From: Bacteroides sp. 43_108
GTDB taxonomy: Bacteria; Bacteroidota; Bacteroidia; Bacteroidales; Bacteroidaceae
Length of the DNA: 64,000 nt
Direction of reading: 5' to 3'
Assembly (NCBI GenBank): GCA_001915545.1
Contig: MNQS01000004.1
Location: 1-64,000 of the forward strand
The notes under the pieces are model-generated. The model saw only the letters and a program-made list of their open reading frames with translations, was not told the DNA's origin and made no database searches. Shown here piece after piece: positions 1 through 64,000 of the stretch. The position numbers and the translations under genes were made by a program. Within the stretch, counting starts at the first letter, position 1. Every line of letters begins with the position of its first letter.

Positions 1-22
1 GGAATACCTAAAGATACAAAAA

Positions 23-70
23 AGCCAGCTAATTCGCAACACTTTGTGTATGAATTAGTTGGCTAATTTT
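23..70 (+). terminator. Intrinsic terminator of a gene to the left of the window
   Basis: A 13-bp stem (23-35 with 52-64, one G-U pair) encloses a 16-nt loop and is followed by AATTTT. On the other strand it is also followed by T residues, so it may work both ways. Between it and the tsf terminator (71-202) I see no convincing gene. Confidence 0.6.
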
Positions 71-202
71 ATTCTATTTACTGAATATCCCTAAATAAAC
101 ATACGTGCGGCTTAGAACCAAATCACAGAAATACATAAAAAAGCATCAGCTACACCAGCGAGACTCGTAGAGCATATCGGATTCAAGCCGAGATACAACA
201 AT

Positions 203-234
203 AAAGGGGAAATGCCACAAGGCAAATCCCCTTT
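203..234 (-). terminator. Terminator of the rplM-rpsI-rpsB-tsf operon
   Basis: The inverted repeat AAAGGGGA...TCCCCTTT (203-216 with 221-234, a two-base internal mismatch and a 4-nt loop) lies about 30 bp past the tsf stop. On the minus strand it is followed by a T-rich stretch. Confidence 0.7.
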
Positions 235-265
235 TATAATACTTGAATTTATGTTCTGCTTTATA

Positions 266-1090
266 TTACTCAGAACGCAAAGTAAAGCGTTTGAAGTCAG
301 TAACTGTGAGGTCTTTGTCAACCTTCTGGAGGTACTGAGCAACAGTAAGCTTGTTGTCATCGATGTAAGCCTGATCAAGGAGACAAACTTCCTTGTAGAA
401 CTTAGTCATACGACCAGATGCGATGCGCTCGATCATGTTTTCAGGCTTGCCTTCTTCACGTGCCTTCTCAGCAGCGAGCTTGAACTCGTGATCCTTTACT
501 TCCTGTGGAACACCATCCTCATTCAATGCGATTGGAGCCATAGCAGCAGCCTGCATAGCAACATTCTTACCGATTGCTGGATCAACAACCTTGTTGAGAA
601 CTACCAATGTGCAAAGAGAGTTGTTGTTCATGTGGTTGTAAGCAATTACCTGCTCACCCTCAACAGTCATATATCCGTCGAGCTCCATCTTCTCTCCTGT
701 AATACCACTGCGCTCAACAACTGCATCAGCAACAGTTCCGTTGCCCATAGGCAGAGCCTTAACCTCATCAAGAGTCTTGCACTTGTTTGCAACAGCTGCA
801 TCCATGATGTCAGTAGCAAGCTTAACGAAGTCAGCATTCTTTGCAACGAAGTCAGTTTCGCACTTCAAAGCAATGATAGCACCAAAGTTGCCATCAACCT
901 TTGCAAGAACACATCCTTCAGATGCTTCGCGGTCAGAACGCTTTGCAGCTACAAGCTGACCCTTCTTGCGCAAGATTTCCATTGCCTCTTCGAGATTGCC
1001 GTCAGCCTCAGTGAGGGCCTTCTTACAGTCCATCAGACCAGCCTGTGTCATCTGACGGAGCTTATTGATTTCTGCTAATGTAACAGCCAT
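266..1090 (-). CDS. tsf: Translation elongation factor Ts
   Basis: EF-Ts is the cytoplasmic exchange factor that removes GDP from EF-Tu so that EF-Tu can reload with GTP. The 274-residue product starts with the N-terminal UBA-like helices of the family and has the core motif TDFVAKN. Its T79, D80 and F81 match the residues that push into the EF-Tu nucleotide site. Length is normal for the long bacterial form. The gene lies 133 bp downstream of rpsB in the same direction, the order seen in most bacteria. A hairpin in that gap may lower tsf transcription relative to rpsB. Confidence 0.97.
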   Translation of the reverse strand: MAVTLAEINKLRQMTQAGLMDCKKALTEADGNLEEAMEILRKKGQLVAAKRSDREASEGCVLAKVDGNFGAIIALKCETDFVAKNADFVKLATDIMDAAVANKCKTLDEVKALPMGNGTVADAVVERSGITGEKMELDGYMTVEGEQVIAYNHMNNNSLCTLVVLNKVVDPAIGKNVAMQAAAMAPIALNEDGVPQEVKDHEFKLAAEKAREEGKPENMIERIASGRMTKFYKEVCLLDQAYIDDNKLTVAQYLQKVDKDLTVTDFKRFTLRSE

Positions 1091-1129
1091 TTTCTTTATA
1101 TTTAAATTAGTGATAAATTGTTTTCAAAG

Positions 1130-1194
1130 AAAAAAAGAGTGAATGTCAATGACTTGCTCTATCGTATGGAGAACAGGCATCAACAATCACTCTT
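1130..1194 (-). terminator. Hairpin with T-run between rpsB and tsf (attenuator-like)
   Basis: Read on the minus strand, AAGAGTGA (near 1187-1194) pairs with TCACTCTT (near 1135-1142). The pairing extends imperfectly inward, and a run of seven T follows. It sits inside an operon, so it would be a partial terminator that sets the rpsB to tsf ratio, or an RNA-processing site. Confidence 0.5.
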
Positions 1195-1223
1195 ATCTTA
1201 TGTATGCAATGCGTTGATTCTGA

Positions 1224-2057
1224 TTAAGCCTCAGCTGTCTCCTCATTTGCAGCAACTTCAGAAACCTCTTCTACGGCTTCTTCCTTCTTTTCTGCACGAG
1301 CCTTGCTGCGGGCGTTCTTCTTTGCACCCTTTTCGCCTTCACCGGCAGCTTCCATATCAACCTTCTCAGCCTTTCTTTCTTCGAGACCTTCAGCGATTGC
1401 AGCACAGCAAGCATCAAGGATTACCTCGATTGACTTTGTAGCGTCATCGTTTGCAGGTATTACGAAGTCGATGTTTGAAGGATCTGAGTTAGTATCAACG
1501 ATACCGAATACAGGTATACCAAGGCGGTTAGCCTCGCGTACAGCGATGTTTTCCTTCATTACATCAACGATGAACAATGCAGAAGGAAGACGAGTAAGGT
1601 CAGCTATAGAGCCGAGGTTCTTCTCGAGCTTAGCACGCTTACGACGGATCTGAAGATTTTCTCTCTTAGAGAGCTTATCATATGTACCGTCGCTCAAAAG
1701 CTTGTCGATATTGGCCATTTTCTTGACAGCCTTGCGTATTGTTGGGAAGTTGGTAAGCATACCACCTGGCCAGCGCTCGATAACGTATGGCATATTTACA
1801 GATGCAGCCTTTTCAGCTACAACATCCTTTGCCTGTTTTTTAGTAGCAACAAATAAAATTCTTTTTCCAGACTTTGCAATCTGCTTCAATGCCTCAGCAG
1901 CATTGTCGATCTTAGCAACAGTTTTGTGAAGATCTATGATATGGATACCGTTGCGTTCCATGAATATATATGGAGCCATTGACGGATTCCACTTTCTTTT
2001 GAGGTGTCCGAAGTGACAACCAGCCTCAAGTAATGTATCGAAATTAGTTCTAGACAT
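1224..2057 (-). CDS. rpsB: 30S ribosomal protein S2 (uS2)
   Basis: S2 is a late-assembling protein of the small subunit, bound between head and body. The 277-residue product opens with the family signature around LLEAGCHFGH, and its body matches uS2 throughout, including the ERWPGGMLTNF segment. About 40 extra C-terminal residues form a charged Glu/Ala/Lys tail, common in Bacteroidetes S2 and probably disordered. The gene is preceded by rpsI (119-bp gap) and followed by tsf. S2 represses its own operon in other bacteria; no such site could be identified here. Confidence 0.97.
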   Translation of the reverse strand: MSRTNFDTLLEAGCHFGHLKRKWNPSMAPYIFMERNGIHIIDLHKTVAKIDNAAEALKQIAKSGKRILFVATKKQAKDVVAEKAASVNMPYVIERWPGGMLTNFPTIRKAVKKMANIDKLLSDGTYDKLSKRENLQIRRKRAKLEKNLGSIADLTRLPSALFIVDVMKENIAVREANRLGIPVFGIVDTNSDPSNIDFVIPANDDATKSIEVILDACCAAIAEGLEERKAEKVDMEAAGEGEKGAKKNARSKARAEKKEEAVEEVSEVAANEETAEA

Positions 2058-2176
2058 AATCTTTCTTTTAAAAATTGTTTACTTTCTTTGTTAGTTTTGT
2101 TAGAAAACCAACTTCCGAGTAGTTCTTTGCGAAATCCCGAAAGTTTAGATGCTAAACGATTTGTGCAAATCCAGCA

Positions 2177-2563
2177 TTAACGCTTACTGAACTGGAATCT
2201 GCGACGAGCCTTAGGCTGACCTGGCTTCTTACGTTCAACAGAACGTGAATCGCGAGTCATGAATCCTTCTGCACGCAAAGCCTTCTTATCTTCAGCATTG
2301 ATCTTAACGAGAGCACGTGCAATGGCAAGGCGCAAAGCCTGTGACTGGCCAGTGTATCCACCACCCTTAAGATTTACCTTGATATCATATTTTTCAGCAA
2401 CGTCGAGCAATACCAGCGGCTGCTTTACAACGAACTGTACGAGTTCTGATGGGAAATATTCTTTAAGATCTCTTTTGTTGATAGTGATCTTTCCACTACC
2501 TTCCTTAAGATATATACGTGCAACTGCGCTCTTGCGACGACCTAATGCATTTATAATTTCCAT
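2177..2563 (-). CDS. rpsI: 30S ribosomal protein S9 (uS9)
   Basis: S9 contacts the P-site tRNA anticodon loop with its C-terminal tail. The 128-residue product has the family start MEIINALGRRKSAVAR and ends in the typical RRRFQFSKR tail, whose last Lys-Arg reaches the tRNA. It begins 11 bp after the rplM stop, so the two are co-transcribed and probably translationally coupled, as in almost all bacteria. Confidence 0.97.
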   Translation of the reverse strand: MEIINALGRRKSAVARIYLKEGSGKITINKRDLKEYFPSELVQFVVKQPLVLLDVAEKYDIKVNLKGGGYTGQSQALRLAIARALVKINAEDKKALRAEGFMTRDSRSVERKKPGQPKARRRFQFSKR

Positions 2564-2574
2564 ATATCTTCAAA

Positions 2575-3036
2575 TTATTTTAACAAGTTAATATCTATTG
2601 TTTTAGGACTCTGTGCCTGCTTGTTGTGCTCTTCACCTTCGAAGATGTAGAGGTTTCTCATAAGCTGGCGACCCATACGGTTTTTAGGGAGCATACCCTT
2701 CATTGCATGACGCATGATCTTCTCATATCCATGAGGTTTCTTTGCGAGTTCTGCAGGAGTAATGCTGTGCTGACCGCTAGGATATCCAGAGAAAGTCAGA
2801 TATACCTTGTCTGTCATCTTGTTTCCCGTAAGAACGATCTTAGATGCATTGATGATAATTACATTGTCTCCACAATCCTGGCTTGGAGTGAAGCATGGCT
2901 TGTACTTACCTCTCAAAATTTTAGCGACCTTGGCGCAGAAACGTCCAAGAGTCTGATCTTTTGCGTCTACTACAACCCACTGCTTATCAGCTGTTTCAGG
3001 AGTTGCGTAGTCTGTCTTGAAACTTAAAGTGTTCAT
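2575..3036 (-). CDS. rplM: 50S ribosomal protein L13 (uL13)
   Basis: L13 is an early-assembly protein of the large subunit. The 153-residue product shows the family motifs WVVVDAKDQTLGR, INASKIVLTGNK and the HAMKGMLPKNRMGR segment. It is the first gene of the rplM-rpsI-rpsB-tsf run. A good Bacteroidetes promoter lies 140 bp upstream, which leaves a leader long enough to carry an autoregulatory RNA fold. Confidence 0.97.
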   Translation of the reverse strand: MNTLSFKTDYATPETADKQWVVVDAKDQTLGRFCAKVAKILRGKYKPCFTPSQDCGDNVIIINASKIVLTGNKMTDKVYLTFSGYPSGQHSITPAELAKKPHGYEKIMRHAMKGMLPKNRMGRQLMRNLYIFEGEEHNKQAQSPKTIDINLLK

Positions 3037-3176
3037 TTTTAAATTTAATTGTTACTACTGTTTATAATCATTTGTTCTTCATCAGCGATTCACAGACCGT
3101 GTTCCCAGCCAATAGGATACACTATCTACACACTGATTTTGGAGCGCTTTAACGCCCCTAGATAATAATCGGCTTG
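3037..3176 (-). promoter_or_regulatory. Long 5' leader of rplM, possible r-protein leader
   Basis: The promoter at 3177-3206 implies an untranslated leader of about 135 nt. It begins with a GC stem-loop (3141-3146 with 3153-3158, six pairs including one G-U), and the rest contains short complementary stretches. Ribosomal protein operons are often controlled by such leaders. That this one binds L13 or S9 is inference only. Confidence 0.35.
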
Positions 3177-3206
3177 CAAAGTTACTTTTTTTTATTTACA
3201 CCACAA
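3177..3206 (-). promoter_or_regulatory. Bacteroidetes sigma-ABfr promoter of rplM operon
   Basis: On the minus strand the -7 box TAACTTTG (3177-3184) follows a TTG -33 box (3204-3206) with a 19-bp A-rich spacer. This is a full match to the Bacteroidetes primary-sigma consensus. Confidence 0.75.
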
Positions 3207-3274
3207 AAAATATAATGGTCTTTTAACAAGAAAGATATGATACAGATGTTTACAGACTGAATTGCATATATAAA

Positions 3275-3318
3275 ACCAAAAGCGTATACATACGGAACCA
3301 TGTTCCATACATATACGC
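3275..3318 (-). terminator. Terminator of the tsaB-rseP gene run
   Basis: A 17-bp stem (3282-3298 with 3302-3318, a 3-nt loop) pairs completely in the minus-strand RNA when G-U pairs are allowed. It is followed by TTTTGGTTTT. It lies 32 bp past the rseP stop. Confidence 0.75.
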
Positions 3319-3349
3319 CTATAAACAACTATATCAAATAGATTTCACA

Positions 3350-4738
3350 TCAAAAGCCGAGAACCCTCAGAATGTCATTGGCATTAGCGAAGATGAGCAA
3401 CGCCAAGATGAAGAACATTCCGGCAACTTGCGCCCTTTCGAGGAACTTCTCGCTAGGCTTGCGTCTGGTTATAACTTCATAAAGAAGGAACAACACGTGG
3501 CCTCCATCGAATGCAGGAATAGGAAGGATATTCATGAAAGCAAGGATAATTGACAAGAATGCCGTCATATTCCAGAACTTGAACCAATCCCACTGAGCAG
3601 GGAAAAGATTTCCGATAGTAACAAAACCGCCCACACTGCGAGCGCCTTCTTTGGTGAACACATACTTAAGGTCGTTCACATATCCCTGAAGAGTTTCAAG
3701 TCCGTACTTAATTCCAGCCGGGAATGATTCAAAGAATCCGTACTCCTTTGTCGTAACCTTATACTTAGAAAGGAACGGTACGTTATAGAACCCCAAACTG
3801 AAGTCAGATGCGAGCATCACATTGACAGAATCCTTACCGTTGATTACGATAGACGCCATACGAGCCTTTACGCTGTCAGCATGAGTAGCCTGTTCACCAA
3901 GACCGTCCTGCAATCTGAGCAACTGATACTTCCAATCATTATAGTCAGATATCGGAGCACCGTTGAATGAAGTTATAACGTCGCCTTTCTTCAATCCACA
4001 AGCCATCGCAGGAGTTCCGGCAAGCACACTATCCACCATTATCGGCATCCTGTAATCTGCATATCTAGGTTCTTGCTTGAGCATCTCCAGAAGATTCATA
4101 TTTCCAGGCATATCGAGCGTAACCTCAGCACCATTACGAAGCACTGTTACAGTTGAAGCATTTGATATGTCGCGCAAAAGTGCAGTCTGGAACGTTTCCA
4201 CACGCTCGCCGTCTATGCTGACGATTATATCTCCATCCACAAAACCATCCTTATGCGCCTGTTCGTTGAACTTAAGTCCATAAACAGCATCCTCTGATTT
4301 GATATAGCTTTCGCCCCAAGTATAAAGAATCATTGAATAGATGAACAGTGCAAGTATGAAATTCACCAACACTCCACCTACCATTATAAGCAGACGCTGC
4401 CAAGCCGGCTTGCTTCGGAATTCCCAAGGTTGAGCAGGTTTCTTCATCTGCTCTGTATCCATACTTTCGTCTATCATGCCGGCTATTTTCACATAACCGC
4501 CAAAAGGAAGCCATCCCACTCCATATTCAGTCTCCTTATCCTTGAAACGCGGGAAAAAGCGCAAGAACCACTTGTCCTTGGTACTGAACAGATGGAAATA
4601 AGGGTCAAAAAACAAGAAAAACTTCTCTACCTTTACCTTAAAAAGCTTTGAAAAGAAGAAATGTCCACCTTCGTGGAGCACCACCAGCAGCGACAGAGAC
4701 AATATCAGCTGCAGTGTTTTAATCAATACTGTATCCAA
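3350..4738 (-). CDS. rseP: Site-2 family intramembrane zinc metalloprotease RseP (M50)
   Basis: RseP cuts transmembrane segments of proteins already clipped on the outside, such as anti-sigma factors and leftover signal peptides. The 462-residue product has HEGGH at residues 22-26 in the first membrane helix (zinc ligands H22 and H26, catalytic E23). The second zinc motif NILPIPAFDGGH carries the third ligand D411. Two PDZ-like segments lie between (around GFVDGDIIVSIDG and GLKKGDVITSFNG), and further membrane helices lie at both ends. It is the last gene of the run. The stop is followed by a strong terminator, and dxr ends 51 bp upstream. Confidence 0.95.
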   Translation of the reverse strand: MDTVLIKTLQLILSLSLLVVLHEGGHFFFSKLFKVKVEKFFLFFDPYFHLFSTKDKWFLRFFPRFKDKETEYGVGWLPFGGYVKIAGMIDESMDTEQMKKPAQPWEFRSKPAWQRLLIMVGGVLVNFILALFIYSMILYTWGESYIKSEDAVYGLKFNEQAHKDGFVDGDIIVSIDGERVETFQTALLRDISNASTVTVLRNGAEVTLDMPGNMNLLEMLKQEPRYADYRMPIMVDSVLAGTPAMACGLKKGDVITSFNGAPISDYNDWKYQLLRLQDGLGEQATHADSVKARMASIVINGKDSVNVMLASDFSLGFYNVPFLSKYKVTTKEYGFFESFPAGIKYGLETLQGYVNDLKYVFTKEGARSVGGFVTIGNLFPAQWDWFKFWNMTAFLSIILAFMNILPIPAFDGGHVLFLLYEVITRRKPSEKFLERAQVAGMFFILALLIFANANDILRVLGF

Positions 4739-4789
4739 AATTCATCAAATTTATTTGTAAATCAAACTTCTAAAGACAGCGCACATGCA

Positions 4790-5932
4790 TCATATCATCT
4801 CAGATGCTACAGCGCGTGCCGTCTTGTCTGTATCCATATACACATCCAAATCAGGACTTGCATCAAACGAAACCTTTTTCATAGTTTCCTCTATCACTTC
4901 GCTCATTCGGAGGAAACTTATCTTGTCTTCAAGGAAAGCCCTATTAACAACCTCGTTGGCAGCATTAACAATACAAGGCATATTTCCACCTTGCTTCAAC
5001 GCTTCATAGGCCAAAGCCAGACATCTGAAACGTTCCATGTCTGGTTCTTCGAATGTCATTCCGCCCAACTTGAAAAAGTCCAATCTGTCGAAAGAAGAAC
5101 GTAGTCTCTTTGGATAACTGAAAGCATACTGTATAGGCAAACGCATATCAGGCATGCCTAACTGAGCTTTCACCGCACCGTCCTCAAACTGCACCATGGA
5201 ATGTATGACAGATTGCGGATGCACCACAACCTGAATCTGTTCCGGAGCAACTCCGAACAACCATTTAGCCTCGATGACTTCAAATCCCTTGTTCATCATC
5301 GTTGCAGAATCTATTGTTATCTTGCTGCCCATCTTCCATGTAGGATGAGCCAAAGCCTGATCTTTTGTAACTTTTGCAATTTCCTCAAGAGAGTACTTGC
5401 GGAACGGACCGCCAGAAGCTGTCAGCAATATTTTTTCTATTCTGTTGCCGGGTTCGAGACACTGAAAGATTGCAGAATGTTCTGAATCGACAGGCAAAAT
5501 AGGAACCTTGTACTCATTTGCCAACCCGTTGATAAGTTCACCTGCAACTACCAATGTTTCCTTGTTTGCCAATGCAATGGCCTTACCTGCCTTGATTGCA
5601 CTTATGGTAGGCATCAGTCCAGCGAAACCCACCATCGAAGCAAGAACAATGTCTACGTTTCTGTCCTGTACAACTTCGCACAAGGCATTCGCTCCCGCAT
5701 AAACCTTTATAGGAAGGTCTGCCAACGCATCTCTGACAGATTCATAGAACGTCTCATCAGCAATCACAACAGCTTCCGGCTTGAAACGCCTTGCCTGCTC
5801 GATAAGCTTGCCGGCACTGCGGTTGGCAGTAAGAACATAAGCCTCATACAGGTCGCTGTGTTCTTCTATGACCTGAAGAGCCTGCGTACCGATGGAGCCG
5901 GTCGATCCCAATATCGCAATTTTTTTAGTCAT
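4790..5932 (-). CDS. dxr: 1-deoxy-D-xylulose 5-phosphate reductoisomerase
   Basis: DXR makes 2-C-methyl-D-erythritol 4-phosphate from DXP with NADPH, the committed step of the non-mevalonate isoprenoid pathway. The 380-residue length is typical. The NADPH-binding loop GSTGSIGTQ is at residues 9-17, and the family motif NKETLVVAGE and the metal-site segment PVDSEHSAIFQ are intact. The pathway is also represented by ispF at 22797. The gene lies between rimM (37-bp gap) and rseP (51-bp gap) on the same strand. DXR is the target of fosmidomycin. Confidence 0.96.
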   Translation of the reverse strand: MTKKIAILGSTGSIGTQALQVIEEHSDLYEAYVLTANRSAGKLIEQARRFKPEAVVIADETFYESVRDALADLPIKVYAGANALCEVVQDRNVDIVLASMVGFAGLMPTISAIKAGKAIALANKETLVVAGELINGLANEYKVPILPVDSEHSAIFQCLEPGNRIEKILLTASGGPFRKYSLEEIAKVTKDQALAHPTWKMGSKITIDSATMMNKGFEVIEAKWLFGVAPEQIQVVVHPQSVIHSMVQFEDGAVKAQLGMPDMRLPIQYAFSYPKRLRSSFDRLDFFKLGGMTFEEPDMERFRCLALAYEALKQGGNMPCIVNAANEVVNRAFLEDKISFLRMSEVIEETMKKVSFDASPDLDVYMDTDKTARAVASEMI

Positions 5933-5969
5933 AAAGATTCAATGATATAACAAACTGTTTTTCACGTAT

Positions 5970-6497
5970 TCAAGCCTGAAGTTCAAGAAGCCCGTCAGGC
6001 AAGTTCATAACCATGCGCTTTTGCTCGTGGTCTATATCTACAATAAATTCCTCATGCGCAGGCACCAGAACCGTCTTTCCTTCACCAATTTCGATTTCGA
6101 AAAGCCAATTCTCGGTATTATCATCTACAGCAACAATCGTCCCGATTCTGTCCCCCTCGTATTCAAAAACTTCAAACCCGACAAAATAGTACAGCGACAA
6201 CTCGTCGCCACCCTCTTCCACGGCCATTTTCTGAGGGAAATAAACATCACATCCAACAAGACGCCTGGCATCCTCCTCTGAATCAATGTCCTCAAATTTC
6301 ACGATAGCCGCCGAATCAGATCTGAAGCGATACTCTTCCATAAAAAACGGCACAAGAATCCCGTCCATATCACATATCAGGTACTCGCTGTCTGTACGGT
6401 CGAATATATCATCACTGAAAGAGAATGACACTTCCCCTTTCAAACCGTGAGGTTTAACAATCCGCCCGATTTTGTAGACTTCATCTCTGCGTATCAT
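5970..6497 (-). CDS. rimM: 16S rRNA processing/maturation factor RimM
   Basis: RimM helps assemble the head of the 30S subunit and binds S19. The 175-residue product starts with EVYKIGRIVKPHGLKGEVSF, the N-terminal beta-barrel signature. The C-terminal PRC-barrel half includes ENWLFEIEIGEGKTVLVPAH. In Bacteroidetes rimM commonly sits next to murA and dxr, as here, rather than in an rpsP-trmD-rplS cluster. The gaps are 87 bp to murA and 37 bp to dxr. Confidence 0.94.
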   Translation of the reverse strand: MIRRDEVYKIGRIVKPHGLKGEVSFSFSDDIFDRTDSEYLICDMDGILVPFFMEEYRFRSDSAAIVKFEDIDSEEDARRLVGCDVYFPQKMAVEEGGDELSLYYFVGFEVFEYEGDRIGTIVAVDDNTENWLFEIEIGEGKTVLVPAHEEFIVDIDHEQKRMVMNLPDGLLELQA

Positions 6498-6584
6498 TAT
6501 ATTATGTATATTGTTTCACTTATTCCTTATGCATATACCAAAGTTCCACTCACAGCATACGACAACAATCGCGAGAAACCGTTT

Positions 6585-7892
6585 CTACGGAATTCTCTTA
6601 ATGTCGGCACCGAGTGCAACAAGTCTGGCCTCAATATTTTCATATCCTCGGTCAATCTGCTCAATATTGCTGATCATGCTTGTGCCCTCGGCACTCAAAG
6701 CGGCAATCAGCAAAGCAATACCGGCTCTGATGTCCGGCGAGGTCATACGTGCGCCTTTCAATCTCACACGCCTGTCATGACCGATAACAACAGCTCTGTG
6801 CGGATCGCACAAAATAATCTGCGCTCCCATGTCGATAAGCTTGTCGACAAAGAACAGACGGCTCTCAAACATCTTCTGATGAATAAGCACACTGCCCTTG
6901 GCCTGCGTCGCCACAACGAGGAATACGCTTAAAAGGTCGGGAGTCAATCCCGGCCACGGAGCATCGGCGAACGACATTATGCTTCCGTCCATATACGAAG
7001 CAACCTCATAGTGCTCCTGCTCCGGTATTATTATATCATCACCGTTCCTGTGGATTTCTATACCAAGGCGTGCAAACATATCCGGAATCATGCCCAAATT
7101 GTCGTAAGACACATTGCGTATAGTCAAACTGCTTCCAGTCATAGCAGCCATACCTATGAAACTGCCCACCTCAATCATGTCAGGCAGAATAGAATGCTCT
7201 GTACCGTGCAGTTCTTCAACGCCTTCAATCGTAAGCAGATTCGAAGATATACCGCTTATCTTTGCACCCATTGCATTTAGCATATGGCACAACTGCTGTA
7301 TATACGGCTCGCAAGCGGCGTTGTAGACAGTAGTTTTACCCTTGGCCAGAACCGCAGCCATTATTATATTGGCTGTTCCTGTAACAGAAGCCTCATCAAG
7401 AAGCATATACGTACCCTGCAGGTCATCTGCGGATATCTCATATACATTTCGCGAGAAATCGTGGTTCAGCTTGGCACCAAGCTTCTGAACCCCGATGAAA
7501 TGGGTATCCAGCCTGCGGCGTCCAATCTGATCACCTCCCGGCTTAGCAATGTAAGCCTTTCTGAAGCGTCCGAGAAGCGGTCCGAGAAGAAGTATAGAAC
7601 CGCGGAGCGCGGCACACCGCTGCACGAACTCGTCGCTCATCAGATAATCCATGTCAATCTTATCAGCCTGAAAGCGGTATTCCTTCTCACCGAGTTTCAT
7701 TACTCTCACCCCCATCTTGCTCATCAGCGCAATGAGGTTGTTCACGTCCAAAATATCAGGTACATTCTTGATTACCACCGGTTCAGACGTGAGTATGGTA
7801 GCACTGATTACTTCCAGCGCCTCGTTTTTTGCTCCCTGCGGCAGAATCTCACCGGCAAGCTTCTTTCCGCCTTCAATTATGAATGATGACAC
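6585..7892 (-). CDS. murA: UDP-N-acetylglucosamine 1-carboxyvinyltransferase (MurA), Asp form
   Basis: MurA transfers enolpyruvate from PEP to UDP-GlcNAc, the first committed step of peptidoglycan synthesis. The 435-residue product has the EPT fold, with the N-terminal QGAKNEAL motif and the loop around RGSILLLGPLLGRF. The catalytic loop reads PGGDQIG, with D121 where most MurA enzymes have Cys115. This Asp form also occurs in Mycobacterium and Chlamydia; it is active and not alkylated by fosfomycin. The flanking GRRRLDTHF segment matches Bacteroidetes MurA. The gene is in a run with tsaB, the DUF4290 gene, rimM, dxr and rseP. Confidence 0.95.
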   Translation of the reverse strand: MSSFIIEGGKKLAGEILPQGAKNEALEVISATILTSEPVVIKNVPDILDVNNLIALMSKMGVRVMKLGEKEYRFQADKIDMDYLMSDEFVQRCAALRGSILLLGPLLGRFRKAYIAKPGGDQIGRRRLDTHFIGVQKLGAKLNHDFSRNVYEISADDLQGTYMLLDEASVTGTANIIMAAVLAKGKTTVYNAACEPYIQQLCHMLNAMGAKISGISSNLLTIEGVEELHGTEHSILPDMIEVGSFIGMAAMTGSSLTIRNVSYDNLGMIPDMFARLGIEIHRNGDDIIIPEQEHYEVASYMDGSIMSFADAPWPGLTPDLLSVFLVVATQAKGSVLIHQKMFESRLFFVDKLIDMGAQIILCDPHRAVVIGHDRRVRLKGARMTSPDIRAGIALLIAALSAEGTSMISNIEQIDRGYENIEARLVALGADIKRIP

Positions 7893-7966
7893 TTATCTGG
7901 TAATTTTATTTATTTCAGTACTATAATAATCTATCAAGTTCTTCAAAATGACACGCCGCAAGCCCA

Positions 7967-8557
7967 TCATTTTCTTTTTTTCTTCTTAGCCTGCTGAACG
8001 TTTCCGAAAAGCGAATTGTCAGGAATAAAATCAAAGTTGTCCGCCTTCAGGTCAACCTTACCATCCGTTGCCCTTGCAAGATCCTCAAGAATCTTATCGT
8101 CATCGAGCGCATCGCGATTCCAGCTGGCAAGGCTTCTCTTCATCTGGTTGGCAACCAGTCCAGCCAATTCGACACGTTCGTCTTCGTCTTCAATCTCCGA
8201 CAATTTTCTGATGAGAGACTCAACGATATATCCGTAATGCCTCTTCTCTATCTTATGCTGAGGATAAGGCAGACGTTCACGCTTGTCTTTCGCCTCTTCA
8301 TGGTGGACGATTTCAACCGGATAATCTATGTCAAGTTCATAGTCGGCCATAGCTGCCAGATGATTCCACAATTTGTTTCGCAGTTCATCCGGATCGGTTC
8401 TCTGTTCCTGCATATTGGCCATAAGAGCTATGATAGTATTGGCACAGTTCTGTCGTTCAGCCCTGTCGCCGATGGTCTTTGCATAATCGACCATCTGCTG
8501 AATGCATCTTCCGTATTCAGGCAGTATGAGTTTTTTTCTTTGCGTATTGTAATCCAT
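7967..8557 (-). CDS. DUF4290 family protein
   Basis: This is a small Bacteroidetes-restricted family of unknown function, recognised by the opening MDYNTQRKKLILPEYGR. The 196-residue product is mostly helical and ends in a basic KKKKRK tail, which could bind nucleic acid. I chose the ATG at 8557 because it overlaps the tsaB stop in a TGATG junction, a standard coupling arrangement. A GTG one codon upstream (8560) is the alternative. Its fixed place between tsaB and murA suggests a housekeeping role. Confidence 0.85.
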   Translation of the reverse strand: MDYNTQRKKLILPEYGRCIQQMVDYAKTIGDRAERQNCANTIIALMANMQEQRTDPDELRNKLWNHLAAMADYELDIDYPVEIVHHEEAKDKRERLPYPQHKIEKRHYGYIVESLIRKLSEIEDEDERVELAGLVANQMKRSLASWNRDALDDDKILEDLARATDGKVDLKADNFDFIPDNSLFGNVQQAKKKKRK

Positions 8558-9249
8558 CACAACAGTTTTTTTGATTTCGTTGCCACGAACTCCTTAAGAT
8601 AGAACGGTTCGAAATAAGCTACGTCCTTGAATTCCTCCCTCACATGAGCTTTCTCGGCCAAAGGACACATATTCTTTGCCAAAGGCAATATGCCGTCAAC
8701 AAAATGCGCATTAGGATGTTCTATGCAGCCGCGGCACTTTGACGCACCGTTACCGAAGAAGTACACAGGGTGCTGTTCGAGCAGATCCGCAAACGAGCTT
8801 TCGTCAATAACCTTTGCACATGTATCCACAACAGGCTTGAGAGCTCTGTCATAGACAGCCGTATAGACTTCCATACGACGGGCATCGATCATAGGACACA
8901 AGAGAGCATCTTCCGGAAGTTCTTCGTTGCCCAGAAGCAGTGGAACACAAAGAATTTCCAATGTCGGTACGGCCAACAGATGCAGATTTCTTGCATAGCA
9001 GATACCTTTGGCCATCGAAACACCTATGCGGAGTCCTGTATACGAACCCGGACCGCAGCTGACAGCCACAGCATCGAAAGGAATTGCATGATTGTCAGTA
9101 AACGTCAAGGCCTCATCGACGAATGTGCCCAATTTTGAAGCATGCGACGGTCCTTCGAGGTCCTCGATATGGAAAATGTTTGCACCGTCCTGGCTCACGG
9201 CAACAGAGCAGACTTCAGTAGAAGTCTCTATATTCAAAATACACGACAT
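8557..9249 (-). CDS. tsaB: tRNA threonylcarbamoyladenosine biosynthesis protein TsaB
   Basis: TsaB is the non-catalytic partner of TsaD in making the t6A modification at position 37 of ANN-decoding tRNAs. The 230-residue product has the ASKHA-fold start ILNIETSTEVCSVAV and the family motif SCGPGSYTGLRIGVSMAKG. It lacks the metal-binding HxxxH of TsaD, as expected. It is the first gene of the minus-strand run, with a -7 promoter box about 65 bp upstream, and its stop overlaps the start of the DUF4290 gene. Confidence 0.95.
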   Translation of the reverse strand: MSCILNIETSTEVCSVAVSQDGANIFHIEDLEGPSHASKLGTFVDEALTFTDNHAIPFDAVAVSCGPGSYTGLRIGVSMAKGICYARNLHLLAVPTLEILCVPLLLGNEELPEDALLCPMIDARRMEVYTAVYDRALKPVVDTCAKVIDESSFADLLEQHPVYFFGNGASKCRGCIEHPNAHFVDGILPLAKNMCPLAEKAHVREEFKDVAYFEPFYLKEFVATKSKKLL

Positions 9250-9312
9250 AATTATCTATGATTTTCCGCACAGCCGACACACACCATTTCACGCCCGAAC
9301 ACAACGGGCGCG

Positions 9313-9320
9313 CAAAGGTA
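9313..9320 (-). promoter_or_regulatory. -7 box of the tsaB operon
   Basis: TACCTTTG on the minus strand fits TAnnTTTG. The nearest TTG is 25 bp away, too far for a normal -33 box, so the match is partial. It shares the 269-bp divergent region with the yicC promoter. Confidence 0.5.
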
Positions 9321-9376
9321 CACATCTGACACAGTGCATTTTTTGCAAAAATACTAACAATAAGCGGAAAAATCGC

Positions 9377-9384
9377 TACTTTTG
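9377..9384 (+). promoter_or_regulatory. -7 box of yicC
   Basis: TACTTTTG on the plus strand fits TAnnTTTG and would give a leader of about 130 nt. No TTG sits at the usual distance upstream. Confidence 0.5.
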
Positions 9385-9518
9385 CAAAAATTTTATATTA
9401 ACGGCCATACTTGCCCTTACACGTAAGGCCGGCACGTAAGATGATACCGCAGAACGGTTTTTCCAATACGGTATTACAGACCTCAGAACAGAATCTATAT
9501 TTTTTACATTAGTGCGAT

Positions 9519-10394
9519 ATGATACAATCAATGACCGGTTACGGAAAATGCGTAACAGAATTCAACGGAAAGAAAATTCATGCTGAGATAAAATCGCTCA
9601 ACAGCAAAGCGCTAGACCTGTCGTCCAGAATAGCTCCGCTCTACAGAGAGAAAGAAATGGAGATCAGAACATACATCACATCCAATCTTGAACGAGGCAA
9701 AATAGACTTCAATCTTTGGATTGAAAAGGAGGACGGAGCCAGCGCTACGCCTATCAACAAGACTATAGTAAACGAATATTACAAGCAGATAAAAAGCATC
9801 TGCAGCGAAACAGGCATACCTGAACCTATAGAATGGATGTCTACACTGCTTAGAATGCCAGATGCCATATCAAAAGTTGAAGCTGAAGAATTGTCTGAAG
9901 AAGAATGGGCTGCGGCAAAATCGGCTGTCGAAGGAGCTGTAGGCCAGCTTATGGAATTCAGAAAGCAGGAGGGATTGGCACTGTCGAAGAAGTTTACAGA
10001 GAAAATTACCAACATCGGCAATCTGCTCGCCATGATCGAACCATACGAGAAGGAACGTACCGAGAAAATCAAGCAAAGAATAGTTGAAGCTCTCGAAAAG
10101 ACTCTCGAAGTGGACTACGACAAGAACAGACTTGAACAGGAGATGATATACTACATCGAGAAGCTCGACATCAGCGAAGAGAAACAAAGACTAACAAATC
10201 ATCTCAAATATTTCATGGAGACTATGGCAGACGGCCATGGACAGGGCAAGAAGCTCGGATTCATTGCTCAGGAAATGGGACGTGAAATAAACACTACAGG
10301 AAGCAAGAGCAACAACGCAGAAATGCAGAACATCGTAGTGAAGATGAAAGACGAACTCGAACAGATTAAAGAACAGGTTCTCAACGTCCTCTGA
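9519..10394 (+). CDS. YicC family endoribonuclease
   Basis: YicC-family proteins are hexameric RNases; E. coli YicC cleaves small RNAs such as RyhB. The 291-residue product has the family start MIQSMTGYGK, and its C-terminal half contains the conserved GHGQGKKLGFIAQEMGREINT segment split by glycines. Length is typical. In many bacteria yicC is followed directly by gmk and then nadD. Here a 4.1-kb secreted-protein gene separates them, and yicC has its own perfect 16-bp terminator hairpin. Confidence 0.93.
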   Translation: MIQSMTGYGKCVTEFNGKKIHAEIKSLNSKALDLSSRIAPLYREKEMEIRTYITSNLERGKIDFNLWIEKEDGASATPINKTIVNEYYKQIKSICSETGIPEPIEWMSTLLRMPDAISKVEAEELSEEEWAAAKSAVEGAVGQLMEFRKQEGLALSKKFTEKITNIGNLLAMIEPYEKERTEKIKQRIVEALEKTLEVDYDKNRLEQEMIYYIEKLDISEEKQRLTNHLKYFMETMADGHGQGKKLGFIAQEMGREINTTGSKSNNAEMQNIVVKMKDELEQIKEQVLNVL

Positions 10395-10423
10395 TTGCAG
10401 AAACACAAAATTCAAGTATAAAT

Positions 10424-10476
10424 ACAGCCACGGCGCACCATTGCATGGATATATGGAAGGTGCGCCGTGGCTGTTT
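10424..10476 (+). terminator. Terminator of yicC
   Basis: A perfect 16-bp inverted repeat (10424-10439 with 10459-10474) with a 19-nt loop lies 30 bp after the yicC stop. Only a short T-run follows, so it may act as an mRNA-end hairpin as well. Confidence 0.65.
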
Positions 10477-10506
10477 CATATATATGCAGTAAACAACTGC
10501 CGGCGC

Positions 10507-10616
10507 AAGCACTCATAGTGAATATTACGAGCGCCCGCAAAAATCATTACACGCGCTCGTAAAAACTACCGCGAGCGCCCACAGCCTCAGAGATGAAGGC
10601 TCATACACCAATAAGG
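10507..10616. repeat. 22-bp phased array, locus 1 (five units)
   Basis: Nine-base GC-rich cores start at 10507, 10529, 10551, 10573 and 10595, exactly 22 bp apart: AAGCACTCA, GAGCGCCCG, ACGCGCTCG, GAGCGCCCA, GAAGGCTCA. The spacers are A/T-rich. The array fills the space between the yicC terminator and the promoter at 10640. The same element is at 41837 and 62670. A 22-bp period excludes a coding origin. Confidence 0.75.
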
Positions 10617-10639
10617 CTCTGAGATATAGCCGTTTATCG

Positions 10640-10669
10640 TTGCATATTGACTTATTATTGCTATATTTG
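10640..10669 (+). promoter_or_regulatory. Promoter of the secreted protein gene at 10743
   Basis: The -33 TTG (10640-10642) and the -7 box TATATTTG (10662-10669) are separated by 19 bp, a full consensus match. The leader would be about 65 nt. Confidence 0.75.
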
Positions 10670-10742
10670 CAGATATGTTTAACCTTAACATCGGTTAAAT
10701 ATCCAATCAACCAATTGAAAAACCATCAACACGAATGAAATT

Positions 10743-13700
10743 ATGAAGAAACTAATCACCAACGCGGTTATGACATTGGCATTGACAGGATTGTCAATAC
10801 ACAATTCATACGCACAGACAGACGTAACGTCGAAGTACCTCACAAATGCCGGATTCGATACCGGCTTCCACTACAAGAAGGGGGAAAGCGGAAACGTTGC
10901 TCAAGAAATCAGAGATGTAAGCGGATGGACCAAAGACATCGAGGTCGACTACACAATTACCGGTATCTACCAGTTTGGAACAGCAAAGACATTCAACGGG
11001 GCTTCCGTTCCCGCCAACGGATACGACGGAACATCGGAAGGGGGCGGACTGGCACTGAGCACCGGTTGGGGCTCTACGCTCAAATACAATCAGGACGTAA
11101 CCCTGAGCGACGGCAAATATGCCATCGTCACAGTATGCTACAACAGCGGAACTACGTCTGCCGGAAAGAATCTTGCAGGATGGATACCAGAGTCAGGCGA
11201 AAGCATCATGTCGTCGCAGGAATCTTTCACAGTCAACAAATGGAGTACAGACACTGTATTTTTCAATGTCTTGGGAGAACAGAAAGGCAAAATACAGATA
11301 GGACTTGAATCTATCAGCGGTTCTGGCTCAGGAAGTACAGCAAAGATTATCGTTGACTTCGTAAAGATTCTGAGCTACGGAGTCGACAAGAGCGAGCTCA
11401 ACGAAGCCTTGGCTGAAGCCGTTGAACTGTATGCCGACGGAAGCGGAAAAGACGCAGACAAACTGAAATCTGCCATAGATGCAGCTGAAGAGATTGCAAA
11501 CAAGGCTGATGCTACGATGAAAGAAGTGGTGGAAGTATGCGATGCTGTGGAAAGTGCCATGATGGCATACAAGCTGGTCAATTCGAGCGAAGAGAATCCA
11601 TACGACTTCACATATATGATTGCAAATTCTAGTTTCGAAACCAATGGAATGGAAGGATGGACAACATCGGGCATGCAGACCCAGACGAACACCAACTTCA
11701 GCAAGAAGCACGGAACAACTTATATCGAGAAATGGGTCAACAGAGGAAGCCTGGTAGGCGACGGATATGCAGAACAGACCATCGAAGGACTCCCTAACGG
11801 TACATATCAGCTTAAAGTTGCTGCTCAGAACATACAGCAGGACACACCGCTGACTGGTTCTGAAAGCGGAGCATACATTTTTGCAGACAACAGCAAGACT
11901 GCTGTAACGAAAACAGCTGAATACACCCTCAATTTCACAATACTCTCAGGCAAGGCTACCATCGGATTCAAGGCCGAAGGTGCTACCGGCAACTGGATTG
12001 CATGCGACAACTTCCGTCTCTACTGCACAGGCACTGACATGGAAGACATCACCAGCGCTCTGAATGCAATGATAGAAAGTGCAGAGAAATTGGCTGAAAG
12101 AAAGATGCAGAATGCAGTATTGGAGGATTTGAACAGCGCAATAGAAGGTGTGAGAAGCGTCATAGGCAATACTGACAGCGAGAAGGTTCAGGAAGCTGTC
12201 AACACTCTCGACGAAGCAGTAAAAGCCGCAGAATCATCTGCTGATGCTTTTGATGCACTCCAGACTTCAATCAACAATGCAAAGGAAATATATGGAGAAG
12301 GAAGCGGCAATGGAGCCGAAGAACTCAAGACTGCAATAGAGACGGCAGAAGCAGTGGCTGCAGACCTCAACTCGGACAACACAGTACTGCAGGAAGCGAC
12401 AATGAATATGGACAAGGCTGTATTTGCATATCAGCTTGCAAATGCCAGCGGCGACGTGCCGAGCGTGACAACTAGAAAAGATTACGCAAGAGGTGCTACA
12501 ATGATATTCGGAAGAAGCGAGATTGAAGGTGTAAACATGTCCGAAATAATGGAACACGGACTTTGCTGGAGCACATCGCCAGAGCCGACAGTTCTGGACA
12601 ATCGCTCAACGAAATACTACTCTCACAACGGATACATATATTGCATCGACAATCTGAAGCCGTCTACAATCTATTATGTCAGGGCATATGCCATCACTAA
12701 AGGATATGCTGTAGGCTACGGCGACTGCATCAAGGTCATCACAATACCTATGGGTACAGCCACATATCAGCTGAACAGCAGTGTAACAAGCGCTCCTGAA
12801 CACCACGAGAGAATAAAGAAGGCTATGGAATCGGCCGTTGGCTACTGGAACAACCTTACCAGCATTCAGGGCAAGAAGCTTTCTGTAAACTACAACGCTG
12901 GAACTCCAACTGCTGAAGCAAGCTACAGCGGATACATGCAGTTCGGAGCCAACTCTTCTTACCAGCAGACAGGTACTGCACTCCACGAAATGAACCACAC
13001 TGTCGGTGTAGGACAGCACAGCATTTGGTACGGTCCAAATTCCGTATTGCGCGAAAACGGAACCAGCGGAAAGTGGCTCGGAGAAAGAGCGAACAATGTC
13101 ATACAGTTTCTTGAGAACAACGAAGAAGTATGTGTAACCGGCGACAAGACACACATGTGGGGTACTGGTGCATCGAATATTATTTCTTACGGTATAAACG
13201 GTGCATTTGAGGACACGAAGAGCGAATTGCAGTACATCGGAAACGCCCTCATAACCCAGGCGCTCGGCGAAGACGGTCTGCCACCAACTGGCGGTTTCGC
13301 AACTCCTGCATACACATTTGAACAGGAAGACGACACAAAGTATTACATAAAGAACGAGTCCGACTCATACGGTTTCAGTACATCTTATCTGCGCGAGAAC
13401 GCCGACGGACAGCTTGAATGGGCTACGGCATCCGGTGCAGAAGCCGTTGCAGACGACAGCTGTGCATGGTATATCTCATTCACCCCAACAAACAGCTACT
13501 ACAGCCTGCGCAATGTCGCAACCGGCAAATATATGACATACAGAACTACCGGCACATACGGTATCACGCTCAAAGAGACCGAGACTCCAGGCAACAATGA
13601 GTACTTCCAGCTGATGGGCGGAAGAACTGAAAAAGAAATCAGTTCGGGCGACTACACATTCAAAGGCAAGGGATACTGGATTGTACGCCCTGAGAGCAAG

Positions 13701-14858
13701 CTCAACCCTCCATGCCTGGCAGCTACAAACAGCGGAAAAACGATGGTTGCCACATTCAATCTTGCGGACAATGCAGAGTCACAAAGATGGATTCTCATGA
13801 CTGGAGAAGAAACAGAACTGCTTGACGAAGCTACAAGTTCTCTGATTCTCACAGACCTGAGCGTAAACGGCAAGACTTTGCCTGGTTTCACTTCCGACAG
13901 AACTGAATATACATATTCCGTAAATCCGGAAGGCAAGCCGGAGGACTATGTTGTCAATGCTGAGAAATACAGCATGTATGAAGGAAGCATAAACATTGAA
14001 CAGGCAGCAAGCATACCGGGAACTGCAAAAGTGACTGCAGTTGGTGCAGGCGGATCGACAGACAAGGTATACACCATCAGCTTCGTGAAGAACTACGCTT
14101 ACGGATGGGATGGAAACGGTGCCACTGGAACAGGAAGCGAACCGAGCAAGTTCGGATGGTCGTCTACTCCGAGTGTAACATGGAACACTGCCAACAGTTC
14201 GGCAAACAGATACATGGATCCGGGCAACGGCGAGTACAACGGATATACATTTGACGGAAACGCTTACGATCAGAACAGAATCCTTTGGATAAGATTCAAC
14301 AACAGCGAAGAGTTCAGATACACTTTCGACGGTCTACAGGCTGGCAGCAAATATGAGCTTTCAATGAAGTACGGATGGCACAACAACGGTGCCGCACCAA
14401 ATCTGACAGTGGGCGTATACGAGAAGTCAACCAGTACAAAGCTTGGTGAGGAAGTATTCAAGTCGAGCACAACAAAGAGAACATTGAAAGAGAGCAGTTA
14501 TGAATTTACTGTACCGAATGAACTTGAAGGCAACGGCGAATTCTACATCTCTATCAAGAACGACGCCAATGGTGACGCAATGGCAATCATTGCCGACCTT
14601 GCAGTTATTGACACTGACGAAACAGGAACATCTATTGACGGTATCGAGGACAGCAGCAACGGCGAAGGCATAAGCATCATACCAGAGGATGGAGGTATAA
14701 CTATCGCTGCAGAAAACAAGGCTTCGGTCAAAGCTGTAAAGATATATTCAGTCACAGGTATGGTTGTAAGAACCGTAAATCTGAATGGAAGTTCAAAATT
14801 CGTACCTCTTGAGGCCGGACTTTACATTGTTGGCAGAAAAACTGTCGCTGTAAAGTAA
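10743..14858 (+). CDS. Secreted multidomain metalloprotease-like protein with type IX sorting domain
   Basis: A 1371-residue exported protein of unknown substrate. It has a signal peptide (about residues 1-25, ending SYAQT) and a carbohydrate-binding-like beta domain (about 26-215). Helical FIVAR-like segments (about 215-280, 435-500, 505-575) flank a second beta domain, followed by a fibronectin-III-like domain (about 575-675). A protease-like domain carries HEMNH at 748-752 and a further His at 759. A ricin-type lectin-like segment (about 860-1025), another beta-sandwich (about 1110-1290) and a C-terminal sorting domain (about 1305-1371) follow. The zinc site reads HExxHxxG with the third His one residue later than in metzincins. 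The domains suggest cell-surface attack on glycoproteins. The gene lies between yicC and gmk, where most genomes have nothing, with its own promoter and terminator. Confidence 0.8.
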   Translation: MKKLITNAVMTLALTGLSIHNSYAQTDVTSKYLTNAGFDTGFHYKKGESGNVAQEIRDVSGWTKDIEVDYTITGIYQFGTAKTFNGASVPANGYDGTSEGGGLALSTGWGSTLKYNQDVTLSDGKYAIVTVCYNSGTTSAGKNLAGWIPESGESIMSSQESFTVNKWSTDTVFFNVLGEQKGKIQIGLESISGSGSGSTAKIIVDFVKILSYGVDKSELNEALAEAVELYADGSGKDADKLKSAIDAAEEIANKADATMKEVVEVCDAVESAMMAYKLVNSSEENPYDFTYMIANSSFETNGMEGWTTSGMQTQTNTNFSKKHGTTYIEKWVNRGSLVGDGYAEQTIEGLPNGTYQLKVAAQNIQQDTPLTGSESGAYIFADNSKTAVTKTAEYTLNFTILSGKATIGFKAEGATGNWIACDNFRLYCTGTDMEDITSALNAMIESAEKLAERKMQNAVLEDLNSAIEGVRSVIGNTDSEKVQEAVNTLDEAVKAAESSADAFDALQTSINNAKEIYGEGSGNGAEELKTAIETAEAVAADLNSDNTVLQEATMNMDKAVFAYQLANASGDVPSVTTRKDYARGATMIFGRSEIEGVNMSEIMEHGLCWSTSPEPTVLDNRSTKYYSHNGYIYCIDNLKPSTIYYVRAYAITKGYAVGYGDCIKVITIPMGTATYQLNSSVTSAPEHHERIKKAMESAVGYWNNLTSIQGKKLSVNYNAGTPTAEASYSGYMQFGANSSYQQTGTALHEMNHTVGVGQHSIWYGPNSVLRENGTSGKWLGERANNVIQFLENNEEVCVTGDKTHMWGTGASNIISYGINGAFEDTKSELQYIGNALITQALGEDGLPPTGGFATPAYTFEQEDDTKYYIKNESDSYGFSTSYLRENADGQLEWATASGAEAVADDSCAWYISFTPTNSYYSLRNVATGKYMTYRTTGTYGITLKETETPGNNEYFQLMGGRTEKEISSGDYTFKGKGYWIVRPESKLNPPCLAATNSGKTMVATFNLADNAESQRWILMTGEETELLDEATSSLILTDLSVNGKTLPGFTSDRTEYTYSVNPEGKPEDYVVNAEKYSMYEGSINIEQAASIPGTAKVTAVGAGGSTDKVYTISFVKNYAYGWDGNGATGTGSEPSKFGWSSTPSVTWNTANSSANRYMDPGNGEYNGYTFDGNAYDQNRILWIRFNNSEEFRYTFDGLQAGSKYELSMKYGWHNNGAAPNLTVGVYEKSTSTKLGEEVFKSSTTKRTLKESSYEFTVPNELEGNGEFYISIKNDANGDAMAIIADLAVIDTDETGTSIDGIEDSSNGEGISIIPEDGGITIAAENKASVKAVKIYSVTGMVVRTVNLNGSSKFVPLEAGLYIVGRKTVAVK

Positions 14859-14905
14859 TAGCGAAATGAATGACTAAAGGACAATTCTAACACATCATCA
14901 TTATG

Positions 14906-14943
14906 GAATGGCGGACGCACACATGGCATCCGCCATTCTTTTG
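14906..14943 (+). terminator. Terminator of the secreted protein gene
   Basis: The stem GAATGGCGGA with TCCGCCATTC (14906-14915 with 14929-14938) and a 13-nt loop is followed by TTTTG. A weak -7-like TAACTTCG at 15023-15030 could serve gmk. Confidence 0.75.
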
Positions 14944-15056
14944 TTTATACAAATCAAAAGCTTATAACGTAGAAAAAAGCATCGAAATACAGCCACCGGC
15001 CCGATGGATAAGAAAAAATACGTAACTTCGCAACCGAAATATTAAATCTTACTTAT

Positions 15057-15623
15057 ATGGCAAAATGTATAATCTTCTCTGCCCCATCCGGTAGCGGAAA
15101 ATCCACAATCATAAACTATCTGATGGAACAGGGACTGAATCTCCATTTCTCAATTTCTGCAACGAGCCGTCCTCCAAGAGGCAAAGAGCAGAACGGTGTG
15201 GAATACTTCTTCCTCTCATCAGACGAATTCAGAAAAAGAATTGCCGAGGGCGACTTTCTGGAGTATGAAGAAGTGTATACAGACAGATTCTACGGAACAC
15301 TGAAATCGCAGGTGGACAAACAGCTGGCTGAGGGCGAGAATGTGATTTTCGATGTAGACGTGAAAGGCGGATGTTCTATAAAAGAGCATTACGGCGAAAA
15401 AGCAATGAGCATATTCATCCAGCCGCCAAGCATCGAAGAACTGCGTAAAAGATTGAACGGAAGAGGTACAGATTCGGCAGAGGTGATAGAAGACAGAATT
15501 GCAAGAGCAGAATTCGAGCTCAGCTTTGCAGAACGTTTCGACCATGTTGTCGTAAATGACAATCTGGAAAAGGCCGAGGCTGAAGTTCTGGAACTGGTTC
15601 AGAAGTTCCTCGGAGCAGAATAA
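15057..15623 (+). CDS. gmk: Guanylate kinase
   Basis: GMK phosphorylates GMP to GDP with ATP, feeding GTP and (p)ppGpp pools. The 188-residue product has the P-loop SAPSGSGKST at residues 8-17, the GMP-binding stretch SATSRPPRGKEQNGVEYFF and the lid-region RLNGRGTDS. Length is normal. The start ATG at 15057 matches the family. nadD begins 47 bp downstream on the same strand, so the two are probably one operon. Confidence 0.97.
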   Translation: MAKCIIFSAPSGSGKSTIINYLMEQGLNLHFSISATSRPPRGKEQNGVEYFFLSSDEFRKRIAEGDFLEYEEVYTDRFYGTLKSQVDKQLAEGENVIFDVDVKGGCSIKEHYGEKAMSIFIQPPSIEELRKRLNGRGTDSAEVIEDRIARAEFELSFAERFDHVVVNDNLEKAEAEVLELVQKFLGAE

Positions 15624-15670
15624 AGCATTTTGATTTCTGCAACATCTACCAACCATACAGACATCAAATA

Positions 15671-16264
15671 ATGAAAATAGGTATATACGGGGGATCATTC
15701 AATCCTGTACATATAGGCCATACTTCGTTGGCACAAGCTATCTGCGAACAGAAGCTTGTGGACGAAGTATGGCTTGTCGTTTCGCCCCTCAACCCCTTCA
15801 AGCGCAACATGTCTGAAGAACTTCTTGATGACCGCGTAAGACTGAAAATGGCAGAGATTGCAGTTGAAGGCATAAAGTGCATAAAGGTATCAGACATAGA
15901 ATTCGACATGCCCAAACCGTCATATACTTTCGACACGCTGAAGGTGCTGAAAGAGAAATATCCACAGCATGAATTCTGTCTCATAATCGGCGCAGACAAC
16001 TGGCTTGCTTTCCGCAAATGGTACAAGAGCGATGAAATCATGGCCAATCACCAGATAATTGTATACAGACGTCCTGGATGCGAAATAGATTTGAACAATG
16101 TACCGGAAAACGTAACGGTGGCATCAACGGATTTGTTTGACATAAGTTCCACACAGATACGCGAAGGCATAAGAAATGGTGCAGACGTATCCAAATATCT
16201 CAATCCTGAAGTATTGGCTTATATAAAAGCAAACGGGCTTTATAAAAATCAGAATGAAGCGTAA
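15671..16264 (+). CDS. nadD: Nicotinate-nucleotide adenylyltransferase
   Basis: NadD adenylates nicotinate mononucleotide to deamido-NAD, the penultimate step of NAD synthesis. The 197-residue product has the nucleotidyltransferase motif GGSFNPVHIGH (residues 7-17, with the HxGH signature) and the C-terminal motif ISSTQIREGI, the family equivalent of ISSTxIR. Length is typical. It follows gmk by 47 bp and converges on thiL, with a shared two-way terminator between them. Confidence 0.96.
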   Translation: MKIGIYGGSFNPVHIGHTSLAQAICEQKLVDEVWLVVSPLNPFKRNMSEELLDDRVRLKMAEIAVEGIKCIKVSDIEFDMPKPSYTFDTLKVLKEKYPQHEFCLIIGADNWLAFRKWYKSDEIMANHQIIVYRRPGCEIDLNNVPENVTVASTDLFDISSTQIREGIRNGADVSKYLNPEVLAYIKANGLYKNQNEA

Positions 16265-16391
16265 ACGCAGGAAACGCGGAGTGTGCTAACAATAAAGCCA
16301 ATCTGTCATAACAATGAAATGTTGAATTCTTAGAACAGACAGCGAAGATTGTTAATACAAAAACGAGAATATCAGTTCTGCAAAATAAAAA

Positions 16392-16425
16392 AGGGATTTA
16401 CACCATTGATGCGGTATAAATCCCT
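16392..16425. terminator. Bidirectional terminator between nadD and thiL
   Basis: A 13-bp stem (16392-16404 with 16413-16425, one non-Watson-Crick pair) with an 8-nt loop has A-rich sequence on the left and T-rich sequence on the right. It can therefore end transcripts from both convergent genes. Confidence 0.7.
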
Positions 16426-16491
16426 AAAATTTTCCTTTTTCAGTTACTCATATAAATCATCAGGACAGTCCAATGAAATATTCAACAGTGA

Positions 16492-17583
16492 TTATTTCAA
16501 AGGATTCCATCCCTGTGCTTTCAATTCAAACTCCTGATTGTCGCGTGTTACAAGTGCACAGCCAAGTTCCTGTTCTGTAATATGACCGATGATTTTGACA
16601 TTCTCCATCTCCTCAATACGTTCATGCTCAGATATAGGTACAGTGAAGAGCAGTTCATAATCCTCACCGCCGTTGAGAGCACACGTGGTGACATTCATAT
16701 TAAGTTCTTCGGCCATAGCGGCAGTCTGATAATCCAAAGGAATTCTTTCTTCAAATACACGGCATCCGCAGTTGCTCTGCGAGCAGATGTGCATCAGTTC
16801 ACTGCTGAGACCATCGCTGATGTCCATCATGGCTGTCGGCCTGATACCCATCTCTCGGAGCTTCAGGATGATGTCACGTCTGGCCTCCGGACGAAGCTGA
16901 CGCTGAAGAAGATATTCGCGTCCGGCAAAATCAGGCTGGTTCTGAAGAATCTGTTCTTCCATTCGCTTGCGGGCTTCACCCTGCAGTTTGCCGGCTTCGG
17001 CCAACTGTTCGTCGAAAACGTGCTTTTCGCGCTCCAGCAACTGCAAGCCCATATATGCAGCACCCAAGTCTCCACTGACGCAAATAAGGTCTGTAGGTTT
17101 TGCGCCATTGCGGAAAACAGCTCCATCCTTTTCAACCTCTCCGATACATGTTATGCTAATTGCAAGACCGGTATAAGAAGAAGACGTGTCGCCACCGACA
17201 ATATCCACACCGTGCTCATCGCAGGCAAGACGCAGGCCTGCATAAAATTCTTCCATATCCTCGATACTGAACTTCTTGCTCAGGGCCATGCTGACAACAA
17301 TCTGCTTAGGCATTCCGTACATTGCGTAGACATCGCTCAGATTGACCATCACAGACTTGTATCCAAGATGTTTCAGAGGAGTGTAGGTCAAGTCGAAATG
17401 TACACCTTCCATCAAAAGGTCTGTCGTCACTAGTATATCCTTATCGGGATAAGACAATACGGCGCAATCATCACCAACTCCATACTTTGTTGTGTCATTC
17501 TTAAGCTCTATACCTTCGGTCAATCTCTTGATAAGACCGAATTCACCTAGGGTACTTATTTCAGTTCTGTTTTTTTCCTGCAT
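16492..17583 (-). CDS. thiL: Thiamine-monophosphate kinase
   Basis: ThiL makes thiamine diphosphate from thiamine phosphate and ATP. The PurM-like fold is shown by GVGDDCAVL (metal/ATP site, about residues 35-43), TTDLLMEGVHFD, MDISDGLSSEL and NGGEDYELLFT. I place the start at the ATG at 17583 because the family begins at RTEISTLGEFGLI. An in-frame ATG 60 bp upstream (17643) would add a segment unlike other ThiL proteins. The 363-residue length fits. It lies 110 bp after punA and may be the last gene of the sppA-lpxK-punA-thiL run. Confidence 0.94.
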   Translation of the reverse strand: MQEKNRTEISTLGEFGLIKRLTEGIELKNDTTKYGVGDDCAVLSYPDKDILVTTDLLMEGVHFDLTYTPLKHLGYKSVMVNLSDVYAMYGMPKQIVVSMALSKKFSIEDMEEFYAGLRLACDEHGVDIVGGDTSSSYTGLAISITCIGEVEKDGAVFRNGAKPTDLICVSGDLGAAYMGLQLLEREKHVFDEQLAEAGKLQGEARKRMEEQILQNQPDFAGREYLLQRQLRPEARRDIILKLREMGIRPTAMMDISDGLSSELMHICSQSNCGCRVFEERIPLDYQTAAMAEELNMNVTTCALNGGEDYELLFTVPISEHERIEEMENVKIIGHITEQELGCALVTRDNQEFELKAQGWNPLK

Positions 17584-17693
17584 AATATTAATATTTTTAC
17601 AACCCGACGTTTCTTGAAAATAGACATCACCTGCAACAAACACAGTCTGGTACGTCTATGCCCTGAAAAACATGTCGATAAAAGTTCCTAATA

Positions 17694-18503
17694 TCAAATA
17701 GACGCAATGAGTTCTCGGAAGAGCACTGTAAGTTTTGAATGTGCAAGGTCTGCAACCTTCTGAACTTCTTCGTGGTTTACACTGCCTATCACATCACCAT
17801 AACCGATATCAGTTATGACGGACAAGCCGAATACGCGCATACCAGAATGTACAGCAGCTATAACTTCCGGAACGGTCGACATGCCGACTGCATCGGCTCC
17901 CCAAATACGATACATCCTGTACTCTGCCGGAGTTTCGTATGCAGGGCCCTGATCTGCAAGATACACGCCTTGGCGGACTTCTATCCCGTGCTTTTCAGCA
18001 ATATCCAAAGCCTTCTTGACATATTCCGCATCATAGGCATTGTGCATGCTCGGAAATCGCGGACCTATAGGATTGTTCCTGCCTCGCAAAGGACTATCTG
18101 GCATAAAGTTGATGTGGTCGGTTATAATCATCAAATCGCCGACTTTCAACTCCGGATTTACACCTCCAGACGCATTACTTACCAACAGATTGGCAATTCC
18201 TAATCCGGCCAAGACTCTAACAGGAAACGTAACCTCCTGCATGGAATAGCCTTCATAATAGTGGAAACGCCCGTCAAGTGCAATGATATCCGTACCGTCA
18301 ATACGACCGAAAATCATACGTCCCCTGTGACCTTCGACTGTAGACATCGGGAAATTAGGAATTTCCTTATAGTCCATCGAAGCAACAACATCTATCTCTT
18401 TGGTAAATCCGCCAAGTCCAGACCCAAGTACAACAGCAGTTCTAGGACTTATCGGCATCCTTTCTTTTATGAAGGATACTGTTTCTTGAATTTTTTCGAA
18501 CAT
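17694..18503 (-). CDS. punA: Purine-nucleoside phosphorylase (trimeric, inosine/guanosine type)
   Basis: This enzyme splits inosine and guanosine with phosphate in purine salvage. The trimeric-PNP signature VVLGSGLGGF, the phosphate/ribose segment GRFHYYEGY, the purine-site motif VSNASGGVNPELKVGDLM and the GADAVGMSTVPE motif are all present. I use the ATG at 18503 (MFEKIQETVSF), giving 269 residues, the usual length; an upstream ATG at 18542 would lengthen it without homology. Either way its 5' end overlaps the 3' end of lpxK, by 62 bp for the chosen start. Confidence 0.94.
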   Translation of the reverse strand: MFEKIQETVSFIKERMPISPRTAVVLGSGLGGFTKEIDVVASMDYKEIPNFPMSTVEGHRGRMIFGRIDGTDIIALDGRFHYYEGYSMQEVTFPVRVLAGLGIANLLVSNASGGVNPELKVGDLMIITDHINFMPDSPLRGRNNPIGPRFPSMHNAYDAEYVKKALDIAEKHGIEVRQGVYLADQGPAYETPAEYRMYRIWGADAVGMSTVPEVIAAVHSGMRVFGLSVITDIGYGDVIGSVNHEEVQKVADLAHSKLTVLFRELIASI

Positions 18504-19569
18504 AGCCAATAATTCTATCATTAAAATCAGAAGCCTTGCCATTCATAAAATCAACTTCTATCGGAAGGACATAAATGGCATCCATCAGTTCACGACTCAG
18601 TTTTCCATAAGCAGACAAACGGGTTGAGTCCTTTTCTGTGGTAATTATCATCCGTCGTCCTTTAGGAAGAGATTCAAACTCGCGTTCTATAGACGCAATG
18701 TCCTTCTCGGTAAACACATGGTGGTCACTGAAATGCAGAGGATGGAAATCAAAATACTTCTGCATGTCAAACTCCATCTGTTTCGGCGAGCCGATACCGG
18801 TAAGAAGAATAATACCAGTATAATTGCCTTTTACATCAGAAAGCTCCACCTCGCGTTCATGATTATTGAAAAGAGGCTTCAGTTTTCCATATCTGAATGT
18901 AGAGAAATACAGTTTTTGCCAAGGATACAACTCCAGCGAACGTTCGATGCCACGCTGCTCCATAGGTGTAATGGTGTCTGGGCACTTGGTTACGATAACT
19001 ATGTCGGCCCTACGCTTGTTATTTTTCGATTCTCTCAAACGTCCGGCAGGGAGCAATGTGTCGTAGCAAATAAGGCGATGATAGTCCATAAGAAGGATAT
19101 TTATGCCTGGTATAACGTAACGGTGCTGATAGGCATCATCAAGTATGATGACATCGACCGGCGGTTTTACATCTGGCGCCGAAAGCATCTTGATACCATG
19201 GCAGCGATTTTTATCGACTGCCATGTGTATTTCAGGATACTTATGTTTCATCTGGTACGGTTCATCACCAATCATCTCAACAGGAGTATCATTTGAGGCC
19301 AAAAGGAATCCTTTAGACTTCCGTTTGTATCCACGGCTCAGGATTGCCACATGGAAGTCCCGTCTTAGCAACCTTATCAGATACTCCGCATGAGGAGTCT
19401 TGCCTGTACCGCCTACGGTGATATTTCCTACACTTATGACAGGTATTTCGAACGACTCGGAATGCAGAATACCGCAGTCAAACAAGGCGTTTCGCAAGGA
19501 AACACCAAGCCCGTAAAGCCAGGACAACGGAATCAGCCATTCTCTTATTTTTATATGATCTCCCTCCAT
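18442..19569 (-). CDS. lpxK: Tetraacyldisaccharide 4'-kinase
   Basis: LpxK phosphorylates the lipid A disaccharide precursor at the inner-membrane face. The 375-residue product has a membrane-associated N-terminal helix, the P-loop GNITVGGTGKT at residues 48-58, and the motif VIILDDAYQHR, which holds the catalytic Asp pair of the family. The last 62 bp overlap punA in another frame. sppA ends 17 bp upstream, so the two are co-transcribed. The C-terminus past about residue 350 is basic and poorly conserved, which fits an extension over the overlap. Confidence 0.94.
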   Translation of the reverse strand: MEGDHIKIREWLIPLSWLYGLGVSLRNALFDCGILHSESFEIPVISVGNITVGGTGKTPHAEYLIRLLRRDFHVAILSRGYKRKSKGFLLASNDTPVEMIGDEPYQMKHKYPEIHMAVDKNRCHGIKMLSAPDVKPPVDVIILDDAYQHRYVIPGINILLMDYHRLICYDTLLPAGRLRESKNNKRRADIVIVTKCPDTITPMEQRGIERSLELYPWQKLYFSTFRYGKLKPLFNNHEREVELSDVKGNYTGIILLTGIGSPKQMEFDMQKYFDFHPLHFSDHHVFTEKDIASIEREFESLPKGRRMIITTEKDSTRLSAYGKLSRELMDAIYVLPIEVDFMNGKASDFNDRIIGYVRKNSRNSILHKRKDADKS

Positions 19570-19586
19570 TCAGATTTACTGTTTTA

Positions 19587-21362
19587 TTAAAGATTGAACT
19601 TGAAGATGTACGGCATAGAAGCCTCAACAGAGCTCTGTCCAGACAAGCGACGTACAGTCATGAACATATCGTAGTAATCACCGAATGTTTCACGCATCTG
19701 TGCATCGGCATAGGTATCAGTAGAAACTCTGTTCATAAGAACTTCAAAGACGTTCGATTTAGCAGGGTATCTCATAACCGTGCAATCCTCCACTTTCGCC
19801 TTTTTCTTAGCATAGGCAACAGCATCTGCCAGACCACCAAGTTCATCGACAAGTCCTATTTTCTTGGCATGAACACCTGTCCACACGCGACCTTCAGCAA
19901 TAGCCTTTATATCATCCTGTTTCATTTTGCGTCCATCTGCACATCTCTTGGTAAACAATTCGTAGCCACGGTTGACGTATGCCTGAAGCAAGCCCTGTTC
20001 ACCAGTATTCATTGGTCTTGAAATATCGCCGAAGTCAGCATACTTATTAGTCTTGACAGTTTGGAAATGTACGCCAAGCTTGTTGTTAATAAGTTCACTT
20101 GCATCAGGGAATGTTCCGAATATACCTATTGAGCCAGTCAATGTTGTCGGCTCGGCAAATATACGATCTGCGGCACAAGAGATATAATATCCACCAGAAG
20201 CGGCCATACCTCCCATAGAAACGACAACTGGCTTCTTTTCTTTCATCTTTACTATTTCATGCCATATCTGCTCTGAAGCAAAAGCACTTCCACCGCCTGA
20301 GTTCACACGCAGAACAACAGCCTTTACAGATTCATCATCAGTAAGTTTCTGAAGATCCTTAATAACCTTAGACGCAGCTATTTCACTTGTAGAATATCCA
20401 GAAGGACGATCAATGATGTTTCCATAAGCATAATAAACAGCAACTATATCTCCGCTGATATTCTTAGGTGAGTTCTTAACAACATTGGCCATTTCAGCAA
20501 GTGTCACTTTCTTATATTCACGTCCGTCATCCAACTTCATCATGTTGGAAATAACTCTTGGAACATCGTCTGAATAAGTAACCTTATCAACCAATCCTGA
20601 CTTAAGATACATGTCAGCCGAGCTGAAGCACAACGCTGTGTCAGCCAACTGATTGAGAACTTCTGCCTTAAGTTTGCGCGACTTGCTTACATCGTCAAGC
20701 ATTTCCTTCCATATTTCGCCAGAAAATACTGTTATCTGCTCCCTGTTAGCCTCACTCATTTCGTTCAGGATATAAGGTTCAACAGCTGATTTATAGGTTC
20801 CGACCTTGAATATCTGCATCTTAACACCTACCTTGTCGAGAAGTTCCTTAAAATATACAGTCTGCATAGCCAATCCTTTCCAATCAAGCATACCCTGCGG
20901 ATTTATCAAAACAGAATCGGCAACACTGCACAAATAATATGCTCCCTGAGTGTATGAATCAGCATAAGAAACTACAAACTTACCGCTTTTACGGAAGTCC
21001 TCCAATGCATTTCTTATTTCCTCAAGCATTGCAGGCGATGCACCAGCAAGCGCCCCACCCTGCATATATATACCTTTTATGTTCTGTTCTTTTTTAGCTT
21101 TGTCAATGGCCTGAAGCACATCGTCAAGTCCGATAGTCTGATTCTCAGAACTTGAGAACAAACCTGCAAACGGATCATCGTCTGAACGCTCAACCAATGT
21201 ACCGTTCAAATCCAGAATCAGCACAGAATTCTCAGCAACCTTGAAATTTGCAGATGTCGATGATACTCCAAGGAGAGTCACAACAGAAACTACAGAAAAG
21301 AACAAACCCAAGATTACCATACCAGTAATGGTAGCCAGTACGTATTTCAAAAACTGTTTCAT
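19587..21362 (-). CDS. sppA: Signal peptide peptidase SppA, 67K type
   Basis: SppA degrades cleaved signal peptides at the outer face of the inner membrane. The 591-residue product has one N-terminal membrane helix (about 8-32) and two tandem Clp-like halves, as in the long E. coli form. The catalytic dyad is split between halves: K191 in KVGTYKSAVEPY and S389 in MAASGGYY, with the spacing of the E. coli K209/S409 pair. It heads the run sppA-lpxK-punA-thiL. Confidence 0.95.
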   Translation of the reverse strand: MKQFLKYVLATITGMVILGLFFSVVSVVTLLGVSSTSANFKVAENSVLILDLNGTLVERSDDDPFAGLFSSSENQTIGLDDVLQAIDKAKKEQNIKGIYMQGGALAGASPAMLEEIRNALEDFRKSGKFVVSYADSYTQGAYYLCSVADSVLINPQGMLDWKGLAMQTVYFKELLDKVGVKMQIFKVGTYKSAVEPYILNEMSEANREQITVFSGEIWKEMLDDVSKSRKLKAEVLNQLADTALCFSSADMYLKSGLVDKVTYSDDVPRVISNMMKLDDGREYKKVTLAEMANVVKNSPKNISGDIVAVYYAYGNIIDRPSGYSTSEIAASKVIKDLQKLTDDESVKAVVLRVNSGGGSAFASEQIWHEIVKMKEKKPVVVSMGGMAASGGYYISCAADRIFAEPTTLTGSIGIFGTFPDASELINNKLGVHFQTVKTNKYADFGDISRPMNTGEQGLLQAYVNRGYELFTKRCADGRKMKQDDIKAIAEGRVWTGVHAKKIGLVDELGGLADAVAYAKKKAKVEDCTVMRYPAKSNVFEVLMNRVSTDTYADAQMRETFGDYYDMFMTVRRLSGQSSVEASMPYIFKFNL

Positions 21363-21388
21363 AGAAAATATAGTTTATATAAGCTTAC

Positions 21389-21449
21389 AAAAAAGCCCGC
21401 ATACACTTATCTTCAGACAAATTTAATGACCAAAGATGTATAAACGGGC
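21389..21449 (-). terminator. Terminator of the GH105 gene
   Basis: On the minus strand GCCCG (21445-21449) and the adjoining TATACA pair with TGTAT-G-CGGGC (21395 and up), with a small bulge, followed by six T. The loop region contains TAAATTTG (21418-21425), a possible -7 box for sppA, but no -33 box at the right distance. Confidence 0.55.
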
Positions 21450-21460
21450 GTTTTATGAAT

Positions 21461-22600
21461 TTATTTATTCAGATATTTAACGTATTCACAAGCAGCCAAC
21501 AGCCATGCTCCAGTTCCGAAAGGAGCCTGCGACTTGGCATCAACTTTCTTTGTTGGATCCGGTTTCTCGCCGATAGGCTGAACATATCCGATACTTCCAT
21601 CGTCCTGAAGAGCCACCTTTGTAAGATAATTCCAAGCCTTATCGATAACAGGCTTATACTGTTTCTCTTTCAGAATTCCATTGTTCACGCCCCAAAGCAA
21701 ACCGTATGTAAAGAAAGCTGTACCGCTGGTTTCTGGTCCTGGAGCATCGTCCTCGCAAAGCATTGAGCGACTCCAATATCCTTCTTCCTGCTGGCACCTT
21801 GCCACACCTTCCGCAAGTTTCTTGAAACGGTCTATATAGAATTTTCTGTATTCGCTCTTCTTCGGCAAATCAGTCAGAACTTTTGCCAATCCTGCCAAAA
21901 CCCATCCGTCGCCACGTGCCCAGAAGCTCTTGCCTCCGTTGCATGCAGTCTTGACCTTTGGATAAATATACTTGGCGTCTCTGTAATACAACTGGTCTTC
22001 TGTATCGAAAAGCAGACTGTCTGTCCAAACAAAACACTCGTACTGTTTCTTAAGAAGTTTCTCGTCGCCAGTAATCTTGTACAATTTTGTAAAAATAGGG
22101 AAACCCATATATAGAGCATCAGACCACCACCAGAAGTCACAAGCATCCATATTAGCCTGATATTCCATTACTTCCTTTGTACGCTTGATCTTGTAATCCT
22201 GAGGATCGATATTGTACAAATCCATGTATACCTGAAAACAGATCTGCCAGTCAGCAAACAGAACGAAATCCTGTCCTTCGCCGTAAGTCTTGTATCTCCA
22301 TTTTGCAGGATCAGGATTGTTAGCTCCCATCCACTTGTTGTGTTCAGCCCATTTGATAGAGTAATCCAGATATTCCTGCTTCTTTGTCAGGTCGTATGCG
22401 GCCATATTTCCTGTATAATAAGCGGCATTGTCCCAAAAAGCACGGCACTCAGTGCTGCGTGTTGATTGCCAATAATCATTGACCTTTTCAATCATAGCTA
22501 CAGTCTGGTCTACCTGCTCCTGATTTGCAGGCTTTTTCTTTGCTTCTGCATTCTGAGCCAGAAGAGCGGCTCCCAGAAGAATAGTCGTCAGAATTTTCAT
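21461..22600 (-). CDS. GH105 unsaturated (rhamno)galacturonyl hydrolase
   Basis: GH105 enzymes remove the unsaturated uronic acid left at the non-reducing end of pectin or related fragments after lyase action. The 379-residue product has a signal peptide (residues 1-20, ending NAEA), so it is periplasmic. The (alpha/alpha)6 barrel features include DFWWWSDALYMG, which holds the family's catalytic Asp region, and FWARGDGWVLAGLA. No other pectin genes are nearby, so it appears as a lone enzyme rather than part of a polysaccharide utilisation locus. The exact sugar linkage cannot be read from sequence. Confidence 0.85.
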   Translation of the reverse strand: MKILTTILLGAALLAQNAEAKKKPANQEQVDQTVAMIEKVNDYWQSTRSTECRAFWDNAAYYTGNMAAYDLTKKQEYLDYSIKWAEHNKWMGANNPDPAKWRYKTYGEGQDFVLFADWQICFQVYMDLYNIDPQDYKIKRTKEVMEYQANMDACDFWWWSDALYMGFPIFTKLYKITGDEKLLKKQYECFVWTDSLLFDTEDQLYYRDAKYIYPKVKTACNGGKSFWARGDGWVLAGLAKVLTDLPKKSEYRKFYIDRFKKLAEGVARCQQEEGYWSRSMLCEDDAPGPETSGTAFFTYGLLWGVNNGILKEKQYKPVIDKAWNYLTKVALQDDGSIGYVQPIGEKPDPTKKVDAKSQAPFGTGAWLLAACEYVKYLNK

Positions 22601-22720
22601 GAATGTAATAAATTATTTTATAGTTAACAATATTCATGCATTATACGTGCAAATATGCAAAATATTTATGAATTAGTCAGAAAGTATTCCGCAATTAATT
22701 CGTTGCACCGACAAAAAAGC

Positions 22721-22758
22721 AAAAAAGGGAACACAGAGCAAAAGCCCCATGTTCCCCT
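22721..22758 (-). terminator. Terminator of the ispF gene run
   Basis: The stem GGGAACA with TGTTCCC (22727-22733 with 22750-22756) is followed on the minus strand by six T. It lies 40 bp past the ispF stop. Confidence 0.75.
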
Positions 22759-22796
22759 TATCTGCATCACATCAACAGCATAAAGCCGCAACGTCA

Positions 22797-23276
22797 TCAT
22801 TTCTTCTCTATCAAAGCCACAGCGTATGCACTTATACCTTCCTCACGTCCGGTAAAGCCAAGCTTTTCAGTTGTAGTAGCCTTTATTGATATGTCATCCT
22901 CATCTATGCCCATGACACCTGCGAGCACCTTTTTCATCTCTGGTATATGAGGATTCATCTTAGGTCTTTCCGCACATATAGTAGCATCTATATTACCGAC
23001 CTCATAACCTTTTCCGGCAAGAAGCTCCACAGTTTTTGCAAGCAGAATCTTACTGTCTATATTGTGAAATTCTTCCTTGTTGTCAGGAAAGTGAAAGCCT
23101 ATATCGCGCATATTAGCGGCACCAAGCAAAGCATCACATATTGCATGAATGAGTACATCTGCATCGCTGTGTCCAAGCAGTCCCATTTCGTGCTCAAGCT
23201 TTACACCACCCATCCACAGATCTCGACCTTCAACAAGTCGGTGTACATCAAAACCGAAACCTACTCTTATCTTCAT
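22797..23276 (-). CDS. ispF: 2-C-methyl-D-erythritol 2,4-cyclodiphosphate synthase
   Basis: IspF cyclises CDP-ME 2-phosphate, a later step of the pathway begun by DXP synthase and dxr (4790 in this window). The 159-residue product starts MKIRVGFGFDVH, where D10 and H12 are zinc ligands, and has GHSDADVL, which holds the third zinc ligand. It ends with the KATTTEKLGFTGREEGISA family motif. An in-frame ATG two codons earlier (23282) is possible. porV ends 36 bp upstream on the same strand. Confidence 0.95.
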   Translation of the reverse strand: MKIRVGFGFDVHRLVEGRDLWMGGVKLEHEMGLLGHSDADVLIHAICDALLGAANMRDIGFHFPDNKEEFHNIDSKILLAKTVELLAGKGYEVGNIDATICAERPKMNPHIPEMKKVLAGVMGIDEDDISIKATTTEKLGFTGREEGISAYAVALIEKK

Positions 23277-23312
23277 AATCAATTTTCCTTTTTATTTTAC
23301 AACATGCAGAGA

Positions 23313-24521
23313 TTACCTGCGTCTACCGCCAAAAAGATCCTTTATACCGTCCATATCAAACGCAAGAGAGAATCTCAGGGTCTGGTCCAAAGGATTGCTC
23401 TGTGCCGTTGAAATCACGTAACCGGCATCGATTGAGAAGACATTCATCTTGAAACCGGCACCAATAGTGAAATACTGTCTGTTACCCTTGTTTGGACTTT
23501 CGTAGTGGTAACCGCCACGCACGAAGAACTGATTGTTGTACGAATACTCCATACCGACACTCCACTGTATTTCCTGCATTTCCTCCTTGAAACCTCCCGG
23601 CGCATCACTGAATGACTTGAATATACCAGAAATCGGAGAAACATTATAGTATCCCTCATCCTGAAGCCATGCCGAATAACCAGAATAATCATCTTCATCA
23701 GCACCGGTTTCTTTTATATACTGTTCCATCGTCGGACGTGTAGGAACAAGCAGCTTGTTTGCATCTGCAGCAATGGTCAGAGTGTTATACTCGTCTAGAG
23801 GTATCATAAGCGAAGCACCGATACGCAGATTTGTCGGAATGAACTCGCTTGTATTACCGTCGTCATAAGAAATCTTACTTCCTATATTGCTAATATTGAC
23901 ACCCCATCCCAACTGGCACTCTCTGTACCCCATATTTATGTAGCCGTTATGATACAGCGCTACGTCTGCGGCAAAAGCCGAACCTGGAGATGTCTCATCG
24001 TCCAACTTATAAGCCAAATCCGAATATATGAATCGCAGAGCAACCGCAGCAGAAAATGTTTCGCTCAGCATTCTCGAATAAGCAAGGTCAACAGCCATTT
24101 CATACGGACGAATGGTTGTAGACTCATCGGCAATAACCTCACCTAGCGAGAAATAGCGGAGAGAAGCACTCAACGCATCATAATTGCCCAAACGATAATA
24201 TCCTGTAATATTTGCAAGGTCGATATCGTTTACCAACTGTCTAAGCCACGGAGTATAGTTGAGCGACACACCCGCACGACTTATACAAAAAGGATACTTT
24301 GCAGGGTTCCAATACTGTGAGTTGACATCAGGATCTGTAGCAGCACCGACGTCACCAAGACCACCGGCACGGGCATCCGGTGCCACAGCAAGCGATGTCA
24401 CACCATAATACACAGGGTTGAACTGATTCTTGACATCCTGGGCTTTCATCTGGGCCACAATCGATGACAACAGAAGTACTGATATCGAAATCTTTTTCAT
24501 CTTATTATTGCAATTTTTCAT
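23313..24521 (-). CDS. porV: Type IX secretion system outer-membrane protein PorV (LptO)
   Basis: PorV is a 14-stranded outer-membrane barrel of the FadL type. It shuttles cargo from the SprA translocon to the PorU sortase. The 402-residue product has a signal peptide ending KAQD, followed by the family signature TSLAVAPDARAGGLGDVGAATDPD and the SQYWNPAKYPF motif; the rest is barrel-like with a C-terminal aromatic strand. An ATG at 24500 (MKKISISVLL) is a good alternative start. It lies downstream of porU on the same strand, the classic porU-porV order of Bacteroidetes. Confidence 0.93.
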   Translation of the reverse strand: MKNCNNKMKKISISVLLLSSIVAQMKAQDVKNQFNPVYYGVTSLAVAPDARAGGLGDVGAATDPDVNSQYWNPAKYPFCISRAGVSLNYTPWLRQLVNDIDLANITGYYRLGNYDALSASLRYFSLGEVIADESTTIRPYEMAVDLAYSRMLSETFSAAVALRFIYSDLAYKLDDETSPGSAFAADVALYHNGYINMGYRECQLGWGVNISNIGSKISYDDGNTSEFIPTNLRIGASLMIPLDEYNTLTIAADANKLLVPTRPTMEQYIKETGADEDDYSGYSAWLQDEGYYNVSPISGIFKSFSDAPGGFKEEMQEIQWSVGMEYSYNNQFFVRGGYHYESPNKGNRQYFTIGAGFKMNVFSIDAGYVISTAQSNPLDQTLRFSLAFDMDGIKDLFGGRRR

Positions 24522-24701
24522 TTTTCTTTTGTTTGTCGTGCAACGTTTCGTGTCCGTTCATCATGCACTCTTATATTATACATTCATATGTATTTCATTC
24601 GCCGTTGCAATCAATAGGCAAGGCATATATTCTATATAACAGAAAACTTAACTTTTTATTGTAGGAACTCCCTATTAATTGTTGTTCTGTCATCTATACT
24701 C

Positions 24702-27700
24702 TCATTTCAGCACTATAACTTTTCGTGCCTTGGTGGCCTCGGTTCCGTCGGATGTGGATATTCGTGCACGGCATATATATATGCCAGGCTGAATGTCGCA
24801 TCCTGTAGATTGCAGATTCCATGTGAACTTATATTCATTTGAGTCACTGCTACCGCTCTCACTTACCGTCCACACCTTACGTCCAGCCGTATCGTACACA
24901 TCCACAGCCACATTGAGCAGGCTCTGCGGTCTGTTGTTGACAATAGTAAACGTTGCAGATTCCCTTATAGGACTCGTACAATTGAAATCGAATATAGTAG
25001 GTTTCTGCCCTTTCTCCACATAGAATTCAATTTCCTTTACAGACGATTTGTTCATTATGTCCCAGGCACGGAACAAAAGAGTATGCTTTCCTTCCTCGAG
25101 TTCGGGTATACTGAAAGACACATGTCCCTTGGTATAATCACCGACCTCCGGTACATAATAGCTGTTCAGAGTATATGTCATAGACTCATTATTGTCTATT
25201 ATCGCAACAATATCATGACCTACACCGCTTCCAGTTGTATTTATACCGTTTTCATCCGACAACGAAGCATACAGCAACGGAGTTTCATTAACCTTATCGC
25301 CTGAGACGAAACTGTCTGAATTCAGATAAAGTACAATCTCCGGACCTTCATTCTCATCAGGATTACTGATATCGTCGCTTGTGCCACCGACAATGAAATT
25401 CTCATAGTGTCCGTTAGCTTCAATAGTCTTGTCATTGTTGACGGCATACAGGCTCAAAAGGCCGTTTTCGTATGAATAGTTTATATCCAACGAAACAGGG
25501 AAACTGAACGTAAATCGTCCGTTCTTCACCGAATCAGCACCGGAATAAAGCGTATTTGTACGATCATAGAAAACAAAAGGCTCCTCAGCACCGGCGTTAT
25601 TGCGACAAGTTATTTCTTCAAGGTTATCAAAAACAGAAGGCGAAACAGTTCCATTGAAATCTTCTACAACATTACCGTTGCCGTCTTCTATATGTCCTTT
25701 TACTGTCACTATGCTTCCAGCACTTACAGTCGTTGCATCGCCATCGGCTTCTGCACCGTTGAATTCGTCCACTACAACCTTGTACGTCGGAGCGACAAGT
25801 GTCAGGGCTGGATCACCGAGAAGCACAAAATGGAACTTATTTTCCGTAACGTCGCTCATAGATGCACTTTCTGAAGTTACCAGACTGCATTTAGAAAGGC
25901 GCAGTGCATCGCCCAAAGAATACCTCTTTCCGTTTTCATCTGTACCGAGCACATATCTCATAAACCACTTGTTGATTTTACGGTTGTAAGAAGAGAATAC
26001 CGTTCTGGTCGTCGTAAGCAAAGCTATTGCTGCTCCATCAGCATTCAGCAAAGCAGCCTCACCGATATTTTCTTCGTTCATGTCAAATGGAGATATGTCA
26101 CACGATGCAGTAATCCACAAAGGCAGACGTGTTGAACGAAAGGCCTTGAAATCTGGAACCATAAGCACTTTCTCATGAGATATACTGTAAGCGGCTCCAT
26201 GACCAGTATAATTCATTATCAGGGCACCGTCGCGCATCTGCTGCTCTATGTCTTTCGTTGCATCAGGATACGATTTTCCGCTTGACGAGACCTCCAGGCT
26301 GTAAGTATCCCAATATATCTTGCGAATGTTATAATCCGGATACAAGCCTTGCGTCTGATTAGCAATAGTGTCGGCATCTTCCATGTGAAGGTTGTCATCA
26401 CCGTCGTCGCCCAAAATACAGATAGTATTTTTCCACGCACCCGCTTCATCATTGCTTATGTATGCCTCTATCTTATCTACGACATCTTTTGCAGAAGAAG
26501 AATTTGAAGCAGTAATGCGTCCGATGCCGATATCCAGTTTGTCCCTTTTCAAGGAAGAACCTTCCGCGTCATCAAGAAAACCGAAATAATCATCCAGAAT
26601 ATAGCTGTATGTCTGACTGACCGAGTTGTCCGATTCGTATGCCAGCAAATAATCTTCCTGCGAAGCATTAGCCATTGCAGATGTTATCATTCTGTTATCC
26701 CAGACGCACGGTCCTAACAGCAAGAGATAACGAGGCATATCAGCTTCTGTAGAAGCCTTGTCGTAGAGCATTTTCATGAAACGCCTGTATGCAGTGGCAT
26801 CAGGAGTACCGGAAGAAAACTCATTGTAGATTTTATCGGCTGAAACAACCAGACAGTTCAAGCCATCCTTCTCCTTATGCAGTTCCGCAAGCCTATTGGC
26901 CTGTGCCGTGAGTTTTCCGCTTTCAGGCACAATAATCACGTAATTTATGCCCGACAGCGAATGCAGATCCTGATTCTCTATTTCGCCTATGATTTCAGGC
27001 GAAGGAAAAGTCTTATCAGTATTTACTGCAACAAATTCATCAGTCAACGAAACATCAGTCAATACCCTATATACACCATCCTCCAAAGTGCCTGGAATCT
27101 CAGAAACATCCCCTTGCGATGGTATACGCCAAACCTTGGTAGATGAACCAGCATCCGAAATTCGGAAATCGGTATAACCATCATTCACGGTTCTGAATTG
27201 CAGCCAATTATCCGTAATTTCAAGTTTTCGCGGATAACTGATTCTTATGTAATCCAAACGTCCTGATATACCGTAACTTCTGTTATGCGTCAATGTCAAT
27301 GTCGGATTCTCTGTCAATCCCTCGCTCCATGTAAAAGTTCTGCTTGCAACTGTTGCATTATCATACGTTCCGCGCACTCCAATAGACATTGTACCCAAAC
27401 TGGAATCATCTATACTTACCGACAAAGTTGTGCCACCTGAAGAACTTGGCGCATTGGCAGAAAATGAAACCGTAACACTAGCCGTTCCCTCGGTAATACC
27501 TGGAAGATTCATCTGATATTTTCTGGAATTGCCGTTTGCATAATCATAATCTTCAAAAAAAGTACGTCCGCTGTGCATCCAGCTGTACCCGTCTTTCTCA
27601 TACAAGACATGATCATAGAAAGCAGACGTAATGGTTCCTTCTGCCGGATGCTCTGTTTCTTGAACGAACGACAAAGGTTCATCATCACCGCTGTCTGTAA

Positions 27701-28469
27701 TGAAATAATACGAATATTGTGAATAAGGGTTCTGCGTATGTATAAAATTTCGCGTGCCCGAACGGGTCCACTTCACAGTACCTTTAGCATAAAACAGCAA
27801 CGAGCCGTCGTCCTTACGCCATGTAGGCACTTGCTTGAGATCATCAGTCAAATCCTGAATATTGGTCTCTGAAAGTTTTTCACCGCCATAACCATAAACT
27901 TTCACCTTTGAAGGGTCACTGAACCCCAAGCCAGCCAATCGGCTCTTTGTCAGCTGATAGACACCCTTATCGGCAACACGGATTTTCACCCACTTGCCTG
28001 AAGCTAAAACAGAATGTTCTGCATATCGACCAGTAACGGCATCACCTGCAGTCATCAACGTTCTGCCGGCAACAGTCTTTTTCATTTTCTTCTCCAAGAC
28101 AGGCTTGAAAGACAACAGCTTAACAGCCTTACCGTCTTTCACTGCAATAGGATACACCGAAACGTCCAACTGCCCTTTCTTTCGACTGACACCGATATAT
28201 GAATCAACTGAAAAATCGTCTTTCAGCATATCATCGGATATTCTGTATCTCTTTCGGTCAGACTCTGTCAAGGGCGCTGTTTCTGCATATTCAATCTTGA
28301 ATTCGTAGTCGTAAGCTGAATAATCCGCACCAAGTTCGTATGTATGGGTATATGCAGGTACGACCGTATCATTTGCAGACCAGTCGACATAAGCAAACTG
28401 TGCTCTTGCCAATCCAACTGCAAAAGCACAAAATATCAGTGTAAAGAATATTCTGTTTTTAAAATTCAT
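24702..28469 (-). CDS. porU: Type IX secretion system sortase PorU
   Basis: PorU removes the C-terminal sorting domain of type IX cargo and attaches the protein to lipopolysaccharide at the cell surface. The 1255-residue product has a signal peptide (about 1-23) and a gingipain-like C25 protease domain. H757 in YTGHGAAYS and C790 in TASCDISPFD form the catalytic pair, with the same 33-residue spacing as H657/C690 of P. gingivalis PorU. Ig-like segments and its own C-terminal domain, ending in ARKVIVLK, follow. The FAH-family gene ends 4 bp upstream, so the two are co-transcribed; porV follows after 180 bp. Confidence 0.94.
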   Translation of the reverse strand: MNFKNRIFFTLIFCAFAVGLARAQFAYVDWSANDTVVPAYTHTYELGADYSAYDYEFKIEYAETAPLTESDRKRYRISDDMLKDDFSVDSYIGVSRKKGQLDVSVYPIAVKDGKAVKLLSFKPVLEKKMKKTVAGRTLMTAGDAVTGRYAEHSVLASGKWVKIRVADKGVYQLTKSRLAGLGFSDPSKVKVYGYGGEKLSETNIQDLTDDLKQVPTWRKDDGSLLFYAKGTVKWTRSGTRNFIHTQNPYSQYSYYFITDSGDDEPLSFVQETEHPAEGTITSAFYDHVLYEKDGYSWMHSGRTFFEDYDYANGNSRKYQMNLPGITEGTASVTVSFSANAPSSSGGTTLSVSIDDSSLGTMSIGVRGTYDNATVASRTFTWSEGLTENPTLTLTHNRSYGISGRLDYIRISYPRKLEITDNWLQFRTVNDGYTDFRISDAGSSTKVWRIPSQGDVSEIPGTLEDGVYRVLTDVSLTDEFVAVNTDKTFPSPEIIGEIENQDLHSLSGINYVIIVPESGKLTAQANRLAELHKEKDGLNCLVVSADKIYNEFSSGTPDATAYRRFMKMLYDKASTEADMPRYLLLLGPCVWDNRMITSAMANASQEDYLLAYESDNSVSQTYSYILDDYFGFLDDAEGSSLKRDKLDIGIGRITASNSSSAKDVVDKIEAYISNDEAGAWKNTICILGDDGDDNLHMEDADTIANQTQGLYPDYNIRKIYWDTYSLEVSSSGKSYPDATKDIEQQMRDGALIMNYTGHGAAYSISHEKVLMVPDFKAFRSTRLPLWITASCDISPFDMNEENIGEAALLNADGAAIALLTTTRTVFSSYNRKINKWFMRYVLGTDENGKRYSLGDALRLSKCSLVTSESASMSDVTENKFHFVLLGDPALTLVAPTYKVVVDEFNGAEADGDATTVSAGSIVTVKGHIEDGNGNVVEDFNGTVSPSVFDNLEEITCRNNAGAEEPFVFYDRTNTLYSGADSVKNGRFTFSFPVSLDINYSYENGLLSLYAVNNDKTIEANGHYENFIVGGTSDDISNPDENEGPEIVLYLNSDSFVSGDKVNETPLLYASLSDENGINTTGSGVGHDIVAIIDNNESMTYTLNSYYVPEVGDYTKGHVSFSIPELEEGKHTLLFRAWDIMNKSSVKEIEFYVEKGQKPTIFDFNCTSPIRESATFTIVNNRPQSLLNVAVDVYDTAGRKVWTVSESGSSDSNEYKFTWNLQSTGCDIQPGIYICRARISTSDGTEATKARKVIVLK

Positions 28470-28473
28470 TTCG

Positions 28474-29091
28474 TCATTTCACTTTAAATTCGAGCACCTT
28501 TGTATCCTCAAGATACCCTTCGAGCAATTCTCCTTCATGCACAGGCCCCACTCCTGCAGGCGTTCCAGTAAATATCAGGTCGCCCATTTTGAGTGTAAAG
28601 AAACGGCTCACATAAGCTATTATCTTGTTGACACTGAATATCATATCTCCGCTCCAGCCTTTCTGTACAGTCTGTCCGTTGATGTCGAGATGGAAATTGA
28701 CATTCTGAATGTCACCTATTTCGCTTACCTTAACAAAGCGTCCGATATATGCCGAGCCATCAAATCCCTTGCAGAGTTCCCACGGCTTGCCTTCCGCTCT
28801 GAGCTTGCGCTGCAGGTCGCGTGCAGTAAAGTCAATGCCTACCGTAACCTCATCATAATATCTTGATGCAAAGCGCTCACCTATATTTCGTCCCATTCGG
28901 TTTATACGGACAACAAGTTCTGTCTCATAATCAAACTGCTCGGCAAAATCCGGAACAAAGAAAGGCTTCATTTCTTTCTCCAGCGCCGAATCAGGCTTTG
29001 AAAATATCACCGGTTCCTCCGGTAATATTAACGTATTGTCCAGTTCTTTATTGTGTTCAGCATAATTCATGCCTACAGCTAAAATCTTCAT
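28474..29091 (-). CDS. Fumarylacetoacetate hydrolase family protein
   Basis: This is a compact 205-residue member of the FAH superfamily, which includes acylpyruvases, oxaloacetate decarboxylases and tautomerases. Visible family features are the start ILAVGMNYAEHNKEL, the metal-site segment DYETELVVRI, GIDFTARDLQ and FTGTPAGVGP. The substrate cannot be told from sequence; the short single-domain form often acts on acylpyruvates or oxaloacetate. Its stop is 4 bp from porU, a fixed neighbourhood in many Bacteroidales that probably reflects shared transcription rather than shared function. Confidence 0.88.
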   Translation of the reverse strand: MKILAVGMNYAEHNKELDNTLILPEEPVIFSKPDSALEKEMKPFFVPDFAEQFDYETELVVRINRMGRNIGERFASRYYDEVTVGIDFTARDLQRKLRAEGKPWELCKGFDGSAYIGRFVKVSEIGDIQNVNFHLDINGQTVQKGWSGDMIFSVNKIIAYVSRFFTLKMGDLIFTGTPAGVGPVHEGELLEGYLEDTKVLEFKVK

Positions 29092-29186
29092 ATCTATATA
29101 TTTTTTAATTTATAATACAACGTTTTACACCTTTACAAGCGAAAGAAGTCTATGTCATAATTTTCATGACGCTACGGCCTGCCACA

Positions 29187-30905
29187 TCACACCTTAAAAG
29201 CCTTATAAGCCTTTCCGGCAGCTATATACACTACATAAGCAGACATCCGATACTCAGGAAATGACTGATTTATATCTGTCGCGTAAGCCTTGACTTGAGC
29301 GACATCGTCCGCCTTGGCATCAGAAAGTCCCTCAACAAGACGAACATCCTTAGCTTTGAAATACTTAAATTCCACTACACGACAATCATTATGGTAGTTC
29401 GTACCGGGAACACCTGTCATCACCATGTCTGCACGTCCAGAAGGAAGATTCTGTTCCAATGCGAATGTAAAACGCCCGCGCATATATCTGGAGCAGAGCT
29501 CAAAGAACGAACACCTCACAAAATTTTCATTTATCTTGTCAAAGACCTGCGCTGGGAATTGCCCAAGATATTTCTTGAAATAAACATCGACAATCGGCAG
29601 CAGCTTAGCATCATGTGCAAACTTCTCAAAAGCATCTATAAAATCATCTTTATGCTTATTAATGCTGTTAAGTTGATTGTAGTAGTCCATGTAGATGCTC
29701 TTCATGCTCAGATTCGGAAGCTGCATCTTGAACTCAGACTTCATAGTTATCATGCCGAGATAAAAAAGGCTGACAGGATAAAAGTCTTTCTGAAACAATT
29801 TAAATTTGCTGAACTTGCTTGACAAATCATCGAAAGCATAGCGCAACTCTCCATCGATAAGCAGTTTGTCCAACATGTCCGACGTATTATCGTGGGTTAT
29901 AGTCAATCGTTTGAGCCAGTTTATGTCCGTACGCAGATTCTCGTCAACAAGTTCACGAGGCACTTCACCCTTTCCATCAGCCAGATTCTGCAAGAAATAC
30001 GTCAAAATAGTTGAATTGAACAACGGTTCGGCATCAGGAAGAAAACGGTAACCGTCGTAATTATCCACAACCATCTGCCAAAGTTCAGCAAAATTACTGT
30101 CAGAACCGGCATAGTTCTCGACTACATATCTCAGATATTCAGATGCTTCCTTATGCGTAAAGCCCATCATATTGAGGAAGCGCCTGTTGAGAGTTATGAT
30201 ATTTGCGATATTAAAACCACTTGTCAAATCATCCATTGTAACAGGCAGTACCCCAGTACAGAAACATCTTATTATACTGCCCTCACCAATAGCGGCTTTT
30301 ATTACTTTGAAGAAAGTACGTAGAAAGCTGTCACCAGTTGTTATCTGTTCATACAATCTATCCTGAAAAACTGTCAGCAGTTGATTAGTAAAATTATCGT
30401 ACTCATCAATCAAGACATACATCTTAGGAAGACCGTAATCGCTGATGAAACCCGTAAGTTCAGCCAGCATGCTGTTGGCGTCGCCATCACTTTTGTAGCT
30501 GAATCCTTCAAAATAATTGCGGTAACGCCCGGAGACCAACCCCTCTAAAACAGGACACACAAGAGAATGGAAATTCTGTTCCAGTCCCTCTGCAGTATCA
30601 GACATGCTGAGTTTGGAAAAATCAAGACGAAGAATCAGGAAACTGTTGTGTTCCTTCGTAGGATGCTGTCCAATATAAGTATCTCCAAAAAGAGCCTCAA
30701 ACCTATCCTTCTGATTTACATCATAGTAATAAGCCAAAGTAGACATGAACAGACTCTTGCCGAAACGACGAGGACGCAGAAATACAGGAGCGGAATACTC
30801 TTCCAGATATGGAATGAATTCCGTTTTGTCGATATAATAAAAATTTTCCTCGCGTAACCTGCCGTAATCAGCCACGGCGTATGGAATCCGTTTCTTATCC
30901 GCCAT
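29187..30905 (-). CDS. AAA-ATPase-like / PD-(D/E)XK (DUF1703) protein
   Basis: A 572-residue protein of a family multiplied in gut Bacteroidetes, of unknown function. The N-terminal domain (about 1-330) is AAA-like with the P-loop RPRRFGKS at 44-51 and an Asp-rich Walker B stretch (YVLIDEYDNF). The C-terminal domain (about 450-572) looks like a PD-(D/E)XK nuclease fold, with GRADMVM and VVEFKYF as likely active-site strands. No partner gene or target is visible. A -7 box, TATCTTTG, lies at 30942-30949. Copies are often mobile or variable between strains, so this could be an accessory insertion. Confidence 0.85.
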   Translation of the reverse strand: MADKKRIPYAVADYGRLREENFYYIDKTEFIPYLEEYSAPVFLRPRRFGKSLFMSTLAYYYDVNQKDRFEALFGDTYIGQHPTKEHNSFLILRLDFSKLSMSDTAEGLEQNFHSLVCPVLEGLVSGRYRNYFEGFSYKSDGDANSMLAELTGFISDYGLPKMYVLIDEYDNFTNQLLTVFQDRLYEQITTGDSFLRTFFKVIKAAIGEGSIIRCFCTGVLPVTMDDLTSGFNIANIITLNRRFLNMMGFTHKEASEYLRYVVENYAGSDSNFAELWQMVVDNYDGYRFLPDAEPLFNSTILTYFLQNLADGKGEVPRELVDENLRTDINWLKRLTITHDNTSDMLDKLLIDGELRYAFDDLSSKFSKFKLFQKDFYPVSLFYLGMITMKSEFKMQLPNLSMKSIYMDYYNQLNSINKHKDDFIDAFEKFAHDAKLLPIVDVYFKKYLGQFPAQVFDKINENFVRCSFFELCSRYMRGRFTFALEQNLPSGRADMVMTGVPGTNYHNDCRVVEFKYFKAKDVRLVEGLSDAKADDVAQVKAYATDINQSFPEYRMSAYVVYIAAGKAYKAFKV

Positions 30906-31059
30906 CAGACCTTTTCTTTTAAAGCATTGAACATCCTTTCACAAAGATACAAGGATTTATCAAATAAGCCACTATACAAATGTAAATGTTTGACTTCGCA
31001 AGATTAAGACAGAGCGTAAACACAACGACCAACACGACACGCCAAGTACTCAGGCGTCA

Positions 31060-31977
31060 TCAAAATCCGCCGAGCATGGTGCTTGCAATCGACAAGGCGA
31101 AGACCAATGCAAAAACGAAAATATTTCTGGCCGTTGCTCCCAGAACCGCATTCAGTTCGCGTCCGTCAAGCTTTTCCATCAGATAAGCCGACTTCAGATG
31201 CAAAGTCAGGTATATCAGAACGAAGACACCGGACGATGCACTTGCGACTACAGCACAAGACAGATAAAACAGGCATGAAGCAATAAGTCCAAGCCAGCGA
31301 TACAGCATCAGAGCCGTTCTTCCGCCCCAGCGTACGACAACAGTACGCTTTCCGCTCACAGCATCCTGATGGCGGTCACGATAATTGTTCACCATGAGCA
31401 GGCAGTCAGTGGCAAAACCGCACGCCAGCCCCATAATAAGACTTGCTGCAGAAAAACATCCTGCAAGTATATAAAATGTAAGGCACACAGGAACCAATCC
31501 AAAGAAGAGCAGTACCAGCACATCACCGTAGCCTCTGTAAGACAGACAAGTGGTATAAAGGAAACAGAATATTACACAAATAGCACCTACGGCTATCAGC
31601 CACCACCCTCCAAACAAGACAAGTGGCAACCCTACAGCGCACGACAGAACAGTTGCTAAACAGATGCCCCATTTCATTGCCGTCGGCGTTATCCATCCCT
31701 GTGCACAGGCTCTTTCAGGTCCAAGACGATCCTCGCGGTCCGTGCCTTTCTTGTAATCATAATAATCGTTGACGAAGTTTGCATCTATCTGCATTACAAA
31801 TGCAAACAACAGACACAGAAGGAAAGCCATCCAACTGAAAGTACCACCAAACTCAGACAAAAACTTCCAAGCCAAGGCCGCACCTATGATTACAGGCGTG
31901 GCTGCCCCTGTCAGTGTCTTAGGCCTCGAAGCCAACACCCATGCCAGCAAGCCGTTAGTTCTAACTTTCTTATTCAT
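31060..31977 (-). CDS. menA: 1,4-dihydroxy-2-naphthoate polyprenyltransferase
   Basis: MenA attaches the isoprenoid tail to DHNA in the membrane, forming demethylmenaquinone. The 305-residue product has about eight or nine membrane helices. The two Asp-rich UbiA motifs are NDYYDYKKGTD (70-80) and NNYRDRHQD, which bind the prenyl diphosphate through magnesium. Menaquinone is the quinone of anaerobic Bacteroidales fumarate respiration. No other men gene is in the window. It is followed on the same strand by nothing closer than the DUF1703 gene (154 bp) and preceded by the MORN protein (33 bp). Confidence 0.94.
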   Translation of the reverse strand: MNKKVRTNGLLAWVLASRPKTLTGAATPVIIGAALAWKFLSEFGGTFSWMAFLLCLLFAFVMQIDANFVNDYYDYKKGTDREDRLGPERACAQGWITPTAMKWGICLATVLSCAVGLPLVLFGGWWLIAVGAICVIFCFLYTTCLSYRGYGDVLVLLFFGLVPVCLTFYILAGCFSAASLIMGLACGFATDCLLMVNNYRDRHQDAVSGKRTVVVRWGGRTALMLYRWLGLIASCLFYLSCAVVASASSGVFVLIYLTLHLKSAYLMEKLDGRELNAVLGATARNIFVFALVFALSIASTMLGGF

Positions 31978-32010
31978 CGAGACTCGATAAAAATCATAAA
32001 CGCATAAAAA

Positions 32011-32658
32011 TCAGTTGAAAGCACCGTCAACCTTATTGTCTTCCCAATACTGTAGAGTTATACGGTTCTCAGTTCTGAACATTGCACCGTAGCCGTGTCT
32101 CAAATTGTTTCTATACTGACCATAATAATAATTTCCATTCGTATAGTAATATGCGCCGTATCCCTCACGTTTGCCGTCTACAGTTTCACCTACATATCTG
32201 TCACCGTTCTGATATGTAAGCGACTCAAATCTATATTTCTTTATGAAATCAGCTGAAGGCAGATACTTCAACGAATCCTTTATGATGTATATAGGATCAC
32301 CGGTGCTGAGATCATATTTTATATAATGGGTTTCCGTACCAACCTCAACAGTCTGCGAACCCATCTTTATACCGAATATGCATCGTCCGTTGCGGAACTG
32401 CCCCATAACAATACCGTCTGCATCAGTATAGAATGTGCCATATCCGTAGATATCGCCACCTATAGTAAGCTGTCCATAATACTGACCATAAGCAGATTTG
32501 ACAACATTAGCAGGATATTCCTTTACAAGATCTATAAAAGCCCCATTGAAATCATCAGGTATGACTGGATACTTCTCAGCATTCATCATCTGGGCTCCAG
32601 CTGCAACACAAAACATAAGTCCGGCAATCAGGGCATACACTCTATTCTTCAAAGTCAT
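32011..32658 (-). CDS. Secreted MORN-repeat protein
   Basis: A 215-residue exported protein with a signal peptide (about 1-22, ending AAGAQ). Its C-terminal half has MORN repeats of the type YxGExxxGKRxGxGxY, for example RYVGETVDGKREGYGAYY and YYGQYRNNLRHGYGA, and a more diverged set lies near residues 60-95. MORN repeats form beta-hairpin sheets that bind lipids or proteins; the role here is unknown. It lies 33 bp upstream of menA and has its own promoter, so menA may be read from it. Confidence 0.8.
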   Translation of the reverse strand: MTLKNRVYALIAGLMFCVAAGAQMMNAEKYPVIPDDFNGAFIDLVKEYPANVVKSAYGQYYGQLTIGGDIYGYGTFYTDADGIVMGQFRNGRCIFGIKMGSQTVEVGTETHYIKYDLSTGDPIYIIKDSLKYLPSADFIKKYRFESLTYQNGDRYVGETVDGKREGYGAYYYTNGNYYYGQYRNNLRHGYGAMFRTENRITLQYWEDNKVDGAFN

Positions 32659-32698
32659 AATTATACTATTTTTCCAATTTAAACAATTAACAACTTTG

Positions 32699-32730
32699 CA
32701 AATATAGTGAAAGCCGAGTGCAGAGACAAA
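32699..32730 (-). promoter_or_regulatory. Promoter of the MORN gene
   Basis: On the minus strand TTTG (32727-32730) and TATATTTG (32699-32706) are separated by 20 bp. The -7 box overlaps the 18-bp repeat that recurs at 32783. Confidence 0.75.
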
Positions 32731-32800
32731 TTAGAAAACGAGTTTTCGAATTTGCTGTGCCGAGGCGTATCCTATATTATCTAATATAGTGAAAGCCGAG
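32701..32800. repeat. Promoter-bearing direct repeat with internal palindrome
   Basis: The 18-mer AATATAGTGAAAGCCGAG occurs at 32701-32718 and 32783-32800. Between them lies a near-perfect hairpin (CAAATT/AATTTG and GAAAAC/GTTTTC around 32727-32752) and the palindrome CTATATTA-TC-TAATATAG (32772-32789). The left copy carries a working-looking -7 box; the right copy has TATATTAG and is degenerate. Similar CTCGGC...ACTATATTTG sequences are common upstream of Bacteroidales genes, from memory. Confidence 0.6.
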
Positions 32801-32810
32801 CATAAATACA

Positions 32811-33022
32811 TCACTTATCGATATAGACACCTTCGCGAATTAATTCAAGTGTTTTTTGAATATAAGGATCTTCCAATTCATGTTCGTTCCTATAAATTTC
32901 CTCGAATGTCAATGGAATAGTGCAATCGGGCAACACTCCGCGGTTATAAGGAAATCTTTCGTCCACTGCTTCATCCATCACACATTTTACAAGAGGTATA
33001 CGGCATGTTGTACCAGAATTGC
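32811..33022 (-). other. Out-of-frame 3' end of the S41 protease gene
   Basis: Reading the minus strand one frame over from the protease gene gives NSGTTCRIPLVKCVMDE, then NRGVLPDCTIPLTFEEI, and stops at 32811. This is the normal C-terminal end of Bacteroidetes S41 proteases (RIPLV, GVxPDxxxPxTxE). The reading frames join near 33017-33022, where one missing A in GGCAATTC would account for the break. Confidence 0.8.
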
Positions 33023-34801
33023 CAGAAAGACATTGGCAAATTTCAGTGCCTTCATATAATGATACGCCGTACCTGTTTCACGCCCGACAAGATAAGCACT
33101 TCTATTACGGGCAAGACAACCGGCAAATTCGCTGGCCGCAGATTTAGAAGAAGCGTTGATGAAGACATACAATCTCCCATGATAAACAGCAGGATTCTTC
33201 GTAGAGGCACTTACTTTTTCACGATTCAGATAATAGCCTCTTTCACCTTCCCGAGGACTGTAGGAAGAAAAAGTCAAACTATCGTTTTCAATGAAATTTG
33301 TCGTACCACTAACACATCTGCTGTTAACCATCTGATACCCTCCTCTATCAACGTACGGATTTGCAACAAAGCAATCAAGCAAACGATAAAGCACATCCGG
33401 ATTGCCACCCAAATTGTTGCGCACATCAAAAATAAGATTCTTGTATCCTGAATTTTCAGCGTCACTGATACAATCAATGAGTTGTTCCACTTCCACGTCA
33501 TTCAAATTGAATGTCGACAGGCCTATATAGGCCGTAGAATCATTTATTGGACGATAAACGAAGTTCAACTTAAACCTGTTCCACCATTGATTACGACTAT
33601 CATAAAGTTGCTTAAGCTGATAGTCTTTATAATGCACATCTTTAGTACGCGGCAACATATCAAGTACCAGCCGTTCTCCATCTGCGAACTCATAGCTGAC
33701 CACATTTTTCCCCACCGGACATGTACGCAATAGTGCTTGGTAATATGAACTAAGGTTGCCAGCCAATTCTTCCTCCACCATGCTTTCCACCTTACCGTCA
33801 TAATTGGTTATAAGTGTTGCAACTTCACGAACAATTTCTTCAACCCGGCACCCGTCTACTTTTTTCAGCTCACGCCCGACATATTGTTCTGTTCTTGCAA
33901 CAGCCTGAGTAACAATGACCCTATCTCCTATTTGTGCGAAAGCCAACGGCATAAACCATCTTTCGAAGTTAGGCATACTGATACTCATATTTATCCAAAA
34001 ATCGAGATGACTATCGTGAATCAGATGATTGATTCTTTTGCAGGCTCTATAAAATCTATTACCGTCTATCTTGTCAGGCAAAGAAGCGATAACATTCGCT
34101 GTCAGAGAATCAATTGTCTCCGGCATTGTCAAGTCCTCTACACAAGGATAGAGATTCTTCAATGCTTCAGAAAATCTCATCAAATCTTCACCTGCTTCCT
34201 TTCGAGTTAATTCTGTTTTACGAGGTTTGGCTTTAGGAGCAACAAAAGTTGTCTTCAAACCAAATGGCGACATCGGGTCTGCAGAACGTCCGTTGCGGGA
34301 AAAAGCAACACAGATACACGGTTCAGGAATATTCTTGTAAGCATACCCCATAAAGCCGATGGTATCACCACGCGTAAGCCTTTCTCCGGTCTTGAAAGTA
34401 CGAACAAATTTCAATCCGCTGACGTACAGAACTCCTCCGCTTTTGGACTGAAGAGCAATCTGTCCATTGACATACTTTTCATCACGGCCTGCATCAATTA
34501 GCTTAATTTCATTTTTAAAATCTCCATTGTATTGCCTACTAATACACTGCGAGAGGTTATACTTGAAAGTAAGGCTCACGCGATTTACAACGGCATCAAA
34601 CGGACATAATATAGGCGTATCTTCTTTCCCTCTGACAAACAGATTATCAAAATTCAGCTCTTTACCGATAAAGTCTTGCGGGCGGTAAAGTATTCCGTCC
34701 TCCGCTTTTTGTTCAGCAACCGGCCAAATCCAAATCACCTTATCTTGCGCACATAGAATTACGGATGTCAAAAACAAGACATAAAAACATATCATTCTCA
34801 T
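32987..34801 (-). CDS. S41 C-terminal-processing-like protease with M23-like N-domain, frameshifted
   Basis: A 604-residue exported protein with a signal peptide (about 1-18). The N-terminal part (about 50-195) resembles the M23/LytM fold (GDTIGFMGYAYKNI, DPMSPFG) but lacks a clear HxH zinc motif, so it is probably a binding domain. The C-terminal part is an S41 serine protease domain with the nucleophile S554 in NASSKSAASEF and NLGGNPDVLYR as the preceding core strand. A frameshift removes about 70 C-terminal residues, which remain readable in the next frame (32811-33022). The active site is kept, so partial function is possible. It lies 109 bp downstream of a beta-barrel receptor gene on the same strand. 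Confidence 0.8.
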   Translation of the reverse strand: MRMICFYVLFLTSVILCAQDKVIWIWPVAEQKAEDGILYRPQDFIGKELNFDNLFVRGKEDTPILCPFDAVVNRVSLTFKYNLSQCISRQYNGDFKNEIKLIDAGRDEKYVNGQIALQSKSGGVLYVSGLKFVRTFKTGERLTRGDTIGFMGYAYKNIPEPCICVAFSRNGRSADPMSPFGLKTTFVAPKAKPRKTELTRKEAGEDLMRFSEALKNLYPCVEDLTMPETIDSLTANVIASLPDKIDGNRFYRACKRINHLIHDSHLDFWINMSISMPNFERWFMPLAFAQIGDRVIVTQAVARTEQYVGRELKKVDGCRVEEIVREVATLITNYDGKVESMVEEELAGNLSSYYQALLRTCPVGKNVVSYEFADGERLVLDMLPRTKDVHYKDYQLKQLYDSRNQWWNRFKLNFVYRPINDSTAYIGLSTFNLNDVEVEQLIDCISDAENSGYKNLIFDVRNNLGGNPDVLYRLLDCFVANPYVDRGGYQMVNSRCVSGTTNFIENDSLTFSSYSPREGERGYYLNREKVSASTKNPAVYHGRLYVFINASSKSAASEFAGCLARNRSAYLVGRETGTAYHYMKALKFANVFLAILVQHAVYLL

Positions 34802-34910
34802 ATTGCAAATATTATTTCATGCTGTAATCAAAGAAGTTCTCAACTCTATGTCAGCAAGGACCGCTAAATAATATATTCCAGCAGCATCCGGCATAATTCG
34901 TTGAATTGCA

Positions 34911-37877
34911 TCATTTCTTCTTGGGTTCCTTGTTCAGTTTGTATATAATATGGAACATACCATAGCTCGGTATCACATTATTGTAAACTTCCCATCGTCC
35001 TTGAGAATTCAGGCTGTAGTTTATATTTGTCAAATTTCCGAGGATGTCGAAACCGTCAAGCATCACTATGAGACTTCCACCCAAGAAGCTCTTGCTGACT
35101 CTGGCATTCCAAACAAAATCATCGGTATTCATAGATTTGTCGCCATATCCGCGTCGGCTGTAAAGCGAGACGTCGGTATTCACCTGCAAATTCCACGGAA
35201 GCTTGAACTGTCCGGTCAACGCATACGTAAGATGCACTGCATTGATGTCTTCAAAATCTTCCATACTGCCACGGGCATTGGTCCACGATGCACGGAACTT
35301 TGCACCTAAACGGTGCTTGCCGAAATTATAGCTCAAATTGAAAAGCTGGCGGGCATAAAGATTATGCACAACGTTTTTCAACGAAGATGCCAGATCTGCC
35401 GTACTCATCATGTCGACCTTGTCGCCATAATTTATGTTCGTGTTCGAAGAAAGATTGAACTTCTTGGCCTTGTCGAGCGGTACTGACCAGTTCAAATTGT
35501 ACCATGAATCCCAATTGCCGTTCACATTTACTGGAGTAGTCGTACGTACGCCGGTAGACTTGTCATATACAGAAGATATAGCTGTGGCATTGCGTGTATT
35601 GGTGTATCCGACAGATGCGTTCAGCATCTTTCCACTTCCAGAAAGCCACCTGTCGGCTGAATATGAAAGGTTTACGCGAAAAACGGCAGAGTTCTTCAGA
35701 TTCGGATTTCCGTTGCGTACATACAGCGGGTTGGAATCAAACGTTACATCAAGCATATTCATCAGAGAAGGCGACTGCATGCGCAAGCTGGCTTCAAATT
35801 CCAGCTTATGTTTCAGCCCGCGTGTCCTTCTTGTCAGTTGTATGTCTGCTTCCGGAAACCAATTTGTCAACTTACGGCCGCTATACACCGAACCGTCAAA
35901 GCGAAGTGTCTTATCTTCATACATGAAACCGGGAGTTATACTCATATAAAAGTCCGAAATCATATTATAAGAATCATCGTATTCCGGCAATTGTATGAGA
36001 AACTGCAGCTGTCCTCGTGTACGTCTGGTCAATTGCCCTGTCAGATAGCTGTTGTCCCTGTCAAGGCTCTGCATCAAATCAGAAGCCTCGGACGGCAGAA
36101 GGCCAAGTTCGGTGTCACTCCCGTCTCCCCAACCTTCAAGCTCGTCAAGGCGATAGAGCGAATTCACATCACGACTATATCCTTGCCAAAATGAAACCAT
36201 AGGACCAAGGGTAAGTCCTGTCCACGTCATAGGTTTGGTATGCCAGTAATATTTTGCACTTGCCGTGAACGAATATCCACTGTTGGGAGTATTGAAATAG
36301 CGGTTGCGGAAATCCCCGTCCGGACGTGCGGTATAATCAATCCTATACCTGTCGAACGATTCGTTCTTCTGGTCGTATGCAGAAACATTTCCGTTTATGT
36401 AAAGTCCGTCGTAATTGACATTCGGCGTGCTCAGGCCCAAATAAAAGTCAGCGCCGTAGTTTACACGATGTCCGCGACCCATGGATTCACTGATTTTCCT
36501 GTTAATCAGAATTGACCGCAGACTGGAACCCATAGTCGGTTCTGAAAGGCTGTCAAGCAGGTCGGCATATGTCGACGGGTCGATATCGAAGACTCCGCTC
36601 GTACCGGAACTGCTGTTGTCATAGTTGCGGTATTCAACCTGAGGCGTAATTCTCAATTGTATTCCAGGATGTCTGTAATTATCCCTCCACAGCTTGAAAT
36701 TCTTGGTAAGTTCGTGTCTTGTAGTCAGATACAGCTCTTTGGAATTCGCATTGTTCCATATTCGTTCATACGTATCTCCTCCAGGAAGGAAATTCGTATT
36801 ATTGCTGCGCGTTATATGCTCCGTGCGGCTGTGCTTGAGCTGGGCGGAACCTTCAATGGTATAACGGTTTATCTTATCCCATACACCGTAATCGATGCCC
36901 ACGTTCTTGGTCGTCGTCAATCCTCCGGAAATGTCGGCCGGAGACCAGTCTCCGCTTCGTCCAGGCTTACGCCTGTCGTTAGTGTTGTTGACATTTCCGA
37001 ATATGGATAGACGCGACTGGGGTGTGAAACGCATGGCAAACAGACGTCCCATGAATCTGTCCTTAGTACCGACTCCCGCCTCTGCATTTCCAAGCCATCC
37101 TACGGAATATCGCCGTTTCAGCTGCACGTCCATGGTATAAATGCCTTCATCCACTTTTGCTCCGAGAAATTCACTCTTGTCACTCATTTTATCATACACC
37201 TGTATATTCTTTACCATATACGAAGGCAGATTTTCAAGCATGATAAGGTTGTCTCCCTTAAAGAAGTCCTTTCCGTTGAGAAGCAAGCTTTCCACAAAGC
37301 GTCCGTTAACGTATATGCGCCCGTCATCTTTAAGCTCAACTCCCGGAAGCTGTTCTATAAGTGCATCGAGCATCGAACCTTCCGACAGTTCGAAAGCATC
37401 TGCATTATATACCAGCGTGTCTTCATTCATGTAGAACTTCACCTTTGTCGCATTCACCTGGACTTCGCCCAGCATTTGGGCCAGTTCCATATGCGTAAGC
37501 CGACGTATGTCTACGTATATGGTCGTCAATGGATTATGCTTGCGGAATTTCAAATGTAATGGGTAATATGTTGTTTCATATTTCGGATGTGAAATCTCCA
37601 ATATATAATCCTTTGTCGTGCCGTCAAACAGCTTGTCCAATCTCAAGAATGCATATCTTTCCTGCGTGTTATTGTTCAATGTCCTGAAACTGCCTATCAC
37701 GGTGCTGTCTGCAAGCATGAGCCTGACATCAAGCGTGTCACTTGCTTTGATTATCTCCTGTGTGATTTTATTTCTGAAATAAAATTCAACGCTCCAACGG
37801 TAATCTTTTTTCTGTGCATGAGCAGGAATAAAAAATAATACTGACAAAAATGTAAATAATAGTCTAACCATAAGCAA
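34911..37877 (-). CDS. Outer-membrane beta-barrel (TonB-receptor-like) protein, copy A
   Basis: A 988-residue outer-membrane protein of the OMP_b-brl_3 type with a signal peptide (about 1-21, ending AHAQ). It has an N-terminal beta domain (about 22-120), a plug-like domain with the strongly conserved block GSMLDALIEQLPGVELKDD and VNGRFVESLLLNGKDFF, and a large barrel with aromatic turns. It ends in a basic KLNKEPKKK tail after DGFDILGNL. It is a clear paralogue of the protein at 38468 (same order, shared blocks throughout) and more distantly of the one at 53682. The ligand is unknown. An ATG at 37871 is an alternative start. Confidence 0.87.
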   Translation of the reverse strand: MLMVRLLFTFLSVLFFIPAHAQKKDYRWSVEFYFRNKITQEIIKASDTLDVRLMLADSTVIGSFRTLNNNTQERYAFLRLDKLFDGTTKDYILEISHPKYETTYYPLHLKFRKHNPLTTIYVDIRRLTHMELAQMLGEVQVNATKVKFYMNEDTLVYNADAFELSEGSMLDALIEQLPGVELKDDGRIYVNGRFVESLLLNGKDFFKGDNLIMLENLPSYMVKNIQVYDKMSDKSEFLGAKVDEGIYTMDVQLKRRYSVGWLGNAEAGVGTKDRFMGRLFAMRFTPQSRLSIFGNVNNTNDRRKPGRSGDWSPADISGGLTTTKNVGIDYGVWDKINRYTIEGSAQLKHSRTEHITRSNNTNFLPGGDTYERIWNNANSKELYLTTRHELTKNFKLWRDNYRHPGIQLRITPQVEYRNYDNSSSGTSGVFDIDPSTYADLLDSLSEPTMGSSLRSILINRKISESMGRGHRVNYGADFYLGLSTPNVNYDGLYINGNVSAYDQKNESFDRYRIDYTARPDGDFRNRYFNTPNSGYSFTASAKYYWHTKPMTWTGLTLGPMVSFWQGYSRDVNSLYRLDELEGWGDGSDTELGLLPSEASDLMQSLDRDNSYLTGQLTRRTRGQLQFLIQLPEYDDSYNMISDFYMSITPGFMYEDKTLRFDGSVYSGRKLTNWFPEADIQLTRRTRGLKHKLEFEASLRMQSPSLMNMLDVTFDSNPLYVRNGNPNLKNSAVFRVNLSYSADRWLSGSGKMLNASVGYTNTRNATAISSVYDKSTGVRTTTPVNVNGNWDSWYNLNWSVPLDKAKKFNLSSNTNINYGDKVDMMSTADLASSLKNVVHNLYARQLFNLSYNFGKHRLGAKFRASWTNARGSMEDFEDINAVHLTYALTGQFKLPWNLQVNTDVSLYSRRGYGDKSMNTDDFVWNARVSKSFLGGSLIVMLDGFDILGNLTNINYSLNSQGRWEVYNNVIPSYGMFHIIYKLNKEPKKK

Positions 37878-37926
37878 TTATTAAATGAATGGAAGTTCTG
37901 CCGAATCCTTTAATCATCCGGCAGAA

Positions 37927-38145
37927 TTACATGAGCAACATTATTAAAACATAAATGAATCTAAAAAAAATACTGTGCATACTCGAAGAAGTTTTTGCGT
38001 TGCAGAAAGGCTTTTTTGTAGTAGAAGTAGTGCATTTACATTCACAGTTTCCGTTTGATCCGCATCTACTATTGCAATTACAATTACCTCTACTACTCAT
38101 CAAGTCCATTCTGTTTGAAACAAGTGTACCAATTCCACTACGCAT
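37927..38145 (-). CDS. Possible Cys-rich peptide (uncertain gene)
   Basis: A 72-codon frame between two receptor genes with seven Cys, six of them packed in residues 22-38 as NCNCNSRC-GSNGNCECKC. A Thr/Ser/Lys stretch follows, then a hydrophobic C-terminal end. It starts with ATG directly after an in-frame TAA, and no promoter box or typical double-glycine leader is visible. The Cys pattern suggests a disulfide-rich or modified peptide, but the frame could be chance in AT-rich DNA. No radical-SAM, lanthionine or transporter gene is nearby. Confidence 0.25.
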   Translation of the reverse strand: MRSGIGTLVSNRMDLMSSRGNCNCNSRCGSNGNCECKCTTSTTKKPFCNAKTSSSMHSIFFRFIYVLIMLLM

Positions 38146-38467
38146 TTAACTTCTGCGTCAGCTCCTAATATAGGAATGTCCATTGAAATGGGAACTAAAG
38201 ACTTTTTTCAATTTCATAAGCATACTTTTTAATAAAAGTGAAACAAAAACATCTACATTTTCTCATTAATTATAACTACTCGTTGGCGGAAATAATTCTG
38301 CACATACTTAACTCTACCAATGTGTCTATTATTTTTATAGTTAACGTATTTCAGAATAATAGGTGCGTTGATTTCTCCTACAATCCGTGTAAAACTTGCT
38401 AAAAATCAACAACATGCGTAACTTTTTACGCATAATCCTTTTATCATGTTTGTTCCGCCAACGTTTT
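38146..38467. other. Non-coding gap between the two receptor genes
   Basis: AT-rich. The only clear structure is the hairpin ATGCGTAA-CTTT-TTACGCAT (38414-38433), 34 bp past the stop of the receptor at 38468. On the minus strand it is followed by GTTGTTGATTTTT, so it is probably that gene's terminator. I see no good promoter for the genes to the left. Confidence 0.5.
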
Positions 38468-41353
38468 TTATTTTTTCTTTTTATTGAATTTGTATACTAC
38501 ATGCAGCAGGGCATATCTGTGGATGCTCCTGTTGAAAGACTCCACAATACCTGTGGCACTGACTTTTCTGTACGTACTGGACAGATTGCCGAGGATGTCG
38601 AACCCATCAAGCATGACTACAAGATTTCCGTTCATGAACCGCTTGCTCAGACGTGCATTCCATATCAGGTCGTCGGTGTTCATACTTCTGTCGTTATACC
38701 CCCTACGGCTGTACATAGTCAGATCCGTGGATACCTGGAAATCAAGCTGCAGGTCAACCTTTGCCGTAACACCGTAATCAAAGTCATAGGCGTTGAGAAC
38801 GTCTATATCCTTATTTTCGTTGTTCGAATTCAGATAGTGGAAATTACACTTCAACCCGAAGTCGTATTTCGACGAAGGACGATAATTCAGTCTTAGAGTC
38901 TCGTCTACATACAGATTGCCGTTTCTCATCTTCTCCGTTGCAACTATCGTTTCCGACGCATCGTCCACACCCACCATGTCAACGCTGTTCCAGTAGTTCA
39001 CTGAGGTGTTAGAATTAAAAGTCCACAGCTTCTTCTTGTCCAGCGGAAGGCTCCAACCGAGTTTTGCACCCGCGTTCCACGTACCGTTGACCGTACACGG
39101 AGTAAACGTCCTCACACCGGTCGACTTGTCATAGACATAGCTCATCGTTTCCTTGTTCTGTGTCAAACCGCCCGATACTCCGACATTGTACATCCTTTGT
39201 CCTGAAAGAGTCTTGCGGTAGGAAAAATTAAGCTTATGCATATAAGCGGCCTTCAGCGATGAATTTCCAACATAAATATTGAGCGGGTCACTTGTGTTGT
39301 ACATCACATCGTTCAGCAGCGATGGGATGCTTCTGTAGCAATTGTATGTGATGTCCGCACGGCTCCGTTTGTTGCGTACTACAAAATTCGCGTAAGGTTC
39401 AAAATAGAATTTTTCTTTATGCGGTGTATACAGATTGCCGGCACGTCGATAGTCCAAATCATATATTCCAAGATGGAACGGAAGTTCCATTCTTATCTCG
39501 TACGTATTTTCACCGCTTAAAATATTCTTTGAGAAGATGGCCCTTACCGTGTGACGCTGGTTGCGCTGTTTATAGTCATTCGTATTGTCGATGTCCATAG
39601 CAGAAAGCAGTTCATAGTCAAAAGGAAGACTTCCGAGCTTGTTCTCCGAATCTGCGCCCCATCCGTCAAGCTTATTCAACAGATAATACGAGGTGTTGCT
39701 GTTAGTCCATACCGATGAATACATATAGGAAATATTCAAGTTTGTTTCAGTATCGAACGCAATTCTGGCATCGGCGAAGACATTGAAATCGTGTTTTTCC
39801 ACCGATGCATCAGTATACTTGTTTCTGTAATCTGTAAAGGCGGATGCAGGATAGTCCAATCTGTAGTGGCTGAAATTTTCATTCCAATTGCCGAAATATG
39901 CATATCTCGCATTGAGACTATATACAATATTGGAAACCTTATACCCTTGATTAATCGACAGGCGTCCTGACAGATTATCGCCTTCGTCAAGGTTCGAAGT
40001 CATGAGTCTGTTTATAGCCATGCGCCGAATCAGTCCGTCGGGGTCGGGCGATGAAATGCTGTCCAACAAATCTTTGCCGTAAAGATCAGTCATGTCTTCC
40101 GAAAAAAGCGCGGAGACATAGCGGCTACGTCCTTTGTTCTTGTGATATTCGAAATGCGGCATCAAACTAACCCTATACGACGACTCCATGTTGAACCTCA
40201 GGCTGTGGTCCGTAACGATGTTCCATCCGCACGTGCGGCTGCTTCTGAATGCATTCTGATACGTGTTGCCTCCGGAAAGAAAGTTCGTCGTATTGCTTCG
40301 GCCATCCTGAGTATTGTCGTTGTGCGACACGTCCAGATTGCCGTTGCCCTTGAAAGTCCCGCTGCCGTCTATTGTATAATTGAGACCAGCACGCCTGTTA
40401 GTGATAGTTCCAGATGTGGAGGAATTTGGCGTCCAGTCGCCGCGCGTCCCAGGCTTGGAATAATCATTGAGGTTGTTGACGTTCGCATAGACGAACAGAT
40501 TCGAGTTCTCGGTCATTCTTAGTCCGAACACACGTCCCATGTAACTGTCCGAAGTACCGTATCCGCCCTCGGCATTGGCAATCCATCCGGTTACATACTG
40601 GCGCTTCATGGCAACGTCCATCACATACTGCTTGTACATAGGATTCTCGAAAAGAGCCGGTGCCGTACGCTCGTATACTTTCAGTTCCTTCACCATGTAG
40701 TACGGCAGGTTATCAAGCATCAGGCGGTTGTCGCTCGTAATGAAATCCTTGCCGTTGAGCAGGAGCACGTCCACCTGACGGCCGTTGACGAGGATAACGC
40801 CGTTGTCCTTCAACTCCGCACCTGGAAGCTGGCGTATGAGGTCATCGAGCATGGAACCTTCCGGCAGATTGAAAGCATCAGCGTCATACACCAAGGTATC
40901 GCCACGGTGATAGAACTTCACCTTCGTAGCAACCACCTTGACCTCATCGAGCGTATCGGCATTCTCTTCTGACGACTGGACAAAATCACGCTGCATATAC
41001 GTCACTTTGCGTATTTTGATGTCCCCTCCGCTCTTCCTGAGTTTTTTCACCTCGCAAGGAACCGTTACACTCTCATATCCTGGATGAACGAAACGCAGAT
41101 AGTACAGTCCCGGACGATATATGCTGAATTCATATGAGCCCCTGTAGCTGTCATACACCATATTCGACAAGGTAGAATCAAGCACCGCACTGTCGCTGTC
41201 CAGCAGATATACCTTCGCATCCTCAATCGGAGCCTTGGTGAATCTGTTGGCCACACGGCCGTAAAGAATGCTCTTTTTCCCGCTGTTCTGGGCTGTTGCC
41301 AATAACGGGAACAGCATAAAAAGCAGTAACGTCTGCAACAACTGTTTTTTCAT
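38468..41353 (-). CDS. Outer-membrane beta-barrel (TonB-receptor-like) protein, copy B
   Basis: A 961-residue paralogue of copy A with a signal peptide (about 1-21, ending ATAQ). A carboxypeptidase-regulatory-like beta domain follows (about 25-110, KSILYGRVANRFTKAPIEDA onward). The plug-like block (GSMLDDLIRQLPGAELKDN, VNGRQVDVLLLNGKDF) and a barrel ending in DGFDILGNL and a Lys-rich tail follow. No SusD or transport partner is adjacent. The upstream 956 bp hold repeats and operator-like palindromes that may control it. Confidence 0.87.
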   Translation of the reverse strand: MKKQLLQTLLLFMLFPLLATAQNSGKKSILYGRVANRFTKAPIEDAKVYLLDSDSAVLDSTLSNMVYDSYRGSYEFSIYRPGLYYLRFVHPGYESVTVPCEVKKLRKSGGDIKIRKVTYMQRDFVQSSEENADTLDEVKVVATKVKFYHRGDTLVYDADAFNLPEGSMLDDLIRQLPGAELKDNGVILVNGRQVDVLLLNGKDFITSDNRLMLDNLPYYMVKELKVYERTAPALFENPMYKQYVMDVAMKRQYVTGWIANAEGGYGTSDSYMGRVFGLRMTENSNLFVYANVNNLNDYSKPGTRGDWTPNSSTSGTITNRRAGLNYTIDGSGTFKGNGNLDVSHNDNTQDGRSNTTNFLSGGNTYQNAFRSSRTCGWNIVTDHSLRFNMESSYRVSLMPHFEYHKNKGRSRYVSALFSEDMTDLYGKDLLDSISSPDPDGLIRRMAINRLMTSNLDEGDNLSGRLSINQGYKVSNIVYSLNARYAYFGNWNENFSHYRLDYPASAFTDYRNKYTDASVEKHDFNVFADARIAFDTETNLNISYMYSSVWTNSNTSYYLLNKLDGWGADSENKLGSLPFDYELLSAMDIDNTNDYKQRNQRHTVRAIFSKNILSGENTYEIRMELPFHLGIYDLDYRRAGNLYTPHKEKFYFEPYANFVVRNKRSRADITYNCYRSIPSLLNDVMYNTSDPLNIYVGNSSLKAAYMHKLNFSYRKTLSGQRMYNVGVSGGLTQNKETMSYVYDKSTGVRTFTPCTVNGTWNAGAKLGWSLPLDKKKLWTFNSNTSVNYWNSVDMVGVDDASETIVATEKMRNGNLYVDETLRLNYRPSSKYDFGLKCNFHYLNSNNENKDIDVLNAYDFDYGVTAKVDLQLDFQVSTDLTMYSRRGYNDRSMNTDDLIWNARLSKRFMNGNLVVMLDGFDILGNLSSTYRKVSATGIVESFNRSIHRYALLHVVYKFNKKKK

Positions 41354-41447
41354 AATATCGTCAGTTATAAAGGTTTATAAAATTTTCAGCCCCATATCAG
41401 AAAGCCCCTTCTGCTTAAATTAGTAACAAAATGCATGCCACAAAACA

Positions 41448-41785
41448 AATCAATTGATTATCAACGGTTTACATTTTAGTACTAAATTTCAACTGTAAAA
41501 TTTCTTTACACTACTGTAAAATAACTTTACAATCTAAAGGCTATTCTACCAAGAAATAATCGCAGAGGCATATTACAAATCCCAATTACTGATTATCAAC
41601 ATATTAAGTTTTACATATCATATTAACAGTAATATATCTTTGCAACTCTAAGGAATAACTTCACAATTAAAAATCCCTTATACCTAAAACAGCAACAAAG
41701 ATATACACAAAACGAATCCATTGACTATCAACGTATTACACTTACATAAATCTTAACTGTAAAATAACTTTACAATACAGCCAAT
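41448..41785. repeat. Three degenerate ~133-bp tandem repeats
   Basis: The landmark GAYTATCAAC occurs at 41456, 41591 and 41723 (steps of 135 and 132 bp). Each is followed by an A/T stretch with TTTACA-like words and, about 35-60 bp on, by the palindrome described next. Copy 2 is the most diverged, and there the palindrome position reads TATCTTTG, a possible plus-strand -7 box (41635-41642). Confidence 0.6.
41494..41774. promoter_or_regulatory. Operator-like palindromes TGTAAA-N5-TTTACA (three copies)
   Basis: Perfect copies lie at 41494-41510, 41515-41531 and 41758-41774. The first two start 21 bp apart, two turns of the helix, as for cooperatively bound dimers. A -7 box on the minus strand, TATCTTTG (41696-41703), lies between them and the receptor at 38468. 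The binding protein is unknown; a response regulator is a reasonable guess. Confidence 0.55.
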
Positions 41786-41836
41786 TACATTTACTATTCA
41801 ACCAATAATTTCCAAGAACGTCAAACGAAAAGACAC

Positions 41837-41946
41837 GAGCGCCTGAAATTTTCATTTCGAGAGCTCGCAAAGGAAATTCCGAGGGCTCAGAAATCAAACG
41901 ATGAGCCCTCGGAAAGATAATTGTGAGCCCTCGGAATAAACACAAC
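41837..41946. repeat. 22-bp phased array, locus 2 (five units)
   Basis: Nine-base cores start at 41837, 41859, 41881, 41903 and 41925, each exactly 22 bp from the last: GAGCGCCTG, GAGAGCTCG, GAGGGCTCA, GAGCCCTCG, GAGCCCTCG. The 13-bp spacers are A/T-rich and not alike. This is the clearest of the three loci. The 41947-42110 stretch that follows is AT-rich with nothing recognisable. Confidence 0.85.
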
Positions 41947-42110
41947 ACTTAACCGGATGGCTATTTTATAGGTCATAAGAATGTCAGCTTAACTAATAAA
42001 TATTAATTATCATTTCTATAAAAAAGCGAATACAAGCTATAGCATAGAACAGAACGATCAGGATACAAATGGCGAATTAGACTTTTTTAGTTATAAAACA
42101 TTACAAAAAG

Positions 42111-42178
42111 ATAAAATTTTAATTTTTATATTAATTTATGAGGAATAAAATTTTAATTTTTATATTAATTTATGAGGA
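42111..42178 (+). repeat. Perfect 34-bp tandem duplication
   Basis: Two identical 34-bp copies (42111-42144 and 42145-42178), followed by nine more matching bases, end directly before the -7 box at 42186. The unit is almost all A and T, with one GAGG. It looks like a recent duplication upstream of the promoter. Confidence 0.9.
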
Positions 42179-42185
42179 ATAAAAT

Positions 42186-42193
42186 TACCTTTG
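42186..42193 (+). promoter_or_regulatory. -7 box of the secreted orphan gene
   Basis: TACCTTTG fits TAnnTTTG; the expected -33 position falls in the 34-bp repeat and has no TTG. The implied leader of about 110 nt supports the start at 42310 rather than 42172. Confidence 0.5.
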
Positions 42194-42309
42194 CATCAAT
42201 AAAAGATATATTAAATAAGTCGCTTAATAAGCAATACATCAAGGGCAATAGCTACGAAGTAATCTATTGTATAAAAACAGTCAATAGAATCTCAAAAAAG
42301 GAACTTAAA

Positions 42310-42912
42310 ATGGGGAAAAAATTACTATTGATAATAATATATGTATCAATTCTTTCTGTCTGTCATTCAAACGCACAATCTATGAATGACAAATGGGATG
42401 AAAATAATAAAACTTACACGAACTACACATGCGGTTTTTATTGGAATCTGCATGAAGATTTACTATGGACCAAACAACCGCTTAGACAAAAAGATGCTGT
42501 ATTTGGAGCTGTTGATATAGAAACAAGAACCGTTGCATATATAACAGCAACACCAATAAAAGCGTCAACAAACGACATATGGTCATATGAGTCCGAATTA
42601 AGACGTGGACAAAAAGATGCGTTCAAGGAAATAACAGGGGCCCAGATTATAGAAACTGGAAAAGTTATTTTTGCTGGGAAAAACGCTCTTAAAACGAAAG
42701 TCACATATAATCTAGCCCAAGATGACAGATTCAAAAACTCAGATATAAAAATGTTAATGGTTCAATACTCTATATTGCTTCAAAATTATGTAGTAACATT
42801 TTCTGTTTTGGCCACACAAGATATTGAAAACGAGCTGAATAAATATGGACTTTGCATCGAAAATGTTTTCTTTAACGGCGTAGTACTTACAAATCCCAAA
42901 CAACTTAAATAA
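42310..42912 (+). CDS. Secreted protein of unknown function
   Basis: I do not recognise this 200-residue protein. It has a clear signal peptide (MGKKLLLIIIYVSILSVCHS, cut near NAQS), which fixes the start at 42310. A longer frame from 42172 would bury the signal peptide behind 46 residues and begins inside the 34-bp repeat. The mature part is a single soluble domain of alternating strands, rich in Lys and Asn, without Cys clusters. The gene is clearly more AT-rich than the housekeeping genes around it, which suggests transfer. It ends 130 bp from the convergent fic gene. Confidence 0.7.
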   Translation: MGKKLLLIIIYVSILSVCHSNAQSMNDKWDENNKTYTNYTCGFYWNLHEDLLWTKQPLRQKDAVFGAVDIETRTVAYITATPIKASTNDIWSYESELRRGQKDAFKEITGAQIIETGKVIFAGKNALKTKVTYNLAQDDRFKNSDIKMLMVQYSILLQNYVVTFSVLATQDIENELNKYGLCIENVFFNGVVLTNPKQLK

Positions 42913-43042
42913 CTAAGATTCGTAAAGTCTATCATAGTTGCAAATGGTGTTATCAGAAAAACGTCGCATATTTATAATACCATAACACAAATTGTCGGTG
43001 GAGTCATACCTATGCAACATAGACTCAGCCGAAGAGGCTTTA

Positions 43043-43933
43043 TTACATATATGGTATTCTGTAATAATCCAGCAAAGCTTTAAAATTGTCCTGGGCCGTG
43101 AGGCAGGTATCCCTAAGATATTCTTTTATCTTCGGCCAATGCTGCAAACCGCGATAATAAAACATCTTAAGTTCATCGGTAATAATGAATGGAACAATGC
43201 CGTTGGCAAGACATTCCTTAAACAATATCAACCTTCCTACACGACCATTACCATCTTGGAAAGGATGGATTGATTCAAACCTTTGGTGCATGTCAAGAAT
43301 ATCATCGAAAGTCTTTTGTTTCTTGGCATTATACTCCTTGAACAGTTCACTTATTTCGTTTTTCACCTTTTCCGGAGCTGTAGTCTCATTTCCATCCACC
43401 TCATTAGGCAAACGCTTATAATCGCCGACGGCAAACCATGTTTTAAGACTATCAGAGGTACCAGACTTGAGAATAAGGTGAAGTTCTTTTATAAGTCCTT
43501 CCGTCAGGCACTCGGTTGCTCTATCTATGATTAAGTCTATGCATCGAAAATGGTTTGTGGTTTCAATAATATCATCGACTTTTATACTTACACCTTCAAA
43601 ACCTATCGTGTTGGTCTCGAAAATATATCTTGTCTGGTCATGAGTTAAACGACTGCCTTCGATATGATTTGAGTTATAGGTCAGATCAATCTGAATACGA
43701 TGGTATATCCCGCCTTTCAGTTTGATGTCTTCCTGCTCACGAAGAACAGCAAGCAACGGCATAATTTTTTCATTTCGCTTTTTTCGCGCAGGCAAAACTG
43801 CATCCTCGGGGATATTCCATGTTTTACCAACCAAAACAGCCCCTTCAATCTTTCCTACAGCGCAATAATTTCGTGCTGTACGTTCTGATATTCCATATTT
43901 GGAGGCATATTCTGAAACTGAAATGTATTTCAT
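43043..43933 (-). CDS. Fic family protein with N-terminal DNA-binding domain
   Basis: Fic proteins usually transfer AMP from ATP to a target protein. The 296-residue product has the complete active motif HPFQDGNGRVGR at 223-234. It also has the class II inhibitory motif S-N-H-I-E-G at 88-93, whose Glu92 should block ATP until displaced. Residues 1-45 form a MerR/excisionase-like helix-turn-helix (YGISERTARNYCAVG). No antitoxin partner is adjacent. Three copies of TATCGGCAAG upstream, one in a perfect palindrome over the likely -33 box, suggest that it regulates itself. The target is unknown. Confidence 0.9.
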   Translation of the reverse strand: MKYISVSEYASKYGISERTARNYCAVGKIEGAVLVGKTWNIPEDAVLPARKKRNEKIMPLLAVLREQEDIKLKGGIYHRIQIDLTYNSNHIEGSRLTHDQTRYIFETNTIGFEGVSIKVDDIIETTNHFRCIDLIIDRATECLTEGLIKELHLILKSGTSDSLKTWFAVGDYKRLPNEVDGNETTAPEKVKNEISELFKEYNAKKQKTFDDILDMHQRFESIHPFQDGNGRVGRLILFKECLANGIVPFIITDELKMFYYRGLQHWPKIKEYLRDTCLTAQDNFKALLDYYRIPYM

Positions 43934-43937
43934 ACTC

Positions 43938-44086
43938 TATCGGCAAGTTTAAGCTCATTACGTGCTGTAAAGATAACGAATCTTGCCGATATCGGCAAGA
44001 TTTAGCACATGGGAGACAATACAAGTTGACAAAAATGCCTATATATCCTAATATAAGGGGACTACATTATCCGGTCTATCGGCAAG
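43938..44086. promoter_or_regulatory. Fic operator region: three TATCGGCAAG sites
   Basis: TATCGGCAAG occurs at 43938-43947 (5 bp before the fic start), within a perfect 24-bp palindrome at 43979-44002 (AATCTTGCCGAT plus its reverse complement), and at 44077-44086. The spacing from the ATG and the match to a dimer-binding site suggest the sites of the Fic helix-turn-helix domain. Confidence 0.65.
43968..43998 (-). promoter_or_regulatory. Putative fic promoter under the palindrome
   Basis: On the minus strand TTG (43996-43998) lies inside the 24-bp palindrome, and a near-consensus -7 box, TATCTTTA (43968-43975), follows after 20 bp. A protein on the palindrome would cover the -33 box. Confidence 0.5.
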
Positions 44087-44192
44087 CGGACATGCAGAAG
44101 AAAACATAGTGAACGAAAAAACATGTATATGCATAACGCACATTCAAATACGACAAAAAAAACTAAAACATTCGGGCGCTTGATGCTTACAG

Positions 44193-44224
44193 TTTGCTCA
44201 AATTAACTGAAATATATATCTTTG
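44193..44224 (+). promoter_or_regulatory. Promoter of alaS
   Basis: TTTG (44193-44196) and TATCTTTG (44217-44224) are separated by 20 bp. This gives a leader of about 87 nt before alaS. Confidence 0.75.
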
Positions 44225-44317
44225 CATGATTTATTGCCTTTTGGCTGTTTTTGACTACATATTAAAACAACAAAGGCACAAACTTCAGGACATAAAGAAT
44301 TAAGCATTATATAAACA

Positions 44318-46933
44318 ATGACAGCAAAAGAAATCAGAGAGTCTTTCAAGAAATTCTTTGAAAGCAAAGGCCACCTGATAGTGCCATCTGCACCGATGGT
44401 CATTAAAGACGATCCGACTTTGATGTTCACCAACGCCGGAATGAACCAGTTCAAGGATATCATACTCGGAAACGTACAGCCTAAGTGCAGACGTATGACT
44501 GATACACAGAAGTGTCTGCGTGTAAGCGGTAAGCACAACGACCTTGAAGAGGTGGGTCACGACACGTACCACCACACAATGTTCGAGATGCTCGGCAACT
44601 GGAGCTTCGGCGATTACTTCAAGAAGGAAGCTATCAGCTGGGCATGGGAATATCTCGTTGACGTATTGAAGCTCAATCCGAAGGACCTTTATGCAACAGT
44701 GTTCGAAGGTTCACCTGAAGAAGGTCTGGAAAGAGATGAAGAAGCAGCACAAATCTGGGCTCAGTTCCTGCCTGCCGACCACATCATCAACGGCAACAAG
44801 CACGACAACTTCTGGGAAATGGGCGACACAGGACCATGCGGACCTTGCTCGGAAATCCACATCGACTCTCGTTCGGAAGAAGAGAAGAAGAAGATTCCTG
44901 GAGCACAGCTCGTCAACAAGGACAACCCTCAAGTTATAGAAATATGGAACCTAGTATTCATGCAGTACAACCGCAAGGCCGACCATACACTCGAACCGCT
45001 TCCAGCAAGGGTTATCGATACAGGTATGGGATTTGAACGCCTCGTACGTACACTGCAGGGCAAGACTTCGAACTACGATACAGACGTGTTCCAGCCGATA
45101 ATCAAGGTCATAGGCGACATTGCCGGTGTGAAATACGGCGACAACGAAGAGACTGACGTGGCAATGCGTGTCGTTGCAGACCACTTGAGAGCGATTGCAT
45201 TCTCTATAGCCGACGGACAGCTTCCAAGCAACGCAAAGGCCGGATACGTAATCAGAAGAATCCTCAGACGTGCGGTAAGATACGGATACACATTCCTCGG
45301 ACAGAAGGAAGCATTCATGTATAGCCTTGTGCCGACACTCGTTGAAGAGATGGGCGATGCATTCCCTGAACTCAAGGCACAGAAAGAAATCATCATGAAG
45401 GTGATGAAGGAAGAGGAAGACTCATTCCTGCGTACTCTCGAGAAAGGTATATCACTGCTGACAAACGTGATGGAGCAGACCAAGGCTGAAGGCAAAAACG
45501 TCATTGCCGGCGACAAGGCTTTCAACCTGTTCGATACTTACGGATTCCCTCTTGACCTCACAGAACTTATCTGCCGCGAAAATGGCATGAGCGTCGACGA
45601 AGCAGGTTTCGATGCTGAAATGCAGAAGCAGAAGGAACGCGCGCGCAATGCGGCTTCAGTGGAAACAGGCGACTGGGTAGTTCTGAAAGAAGGCGAATGC
45701 GAGTTCGTAGGATACGACTACACTGAATACAACTGCCATATTCTGAAATACCGCGAAGTAAAACAGAAGAAGGGTACTGTTTATGAAATAGTTCTCGACA
45801 AGACTCCTTTCTATGCTGAAATGGGTGGTGAGGTCGGTGACACAGGTGCTATCGTAAGCGAAAACGAAACAATTGCCATCCTCGACACTAAGAGAGAGAA
45901 CAACCTGCCTATACACATTGCAGAAAAACTGCCTGAGCATCCTGAAGCTGAATTCATGGCATGCGTTGACGTTGAAAAGAGACGTGCATGCGAGGCCAAC
46001 CACACATGTACTCACCTGCTCGACCAGGCGTTGAGAGAGGTTCTCGGCTCACATGTTGAGCAGAAGGGTTCGCTCGTAACTCCTGACGGTTTGAGATTTG
46101 ACTTCTCTCATTTCGAAAAGGTTACTCCAGAACAGCTCCGCGAGGTAGAACACATCGTAAACGAAAGAATACGCGAGGACATACCTCTCAAGGAATACCG
46201 CGACTGCCCTATCGAAGAGGCAAAGAAGCTCGGAGCCATCGCCCTCTTCGGTGAGAAATACGGCGACAAGGTACGTGTGGTACAGTTCGGCAAATCTGTT
46301 GAATTCTGCGGAGGTTGCCACGCCAAGTCTACAGGAAGACTCGGAATGGTGCGCATCCTGTCGGAAAGCTCTATTGCAGCCGGCATCAGACGTATTGAGG
46401 CAATCACAGGAAGCAAGGTTGAAGAGATGATTGATCATGTGCAGGACACAGTAACTTCTATCCGTGAACTGTTCAACAATGCTCCAGACCTGACTGCAGC
46501 CATAAAGAAATACATCGAAGACAACCAGAGTCTGAAGAAGCAGATTGACGAGTTCAAGGCACAGAAGGCTCAGGAAATCAAGAAGATGCTCGACGAGCGT
46601 GCAAAGACTGTAAACGGAGTGAAGGTCATAAGCGGTGTAGTTATCGCTGATGCACAGAGCATCAAGGACATCACATTCCAGTTCAGAGCTCAATATACAG
46701 AAAACCTGCTCGTTGCTATAGGACACGTTTCAGAAAACAAGCCAGGACTGACAGTTGCACTGAGCGACGACCTTGCAAAAGAAGGAAAGAATGCCGGCAA
46801 GATTATCCGCGAAGCTGCTAAACTCATACAGGGTGGCGGTGGCGGTCAGCCTCACTTTGCAACAGCCGGAGGAAAGAATCCAGAAGGTTTGAACATGGCT
46901 GTTGAAAAAGTAATAGAGCTTGCTGAACTCTAA
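44318..46933 (+). CDS. alaS: Alanyl-tRNA synthetase
   Basis: AlaRS charges tRNA-Ala and edits Ser and Gly mischarging. The 871-residue product has the class II catalytic core (start [14 protein letters not shown], motif [11 protein letters not shown]). The editing domain carries zinc ligands H562 and H566 in HTCTH and C664 and H668 in CGGCH, and the C-Ala domain ends with [14 protein letters not shown]. All parts are intact and the length is normal. The gene is alone on its strand here, with a consensus promoter and a two-way terminator. Confidence 0.97.
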
Positions 46934-46965
46934 AAAACGCAAGCAGATGTATTTCTGCATATAAA

Positions 46966-47018
46966 TAAAAAGAGAATCCCTGTCTGACGCCTAAGTCATG
47001 ACTGGGATTCTCTTTTTT
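46966..47018. terminator. Bidirectional terminator between alaS and yaaA
   Basis: The stem AAAAGAGAATCCC with GGGATTCTCTTTT (about 46967-46980 with 47004-47017) has A-rich and T-rich flanks on opposite sides. It therefore serves both convergent genes. Confidence 0.8.
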
Positions 47019-47060
47019 ATAGGTATAATTTATCTACCAGAATCTTGCTTGCATACAAAA

Positions 47061-47819
47061 TCAAAGTAAGTTGAAATCAAATTCACCTGAAGAAGAATCG
47101 TGCCTGAAGCCTTCAAATTCAAAGGATTTCAGCTGTTCAGGATCTGTCAAACGATTTTCAAGTATATAACGTGCCATGGCACCTCTACACATCTTAGCAT
47201 AAACTACGACAGTGCGTAGTCGTCCGTTCTTTGCAACACGAAATGAAGGACTAATAACCTTGACCTCACGGCAGACGCGTTTCCAATCAACCATATTTTT
47301 CATTTCATCGCTGGCAAGGTTCACCAGTATACCGTCATCGGCCTTTATCCTGTCTATAAAGAAATCTGTAAGAAGAGGTTTCCAATATGCAAACATATTT
47401 ACTCCGTCACGGCCAGGAAGTACAACATTACCCTCAAGACGATAACGCTTGACAACATCCAGCGGGCGCAGCAAACCATAAAGGAACGAAGCTATAAAAA
47501 GGTGAGAATTGGCATACACCAGATCGTCATCAGTCATAGTTTCCGGTGAAAGCTTGCGAAATGCCATCCCGTCATAGGCAAATACAGCAGGAAGCGCTGA
47601 TACAGATGCATCAAAAAAGTGCTGATAACGATTCCATACATCCAAGGCAATGCTTTCGTTTACACCAAGCATTGAGGAAATCTCAAAAGGTGTACACGAA
47701 GCCATACGAACTGCATTATCTTCGGCATGCTTCAAGAAGTGCGGTTCGGTTGAAATCGATTCCAAGGATCTATCGCACACCTCGGCCATAATCTTTGCAC
47801 ACGATAAATAAACTATCAT
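47061..47819 (-). CDS. yaaA: YaaA/DUF328 family peroxide-stress protein
   Basis: E. coli YaaA lowers free intracellular iron during peroxide stress and binds DNA. The 252-residue product starts MIVYLSCAKIM, the family's MxILLSPAKxM, which fixes the start at 47819 rather than the in-frame ATG at 47861. It keeps the LYGLLRPLD and NLASDEM segments and the C-terminal FRVAKNGRLRTVVVYAKMCRG. Length is typical. It is alone on its strand, converging with alaS. Confidence 0.92.
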   Translation of the reverse strand: MIVYLSCAKIMAEVCDRSLESISTEPHFLKHAEDNAVRMASCTPFEISSMLGVNESIALDVWNRYQHFFDASVSALPAVFAYDGMAFRKLSPETMTDDDLVYANSHLFIASFLYGLLRPLDVVKRYRLEGNVVLPGRDGVNMFAYWKPLLTDFFIDRIKADDGILVNLASDEMKNMVDWKRVCREVKVISPSFRVAKNGRLRTVVVYAKMCRGAMARYILENRLTDPEQLKSFEFEGFRHDSSSGEFDFNLL

Positions 47820-47976
47820 ATATCCTATGTTGTTATGAGTTTTCACGTACAAAAATAACAAAATGCGTGTTCATACAATATCCAAACATAAGATGACTAT
47901 TGATTATTGTTTGCATAAGATGATACAAAAGCATTTTTGCAAACATTGAAAAGAGGTGAATATGGGCAAAAACAGC

Positions 47977-47984
47977 TATATTTG
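47977..47984 (+). promoter_or_regulatory. -7 box of the DUF362 gene
   Basis: TATATTTG fits the consensus. It lies after the in-frame ATG at 47956 and so argues for the later start at 48040. Confidence 0.5.
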
Positions 47985-48039
47985 CATAATGCCATACACA
48001 AAGGCATATACGTATAAGGAAAGATTATCACAGAAGATT

Positions 48040-49164
48040 ATGGGAACAAGCAAGGTTTACTTTACAGACATGCGCACCAATCCTCAAAACAACCTGATCA
48101 ACAAGATGATAAAGGTTGCAAAGCGCGCAGGAATAGAGAAGATTGATTTTAAAGATCAGTTTGTAGCAATAAAGATTCACTTCGGCGAACCAGGCAACGT
48201 GGCTTATATACGTCCGAACTTTGCCGCAGCTTTGGCAAAACTGATCAGAGAACTCGGAGGCAAACCGTTCCTCACTGACAGCAATACACTATACAGTGGC
48301 GGCCGTTCGAATGCTGTAGATCATCTGGAGGCCGCTATGACAAACGGTTTCAACCCTATTTCTGCACAGTGCAATGTGATTATTGCCGATGGTCTGAAAG
48401 GAACTGACCAGAGAGAAATTGAAATAGACGGAAAATACTGCAAAGCTCCAAAAATCGGAACTGCAATAGCAGATGCAGACATAGTGATATCCATGAACCA
48501 CTTCAAGGGACACGAGATGGCCGGCTTCGGAGGTGCTTTGAAAAACCTGGGAATGGGTGCAGCAAGTGTACCTGGAAAATTGGAACTGCATGCTTCGGCT
48601 CAGCCAAAGGTTGACGCGGAAAAATGTATCGGATGCAAGATATGCGAAAAGCACTGTGCACATGATGCCATACACGTGAATGAGGACAGAAAGGCTGTTA
48701 TCGATTACAACAAATGTGTCGGCTGCGGACAGTGCGTGGCACTCTGCCAGCACGAAGCGGCTGTGGTTTCCAGCTATGACACATCAGAAAACCTCAACTA
48801 CAAGATTGCCGAATATACTAAAGCCGTATTAAAGGACAAGCCGAACTTCCACATAAGCTTCATCATGCAGGTAAGCCCTGAGTGCGACTGCTGGAACCAT
48901 AACGACGCGGCTATTGTACCGGATCTCGGCATAGCAGCTTCGTTCGACCCTATTGCACTGGATCAGGCTTGCGCAGACCTTGTAAACAAGGCTCCATCAC
49001 TGAGAACCGAAAACATGCTCACAGAAAAGCACCACGGATGTGCTCATGAAGGTGAAGATAAATTCCACATCATACATCCGGATACCAACTGGCAGGCAGG
49101 ACTTGAGTATGGCGAAGAAATAGGTCTCGGATCAAGAGATTATGAATTGGTAATTGTTAAATAA
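48040..49164 (+). CDS. DUF362 domain protein with two [4Fe-4S] ferredoxin motifs
   Basis: A 374-residue soluble protein. The N-terminal DUF362 domain (about 1-180) contains the block KIHFGEPGNVAYIRP and the NHFKGHEMAGFGGALKN segment. A ferredoxin-type insert follows with two Cys clusters, CIGCKICEKHC and CVGCGQCVALC, each able to hold one [4Fe-4S] cluster. It probably moves electrons to an unknown oxidoreductase; DUF362 proteins of gut Bacteroidetes and Clostridia have no settled reaction. The start at 48040 (MGTSKVYFTDMRT) is preferred over 47956 because of the promoter box and homology. Confidence 0.87.
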   Translation: MGTSKVYFTDMRTNPQNNLINKMIKVAKRAGIEKIDFKDQFVAIKIHFGEPGNVAYIRPNFAAALAKLIRELGGKPFLTDSNTLYSGGRSNAVDHLEAAMTNGFNPISAQCNVIIADGLKGTDQREIEIDGKYCKAPKIGTAIADADIVISMNHFKGHEMAGFGGALKNLGMGAASVPGKLELHASAQPKVDAEKCIGCKICEKHCAHDAIHVNEDRKAVIDYNKCVGCGQCVALCQHEAAVVSSYDTSENLNYKIAEYTKAVLKDKPNFHISFIMQVSPECDCWNHNDAAIVPDLGIAASFDPIALDQACADLVNKAPSLRTENMLTEKHHGCAHEGEDKFHIIHPDTNWQAGLEYGEEIGLGSRDYELVIVK

Positions 49165-49182
49165 GCAATATAGACACCACAC

Positions 49183-49237
49183 AAAAATGAAGGCGACAGG
49201 AAACCGCTTTGTAGGTATACCTGTCGCCTTCATTTTT
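49183..49237. terminator. Bidirectional terminator after the DUF362 gene
   Basis: A perfect 18-bp inverted repeat (49183-49200 with 49220-49237) ends in five T on the plus strand and five A on the left side. It serves both convergent genes. Confidence 0.85.
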
Positions 49238-49260
49238 GTTATACAATTATATACTCACCT

Positions 49261-49767
49261 TTACTCATTGACCCAGACATGTTCTATCTCAAGCACATAC
49301 ATAATGTGCATACCGCCTTTCTCTCCATACCAACGGTCTACCATATCCTTGTCAATGAAATTGTCAGCACTAATAGACTGTTCATACAGTTTACGGCATT
49401 CAAGAGTCATTCTGGACTGTTCGAAAGTAACATTACCTTCTTCTGTAAATATAGGCTTCAATCCTGTTGCTGCTACTTTGTCAATGTCACGGCCAGACTT
49501 TGAACCGCAGATGCTGTGTACGTCGCGATGTGCTTCGCCTAGGAAAGACAGCGTGAGACCGTTCTCACGTTCAATGAACTCACGGATATAACGTTCCGGA
49601 CGAATGAAGATAAATGCAACGGGCTTGCCCCAAAGCACGCCTACCCCGCCCCAACTGGCCGTCATTGTGTTGAAACTTGAAGAGTTGCCTGCTGTAACCA
49701 GCATCCATTCCTTGCCTATGGCATCAAACATATTGTCCTTCAACTCGGACACATTAATTTCTTTCAT
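49261..49767 (-). CDS. Flavin reductase / FMN-binding split-barrel protein
   Basis: A 168-residue protein of the flavin-reductase-like split-barrel family. Visible features are the FMN-binding segment FNTMTASWGGVGVLWGKP and the loop IRPERYIREFIERENGLTLSFLG. Such proteins reduce FMN with NAD(P)H or use bound FMN to reduce unknown substrates. The specific substrate cannot be read from sequence. The helicase gene ends 37 bp upstream on the same strand, so co-transcription is likely, with no obvious functional link. Confidence 0.87.
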   Translation of the reverse strand: MKEINVSELKDNMFDAIGKEWMLVTAGNSSSFNTMTASWGGVGVLWGKPVAFIFIRPERYIREFIERENGLTLSFLGEAHRDVHSICGSKSGRDIDKVAATGLKPIFTEEGNVTFEQSRMTLECRKLYEQSISADNFIDKDMVDRWYGEKGGMHIMYVLEIEHVWVNE

Positions 49768-49803
49768 AATAACAATCTTTATTTGTAATATTGATATTCA
49801 ATT

Positions 49804-51285
49804 CTAAAAATCATCTTCTGTGACATCTTTCTCTGAATCAGCCTCAAGCAAAGTCTGCTCTTCACGCCAATTCACAAGATACAGCATGCCTGTAGCTCGG
49901 GTGAACGCAGTATACAACCACCGGAAATAATCGACGCCAAGAAAATCTTCAGTCACATATCCTTGGTCGACAAAGACATTTGTCCACTGACCACCTTGTG
50001 CCTTGTGGCAAGTGACGGCGTAGGCATACTTTATCTGAAGTGCGTTGAAGTATGGATCTTCACGCATCTTCTTCATACGTTCGCGTTTTGTACTGATATC
50101 AGAATAGTCTTCAAATACTCCTGCAAAAAGTTTTTCATTCTGTTCGCGTGTAAGAGCGGGTGCCTCAGTATGCAAAGTATCAAGAAGAACATAGGTTTCC
50201 ATTTCATAATCATCATAATCGGGAAAGGTAAGCACGCATGTGGCGAAACGAAATCCGTAAAGCATCCTTTCATTACATATTCGCCTTACCACAGCTATAT
50301 CTCCGTTGGCAATAAAGTCCATCGGGCACACCTTTTTGCCGTTCTCGTCCTTATCCTGCTCCGGCCAATAATAATTGTTTTTGGCAATCATCAGCATGTC
50401 ACCACACGAAAGTTCCTCTTCCCTATAAAGTATTTGGTTGCGTATGCCTTGATTATAGATATTAGCACGTTTGTTCGAGCGACTTATCACTATGGTTTCG
50501 TCAAGTCCATCGCGCGAATAACAGCTACCAAGACACTCTATAAGCTCATTGCCGGGAACATTGACGACATCGTGAAATCCATAGAATCGCACCAGTGGAA
50601 AAGTAAGAAATTCTTCAGAAGCAATCATTCTGCGAATATTCGTGGCATTCCACAATATTCCAGACTTATCTTCTTGGCGTACCACCGTTTTGAGTTCTAC
50701 ACAGGAAACATCCAGTCCATAACTTTCCATAAAATCGGAAGAAAGGGCCGGGCTGTCTTCTTCACCAACCGGAGGGAGCTGTGCGCTGTCACCGATTAGA
50801 AGCAGACGACATCCTGTACCACCGTAGACAAAATGAACAAGATCGTCAAGAAGACGGCCGGTTCCATACATTGAGCCTGAAAGTCCGTCATTGGAAATCA
50901 TCGAAGCTTCATCTACAATGAAAAGCGACTGACGCAATGCATTATAGCCCAACGAAAACATAGAATCCACATCACTTGTCTGCTGACGATAAATACGTTT
51001 GTGAACAGTATATGCCTTATGACCTGAATAGGAAGACAGCACCTTTGCTGCACGACCGGTAGGCGCCATAAGTACACAGGCACGTTCCAAACTCTCCATT
51101 GTCTTCACAAAAGCGGCAACAAGTGAAGTTTTTCCGGTTCCGGCGTATCCTCTAAGAATAAAAGCCTTGTCATTATCGTCTGATAATACGAAATCGGCAA
51201 ACGCCTCGACAGCCTTCATCTGGTCTGAAGTGGGCTTAAATCCGAAATTGAATAGTATTTGTTCCTTTAGATAAGTTTTAATCAT
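49804..51285 (-). CDS. RecD-like / UvrD-type superfamily 1 DNA helicase
   Basis: A 494-residue helicase of the short RecD2-like type with a UvrD_C_2 end. It has the P-loop GYAGTGKTS at 46-54, Walker B LFIVDEASM, the motif APTGRAAKVL, a GDSAQLPPVG motif and the C-terminal YAVTCHKAQGGQW and FTRATGMLYLV motifs. It probably acts in recombination or repair, but no RecB or RecC is nearby, so it should act alone. I use the ATG at 51285 (MIKTYLKEQ); an upstream ATG at 51381 would overlap the divergent gene. The two share a short promoter region. Confidence 0.9.
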   Translation of the reverse strand: MIKTYLKEQILFNFGFKPTSDQMKAVEAFADFVLSDDNDKAFILRGYAGTGKTSLVAAFVKTMESLERACVLMAPTGRAAKVLSSYSGHKAYTVHKRIYRQQTSDVDSMFSLGYNALRQSLFIVDEASMISNDGLSGSMYGTGRLLDDLVHFVYGGTGCRLLLIGDSAQLPPVGEEDSPALSSDFMESYGLDVSCVELKTVVRQEDKSGILWNATNIRRMIASEEFLTFPLVRFYGFHDVVNVPGNELIECLGSCYSRDGLDETIVISRSNKRANIYNQGIRNQILYREEELSCGDMLMIAKNNYYWPEQDKDENGKKVCPMDFIANGDIAVVRRICNERMLYGFRFATCVLTFPDYDDYEMETYVLLDTLHTEAPALTREQNEKLFAGVFEDYSDISTKRERMKKMREDPYFNALQIKYAYAVTCHKAQGGQWTNVFVDQGYVTEDFLGVDYFRWLYTAFTRATGMLYLVNWREEQTLLEADSEKDVTEDDF

Positions 51286-51311
51286 CGATTTGTGAAAAAA
51301 AGTCGGCAGTG

Positions 51312-51344
51312 TTTGCTGCATTTCGTATAAATTCCTTATTTTTG
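51312..51344 (+). promoter_or_regulatory. Promoter of the gene at 51380
   Basis: TTTG (51312-51315) and the -7 box TATTTTTG (51337-51344) are separated by 21 bp. This gives a leader of about 30 nt. Confidence 0.7.
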
Positions 51345-51379
51345 CGACACGAATATAACAAAAAAATGTATAACATATC

Positions 51380-52075
51380 ATGAAAAGGATTTATATCAAT
51401 CTTCTTTTATCTGTTTGCGCGATTGCACTTGTATTTGCATGCTGCATGAGCATTTGGACAGAAGTCTCTTTTGACCAAGAGAAAACTGCAAGAGAAAACA
51501 AAGTGAAGCAAGCGCTGATGAACATCAGAGATGCTCAGGAAAAGTTCAAAATGACTCATCGCGGTGAGTATTGCGGTGACATTGATTCCCTTATCGATTT
51601 CGTAAAGAACGGAAAAACAATCGACAAAATCATAAAGGAAGGTGTACTCACAGACGAACAGCTTGAAGAGGGTATGACAGAAGAAAAAGCTCTGGAGATG
51701 AAATTGCCAGGATTCGTACGTGATACAGTTTGGGTTTCTACTGCAGAGATATTGGGAATAAAGAATCCAGACTCAATGAAATATGTACCAGTCGGCAAAA
51801 AGGGTGCTTTGATACAGATGAGAAAGAAGCCTGCATTCAACCTCAAATCAAACGAATGGGATGTATTGATTGAAATACGAGCTTCACTTGATGACTACCT
51901 TGACGGTATGGATGCAAAGAAAATCAAGAACTTGAAAATCGATCTCAAGAAAGCTGGTAAGAACAAAGCAGACCTTTTCGAAGACAATGCTGATGACACA
52001 GAAGGTAACTGGTACGGTTTAAAAATCGGTGACTTAAATGATCCAAGCAACAAAAATGCAGGAAACTGGGAATAA
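51380..52075 (+). CDS. Membrane-anchored protein with pseudopilin-like periplasmic part
   Basis: I do not recognise a named family. The 231-residue product has one N-terminal membrane helix (about 6-24) and a soluble periplasmic part. The start resembles pseudopilins: a hydrophobic helix running into NKVKQALMNIRDAQEKFK and a G-x-Y-x-D-x-D segment. A Lys-rich middle and an acidic end follow. Its stop lies inside the start of the DUF3822 gene (38-bp overlap), and rsmD follows, so the three are one operon. Confidence 0.75.
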   Translation: MKRIYINLLLSVCAIALVFACCMSIWTEVSFDQEKTARENKVKQALMNIRDAQEKFKMTHRGEYCGDIDSLIDFVKNGKTIDKIIKEGVLTDEQLEEGMTEEKALEMKLPGFVRDTVWVSTAEILGIKNPDSMKYVPVGKKGALIQMRKKPAFNLKSNEWDVLIEIRASLDDYLDGMDAKKIKNLKIDLKKAGKNKADLFEDNADDTEGNWYGLKIGDLNDPSNKNAGNWE

Positions 52076-52874
52076 TCAAATTCAAAATAAAAGTCTGTCC
52101 ATTCGCATTTGTGCGGGTGGACTTTCTTTTTGTGTGTATACACCAACAGACAAATCGCCTTACAAGTATGTCGAGTACAGAATAAAGCCGACCATATCGC
52201 TTGCAGCAAATCTGAAAGAGGCTCTGCAGAATGAAGACATATTGAAGGCTCCATACAAACGCGTCAACATACTCATAACCAATACGCACTTCACTGTCGT
52301 CCCGACAATGGCATTCAACAGTGACAACATTGAAGACATATATAAATACAATTTTCCAAAAGACAAAGCCAACCACGTAAGCTTCAATGTACTGCGCAGA
52401 TCTGGAATTGCAATAATATTCGGATTCGACAAAAACGTATACCAGCTTCTTCTTGACGATTTTCCAAATGCACGCTTCTATGCTTCCGCCAGTACACTGA
52501 TAGAATATCTAAGCGAAAAGAGCCTGTCTGGAAAAGGAAAGAAGATGTTTGCGTATGTGCATGAAAATGAAATGACGCTATTCTGCTTCAATCAAGGCAG
52601 GATGATATTCATAAATTCTTTTGAGTCTAAAAATACGGAAGACAATCAGTATTACATTCTCAACGTATGGAAGAACTTGGGCATGGACCAGCTTGAAGAT
52701 AAATTGTGCATTGTCGGAGACTGCGACAACAGATATGAACTCGCAGATAAGATGAGCATGTTCGTCAAGGATGTAACCCTTATGGATAGAGAGAATGATT
52801 ACAAATACACCAAAGCAATGAAAACGGCCATGATTCCTTATGACCTGCAGACATTGCTGGTTTGCGGACTATAA
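52038..52874 (+). CDS. DUF3822 family protein
   Basis: A 278-residue member of a Bacteroidetes-restricted family with an actin-like (ASKHA) fold. The visible block LSIRICAGGLSFCVYTP opens the family, and the acidic FGFDKNVYQLLLDDFPN segment follows. Function is unknown. The start overlaps the end of the preceding gene by 38 bp; an ATG at 52056 would shorten this to 20 bp. rsmD starts 17 bp after its stop. In many Bacteroidales the same pair precedes rsmD, which points to a link with ribosome or envelope work, by context only. Confidence 0.85.
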   Translation: MIQATKMQETGNNQIQNKSLSIRICAGGLSFCVYTPTDKSPYKYVEYRIKPTISLAANLKEALQNEDILKAPYKRVNILITNTHFTVVPTMAFNSDNIEDIYKYNFPKDKANHVSFNVLRRSGIAIIFGFDKNVYQLLLDDFPNARFYASASTLIEYLSEKSLSGKGKKMFAYVHENEMTLFCFNQGRMIFINSFESKNTEDNQYYILNVWKNLGMDQLEDKLCIVGDCDNRYELADKMSMFVKDVTLMDRENDYKYTKAMKTAMIPYDLQTLLVCGL

Positions 52875-52891
52875 AATAATAAAAGCACGCC

Positions 52892-53446
52892 ATGAGAATA
52901 ATCGGAGGAAAATACAAGCACAAAAGATTCGACGTGCCACGCAGTTTCAAGGCCCGGCCTACTACCGACTTTGCCAAAGAGAATCTGTTTAATATTCTCA
53001 GCAACGTTTATTTCGACTTCGACGATGCTCCAACCGCGCTCGACCTTTTTGCTGGAACAGGAAGCATCGGTCTGGAATTTCTTTCTAGAGGTTGCGGGAA
53101 AGTGATTTCTGTAGAAAAAGACTTTCAGCATTACAGATTTCTAACAGAGGTATCCAAACAAATGAACGATGCGGCTTGGAAACCAGTATTGGCCGACGTT
53201 TTCAAATATGTAGAAAGGAATCAGGAAAAATTCGATATAATCTTTGCTGATCCCCCATACACATTAGAAAAACTGGGAGATATACCAGACATCATATTGG
53301 GGAAAGACATACTTAATGAAGGAGGAGTATTTATACTCGAACATGGGAAACAGCACAAGTTCGACAACAACCCATACCTGATAGACCACAGAGTCTACGG
53401 TGCCGTGAATTTTTCTTTCTTCCAAAAGCCGGCAGAGAAGGCATAA
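52892..53446 (+). CDS. rsmD: 16S rRNA (guanine(966)-N(2))-methyltransferase
   Basis: RsmD methylates G966 in the P-site loop of 16S rRNA with S-adenosylmethionine. The 184-residue product has the N-terminal MRIIGGKYKHKRF and RPTTDFAKENLFN motifs, the SAM-binding motif I DLFAGTGSIG at 51-60 and motif IV DPPY at 120-123. Length is normal. It closes the three-gene operon from 51380 and is followed by a strong terminator. Confidence 0.95.
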   Translation: MRIIGGKYKHKRFDVPRSFKARPTTDFAKENLFNILSNVYFDFDDAPTALDLFAGTGSIGLEFLSRGCGKVISVEKDFQHYRFLTEVSKQMNDAAWKPVLADVFKYVERNQEKFDIIFADPPYTLEKLGDIPDIILGKDILNEGGVFILEHGKQHKFDNNPYLIDHRVYGAVNFSFFQKPAEKA

Positions 53447-53473
53447 ACACATCAAAGACAATACACTATAAGA

Positions 53474-53530
53474 TACCTGTATCGTGCAGCTTTTATACTT
53501 TGAAGCTGCACGATACAGATATTTTTTATC
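53474..53530 (+). terminator. Terminator of rsmD
   Basis: A perfect 16-bp stem (53477-53492 with 53503-53518) with a 10-nt loop is followed by six T. The 150 bp after it before the next gene are AT-rich, with no clear promoter box. Confidence 0.85.
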
Positions 53531-53681
53531 TTTTTATCAAAAAAATTGCATCTGCAATTAAACATTTTGAAGTAAACACAGTCATAAAGCACGAATATGT
53601 AAAAAGCATAAGTAAAAACATGCACAATACATTGAAACAAATATTGATGATAAAAAGTTAAGACAACACAATAAAAAGAAA

Positions 53682-56615
53682 ATGAAAAGGACAGCAATAT
53701 GTTTGCTTTTGGCCATAACCAGTACAACTTCTGTATTGGCGCAAAAGTATTCAGTAAAAGGTAAAATCATTGAAGAGGACACAAAAGAAGTAGTACCTAT
53801 GGCCACCATACAGGTGTTGTCACTTCCAGACAGCGCATACGTCACTGGTATGGCATCAGGCCTAGACGGAACATTCAATATCAAATCCATAAAAAAAGGG
53901 AAGTATGTTTTGAAAGTCTCATACATCGGTTTTCAGAACTACACTACTTCACTGGACTTCACCAACAGTAAACAAAGTTCAAAAGATCTTGGTATAATCA
54001 CACTGACATCCGATGCCAAACTGCTTGAGAGCGCAGTGGTAACGGCACAAGCTGCACAGGTACAAGTATCTGGCGATTCCATCATTTACAACTCTTCTGC
54101 ATTCAGAGTACCGGAAGGCTCTGCACTTGAAGAATTGGTAAAGAAACTTCCTGGTGCAGATGTTGATGAAAATGGAAAGATTACAATTAACGGTAAGGAA
54201 GTATCAAAAATTCTCATCGACGGAAAGGAATTCTTTACTGACGACACTGACGTGGCAATGAAAAATCTGCCAACAAGTATGGTCGATAAAATCAAGGCAT
54301 ACGACCGCAAGAGCGACCTTGCACGTGTGACAGGAATCGATGACGGTGAAGAAGAAACAGTTCTCGACCTCACAGTCAAAAAAGGCATGGATCAGGCCTG
54401 GATTGGCAATGTCGATCTTTCTATCGGTACAAAAGACCGCTATGCAGAGAAAATCATGATCAACCGCTTTACCAACAAGAACCAGATGTCGCTTGTAGGT
54501 TCAATGAACAACACCAACGACATGGGATTCCCAGGCGGTGGCGGCGGTCCAAGATGGGGTGCAAGAAATGGCCTCATCACAAGCAAAATGGCAGGTTTCA
54601 ACTTTGCCACCACATCTGACAAGCTGGAGACCAACGGAAACATCAGATACAGATATAAAGGTACAGATTCTGAAACAAACTCTGCTACACAAAACTTCGT
54701 AACTTCTACAGGTGCATTCAGCAATAGCAGAAGTAAAAATCTGAGCAACAGTTCATCTGTAAATGCAAATTTCAAACTTGAATGGAAACCTGATACAATG
54801 ACCAATATCATTTTCCGTCCAAACGGAAGCTACTCTGTAAACAACGGATATTCTTCCAGCAGTTCTGCAACGTTCAACTCCGACCCGAATGAGCTGAGCG
54901 ATGATCCATTGGCAGATGCAGACTCTTTGGCAAGCAACATAGTAGACTACATAGTCAACACCAATGCAAGCATACAACAGACATACAGTGACAGCAAATC
55001 CATAAATGCATCACTTCAGGCAAACAGAAAGCTGAGCAGCAACGGACGAAACATAACATTCAGAGCAAGCGGAGGTCTTAGCGGAAGCGAAAGCAAGCAG
55101 CTTTCAGCATCAAGAGTACTCTATACTCCATCTGATCCGAACGCAAAAGCTCCGACATACAACAACCGCTACTACACTACTCCAGGAGAGAGCAACAACT
55201 ATTCATTGCAGCTCACATACAGCGAACCTCTTTGGAAACAGACCTACCTACAGTTCAGCTATAAGTTCAGCTACAGCTACAACAAGAACGACAGAAAGGC
55301 ATTCATCTACGACAGCCAGGCATACAAGGACTTGCAGGAAAGCCTAGCCAACAACAAGTACGACATTGACGCCATACTCGACTTCATGCAGGAATCGGGC
55401 TACGAGCAGACTCTCAGCGATTCACTCAGCCAGTTCTCTGAATACAGAAACTACAACCACGACATCGAACTTATGTTCCGTGTCATAAGAAAGAAGTACA
55501 ATTTCAACGTAGGAGTAAAAGCTATGCCTCAGTACTCAACACTCAACTACAAGTACATGGGTAAAGAGTATCCTGAGATTGACAGAGATGTGTTCAACAT
55601 CACTCCTACACTCGACTTCCGCTACAAGTTCTCCGATATCAGCCAGCTGAGATTCAACTACCGCGGACGTACAAGCCAGCCGAGCATGACCAACCTGCTT
55701 GACATTACAGACGACTCAGACCCATTGAACATCAAAAAAGGTAATCCAGGACTGAAACCGTCGTTCACCAACACCTTCAGACTGTTCTACAACAACTTCA
55801 TTCCTGATCGTCAGCAGAGCTACATGACTCACATATACTTCAGTACGACAAAGAATGACATATCCAACATGATATCGTACGACGAGACAACAGGTGTCAA
55901 AACAACCCAGCCGATGAACATCAACGGAAACTGGAATATCGGAGGTATGTTCAACTTCAATACTGCACTCGACCACGACCACTATTACACAGTCAACACA
56001 TTCACATCTGTGAGATACAACAATCAGGTCAGCTACCTCGATCCTCAGCAGTATGACATCAACAAGTCCAAGACACGCCAATTGAATCTTGGCGAAAGAC
56101 TGTCACTCGGATACCGCAACGACTGGTTTGAGTTTACAATCAACGGAAACATCAACTATTCGCATTCGCGCAATAACGTTGTTGAGTCGAGCAACCTCGA
56201 TACATATAACTTCTCTTACGGATTCAGCACAAACATATACATGCCGTGGGGAACAAAGATTGCCACCGACCTCAGCCAGAACAGCAGAAGAGGATACAGC
56301 CAGTCGTCGATGAACACCAACGAACTTCTCTGGAATGCACAGATCTCGCACAGCATGCTAAAGAACAATGCGCTGACAATTTCTCTTCAGATCTACGATA
56401 TACTCGGACAGCAGAGCAACATCAGCAGAACAATCAATGCAATGATGAGCAGCGATACAGAGTACAACTCTATCAATCAGTATGCAATGCTCCACGTGAT
56501 ATACAAGCTCAATCTGTTCGGAGGCAAGACAGCCGGTCAGAACATGCCTGGAGGCGGATTCGGACCTGGCAGAAGAGGACCAGGCGGAGGCATGGGTCCA
56601 GGCAGACCACATTGA
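53682..56615 (+). CDS. Outer-membrane beta-barrel (TonB-receptor-like) protein, copy C
   Basis: A 977-residue outer-membrane protein. It has a signal peptide (about 1-19, ending VLAQ) and a carboxypeptidase-regulatory-like beta domain (about 22-105, EVVPMATIQVLSLPDSAYV). The plug-like block (SALEELVKKLPGADVDEN and INGKEVSKILIDGKEFF) and a large barrel follow. It ends in a Gly/Pro/Arg/Met tail (GGGFGPGRRGPGGGMGPG) unlike the Lys tails of copies A and B. It shares their domain order but is less similar. Such barrels import or export unknown ligands. A strong terminator follows. Confidence 0.87.
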   Translation: MKRTAICLLLAITSTTSVLAQKYSVKGKIIEEDTKEVVPMATIQVLSLPDSAYVTGMASGLDGTFNIKSIKKGKYVLKVSYIGFQNYTTSLDFTNSKQSSKDLGIITLTSDAKLLESAVVTAQAAQVQVSGDSIIYNSSAFRVPEGSALEELVKKLPGADVDENGKITINGKEVSKILIDGKEFFTDDTDVAMKNLPTSMVDKIKAYDRKSDLARVTGIDDGEEETVLDLTVKKGMDQAWIGNVDLSIGTKDRYAEKIMINRFTNKNQMSLVGSMNNTNDMGFPGGGGGPRWGARNGLITSKMAGFNFATTSDKLETNGNIRYRYKGTDSETNSATQNFVTSTGAFSNSRSKNLSNSSSVNANFKLEWKPDTMTNIIFRPNGSYSVNNGYSSSSSATFNSDPNELSDDPLADADSLASNIVDYIVNTNASIQQTYSDSKSINASLQANRKLSSNGRNITFRASGGLSGSESKQLSASRVLYTPSDPNAKAPTYNNRYYTTPGESNNYSLQLTYSEPLWKQTYLQFSYKFSYSYNKNDRKAFIYDSQAYKDLQESLANNKYDIDAILDFMQESGYEQTLSDSLSQFSEYRNYNHDIELMFRVIRKKYNFNVGVKAMPQYSTLNYKYMGKEYPEIDRDVFNITPTLDFRYKFSDISQLRFNYRGRTSQPSMTNLLDITDDSDPLNIKKGNPGLKPSFTNTFRLFYNNFIPDRQQSYMTHIYFSTTKNDISNMISYDETTGVKTTQPMNINGNWNIGGMFNFNTALDHDHYYTVNTFTSVRYNNQVSYLDPQQYDINKSKTRQLNLGERLSLGYRNDWFEFTINGNINYSHSRNNVVESSNLDTYNFSYGFSTNIYMPWGTKIATDLSQNSRRGYSQSSMNTNELLWNAQISHSMLKNNALTISLQIYDILGQQSNISRTINAMMSSDTEYNSINQYAMLHVIYKLNLFGGKTAGQNMPGGGFGPGRRGPGGGMGPGRPH

Positions 56616-56635
56616 AAATAGCAATATGTAAATAT

Positions 56636-56673
56636 AAAATCCTATCACCGCATGTCGGATGATAGGATTTTTT
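56636..56673 (+). terminator. Terminator of receptor copy C
   Basis: The stem AAAATCCTATCA with TGATAGGATTTT (56636-56647 with 56660-56671) has a 12-nt loop and ends in a run of T. Confidence 0.8.
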
Positions 56674-56708
56674 CATATATTGGTGCTTGATTAACAAAAG
56701 GCGTCAAT

Positions 56709-58127
56709 ATGGATCTGTTCTGGAATTCTATATACGGAATAATCACAGTACTGTACATGCTGTATATCATAAGTACTGTAGTCGTAGTTGTACTTGAAAA
56801 CCGCAGTCCGGTAAGAACCGTAGCATGGGTTCTTGTCCTACTTCTGATTCCGGTTTTCGGACTGATCATCTACTTTTTCTTCGGTCAGAAGTTCGGAAAA
56901 GAACGCAACATCGCCAAACGTACGCTCCATTCCGACGACTGCAGTCCCACATGCTCACGAGCCATCCCCGAAGAAGAAAGAACACCAGCATATAGAGGTG
57001 TCATGTCGCTTATAAACAACACCGACCAGTCCGTCCCCCTCTACGGCAAATGTACAGACATGTTCACCGACGGACAGTCTTTCATAAACAGCCTTATAAA
57101 CGACATACATCAGGCACAAAGCACAATCCACATGGAATTCTACATCATTGAAGACGACAGCATAGGCCGAACCGTCAGAGATGCACTTGTACAGAAAGCC
57201 AAAGAAGGCATCGAGATAAGATTCATCTACGACGATGTCGGATGCCTGAAAACCAAAGACAAATTCTTCCGTCCGCTGACAGACGCCGGCGGTCAGGTCT
57301 ATCCATTCCTTGAAGTCCGCTTTCCCCGCTTCTCCCGCAAAGTCAACTTCAGGAACCACCGCAAGCTGGTCATCATTGACGGCAATAAAGCATACATAGG
57401 TGGGATGAACATCGCCGAACGTTACGCAAGCAGCAGATGGCGAGATCTTCACATACGCCTGACCGGTGACATTGTATTCTCCATACAGGATGTTTTTCTG
57501 CGTGATTGGCATTTCGTCAGCCGCGAATACCCCCAGTCTCCACATTTCTATCCGCATAACTCTCATGAAACAATCAACTGCGTACAGATGCAGATAGCCC
57601 TGTCATCACCAGCCGAACGCTGGAGAAGCATACGTCAAGGCCTCCTGAAAATCATTCTCGACGCAAAGAAATACATATACATCATCACCCCATATTTTCT
57701 GCCCGATGAAATCATACTCAGCGCCATGCAGACAGCAGCCCTATCGGGGGTCAGCGTGAAGCTAATGATACCTGAAAAAGGAGACAACCGCATCGTAAAC
57801 CTCGGCACACGTTCCTACATCTACGACATACTAAAGTGCGGAGCAGAAGTCATCATGTACAAGCCGGCCTTCATACATTCCAAGCTGGTCGTATGCGACG
57901 ACAGCTTCGTTTCCATAGGTTCATCCAACATGGATTTCCGAAGCTTCGACAACAACTTTGAAGCCAACTGCTTCATCTACGACACACATCTGGCCGAAGT
58001 ATGCCGCACCATCTTCCAAGGCTACATACTCCAGGGCCGCACCATCAATCCCGAAGCATGGAGGCGCAGACCCAAATACATACGTCTGACCGAATCGGTT
58101 GTCAAAATGTTCTCTCCACTGCTCTAA
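56709..58127 (+). CDS. cls: Cardiolipin synthase
   Basis: Cls joins two phosphatidylglycerols to cardiolipin at the inner membrane. The 472-residue product has two N-terminal membrane helices (about 5-30 and 38-58) and two phospholipase-D HKD motifs: HRKLVIID with H217, K219 and D224, and HSKLVVCD with H390, K392 and D397. Motif spacing and length match the bacterial Cls family. It is more GC-rich than the orphan genes nearby. No partner gene is adjacent; the promoter at 58176 belongs to the next gene. Confidence 0.95.
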   Translation: MDLFWNSIYGIITVLYMLYIISTVVVVVLENRSPVRTVAWVLVLLLIPVFGLIIYFFFGQKFGKERNIAKRTLHSDDCSPTCSRAIPEEERTPAYRGVMSLINNTDQSVPLYGKCTDMFTDGQSFINSLINDIHQAQSTIHMEFYIIEDDSIGRTVRDALVQKAKEGIEIRFIYDDVGCLKTKDKFFRPLTDAGGQVYPFLEVRFPRFSRKVNFRNHRKLVIIDGNKAYIGGMNIAERYASSRWRDLHIRLTGDIVFSIQDVFLRDWHFVSREYPQSPHFYPHNSHETINCVQMQIALSSPAERWRSIRQGLLKIILDAKKYIYIITPYFLPDEIILSAMQTAALSGVSVKLMIPEKGDNRIVNLGTRSYIYDILKCGAEVIMYKPAFIHSKLVVCDDSFVSIGSSNMDFRSFDNNFEANCFIYDTHLAEVCRTIFQGYILQGRTINPEAWRRRPKYIRLTESVVKMFSPLL

Positions 58128-58175
58128 ACGACGAAAAGTCTTCCAATCAGCCCGCAAATACTGCCTTGCGTCTTA

Positions 58176-58205
58176 TTGCACGTACCTTAATTTTTATTAT
58201 TTTTG
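58176..58205 (+). promoter_or_regulatory. Promoter of the gene at 58253
   Basis: TTG (58176-58178) and the -7 box TATTTTTG (58198-58205) are separated by 19 bp, a full consensus match with a leader of about 40 nt. Confidence 0.75.
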
Positions 58206-58252
58206 CCCCAACGACAACACAAAATCTTGTATAAGAAAAAAACAGAGCGACA

Positions 58253-58918
58253 ATGAAAGATTCATCAAAGAAAATTACGCTTGAAGAGCTTAACAAGAGC
58301 AATATATGGACACTTGACGAGAACGAACTCTACAAGATATTCATGGATTGCAAGCACAAGGAACTGCTGAACGACGAAGAGGCACACTATTACAACATCG
58401 TGCGCACAGTTTTCGACATCAAGTATCTCAATCGTGACGATGCAAAGAACGTCAGCATACTCGAAAGCCAGCACTACATGATATTCTCTGCACCTAACGA
58501 CGGCGACTGCAACGCCATCGCAATCAGAAAGCGTCCGATAGCCAGGATTACGGACCTTACCCTAGAGAACATCCAGCACACAACACCGCAGCAGGTGCTC
58601 GACCTAATAGAAAACAATATGGGTACAGGCTGGAAAGGTCTTCCGCTGCAGATACAGGACATCATCGAATCGGCCTATTACGTCGACTGCAGCGTCCTTC
58701 CATCCAACATAATGAACCGGCCTGGAGGAATAGCCGAAAAACGCAAGAACGACGGCTATGCATCGCTCGAGATAGCCCGAGGCGGATGGACCGAAGCTGT
58801 TTTCATCAAGCAGAAGCCGAAGACAGAAAAGATACACTGCACTGTAGACGCGGATGAAGAAATGGTCGATGACCTCGGCGACAGCGACATCGATGCAATA
58901 CCTTCATTCGATGAATGA
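58253..58918 (+). CDS. Cytoplasmic protein of unknown function
   Basis: I do not recognise this 221-residue protein. It has no signal peptide or membrane helix, and it starts with a charged helix-forming stretch. It has a helical N-terminal half (ELYKIFMDCKHKELLNDEEA), a mixed middle with one Cys near FSAPNDGDCNAIA, and an acidic C-terminal tail (DADEEMVDDLGDSDID). It has its own strong promoter and terminator, so it is a real single-gene unit. The codon use resembles its neighbours. The nearest conserved context is cls upstream. Confidence 0.75.
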   Translation: MKDSSKKITLEELNKSNIWTLDENELYKIFMDCKHKELLNDEEAHYYNIVRTVFDIKYLNRDDAKNVSILESQHYMIFSAPNDGDCNAIAIRKRPIARITDLTLENIQHTTPQQVLDLIENNMGTGWKGLPLQIQDIIESAYYVDCSVLPSNIMNRPGGIAEKRKNDGYASLEIARGGWTEAVFIKQKPKTEKIHCTVDADEEMVDDLGDSDIDAIPSFDE

Positions 58919-58952
58919 AACAAAACAAATACATCAAACCCTTTAAATAATC

Positions 58953-59012
58953 AGAGAGACGGATCAGCCCACTTTGTGCATCAGCACAGGCCTATCCGTC
59001 TCTCTTTCTTTT
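58953..59012 (+). terminator. Terminator of the gene at 58253
   Basis: The stem AGAGAGACGGAT with ATCCGTCTCTCT (58953-58964 with 58994-59005) has a 29-nt loop that itself holds GTGC...GCAC, and it is followed by TTCTTTTT. Confidence 0.8.
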
Positions 59013-59034
59013 TACCGCAAAAAACTTTAAGAAT

Positions 59035-59066
59035 TGCAGTTTCGCATACGTGTGTGCGAAACTGCA
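59035..59066 (-). terminator. Terminator of the choloylglycine-hydrolase-family gene
   Basis: A perfect 12-bp stem (59035-59046 with 59055-59066) and an 8-nt loop lie 14 bp past the stop. The minus strand is T-rich afterwards (TTCTTAAAGTTTTTT). Confidence 0.65.
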
Positions 59067-59079
59067 TCTGAAAAGCAAA

Positions 59080-60159
59080 TTATTTCACCACGATATTCTT
59101 CACCGGCTGTTCCTTCTTCTTATCCATAGGTGTGCTGGAATATTTCACCTTGGCGAAATTTATGCTCTTCAGATCAATTCTCCTTATCGTGCTGTCGTAC
59201 ATCGTACGGAAATAAATAACCTTATTCTTCACATCCGAAGCCGATGTCCACTGCGTTCCGCTAGGAATGTCTGCCGGCACCTCGCCCTTGGCGAACTCAA
59301 TGCCTATCGGTATGTCGAAGTTGTTCAGTATATGAAAGCACTGCACGGCTGTCTCCTCGCCGGTTTTCTTCTGCGGAGCCGTAGTCTGGTAGAATGCCGC
59401 TCTTACAAACCTTGACGGAGGCGTAACGTCGCCCGGTATACCAAGAAAACCGCTTCCCGCTCCGAAAGCTTTCACGTCCACATCGCCCAGCTTCATCTGA
59501 GGCGCACTTCCGGGAAACAGGTTCACGTAGTTGTTCAGGTTCGTCATATGCCAGTTGAAGTCAGGCGAATTCGTCAGCACGCCCAAACGATTCTCGTAGA
59601 AGTGCGGTGTACCTCCATCGACAATTTCCAGCACCACCTGCATTCCCGAAGCATCGGCAAAGCGCCAATGTACAGTCTGCGCCCTGGGATCAATGGACAC
59701 CACCTTCAGTTCGGCCACTTTCGCCTTCACTTCGTCGACCGTTGCACACTCGCCCAGCACGAGCGCCACCAACTGCAGGTCGCTGATGCTCTTTCCCGCC
59801 ATGCTTTCATCGTATGCGCCGTAGTCGCCGTAGGCAGGAAAGTAGAACAGTCCGGCCGACAGCCCCTGTTCATTCAGTCCCTCGGCCACGAAGTCGCTCT
59901 GTTCCACCGACAGGCCCACATATCCGTAGCGCGCCGTAAACTCCATTCCGCGCTTGCCGCCAGGCAGGAAACTCGATGTCCTGTATCCGCGGGGCACAAT
60001 CACGTAGCGGCTGTTCAGGTCGCTTCCTCCCCACTCAATAGTCCTTGCCATCACAGGCGAACCATCGCCTGCCACCAGAGTAATGCCCGTACACGCATCA
60101 GCCGCACCGGCCATACAGAAAAGCGCCGACACAGCAGACAAAAGCTTTAAAAATCTTTT
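59080..60159 (-). CDS. Choloylglycine hydrolase / linear amide C-N hydrolase family
   Basis: Ntn hydrolases of this family cut bile-salt conjugates, penicillin V or N-acyl homoserine lactones. The 359-residue product has a signal peptide ending AADA, and the very next residue, C24 in CTGITL, would become the N-terminal nucleophile after cleavage. R40 keeps the Arg spacing of bile-salt hydrolases (Cys+16), but the next key position, Asp in bile-salt hydrolase, is E43 (RTIEWG). Start 60159 is preferred over an upstream ATG at 60213. The substrate is not certain; bile acid and acyl-amide cleavage are both possible. It is periplasmic and lacks neighbours. Confidence 0.85.
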   Translation of the reverse strand, partial: KRFLKLLSAVSALFCMAGAADACTGITLVAGDGSPVMARTIEWGGSDLNSRYVIVPRGYRTSSFLPGGKRGMEFTARYGYVGLSVEQSDFVAEGLNEQGLSAGLFYFPAYGDYGAYDESMAGKSISDLQLVALVLGECATVDEVKAKVAELKVVSIDPRAQTVHWRFADASGMQVVLEIVDGGTPHFYENRLGVLTNSPDFNWHMTNLNNYVNLFPGSAPQMKLGDVDVKAFGAGSGFLGIPGDVTPPSRFVRAAFYQTTAPQKKTGEETAVQCFHILNNFDIPIGIEFAKGEVPADIPSGTQWTSASDVKNKVIYFRTMYDSTIRRIDLKSINFAKVKYSSTPMDKKKEQPVKNIVVK

Positions 60160-60254
60160 CATGTGAATTTTCTTTTTAAGTTCTACAATAAATGTTGCAT
60201 CACACAATGTCACTATATAAGAACAAAAAGAAAGAGAAAAATGTTCGATACATA

Positions 60255-60296
60255 CAAAAAAATCCGACTGCCCCTTCCGAAGAACAGACAGTCAGA
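60255..60296 (-). terminator. Terminator of the LRR lipoprotein gene
   Basis: On the minus strand TCTGACTG (60289-60296) pairs with CAGTCGGA (60263-60270) and is followed by seven T. It lies about 157 bp past the LRR stop; 60297-60452 shows nothing else clear. Confidence 0.6.
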
Positions 60297-60452
60297 CTAT
60301 CAAGGAAAGTTTCATGCCATCAGCTCTTTGCAAAACATCACACCATATTCTGCAAGTTCCATAAAAGAATCTATAGCCGAAGCAGAAACTTTGCTATGTT
60401 CTGATAAAAAAGGCATCAAGCGGTATATACGCTCGTGTTATTCCGTGCCGGT

Positions 60453-61976
60453 TTACTGCAATACGGGTTCTCCGCCGACCTCTTCGTAGCCGTCGTGATC
60501 GGCATTGACAGGAGCCTCTATAACATTGGTTGTGACATTGCTGTTTTCATCTGAATACATGTTTAACATCCTGTCCCAAAACTCCTTCTTGGTGTCCCAC
60601 AATGTCAGGGTCAGTTGCTGATTATCTTGCTGGTTCCCGCACTTCAAATCCCCCAAATATGCGTTATGGGTTATATCGAGAGCCGTCATCTTGTTGCCAT
60701 GACACCACAAATATTTAAGCTCTTCCAAAGTACTGACATCCAACGAGACAAGTTGATTATCGCAGCACTCCAAATCCGTCAGATTGGTCAGCTTGGTTAC
60801 ATCAAGGGCAGTCAGTTGATTACCGGCGCAAATCAAAGTCGTCAGACTGGTCAGCCCGGTTACATCAAGGGCAGTCAGTTGATTATCGCTGCACACCAAA
60901 GTCGTCAGACTGGTCAGCTTGGTTACATCAAGGGTAGTCAATTGATTACCCATGCAATCCAAAATCTCCAGATCGGTGAAGTACTCAATGCCGGCAAGGC
61001 TGGTAATGTTTTTATTTTGCAAAGGCAAGAAAGTTACCCAATTCCTTATTATTTGCATTCGGTTATACTCATCCAGGGATACGGTGCCATCGGGGTTCGC
61101 CCTCCATTGGATATTTGGGTTGAATTCTTTCACGGCATTGGCAAACGCCGCATTGAGGGCCTCGGTGAAATTGTCATCCTGTACCAGTGCGCCCAGGTTG
61201 GTAATCTTTCCGGCGGTGAAGGTCACCTCTTTTTGGGTGGTCTTGACGTATGTCTTGCCGCCTTCACCCATATAGTTCAGGGTAATGCCGCCCGTCAGCG
61301 TGTCGGGAGCCACGACGAAGTAGTACTCCTCGCCTTTCGTGAAGGTTCCCGTCAGCGTTACCGACCGGGAAGCGCTTCCCGTGGCGGTCAGCGTACCATC
61401 GGCGATGGTATAGGTCAGCCCGCCTGCCAGTGCGTCGCTTTCTTGGTTGGCGGTCAGGGTAACTTCCGTCACACCCTCTGCGTCCACGGTGAACTTGGCC
61501 AGGGCGCAGAGGTTCTGGAACGTCAGATTTTTGCTGCCGCCCGTCGCCTGTGCCCACGAGGGGTTCAGCCCATTGGCAAAGCCGCCTGCCGTGGCTGTCT
61601 GCGTGGCGGGCAGGGTGAAGGTGATGGCAGTGTTGTCGAGGGTCAGCGTCCCGTCGTCGGTGTAGGGATAGAAGGCGGTGTAGGTATCGGTCTCGGCTGC
61701 CTCGCCTTTCAGGGTGGCGGTGCTGCCGCTGACTTCGTTTGCTTCAAACTTGCAGATGGTTTCCGTTCCGTCGTAGATGGCTACCAGGTCGCCCTGCGTC
61801 CAGTTTACGGCATGGCCGTCCTCGCCCAGCGAGGTACGTGTCTGCGGCATTCCGGCGGTGAAGGTCATGTGTACCTTCCCCGTGCTGCCGCTTTCGTTGT
61901 TCTCAAGGATTTCTTCGTTGCCGCAGGCTGCCAACAGCAGGGCCAGTGCGGCGATGGTCATACATTTTATACTCAT
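60453..61976 (-). CDS. Fimbrillin-like lipoprotein with leucine-rich repeats
   Basis: A 507-residue surface lipoprotein. The lipobox LLAACG places the lipid on C18. Residues about 30-270 match the fimbrillin-like fold found in Mfa/FimA-type proteins (TQGDLVAIYDG, AFYPYTDDGTLTLDN, VVAPDTLTGGITLNY). About 300-480 hold at least five 21-residue leucine-rich repeats of the type LTALDVTxLTxLTxLxCxxNQ. It may act in adhesion. The N-terminal half is visibly more GC-rich than the rest of the window. I use the ATG at 61976, just before the lipoprotein signal. The 67-residue gene ends 17 bp upstream, so the two are co-transcribed. Confidence 0.83.
   Translation of the reverse strand: MSIKCMTIAALALLLAACGNEEILENNESGSTGKVHMTFTAGMPQTRTSLGEDGHAVNWTQGDLVAIYDGTETICKFEANEVSGSTATLKGEAAETDTYTAFYPYTDDGTLTLDNTAITFTLPATQTATAGGFANGLNPSWAQATGGSKNLTFQNLCALAKFTVDAEGVTEVTLTANQESDALAGGLTYTIADGTLTATGSASRSVTLTGTFTKGEEYYFVVAPDTLTGGITLNYMGEGGKTYVKTTQKEVTFTAGKITNLGALVQDDNFTEALNAAFANAVKEFNPNIQWRANPDGTVSLDEYNRMQIIRNWVTFLPLQNKNITSLAGIEYFTDLEILDCMGNQLTTLDVTKLTSLTTLVCSDNQLTALDVTGLTSLTTLICAGNQLTALDVTKLTNLTDLECCDNQLVSLDVSTLEELKYLWCHGNKMTALDITHNAYLGDLKCGNQQDNQQLTLTLWDTKKEFWDRMLNMYSDENSNVTTNVIEAPVNADHDGYEEVGGEPVLQ
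60640..60965 (-). repeat. 63-bp tandem repeats encoding the LRR units
   Basis: About five 63-bp units, the middle three nearly alike, encode the 21-residue LRR repeats. Such near-identity at the DNA level makes unit number prone to change. Confidence 0.8.
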
Positions 61977-61993
61977 TTTCCCATTATTATAAA

Positions 61994-62197
61994 TTACCAA
62001 ACCACTTTGTCATCGTCTTCAAAACCACGGTGTTCTGCACGAGGGTTATAGTCATCACCACTGGCATCCAACAAAAAATTACTGCCCTGCACTTCGATAA
62101 TCTCACACTCCGGAGCCAAATAATCCTTACGCTCCGACAACGAAAAGTCATTAACGTTTTTCATCTGCTGTAAATCTGTTTTTAAATTTTCTAACAT
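61994..62197 (-). CDS. Small protein upstream of the LRR lipoprotein
   Basis: A 67-residue protein that starts with a helix-forming MLENLKTDLQQMKNVNDF and has the central block YLAPECEIIEVQGSNFLLDAS, shown here in part. It ends acidic with an aromatic tail (DDDKVVW). The block APxxExxEVxxxxxLxxS is, from memory, common in short Bacteroidales proteins next to surface proteins, but I know no function. It lies 17 bp before the lipoprotein start, behind a long leader. Confidence 0.65.
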   Translation of the reverse strand: MLENLKTDLQQMKNVNDFSLSERKDYLAPECEIIEVQGSNFLLDASGDDYNPRAEHRGFEDDDKVVW

Positions 62198-62284
62198 ATA
62201 ATTTCTTTTTCACTAAAAAACAAATGCTGTCACGGCATACATGCCATAGGCCATACAATGCCTACAGGCAAGGGCATACTACGA

Positions 62285-62324
62285 CAAGAGCAGGAAGCCT
62301 TTCCTATAAGGCTTCCTGCTCTTG
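62285..62324. other. Perfect 17-bp hairpin without a T-run
   Basis: 62285-62301 and 62308-62324 are exact inverted repeats with a 6-nt loop. Neither strand has a terminator-like T-run. It lies in the likely 5' leader of the 67-residue gene, about 90 bp before its start. Confidence 0.7.
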
Positions 62325-62377
62325 CATATTTTAATAAAAACGATATATTTTACGCGCCCGTTAGCGTCTGCATGTAA

Positions 62378-62402
62378 TGTGTGTGTGTGTGTGTGTGTGT
62401 GT
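62378..62402. repeat. (TG)12 dinucleotide repeat
   Basis: Twelve TG units plus one T lie in the leader of the 67-residue gene, read as CA in the transcript. Slippage could change its length, and such repeats can tune expression. Confidence 0.9.
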
Positions 62403-62590
62403 TTATACAAAAATTGCAGACAGCCAAATTTTCAGGCAAGAAAATTGCCTGTGCAGAATCGGCGGAATTGCGTCCGATTCCAGAAACTGCATCTATCATA
62501 TAAAAAAAGCTGTGTGCCATTCTTCGTACAATATATATATACGTAAACAATAAATCCAAGTCCGCCCTCGGGCTGCAACTTAAATCTGTG

Positions 62591-62598
62591 CAAAGATA
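62591..62598 (-). promoter_or_regulatory. -7 box of the 67-residue gene / LRR operon
   Basis: TATCTTTG on the minus strand fits the consensus; the -33 position (62618-62620) reads TGG, a weak match. The leader would be about 390 nt and carry the TG repeat and the hairpin at 62285. Confidence 0.45.
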
Positions 62599-62669
62599 CA
62601 ACAAAAAAAGCTCATGGCCAGCCGACAAGCATGATTTTTTCGTCCGCAAACAAAACGGCGGCGAAAGAC

Positions 62670-62757
62670 GAGGGCGCAGAAACAAAATTGCGAGCCCTCG
62701 CGGACCGAACTGCGAGGGCTCGCAATTTTTGACGCGAGGGCCCGCAATCTACGATTC
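62670..62757. repeat. 22-bp phased array, locus 3 (four clear units)
   Basis: Cores start at 62670, 62692, 62714 and 62736, exactly 22 bp apart: GAGGGCGCA, GAGCCCTCG, GAGGGCTCG, GAGGGCCCG. Weaker matches in the same register lie at 62758, 62780 and 62802. Units 2 and 3 are inverted copies that form an 18-bp perfect stem (62684-62701 with 62712-62729) followed by T, so this part could also terminate transcription. Confidence 0.8.
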
Positions 62758-62773
62758 AGGCCTCCGTAAAGCA

Positions 62774-62811
62774 GAGAGGGTGCGCCTCCCGAAACGGAAG
62801 CGCACCCTCTC
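62774..62811. other. 12-bp inverted repeat next to the array
   Basis: GAGAGGGTGCGC (62774-62785) and its perfect inverse (62800-62811) enclose 14 bp. It lies 59 bp past the stop of the last gene and may be its terminator, although no T-run follows on the minus strand. Confidence 0.45.
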
Positions 62812-62869
62812 ATGAGATATTTGTGGTTGCCGCTCGGCGGCGGCAATCCTAAAGACCCAATCTAAAATG

Positions 62870-64000
62870 TCAACGCTTGATTACAGACTCTGTTGAATCA
62901 ATTCCGTCTGCAGTTACCTTGACGTAGTATACACCGGCAGAGCATGCACTCATGTCGATAGTACGAACTTCGCCTGCACGTACAGACTTGGCAGAAGCTG
63001 TTGTCACAAGCATACCGTTGGCGTTGAACACTGCGTATGTCACGTTCGATGCATCAGCACCGAGAGTAACATTGACGCTTGTATTTACAGCCTTAGGATA
63101 TACGTTGACAGCACGGTCTGCATCAACATCTTCGATGCCAGTTGCCGAAACGACATTAACCTTCACCTGTGCTGTAGTCTTAGTACCCAATGCGTCTTCT
63201 GCTGTAAGAGTGAGGTCGGCAGTTCCGATCTTGCGTCCGGAAATTACGAGCTCATCTGCAGAAGCGAAGATTGAAGCAAAGTCGTTGTCTGGCATAGATG
63301 CAGTGAATGTCATCTTGTCGCCGTCTGGATCAGTGAAGAGCGATGAGAATGCAATGACGTCTGTAGTCTTGCCTACTGCAACGTCGATTGTCTCAGAACC
63401 GACAAACTTAGGTTCGCGGTTTGTCTTCTCTACATTATATGCAACAGATGTTGCAGCTGCGTTTCCAAGAGCATCCTCTGTGTTGATTGTGAAGCTGTGC
63501 TTGCCTGCATCACCGAAATCAGGAGCAAGCTTGACAACAAGCTCGAGTGAGCTTCCGGCAGGAACATCTACTGTATTGTCTGCTGCGACAGCTTCAGCAT
63601 AGTCAGAACCGTTGAATGTACGGCAGCTTTCGATTGAAGCAATTCCATCTACATCAACGAGAGATGCCTTGAATGCATCACCTTCAGCATCTTCAACGCG
63701 GATAGTTACAAGCGCTGTAGAGTTCTCCTTTACTGTTGGAGTTTCCTCCGGACCAGTAACAACTGGAGCTGCATTCTTGTCAAGATATATAGGATAGTTG
63801 ACAATCTTGTTTGCAGGGTCGTTGCTCTTTACTACGAGCACAGCCTTGTTGCCGGTCTTGTAGTAAGTGCTTGCAGCGTTGATTTCGAAACCTACCGATA
63901 CGCTTTCGCCAATCTGGAGTTCGCCTTCGGTGTCGGAATCGGCAGTGAGTGCAATCCAAGGCTTGCCTTCTTCCTTCTCGACGCAAGTCATGAAGTAACC
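62870..64000 (-). CDS. Type IX-secreted surface protein, C-terminal part (cut by the window)
   Basis: The reading frame runs off the right end of the window; 377 codons are visible. They hold cadherin/Ig-like repeats with Asp-rich turns (DAEGDAFKASL, FTDPDGDKMTFTA), several segments of the type LVVKLAPDFGDAGKHSF, and a C-terminal type IX sorting domain (NVYPKAVNTSVNVTL to YVKVTADG). Such proteins are exported by the PorV/PorU machinery encoded at 23313-28469. The enzymatic part, if any, lies to the right. The ATG at 63991 is internal. Confidence 0.8.
   Translation of the reverse strand, partial: GYFMTCVEKEEGKPWIALTADSDTEGELQIGESVSVGFEINAASTYYKTGNKAVLVVKSNDPANKIVNYPIYLDKNAAPVVTGPEETPTVKENSTALVTIRVEDAEGDAFKASLVDVDGIASIESCRTFNGSDYAEAVAADNTVDVPAGSSLELVVKLAPDFGDAGKHSFTINTEDALGNAAATSVAYNVEKTNREPKFVGSETIDVAVGKTTDVIAFSSLFTDPDGDKMTFTASMPDNDFASIFASADELVISGRKIGTADLTLTAEDALGTKTTAQVKVNVVSATGIEDVDADRAVNVYPKAVNTSVNVTLGADASNVTYAVFNANGMLVTTASAKSVRAGEVRTIDMSACSAGVYYVKVTADGIDSTESVIKR

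Follow-up and report, generated by a model that had tools for sequence, protein, structure and literature searches.

Palindromic boxes at a 22-bp pitch form a dispersed intergenic element in Bacteroides sp. 43_108, and the pitch recurs with other core sequences in related genomes

The array that begins at position 41837 of the window (the whole stretch of DNA analysed, 64,000 nucleotides in length) is one member of a family of dispersed elements that are intergenic, non-coding and composed of dyad boxes at a 22-bp pitch. This finding proved wider than the preliminary description of the array had claimed, in that the 22-bp period recurs in relatives with other core sequences. We put at about one half the probability that the arrays are, as a whole, REP-like extragenic elements in dispersed copies, with boxes predicted to be sites of a dimeric DNA-binding protein. 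The arrays point to an undescribed class of repeat element; in the open-licence literature (subscription literature lay mostly outside the search) we found neither palindrome arrays phased at 22 bp in this bacterial group nor, in agreement with the preliminary description, a named Bacteroidales element like the array.

The array at 41837 and its sister arrays

Five cores follow one another in exact 22-bp steps, at 41837..41845 (GAGCGCCTG), 41859..41867 (GAGAGCTCG), 41881..41889 (GAGGGCTCA), 41903..41911 (GAGCCCTCG) and 41925..41933 (again GAGCCCTCG, letter for letter as in the fourth core), and are separated by unlike 13-bp spacers, which confirms the arrangement first reported from 41837 to 41933. 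The core pattern proposed for them stood only in part: the five cores are there, but the strict form GAGSSCYC fits only three of the five, whereas the near-palindrome YGAGnnCTCR fits four exactly and the first core with two mismatches. Sister arrays lie at 10507..10603 (locus 1; cores at 10507, 10529, 10551 and 10573 and a weak fifth at 10595) and at 62670..62744 (locus 3; cores at 62670, 62692, 62714 and 62736), the cores and arrays being without assigned strand. Together with the copies in a relative described below, they bear out the claim of a dispersed family. The proposed helical phasing holds as an exact 22-bp phase but not as the use of exactly one face of the DNA; because a pitch of 22 bp exceeds two helical turns (10.5 bp each) by one base, successive sites would wind slowly round the helix.

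The window was scanned for CGAGnnCTCG, with at least six of the eight fixed bases matching and in runs of at least three units, at lags from 12 to 40. Lag 22 gave three runs (10506, 41836 and 62669), every other lag in this range gave none, and no run of at least three units appeared in 200 dinucleotide shuffles of the window, which speaks against random occurrence, named in the preliminary description as a possible refutation. The pair pattern with one mismatch had 15 matches in the window, both strands counted, against 0.36 expected.

All three window arrays are intergenic. The array at locus 2, that at 41837, sits between two divergent gene starts (41353 on the minus strand, 42172 on the plus strand), while that at locus 1 has yicC on one side, ending at 10394, and on the other, from 10743, a gene whose start is signal-peptide-like. 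At locus 3, one neighbour, on the minus strand and ending at 62870, carries a Por secretion tail, and the other neighbour is a minus-strand LRR/fimbrillin-like gene with its start at 62000. The longest reading frames across the three arrays are 61, 68 and 88 aa; a 111-aa frame (62350-62685, minus strand) overlaps the first bases of the locus 3 array and we take it as spurious.

Other repeats were also seen in the window. At 41483-41797, in the gap that separates the array from the outer-membrane gene on the minus strand, a 51-nt repeat occurs in three copies about 130 bp apart (67 and 76% identity to the first copy), with TGTAAAn5TTTACA-like dyads and with TATCTTTG in one copy. A perfect 34-bp tandem repeat (2.2 copies) at 42111-42186 includes the start codon of the gene that begins at 42172, whose ATGAGGAATAAAATT start it duplicates, and a 63-bp tandem repeat (3.2 copies) is present at 60751-60950 within the leucine-rich-repeat gene.

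The same core family in UBA4361 and other relatives

The closest of 301 sampled genomes to the source of the window were 76% identical to it in alanyl-tRNA synthetase DNA. Genome contigs were scanned for three CGAGnnCTCR cores in 22-bp steps, with at least 120 stretches found; among those listed, most came from one Prevotellaceae genome, UBA4361 (G001), others from rumen or gut Bacteroidales, and some from unrelated bacteria, many of these being simple tandem repeats. Counted genome-wide, adjacent GAGnnCTC pairs numbered 250 in UBA4361, 102 in G004, 47 in G005, 31 in G002 and 16 in G003, with 9, 4, 3 and 2 in four further genomes. When 399 genomes of the family of UBA4361 were sampled, any match was found in 40 and five or more in 11; in a sample of the order (295 genomes, including UBA4361 and a few family members), 11 genomes had a single match and UBA4361 alone had more than one.

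The anatomy of the element was examined in 81 UBA4361 arrays from 615 kb of loci. Exactly four cores were present in 79 of the 81, the loci having been chosen by a three-core pattern, and 235 of the 240 core pairs less than 80 bp apart were at exactly 22 bp. A typical element has these four cores, flanked on either side by some three degenerate 22-bp units, the flanks carrying a second motif at 22 bp that is mirror-imaged between the sides and clear over approximately 78 bp, with a weak information excess that reaches 200-300 bp. Of 320 cores, 309 carry GG or CC as their central dinucleotide, and in about 2% that dinucleotide is complementary. The outer units are identical in orientation in 61 of 80 arrays, compared to 37 expected, and the element therefore has a direction. 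A census covered 32 loci: 25 arrays had no ORF of at least 150 aa, and the seven that did were in loci of G066, G102, G076 and G091, with 54 to 60% G+C.

Recurrence of the pitch with other core sequences

Other palindromes (CTCRYGAG, AAACn6GTTT, GAAACGTACGTTTC and AAACTnnAGTTT) build the 22-bp arrays of further relatives. CTCnnGAG at 22 bp, the reversed control pattern, reached at least five matches in 12 of the 399 genomes; a direct search of ten among them showed 123 matches in G154, 49 in G246, 23 in G051 and 5 to 19 in the others, with none for the opposite pattern, GAGnnCTC. In G017, a genome in one 3.7-Mb contig, a sample without any 22-bp match to GAGnnCTC or CTCnnGAG had a 22-bp peak of 42 compared to about 18 at other lags, which arose from palindromes such as AAACAATATTGTTT and CCTAAGTATTATACTTAGG. 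Across this genome there are 219 pairs of AAACAATATTGTTT (AAACn6GTTT) versus 25 for the reversed control, and the array pattern was absent from 14 of 14 other genomes of the genus. Two G017 arrays that were printed have outer boxes of one family joined to five boxes of another, resembling the arms and centre of the UBA4361 elements, and one-base phase slips occur in G017 arrays (L291 short and L295 long, in the five inner boxes; also L307). A search of six genomes for AAACn4GTTT gave 40 pairs in G305 and 20 in G241, each with a control of 0, and none in the other four.

A lag scan of words in 15 genome samples placed the 22-bp three-unit count above each of 11 other lags in seven (G154, G241, G017, G305, G089, G692 and G620); 22 bp did not lead in the remaining eight. 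Judged by eye, palindromic arrays are present in G017 and, among eight genomes printed, in G241, G305 and G223; the matches in G253, G297, G089 and G692 looked like other things, those in G620 were ambiguous, and the evidence in other 100-kb samples was weak or absent. Palindromes were also sought irrespective of sequence, with a strict threshold set first and four looser ones thereafter. With 5 of 6 pairs required, lag 22 gave four arrays in G017 and one each in G241, G305 and G223, other lags averaging at most 0.08 per source; the count was 0 in the other 13 sources, including the window, where the boxes are imperfect, and the array-bearing G154. Three other settings gave three or four in G017 and at most one in G241 or G305 (other-lag averages up to 0.15), and this test detected no array in four genomes drawn at the level of the order. 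Since the palindromes of the relatives differ, and since the G017 pattern is absent from its 14 congeners, the spacing recurs and the sequence turns over. It is the distance rather than the sequence that recurs, and searches by sequence therefore miss the arrays.

Conservation and copying

Four arrays occupy matching places in UBA4361 and G003. Their half-sites differ at 10 of 128 positions, their centres at 10 of 32 and their spacers at 58 of 144, with length and 22-bp register intact, in line with the conservation of boxes and spacing suspected from the window. The contrast between half-sites and spacers is an upper bound, since the cores themselves served to find the arrays, similarity decided the orientation and one array (L043/L390) rests on one flank; the count excludes an array near L007/L020 whose flank match falls in a repetitive stretch. 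Of 15 UBA4361 array sites with any flank match in a 440-kb sample of G003, five had an array nearby. Three of the other ten were predicted at the end of a fetched stretch and one had its flanks on different contigs; in the comparison of L101 with L020, both flanks lie intact side by side in G003 with no array. Another palindromic element, unrelated and about 150-200 bp long (TTTAGGAAAGAAATTAGAATAATT...), was seen on comparing L002:3812-4019 with L033:6590; it is present in UBA4361, missing at the matching G003 site, and has similar sequences in L111, L094, L015, L017 and L090.

Two arrays in G305, oppositely oriented and both with inverted-repeat-like ends, share 96.7% identity over 122 bp; the sequence directly beside them is unlike, and a separate 200-bp repeat lies near both. 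Such near-identical copies show that copying happens. Inspection by eye showed no target-site duplication at either copy. The end pattern has five occurrences, four of them within these copies, and is too diverged to tell whether the element of G305 has an autonomous partner. The 200-bp repeat has AGAAGCTGTTTTGAAT at its ends and is found near three G305 arrays (L407:1240-1441, L408:1181-1383 and L409:1208-1404; about 96-97% identical). In three genomes, 16S rRNA genes were seen with an array approximately 0.6 to 1.2 kb upstream (L409, L410, L415 and L421), and the FopS sRNA is about 0.3 kb from an array in L415 and L416.

Comparison with known repeat and binding-site systems

Y1 transposases are known partners of REPs. 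The Y1 family PF01797 matched in six of nine genomes searched and had no match in the array-bearing G017, G241 and G332, of which two carry arrays in a single contig; Y1 transposase (RAYT) is thus not the general partner of the arrays. The arrays are nonetheless palindromes of high copy number, extragenic and species-specific, with several families in a genome, all of which they share with REP/BIME elements. The arrays differ from REPs by a 22-bp tandem pitch, with several shorter boxes in a row. A GTAG or CGTC tag beside the palindrome is a REP feature named in the title of one paper (PMC3733652).

The BrickBuilt MITE of Porphyromonas gingivalis, according to the available part of its description, has a 23-nt tandem unit, AGAYCATARTATCCTCTCRTRTG, and 19 loci in one strain, and 22-nt repeats are mentioned for strain W83 with locations previously unreported (PMC4596501). 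Like the arrays, BrickBuilt is intergenic and dispersed, with a short tandem unit and inverted ends (PMC4596501), but its 23-nt units are described there without spacer regions, whereas the period here is 22 bp, the units are degenerate and the palindromic cores differ from AGAYCATARTATCCTCTCRTRTG. REP elements and this minisatellite MITE are the nearest kinds, and neither is known to have the architecture of a 22-bp palindrome array.

Other systems were less similar. The iterons of plasmids are phased binding sites about two turns apart, as the sites predicted here would be, but the arrays are dispersed over a chromosome-like window and not placed at a replication gene. No replication initiator was found near the three arrays (six of seven nearby proteins had Pfam matches and one had none), and a plasmid origin was rejected, the locus having no plasmid match. 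ParB sites (parS) have the sequence TGTTTCACGTGAAACA, to which the window had 0 matches with up to three mismatches. At Rfam gathering thresholds, the window contained the L13 leader (3087-3158) only.

A REP-like element with its own binding protein and the alternatives to it

If the arrays are REP-like elements, each box would most likely bind one dimer of the protein, and a spacing near two turns could allow contacts between successive dimers and hence a cooperative nucleoprotein array. Half-sites and pitch would be kept, with spacers and central bases free to drift, as in the four arrays of the two relatives; the family would spread within a genome by copying, of which the near-identical copies in one relative are an instance, and the core sequences may be renewed differently from species to species. 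By analogy with REPs, the cognate protein might also handle dispersal, any nucleoid or regulatory effect being secondary; this is the weakest step. More tentatively, and with the odds against it, a chromosomal system across the family could inherit the architecture alone (dyad boxes every 22 bp, strong at the centre and fading in the arms), the recognition sequence being rewritten in each species together with the putative cognate protein, which would amount to a phase-locked nucleoprotein code without a fixed alphabet. If these ideas are correct, Prevotella relatives hold roughly ten to a hundred copies per genome, as estimated from pair counts, of a seemingly undescribed repeat class, and a known array would give a direct route to its protein and to the speed at which protein and site co-evolve.

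Behind the REP-like element with its own protein, and ahead of functionless slippage, we rank an organisation of the host chromosome, which we consider unlikely: the arrays could be landmarks, set at intervals along the chromosome, for a nucleoid or condensin-like host protein with which their sequence co-evolves. The conserved half-sites and length would suit this role, as would the placement of the arrays. A crude gene caller put 61 of 80 UBA4361 arrays between two called genes, two within a called gene and 17 at locus ends; the 61 fell between tandem (33), divergent (20) and convergent (8) genes, in line with the summed gap lengths of 65.3, 30.2 and 12.8 kb, so that they are indifferent to gene direction. 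They are equally blind to export signals: the link to exported-protein genes proposed in the preliminary description failed, since by a simple heuristic 24 of 61 genes downstream of UBA4361 arrays began with a signal-peptide-like stretch compared to 25 of 80 controls (p = 0.37), and a regulation of exported genes was rejected. In the first 1.56 Mb of G017 (the part listed), 42 array places, with arrays within 200 bp taken as one, have a mean spacing of 37 kb, and 3 of 41 gaps are below 10 kb versus about 9.7 under random scatter. However, this count covers one of several G017 array families, and gaps of 149 and 171 kb occur. Absence of the pattern from 14 congeners would be fast for a structural code of the host, and the near-identical copies are a sign of recent spread.

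A functionless, neutral minisatellite with slippage in 22-bp steps appears improbable. The arms of two orthologous elements do differ by an exact indel of 22 bp, or one unit, and BrickBuilt, in the part of its description available, offers the precedent of a 23-nt minisatellite inside a MITE (PMC4596501). Slippage, however, leaves unexplained why one period is common to different sequences in many genomes, and it agrees poorly with a core number mostly fixed at four and with half-sites that change less than spacers.

We give slightly less credence still to tandem operators of a transcription regulator of the neighbouring genes. Phased palindromic sites are a common operator plan, and each window array is upstream of at least one gene start, but the UBA4361 arrays between convergent genes are about as frequent as gap length predicts, the downstream genes have no export bias and their products look mixed by eye (housekeeping and surface proteins), and one regulator could not easily switch its code between congeners.

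RNA or cruciform hairpins, such as terminators or processing signals, are very improbable: on both strands the RNA of the array has a better fold than its shuffles (z of -6.0 and -5.4) and one inner G017 box pair is complementary in 45 of 54 arrays versus 26.0 expected, but the former is accounted for by the palindromic consensus that all boxes share and the latter by the existence of two unit types, while UBA4361 units 1 and 4 have complementary centres in 13 of 80 arrays versus 37 expected, the arms of one UBA4361 element are no more complementary than shuffled arms, the outermost G017 pair shows no covariation (28 of 54 versus 28.2 expected, a count that rules out compensatory change there) and 41300-42300 holds no terminator-like site. 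Complementarity between units is not selected, and hairpins in RNA are therefore disfavoured.

Palindromes at the same pitch in phage terminase genes

A phage origin of the arrays was rejected, as the viral matches mostly belong to a separate feature of genes for the phage terminase small subunit (TerS) and the others look like GC-rich repeats. The strict form of the palindrome test gave nine arrays at lag 22 in viral loci, which had themselves been selected by a 22-bp pattern. Three GGAGnnCTCC boxes at 22-bp steps lie within TerS genes at L122:7149-7976, at L123:5167-6012 and in other viral loci; TerS identity was confirmed by PHROGs for two loci, and by eye the L122 palindromes are read in different frames. 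The triple occurs in 73 viral loci; in 70 of them it falls within a long frame, and in 65 that frame also encodes a TerS-like GNxNA motif. These palindromes resemble the window arrays in their pitch and triple boxes and differ from them in that they are inside phage coding sequence, whereas the window arrays are intergenic. The triple in TerS genes is a candidate packaging site (pac).
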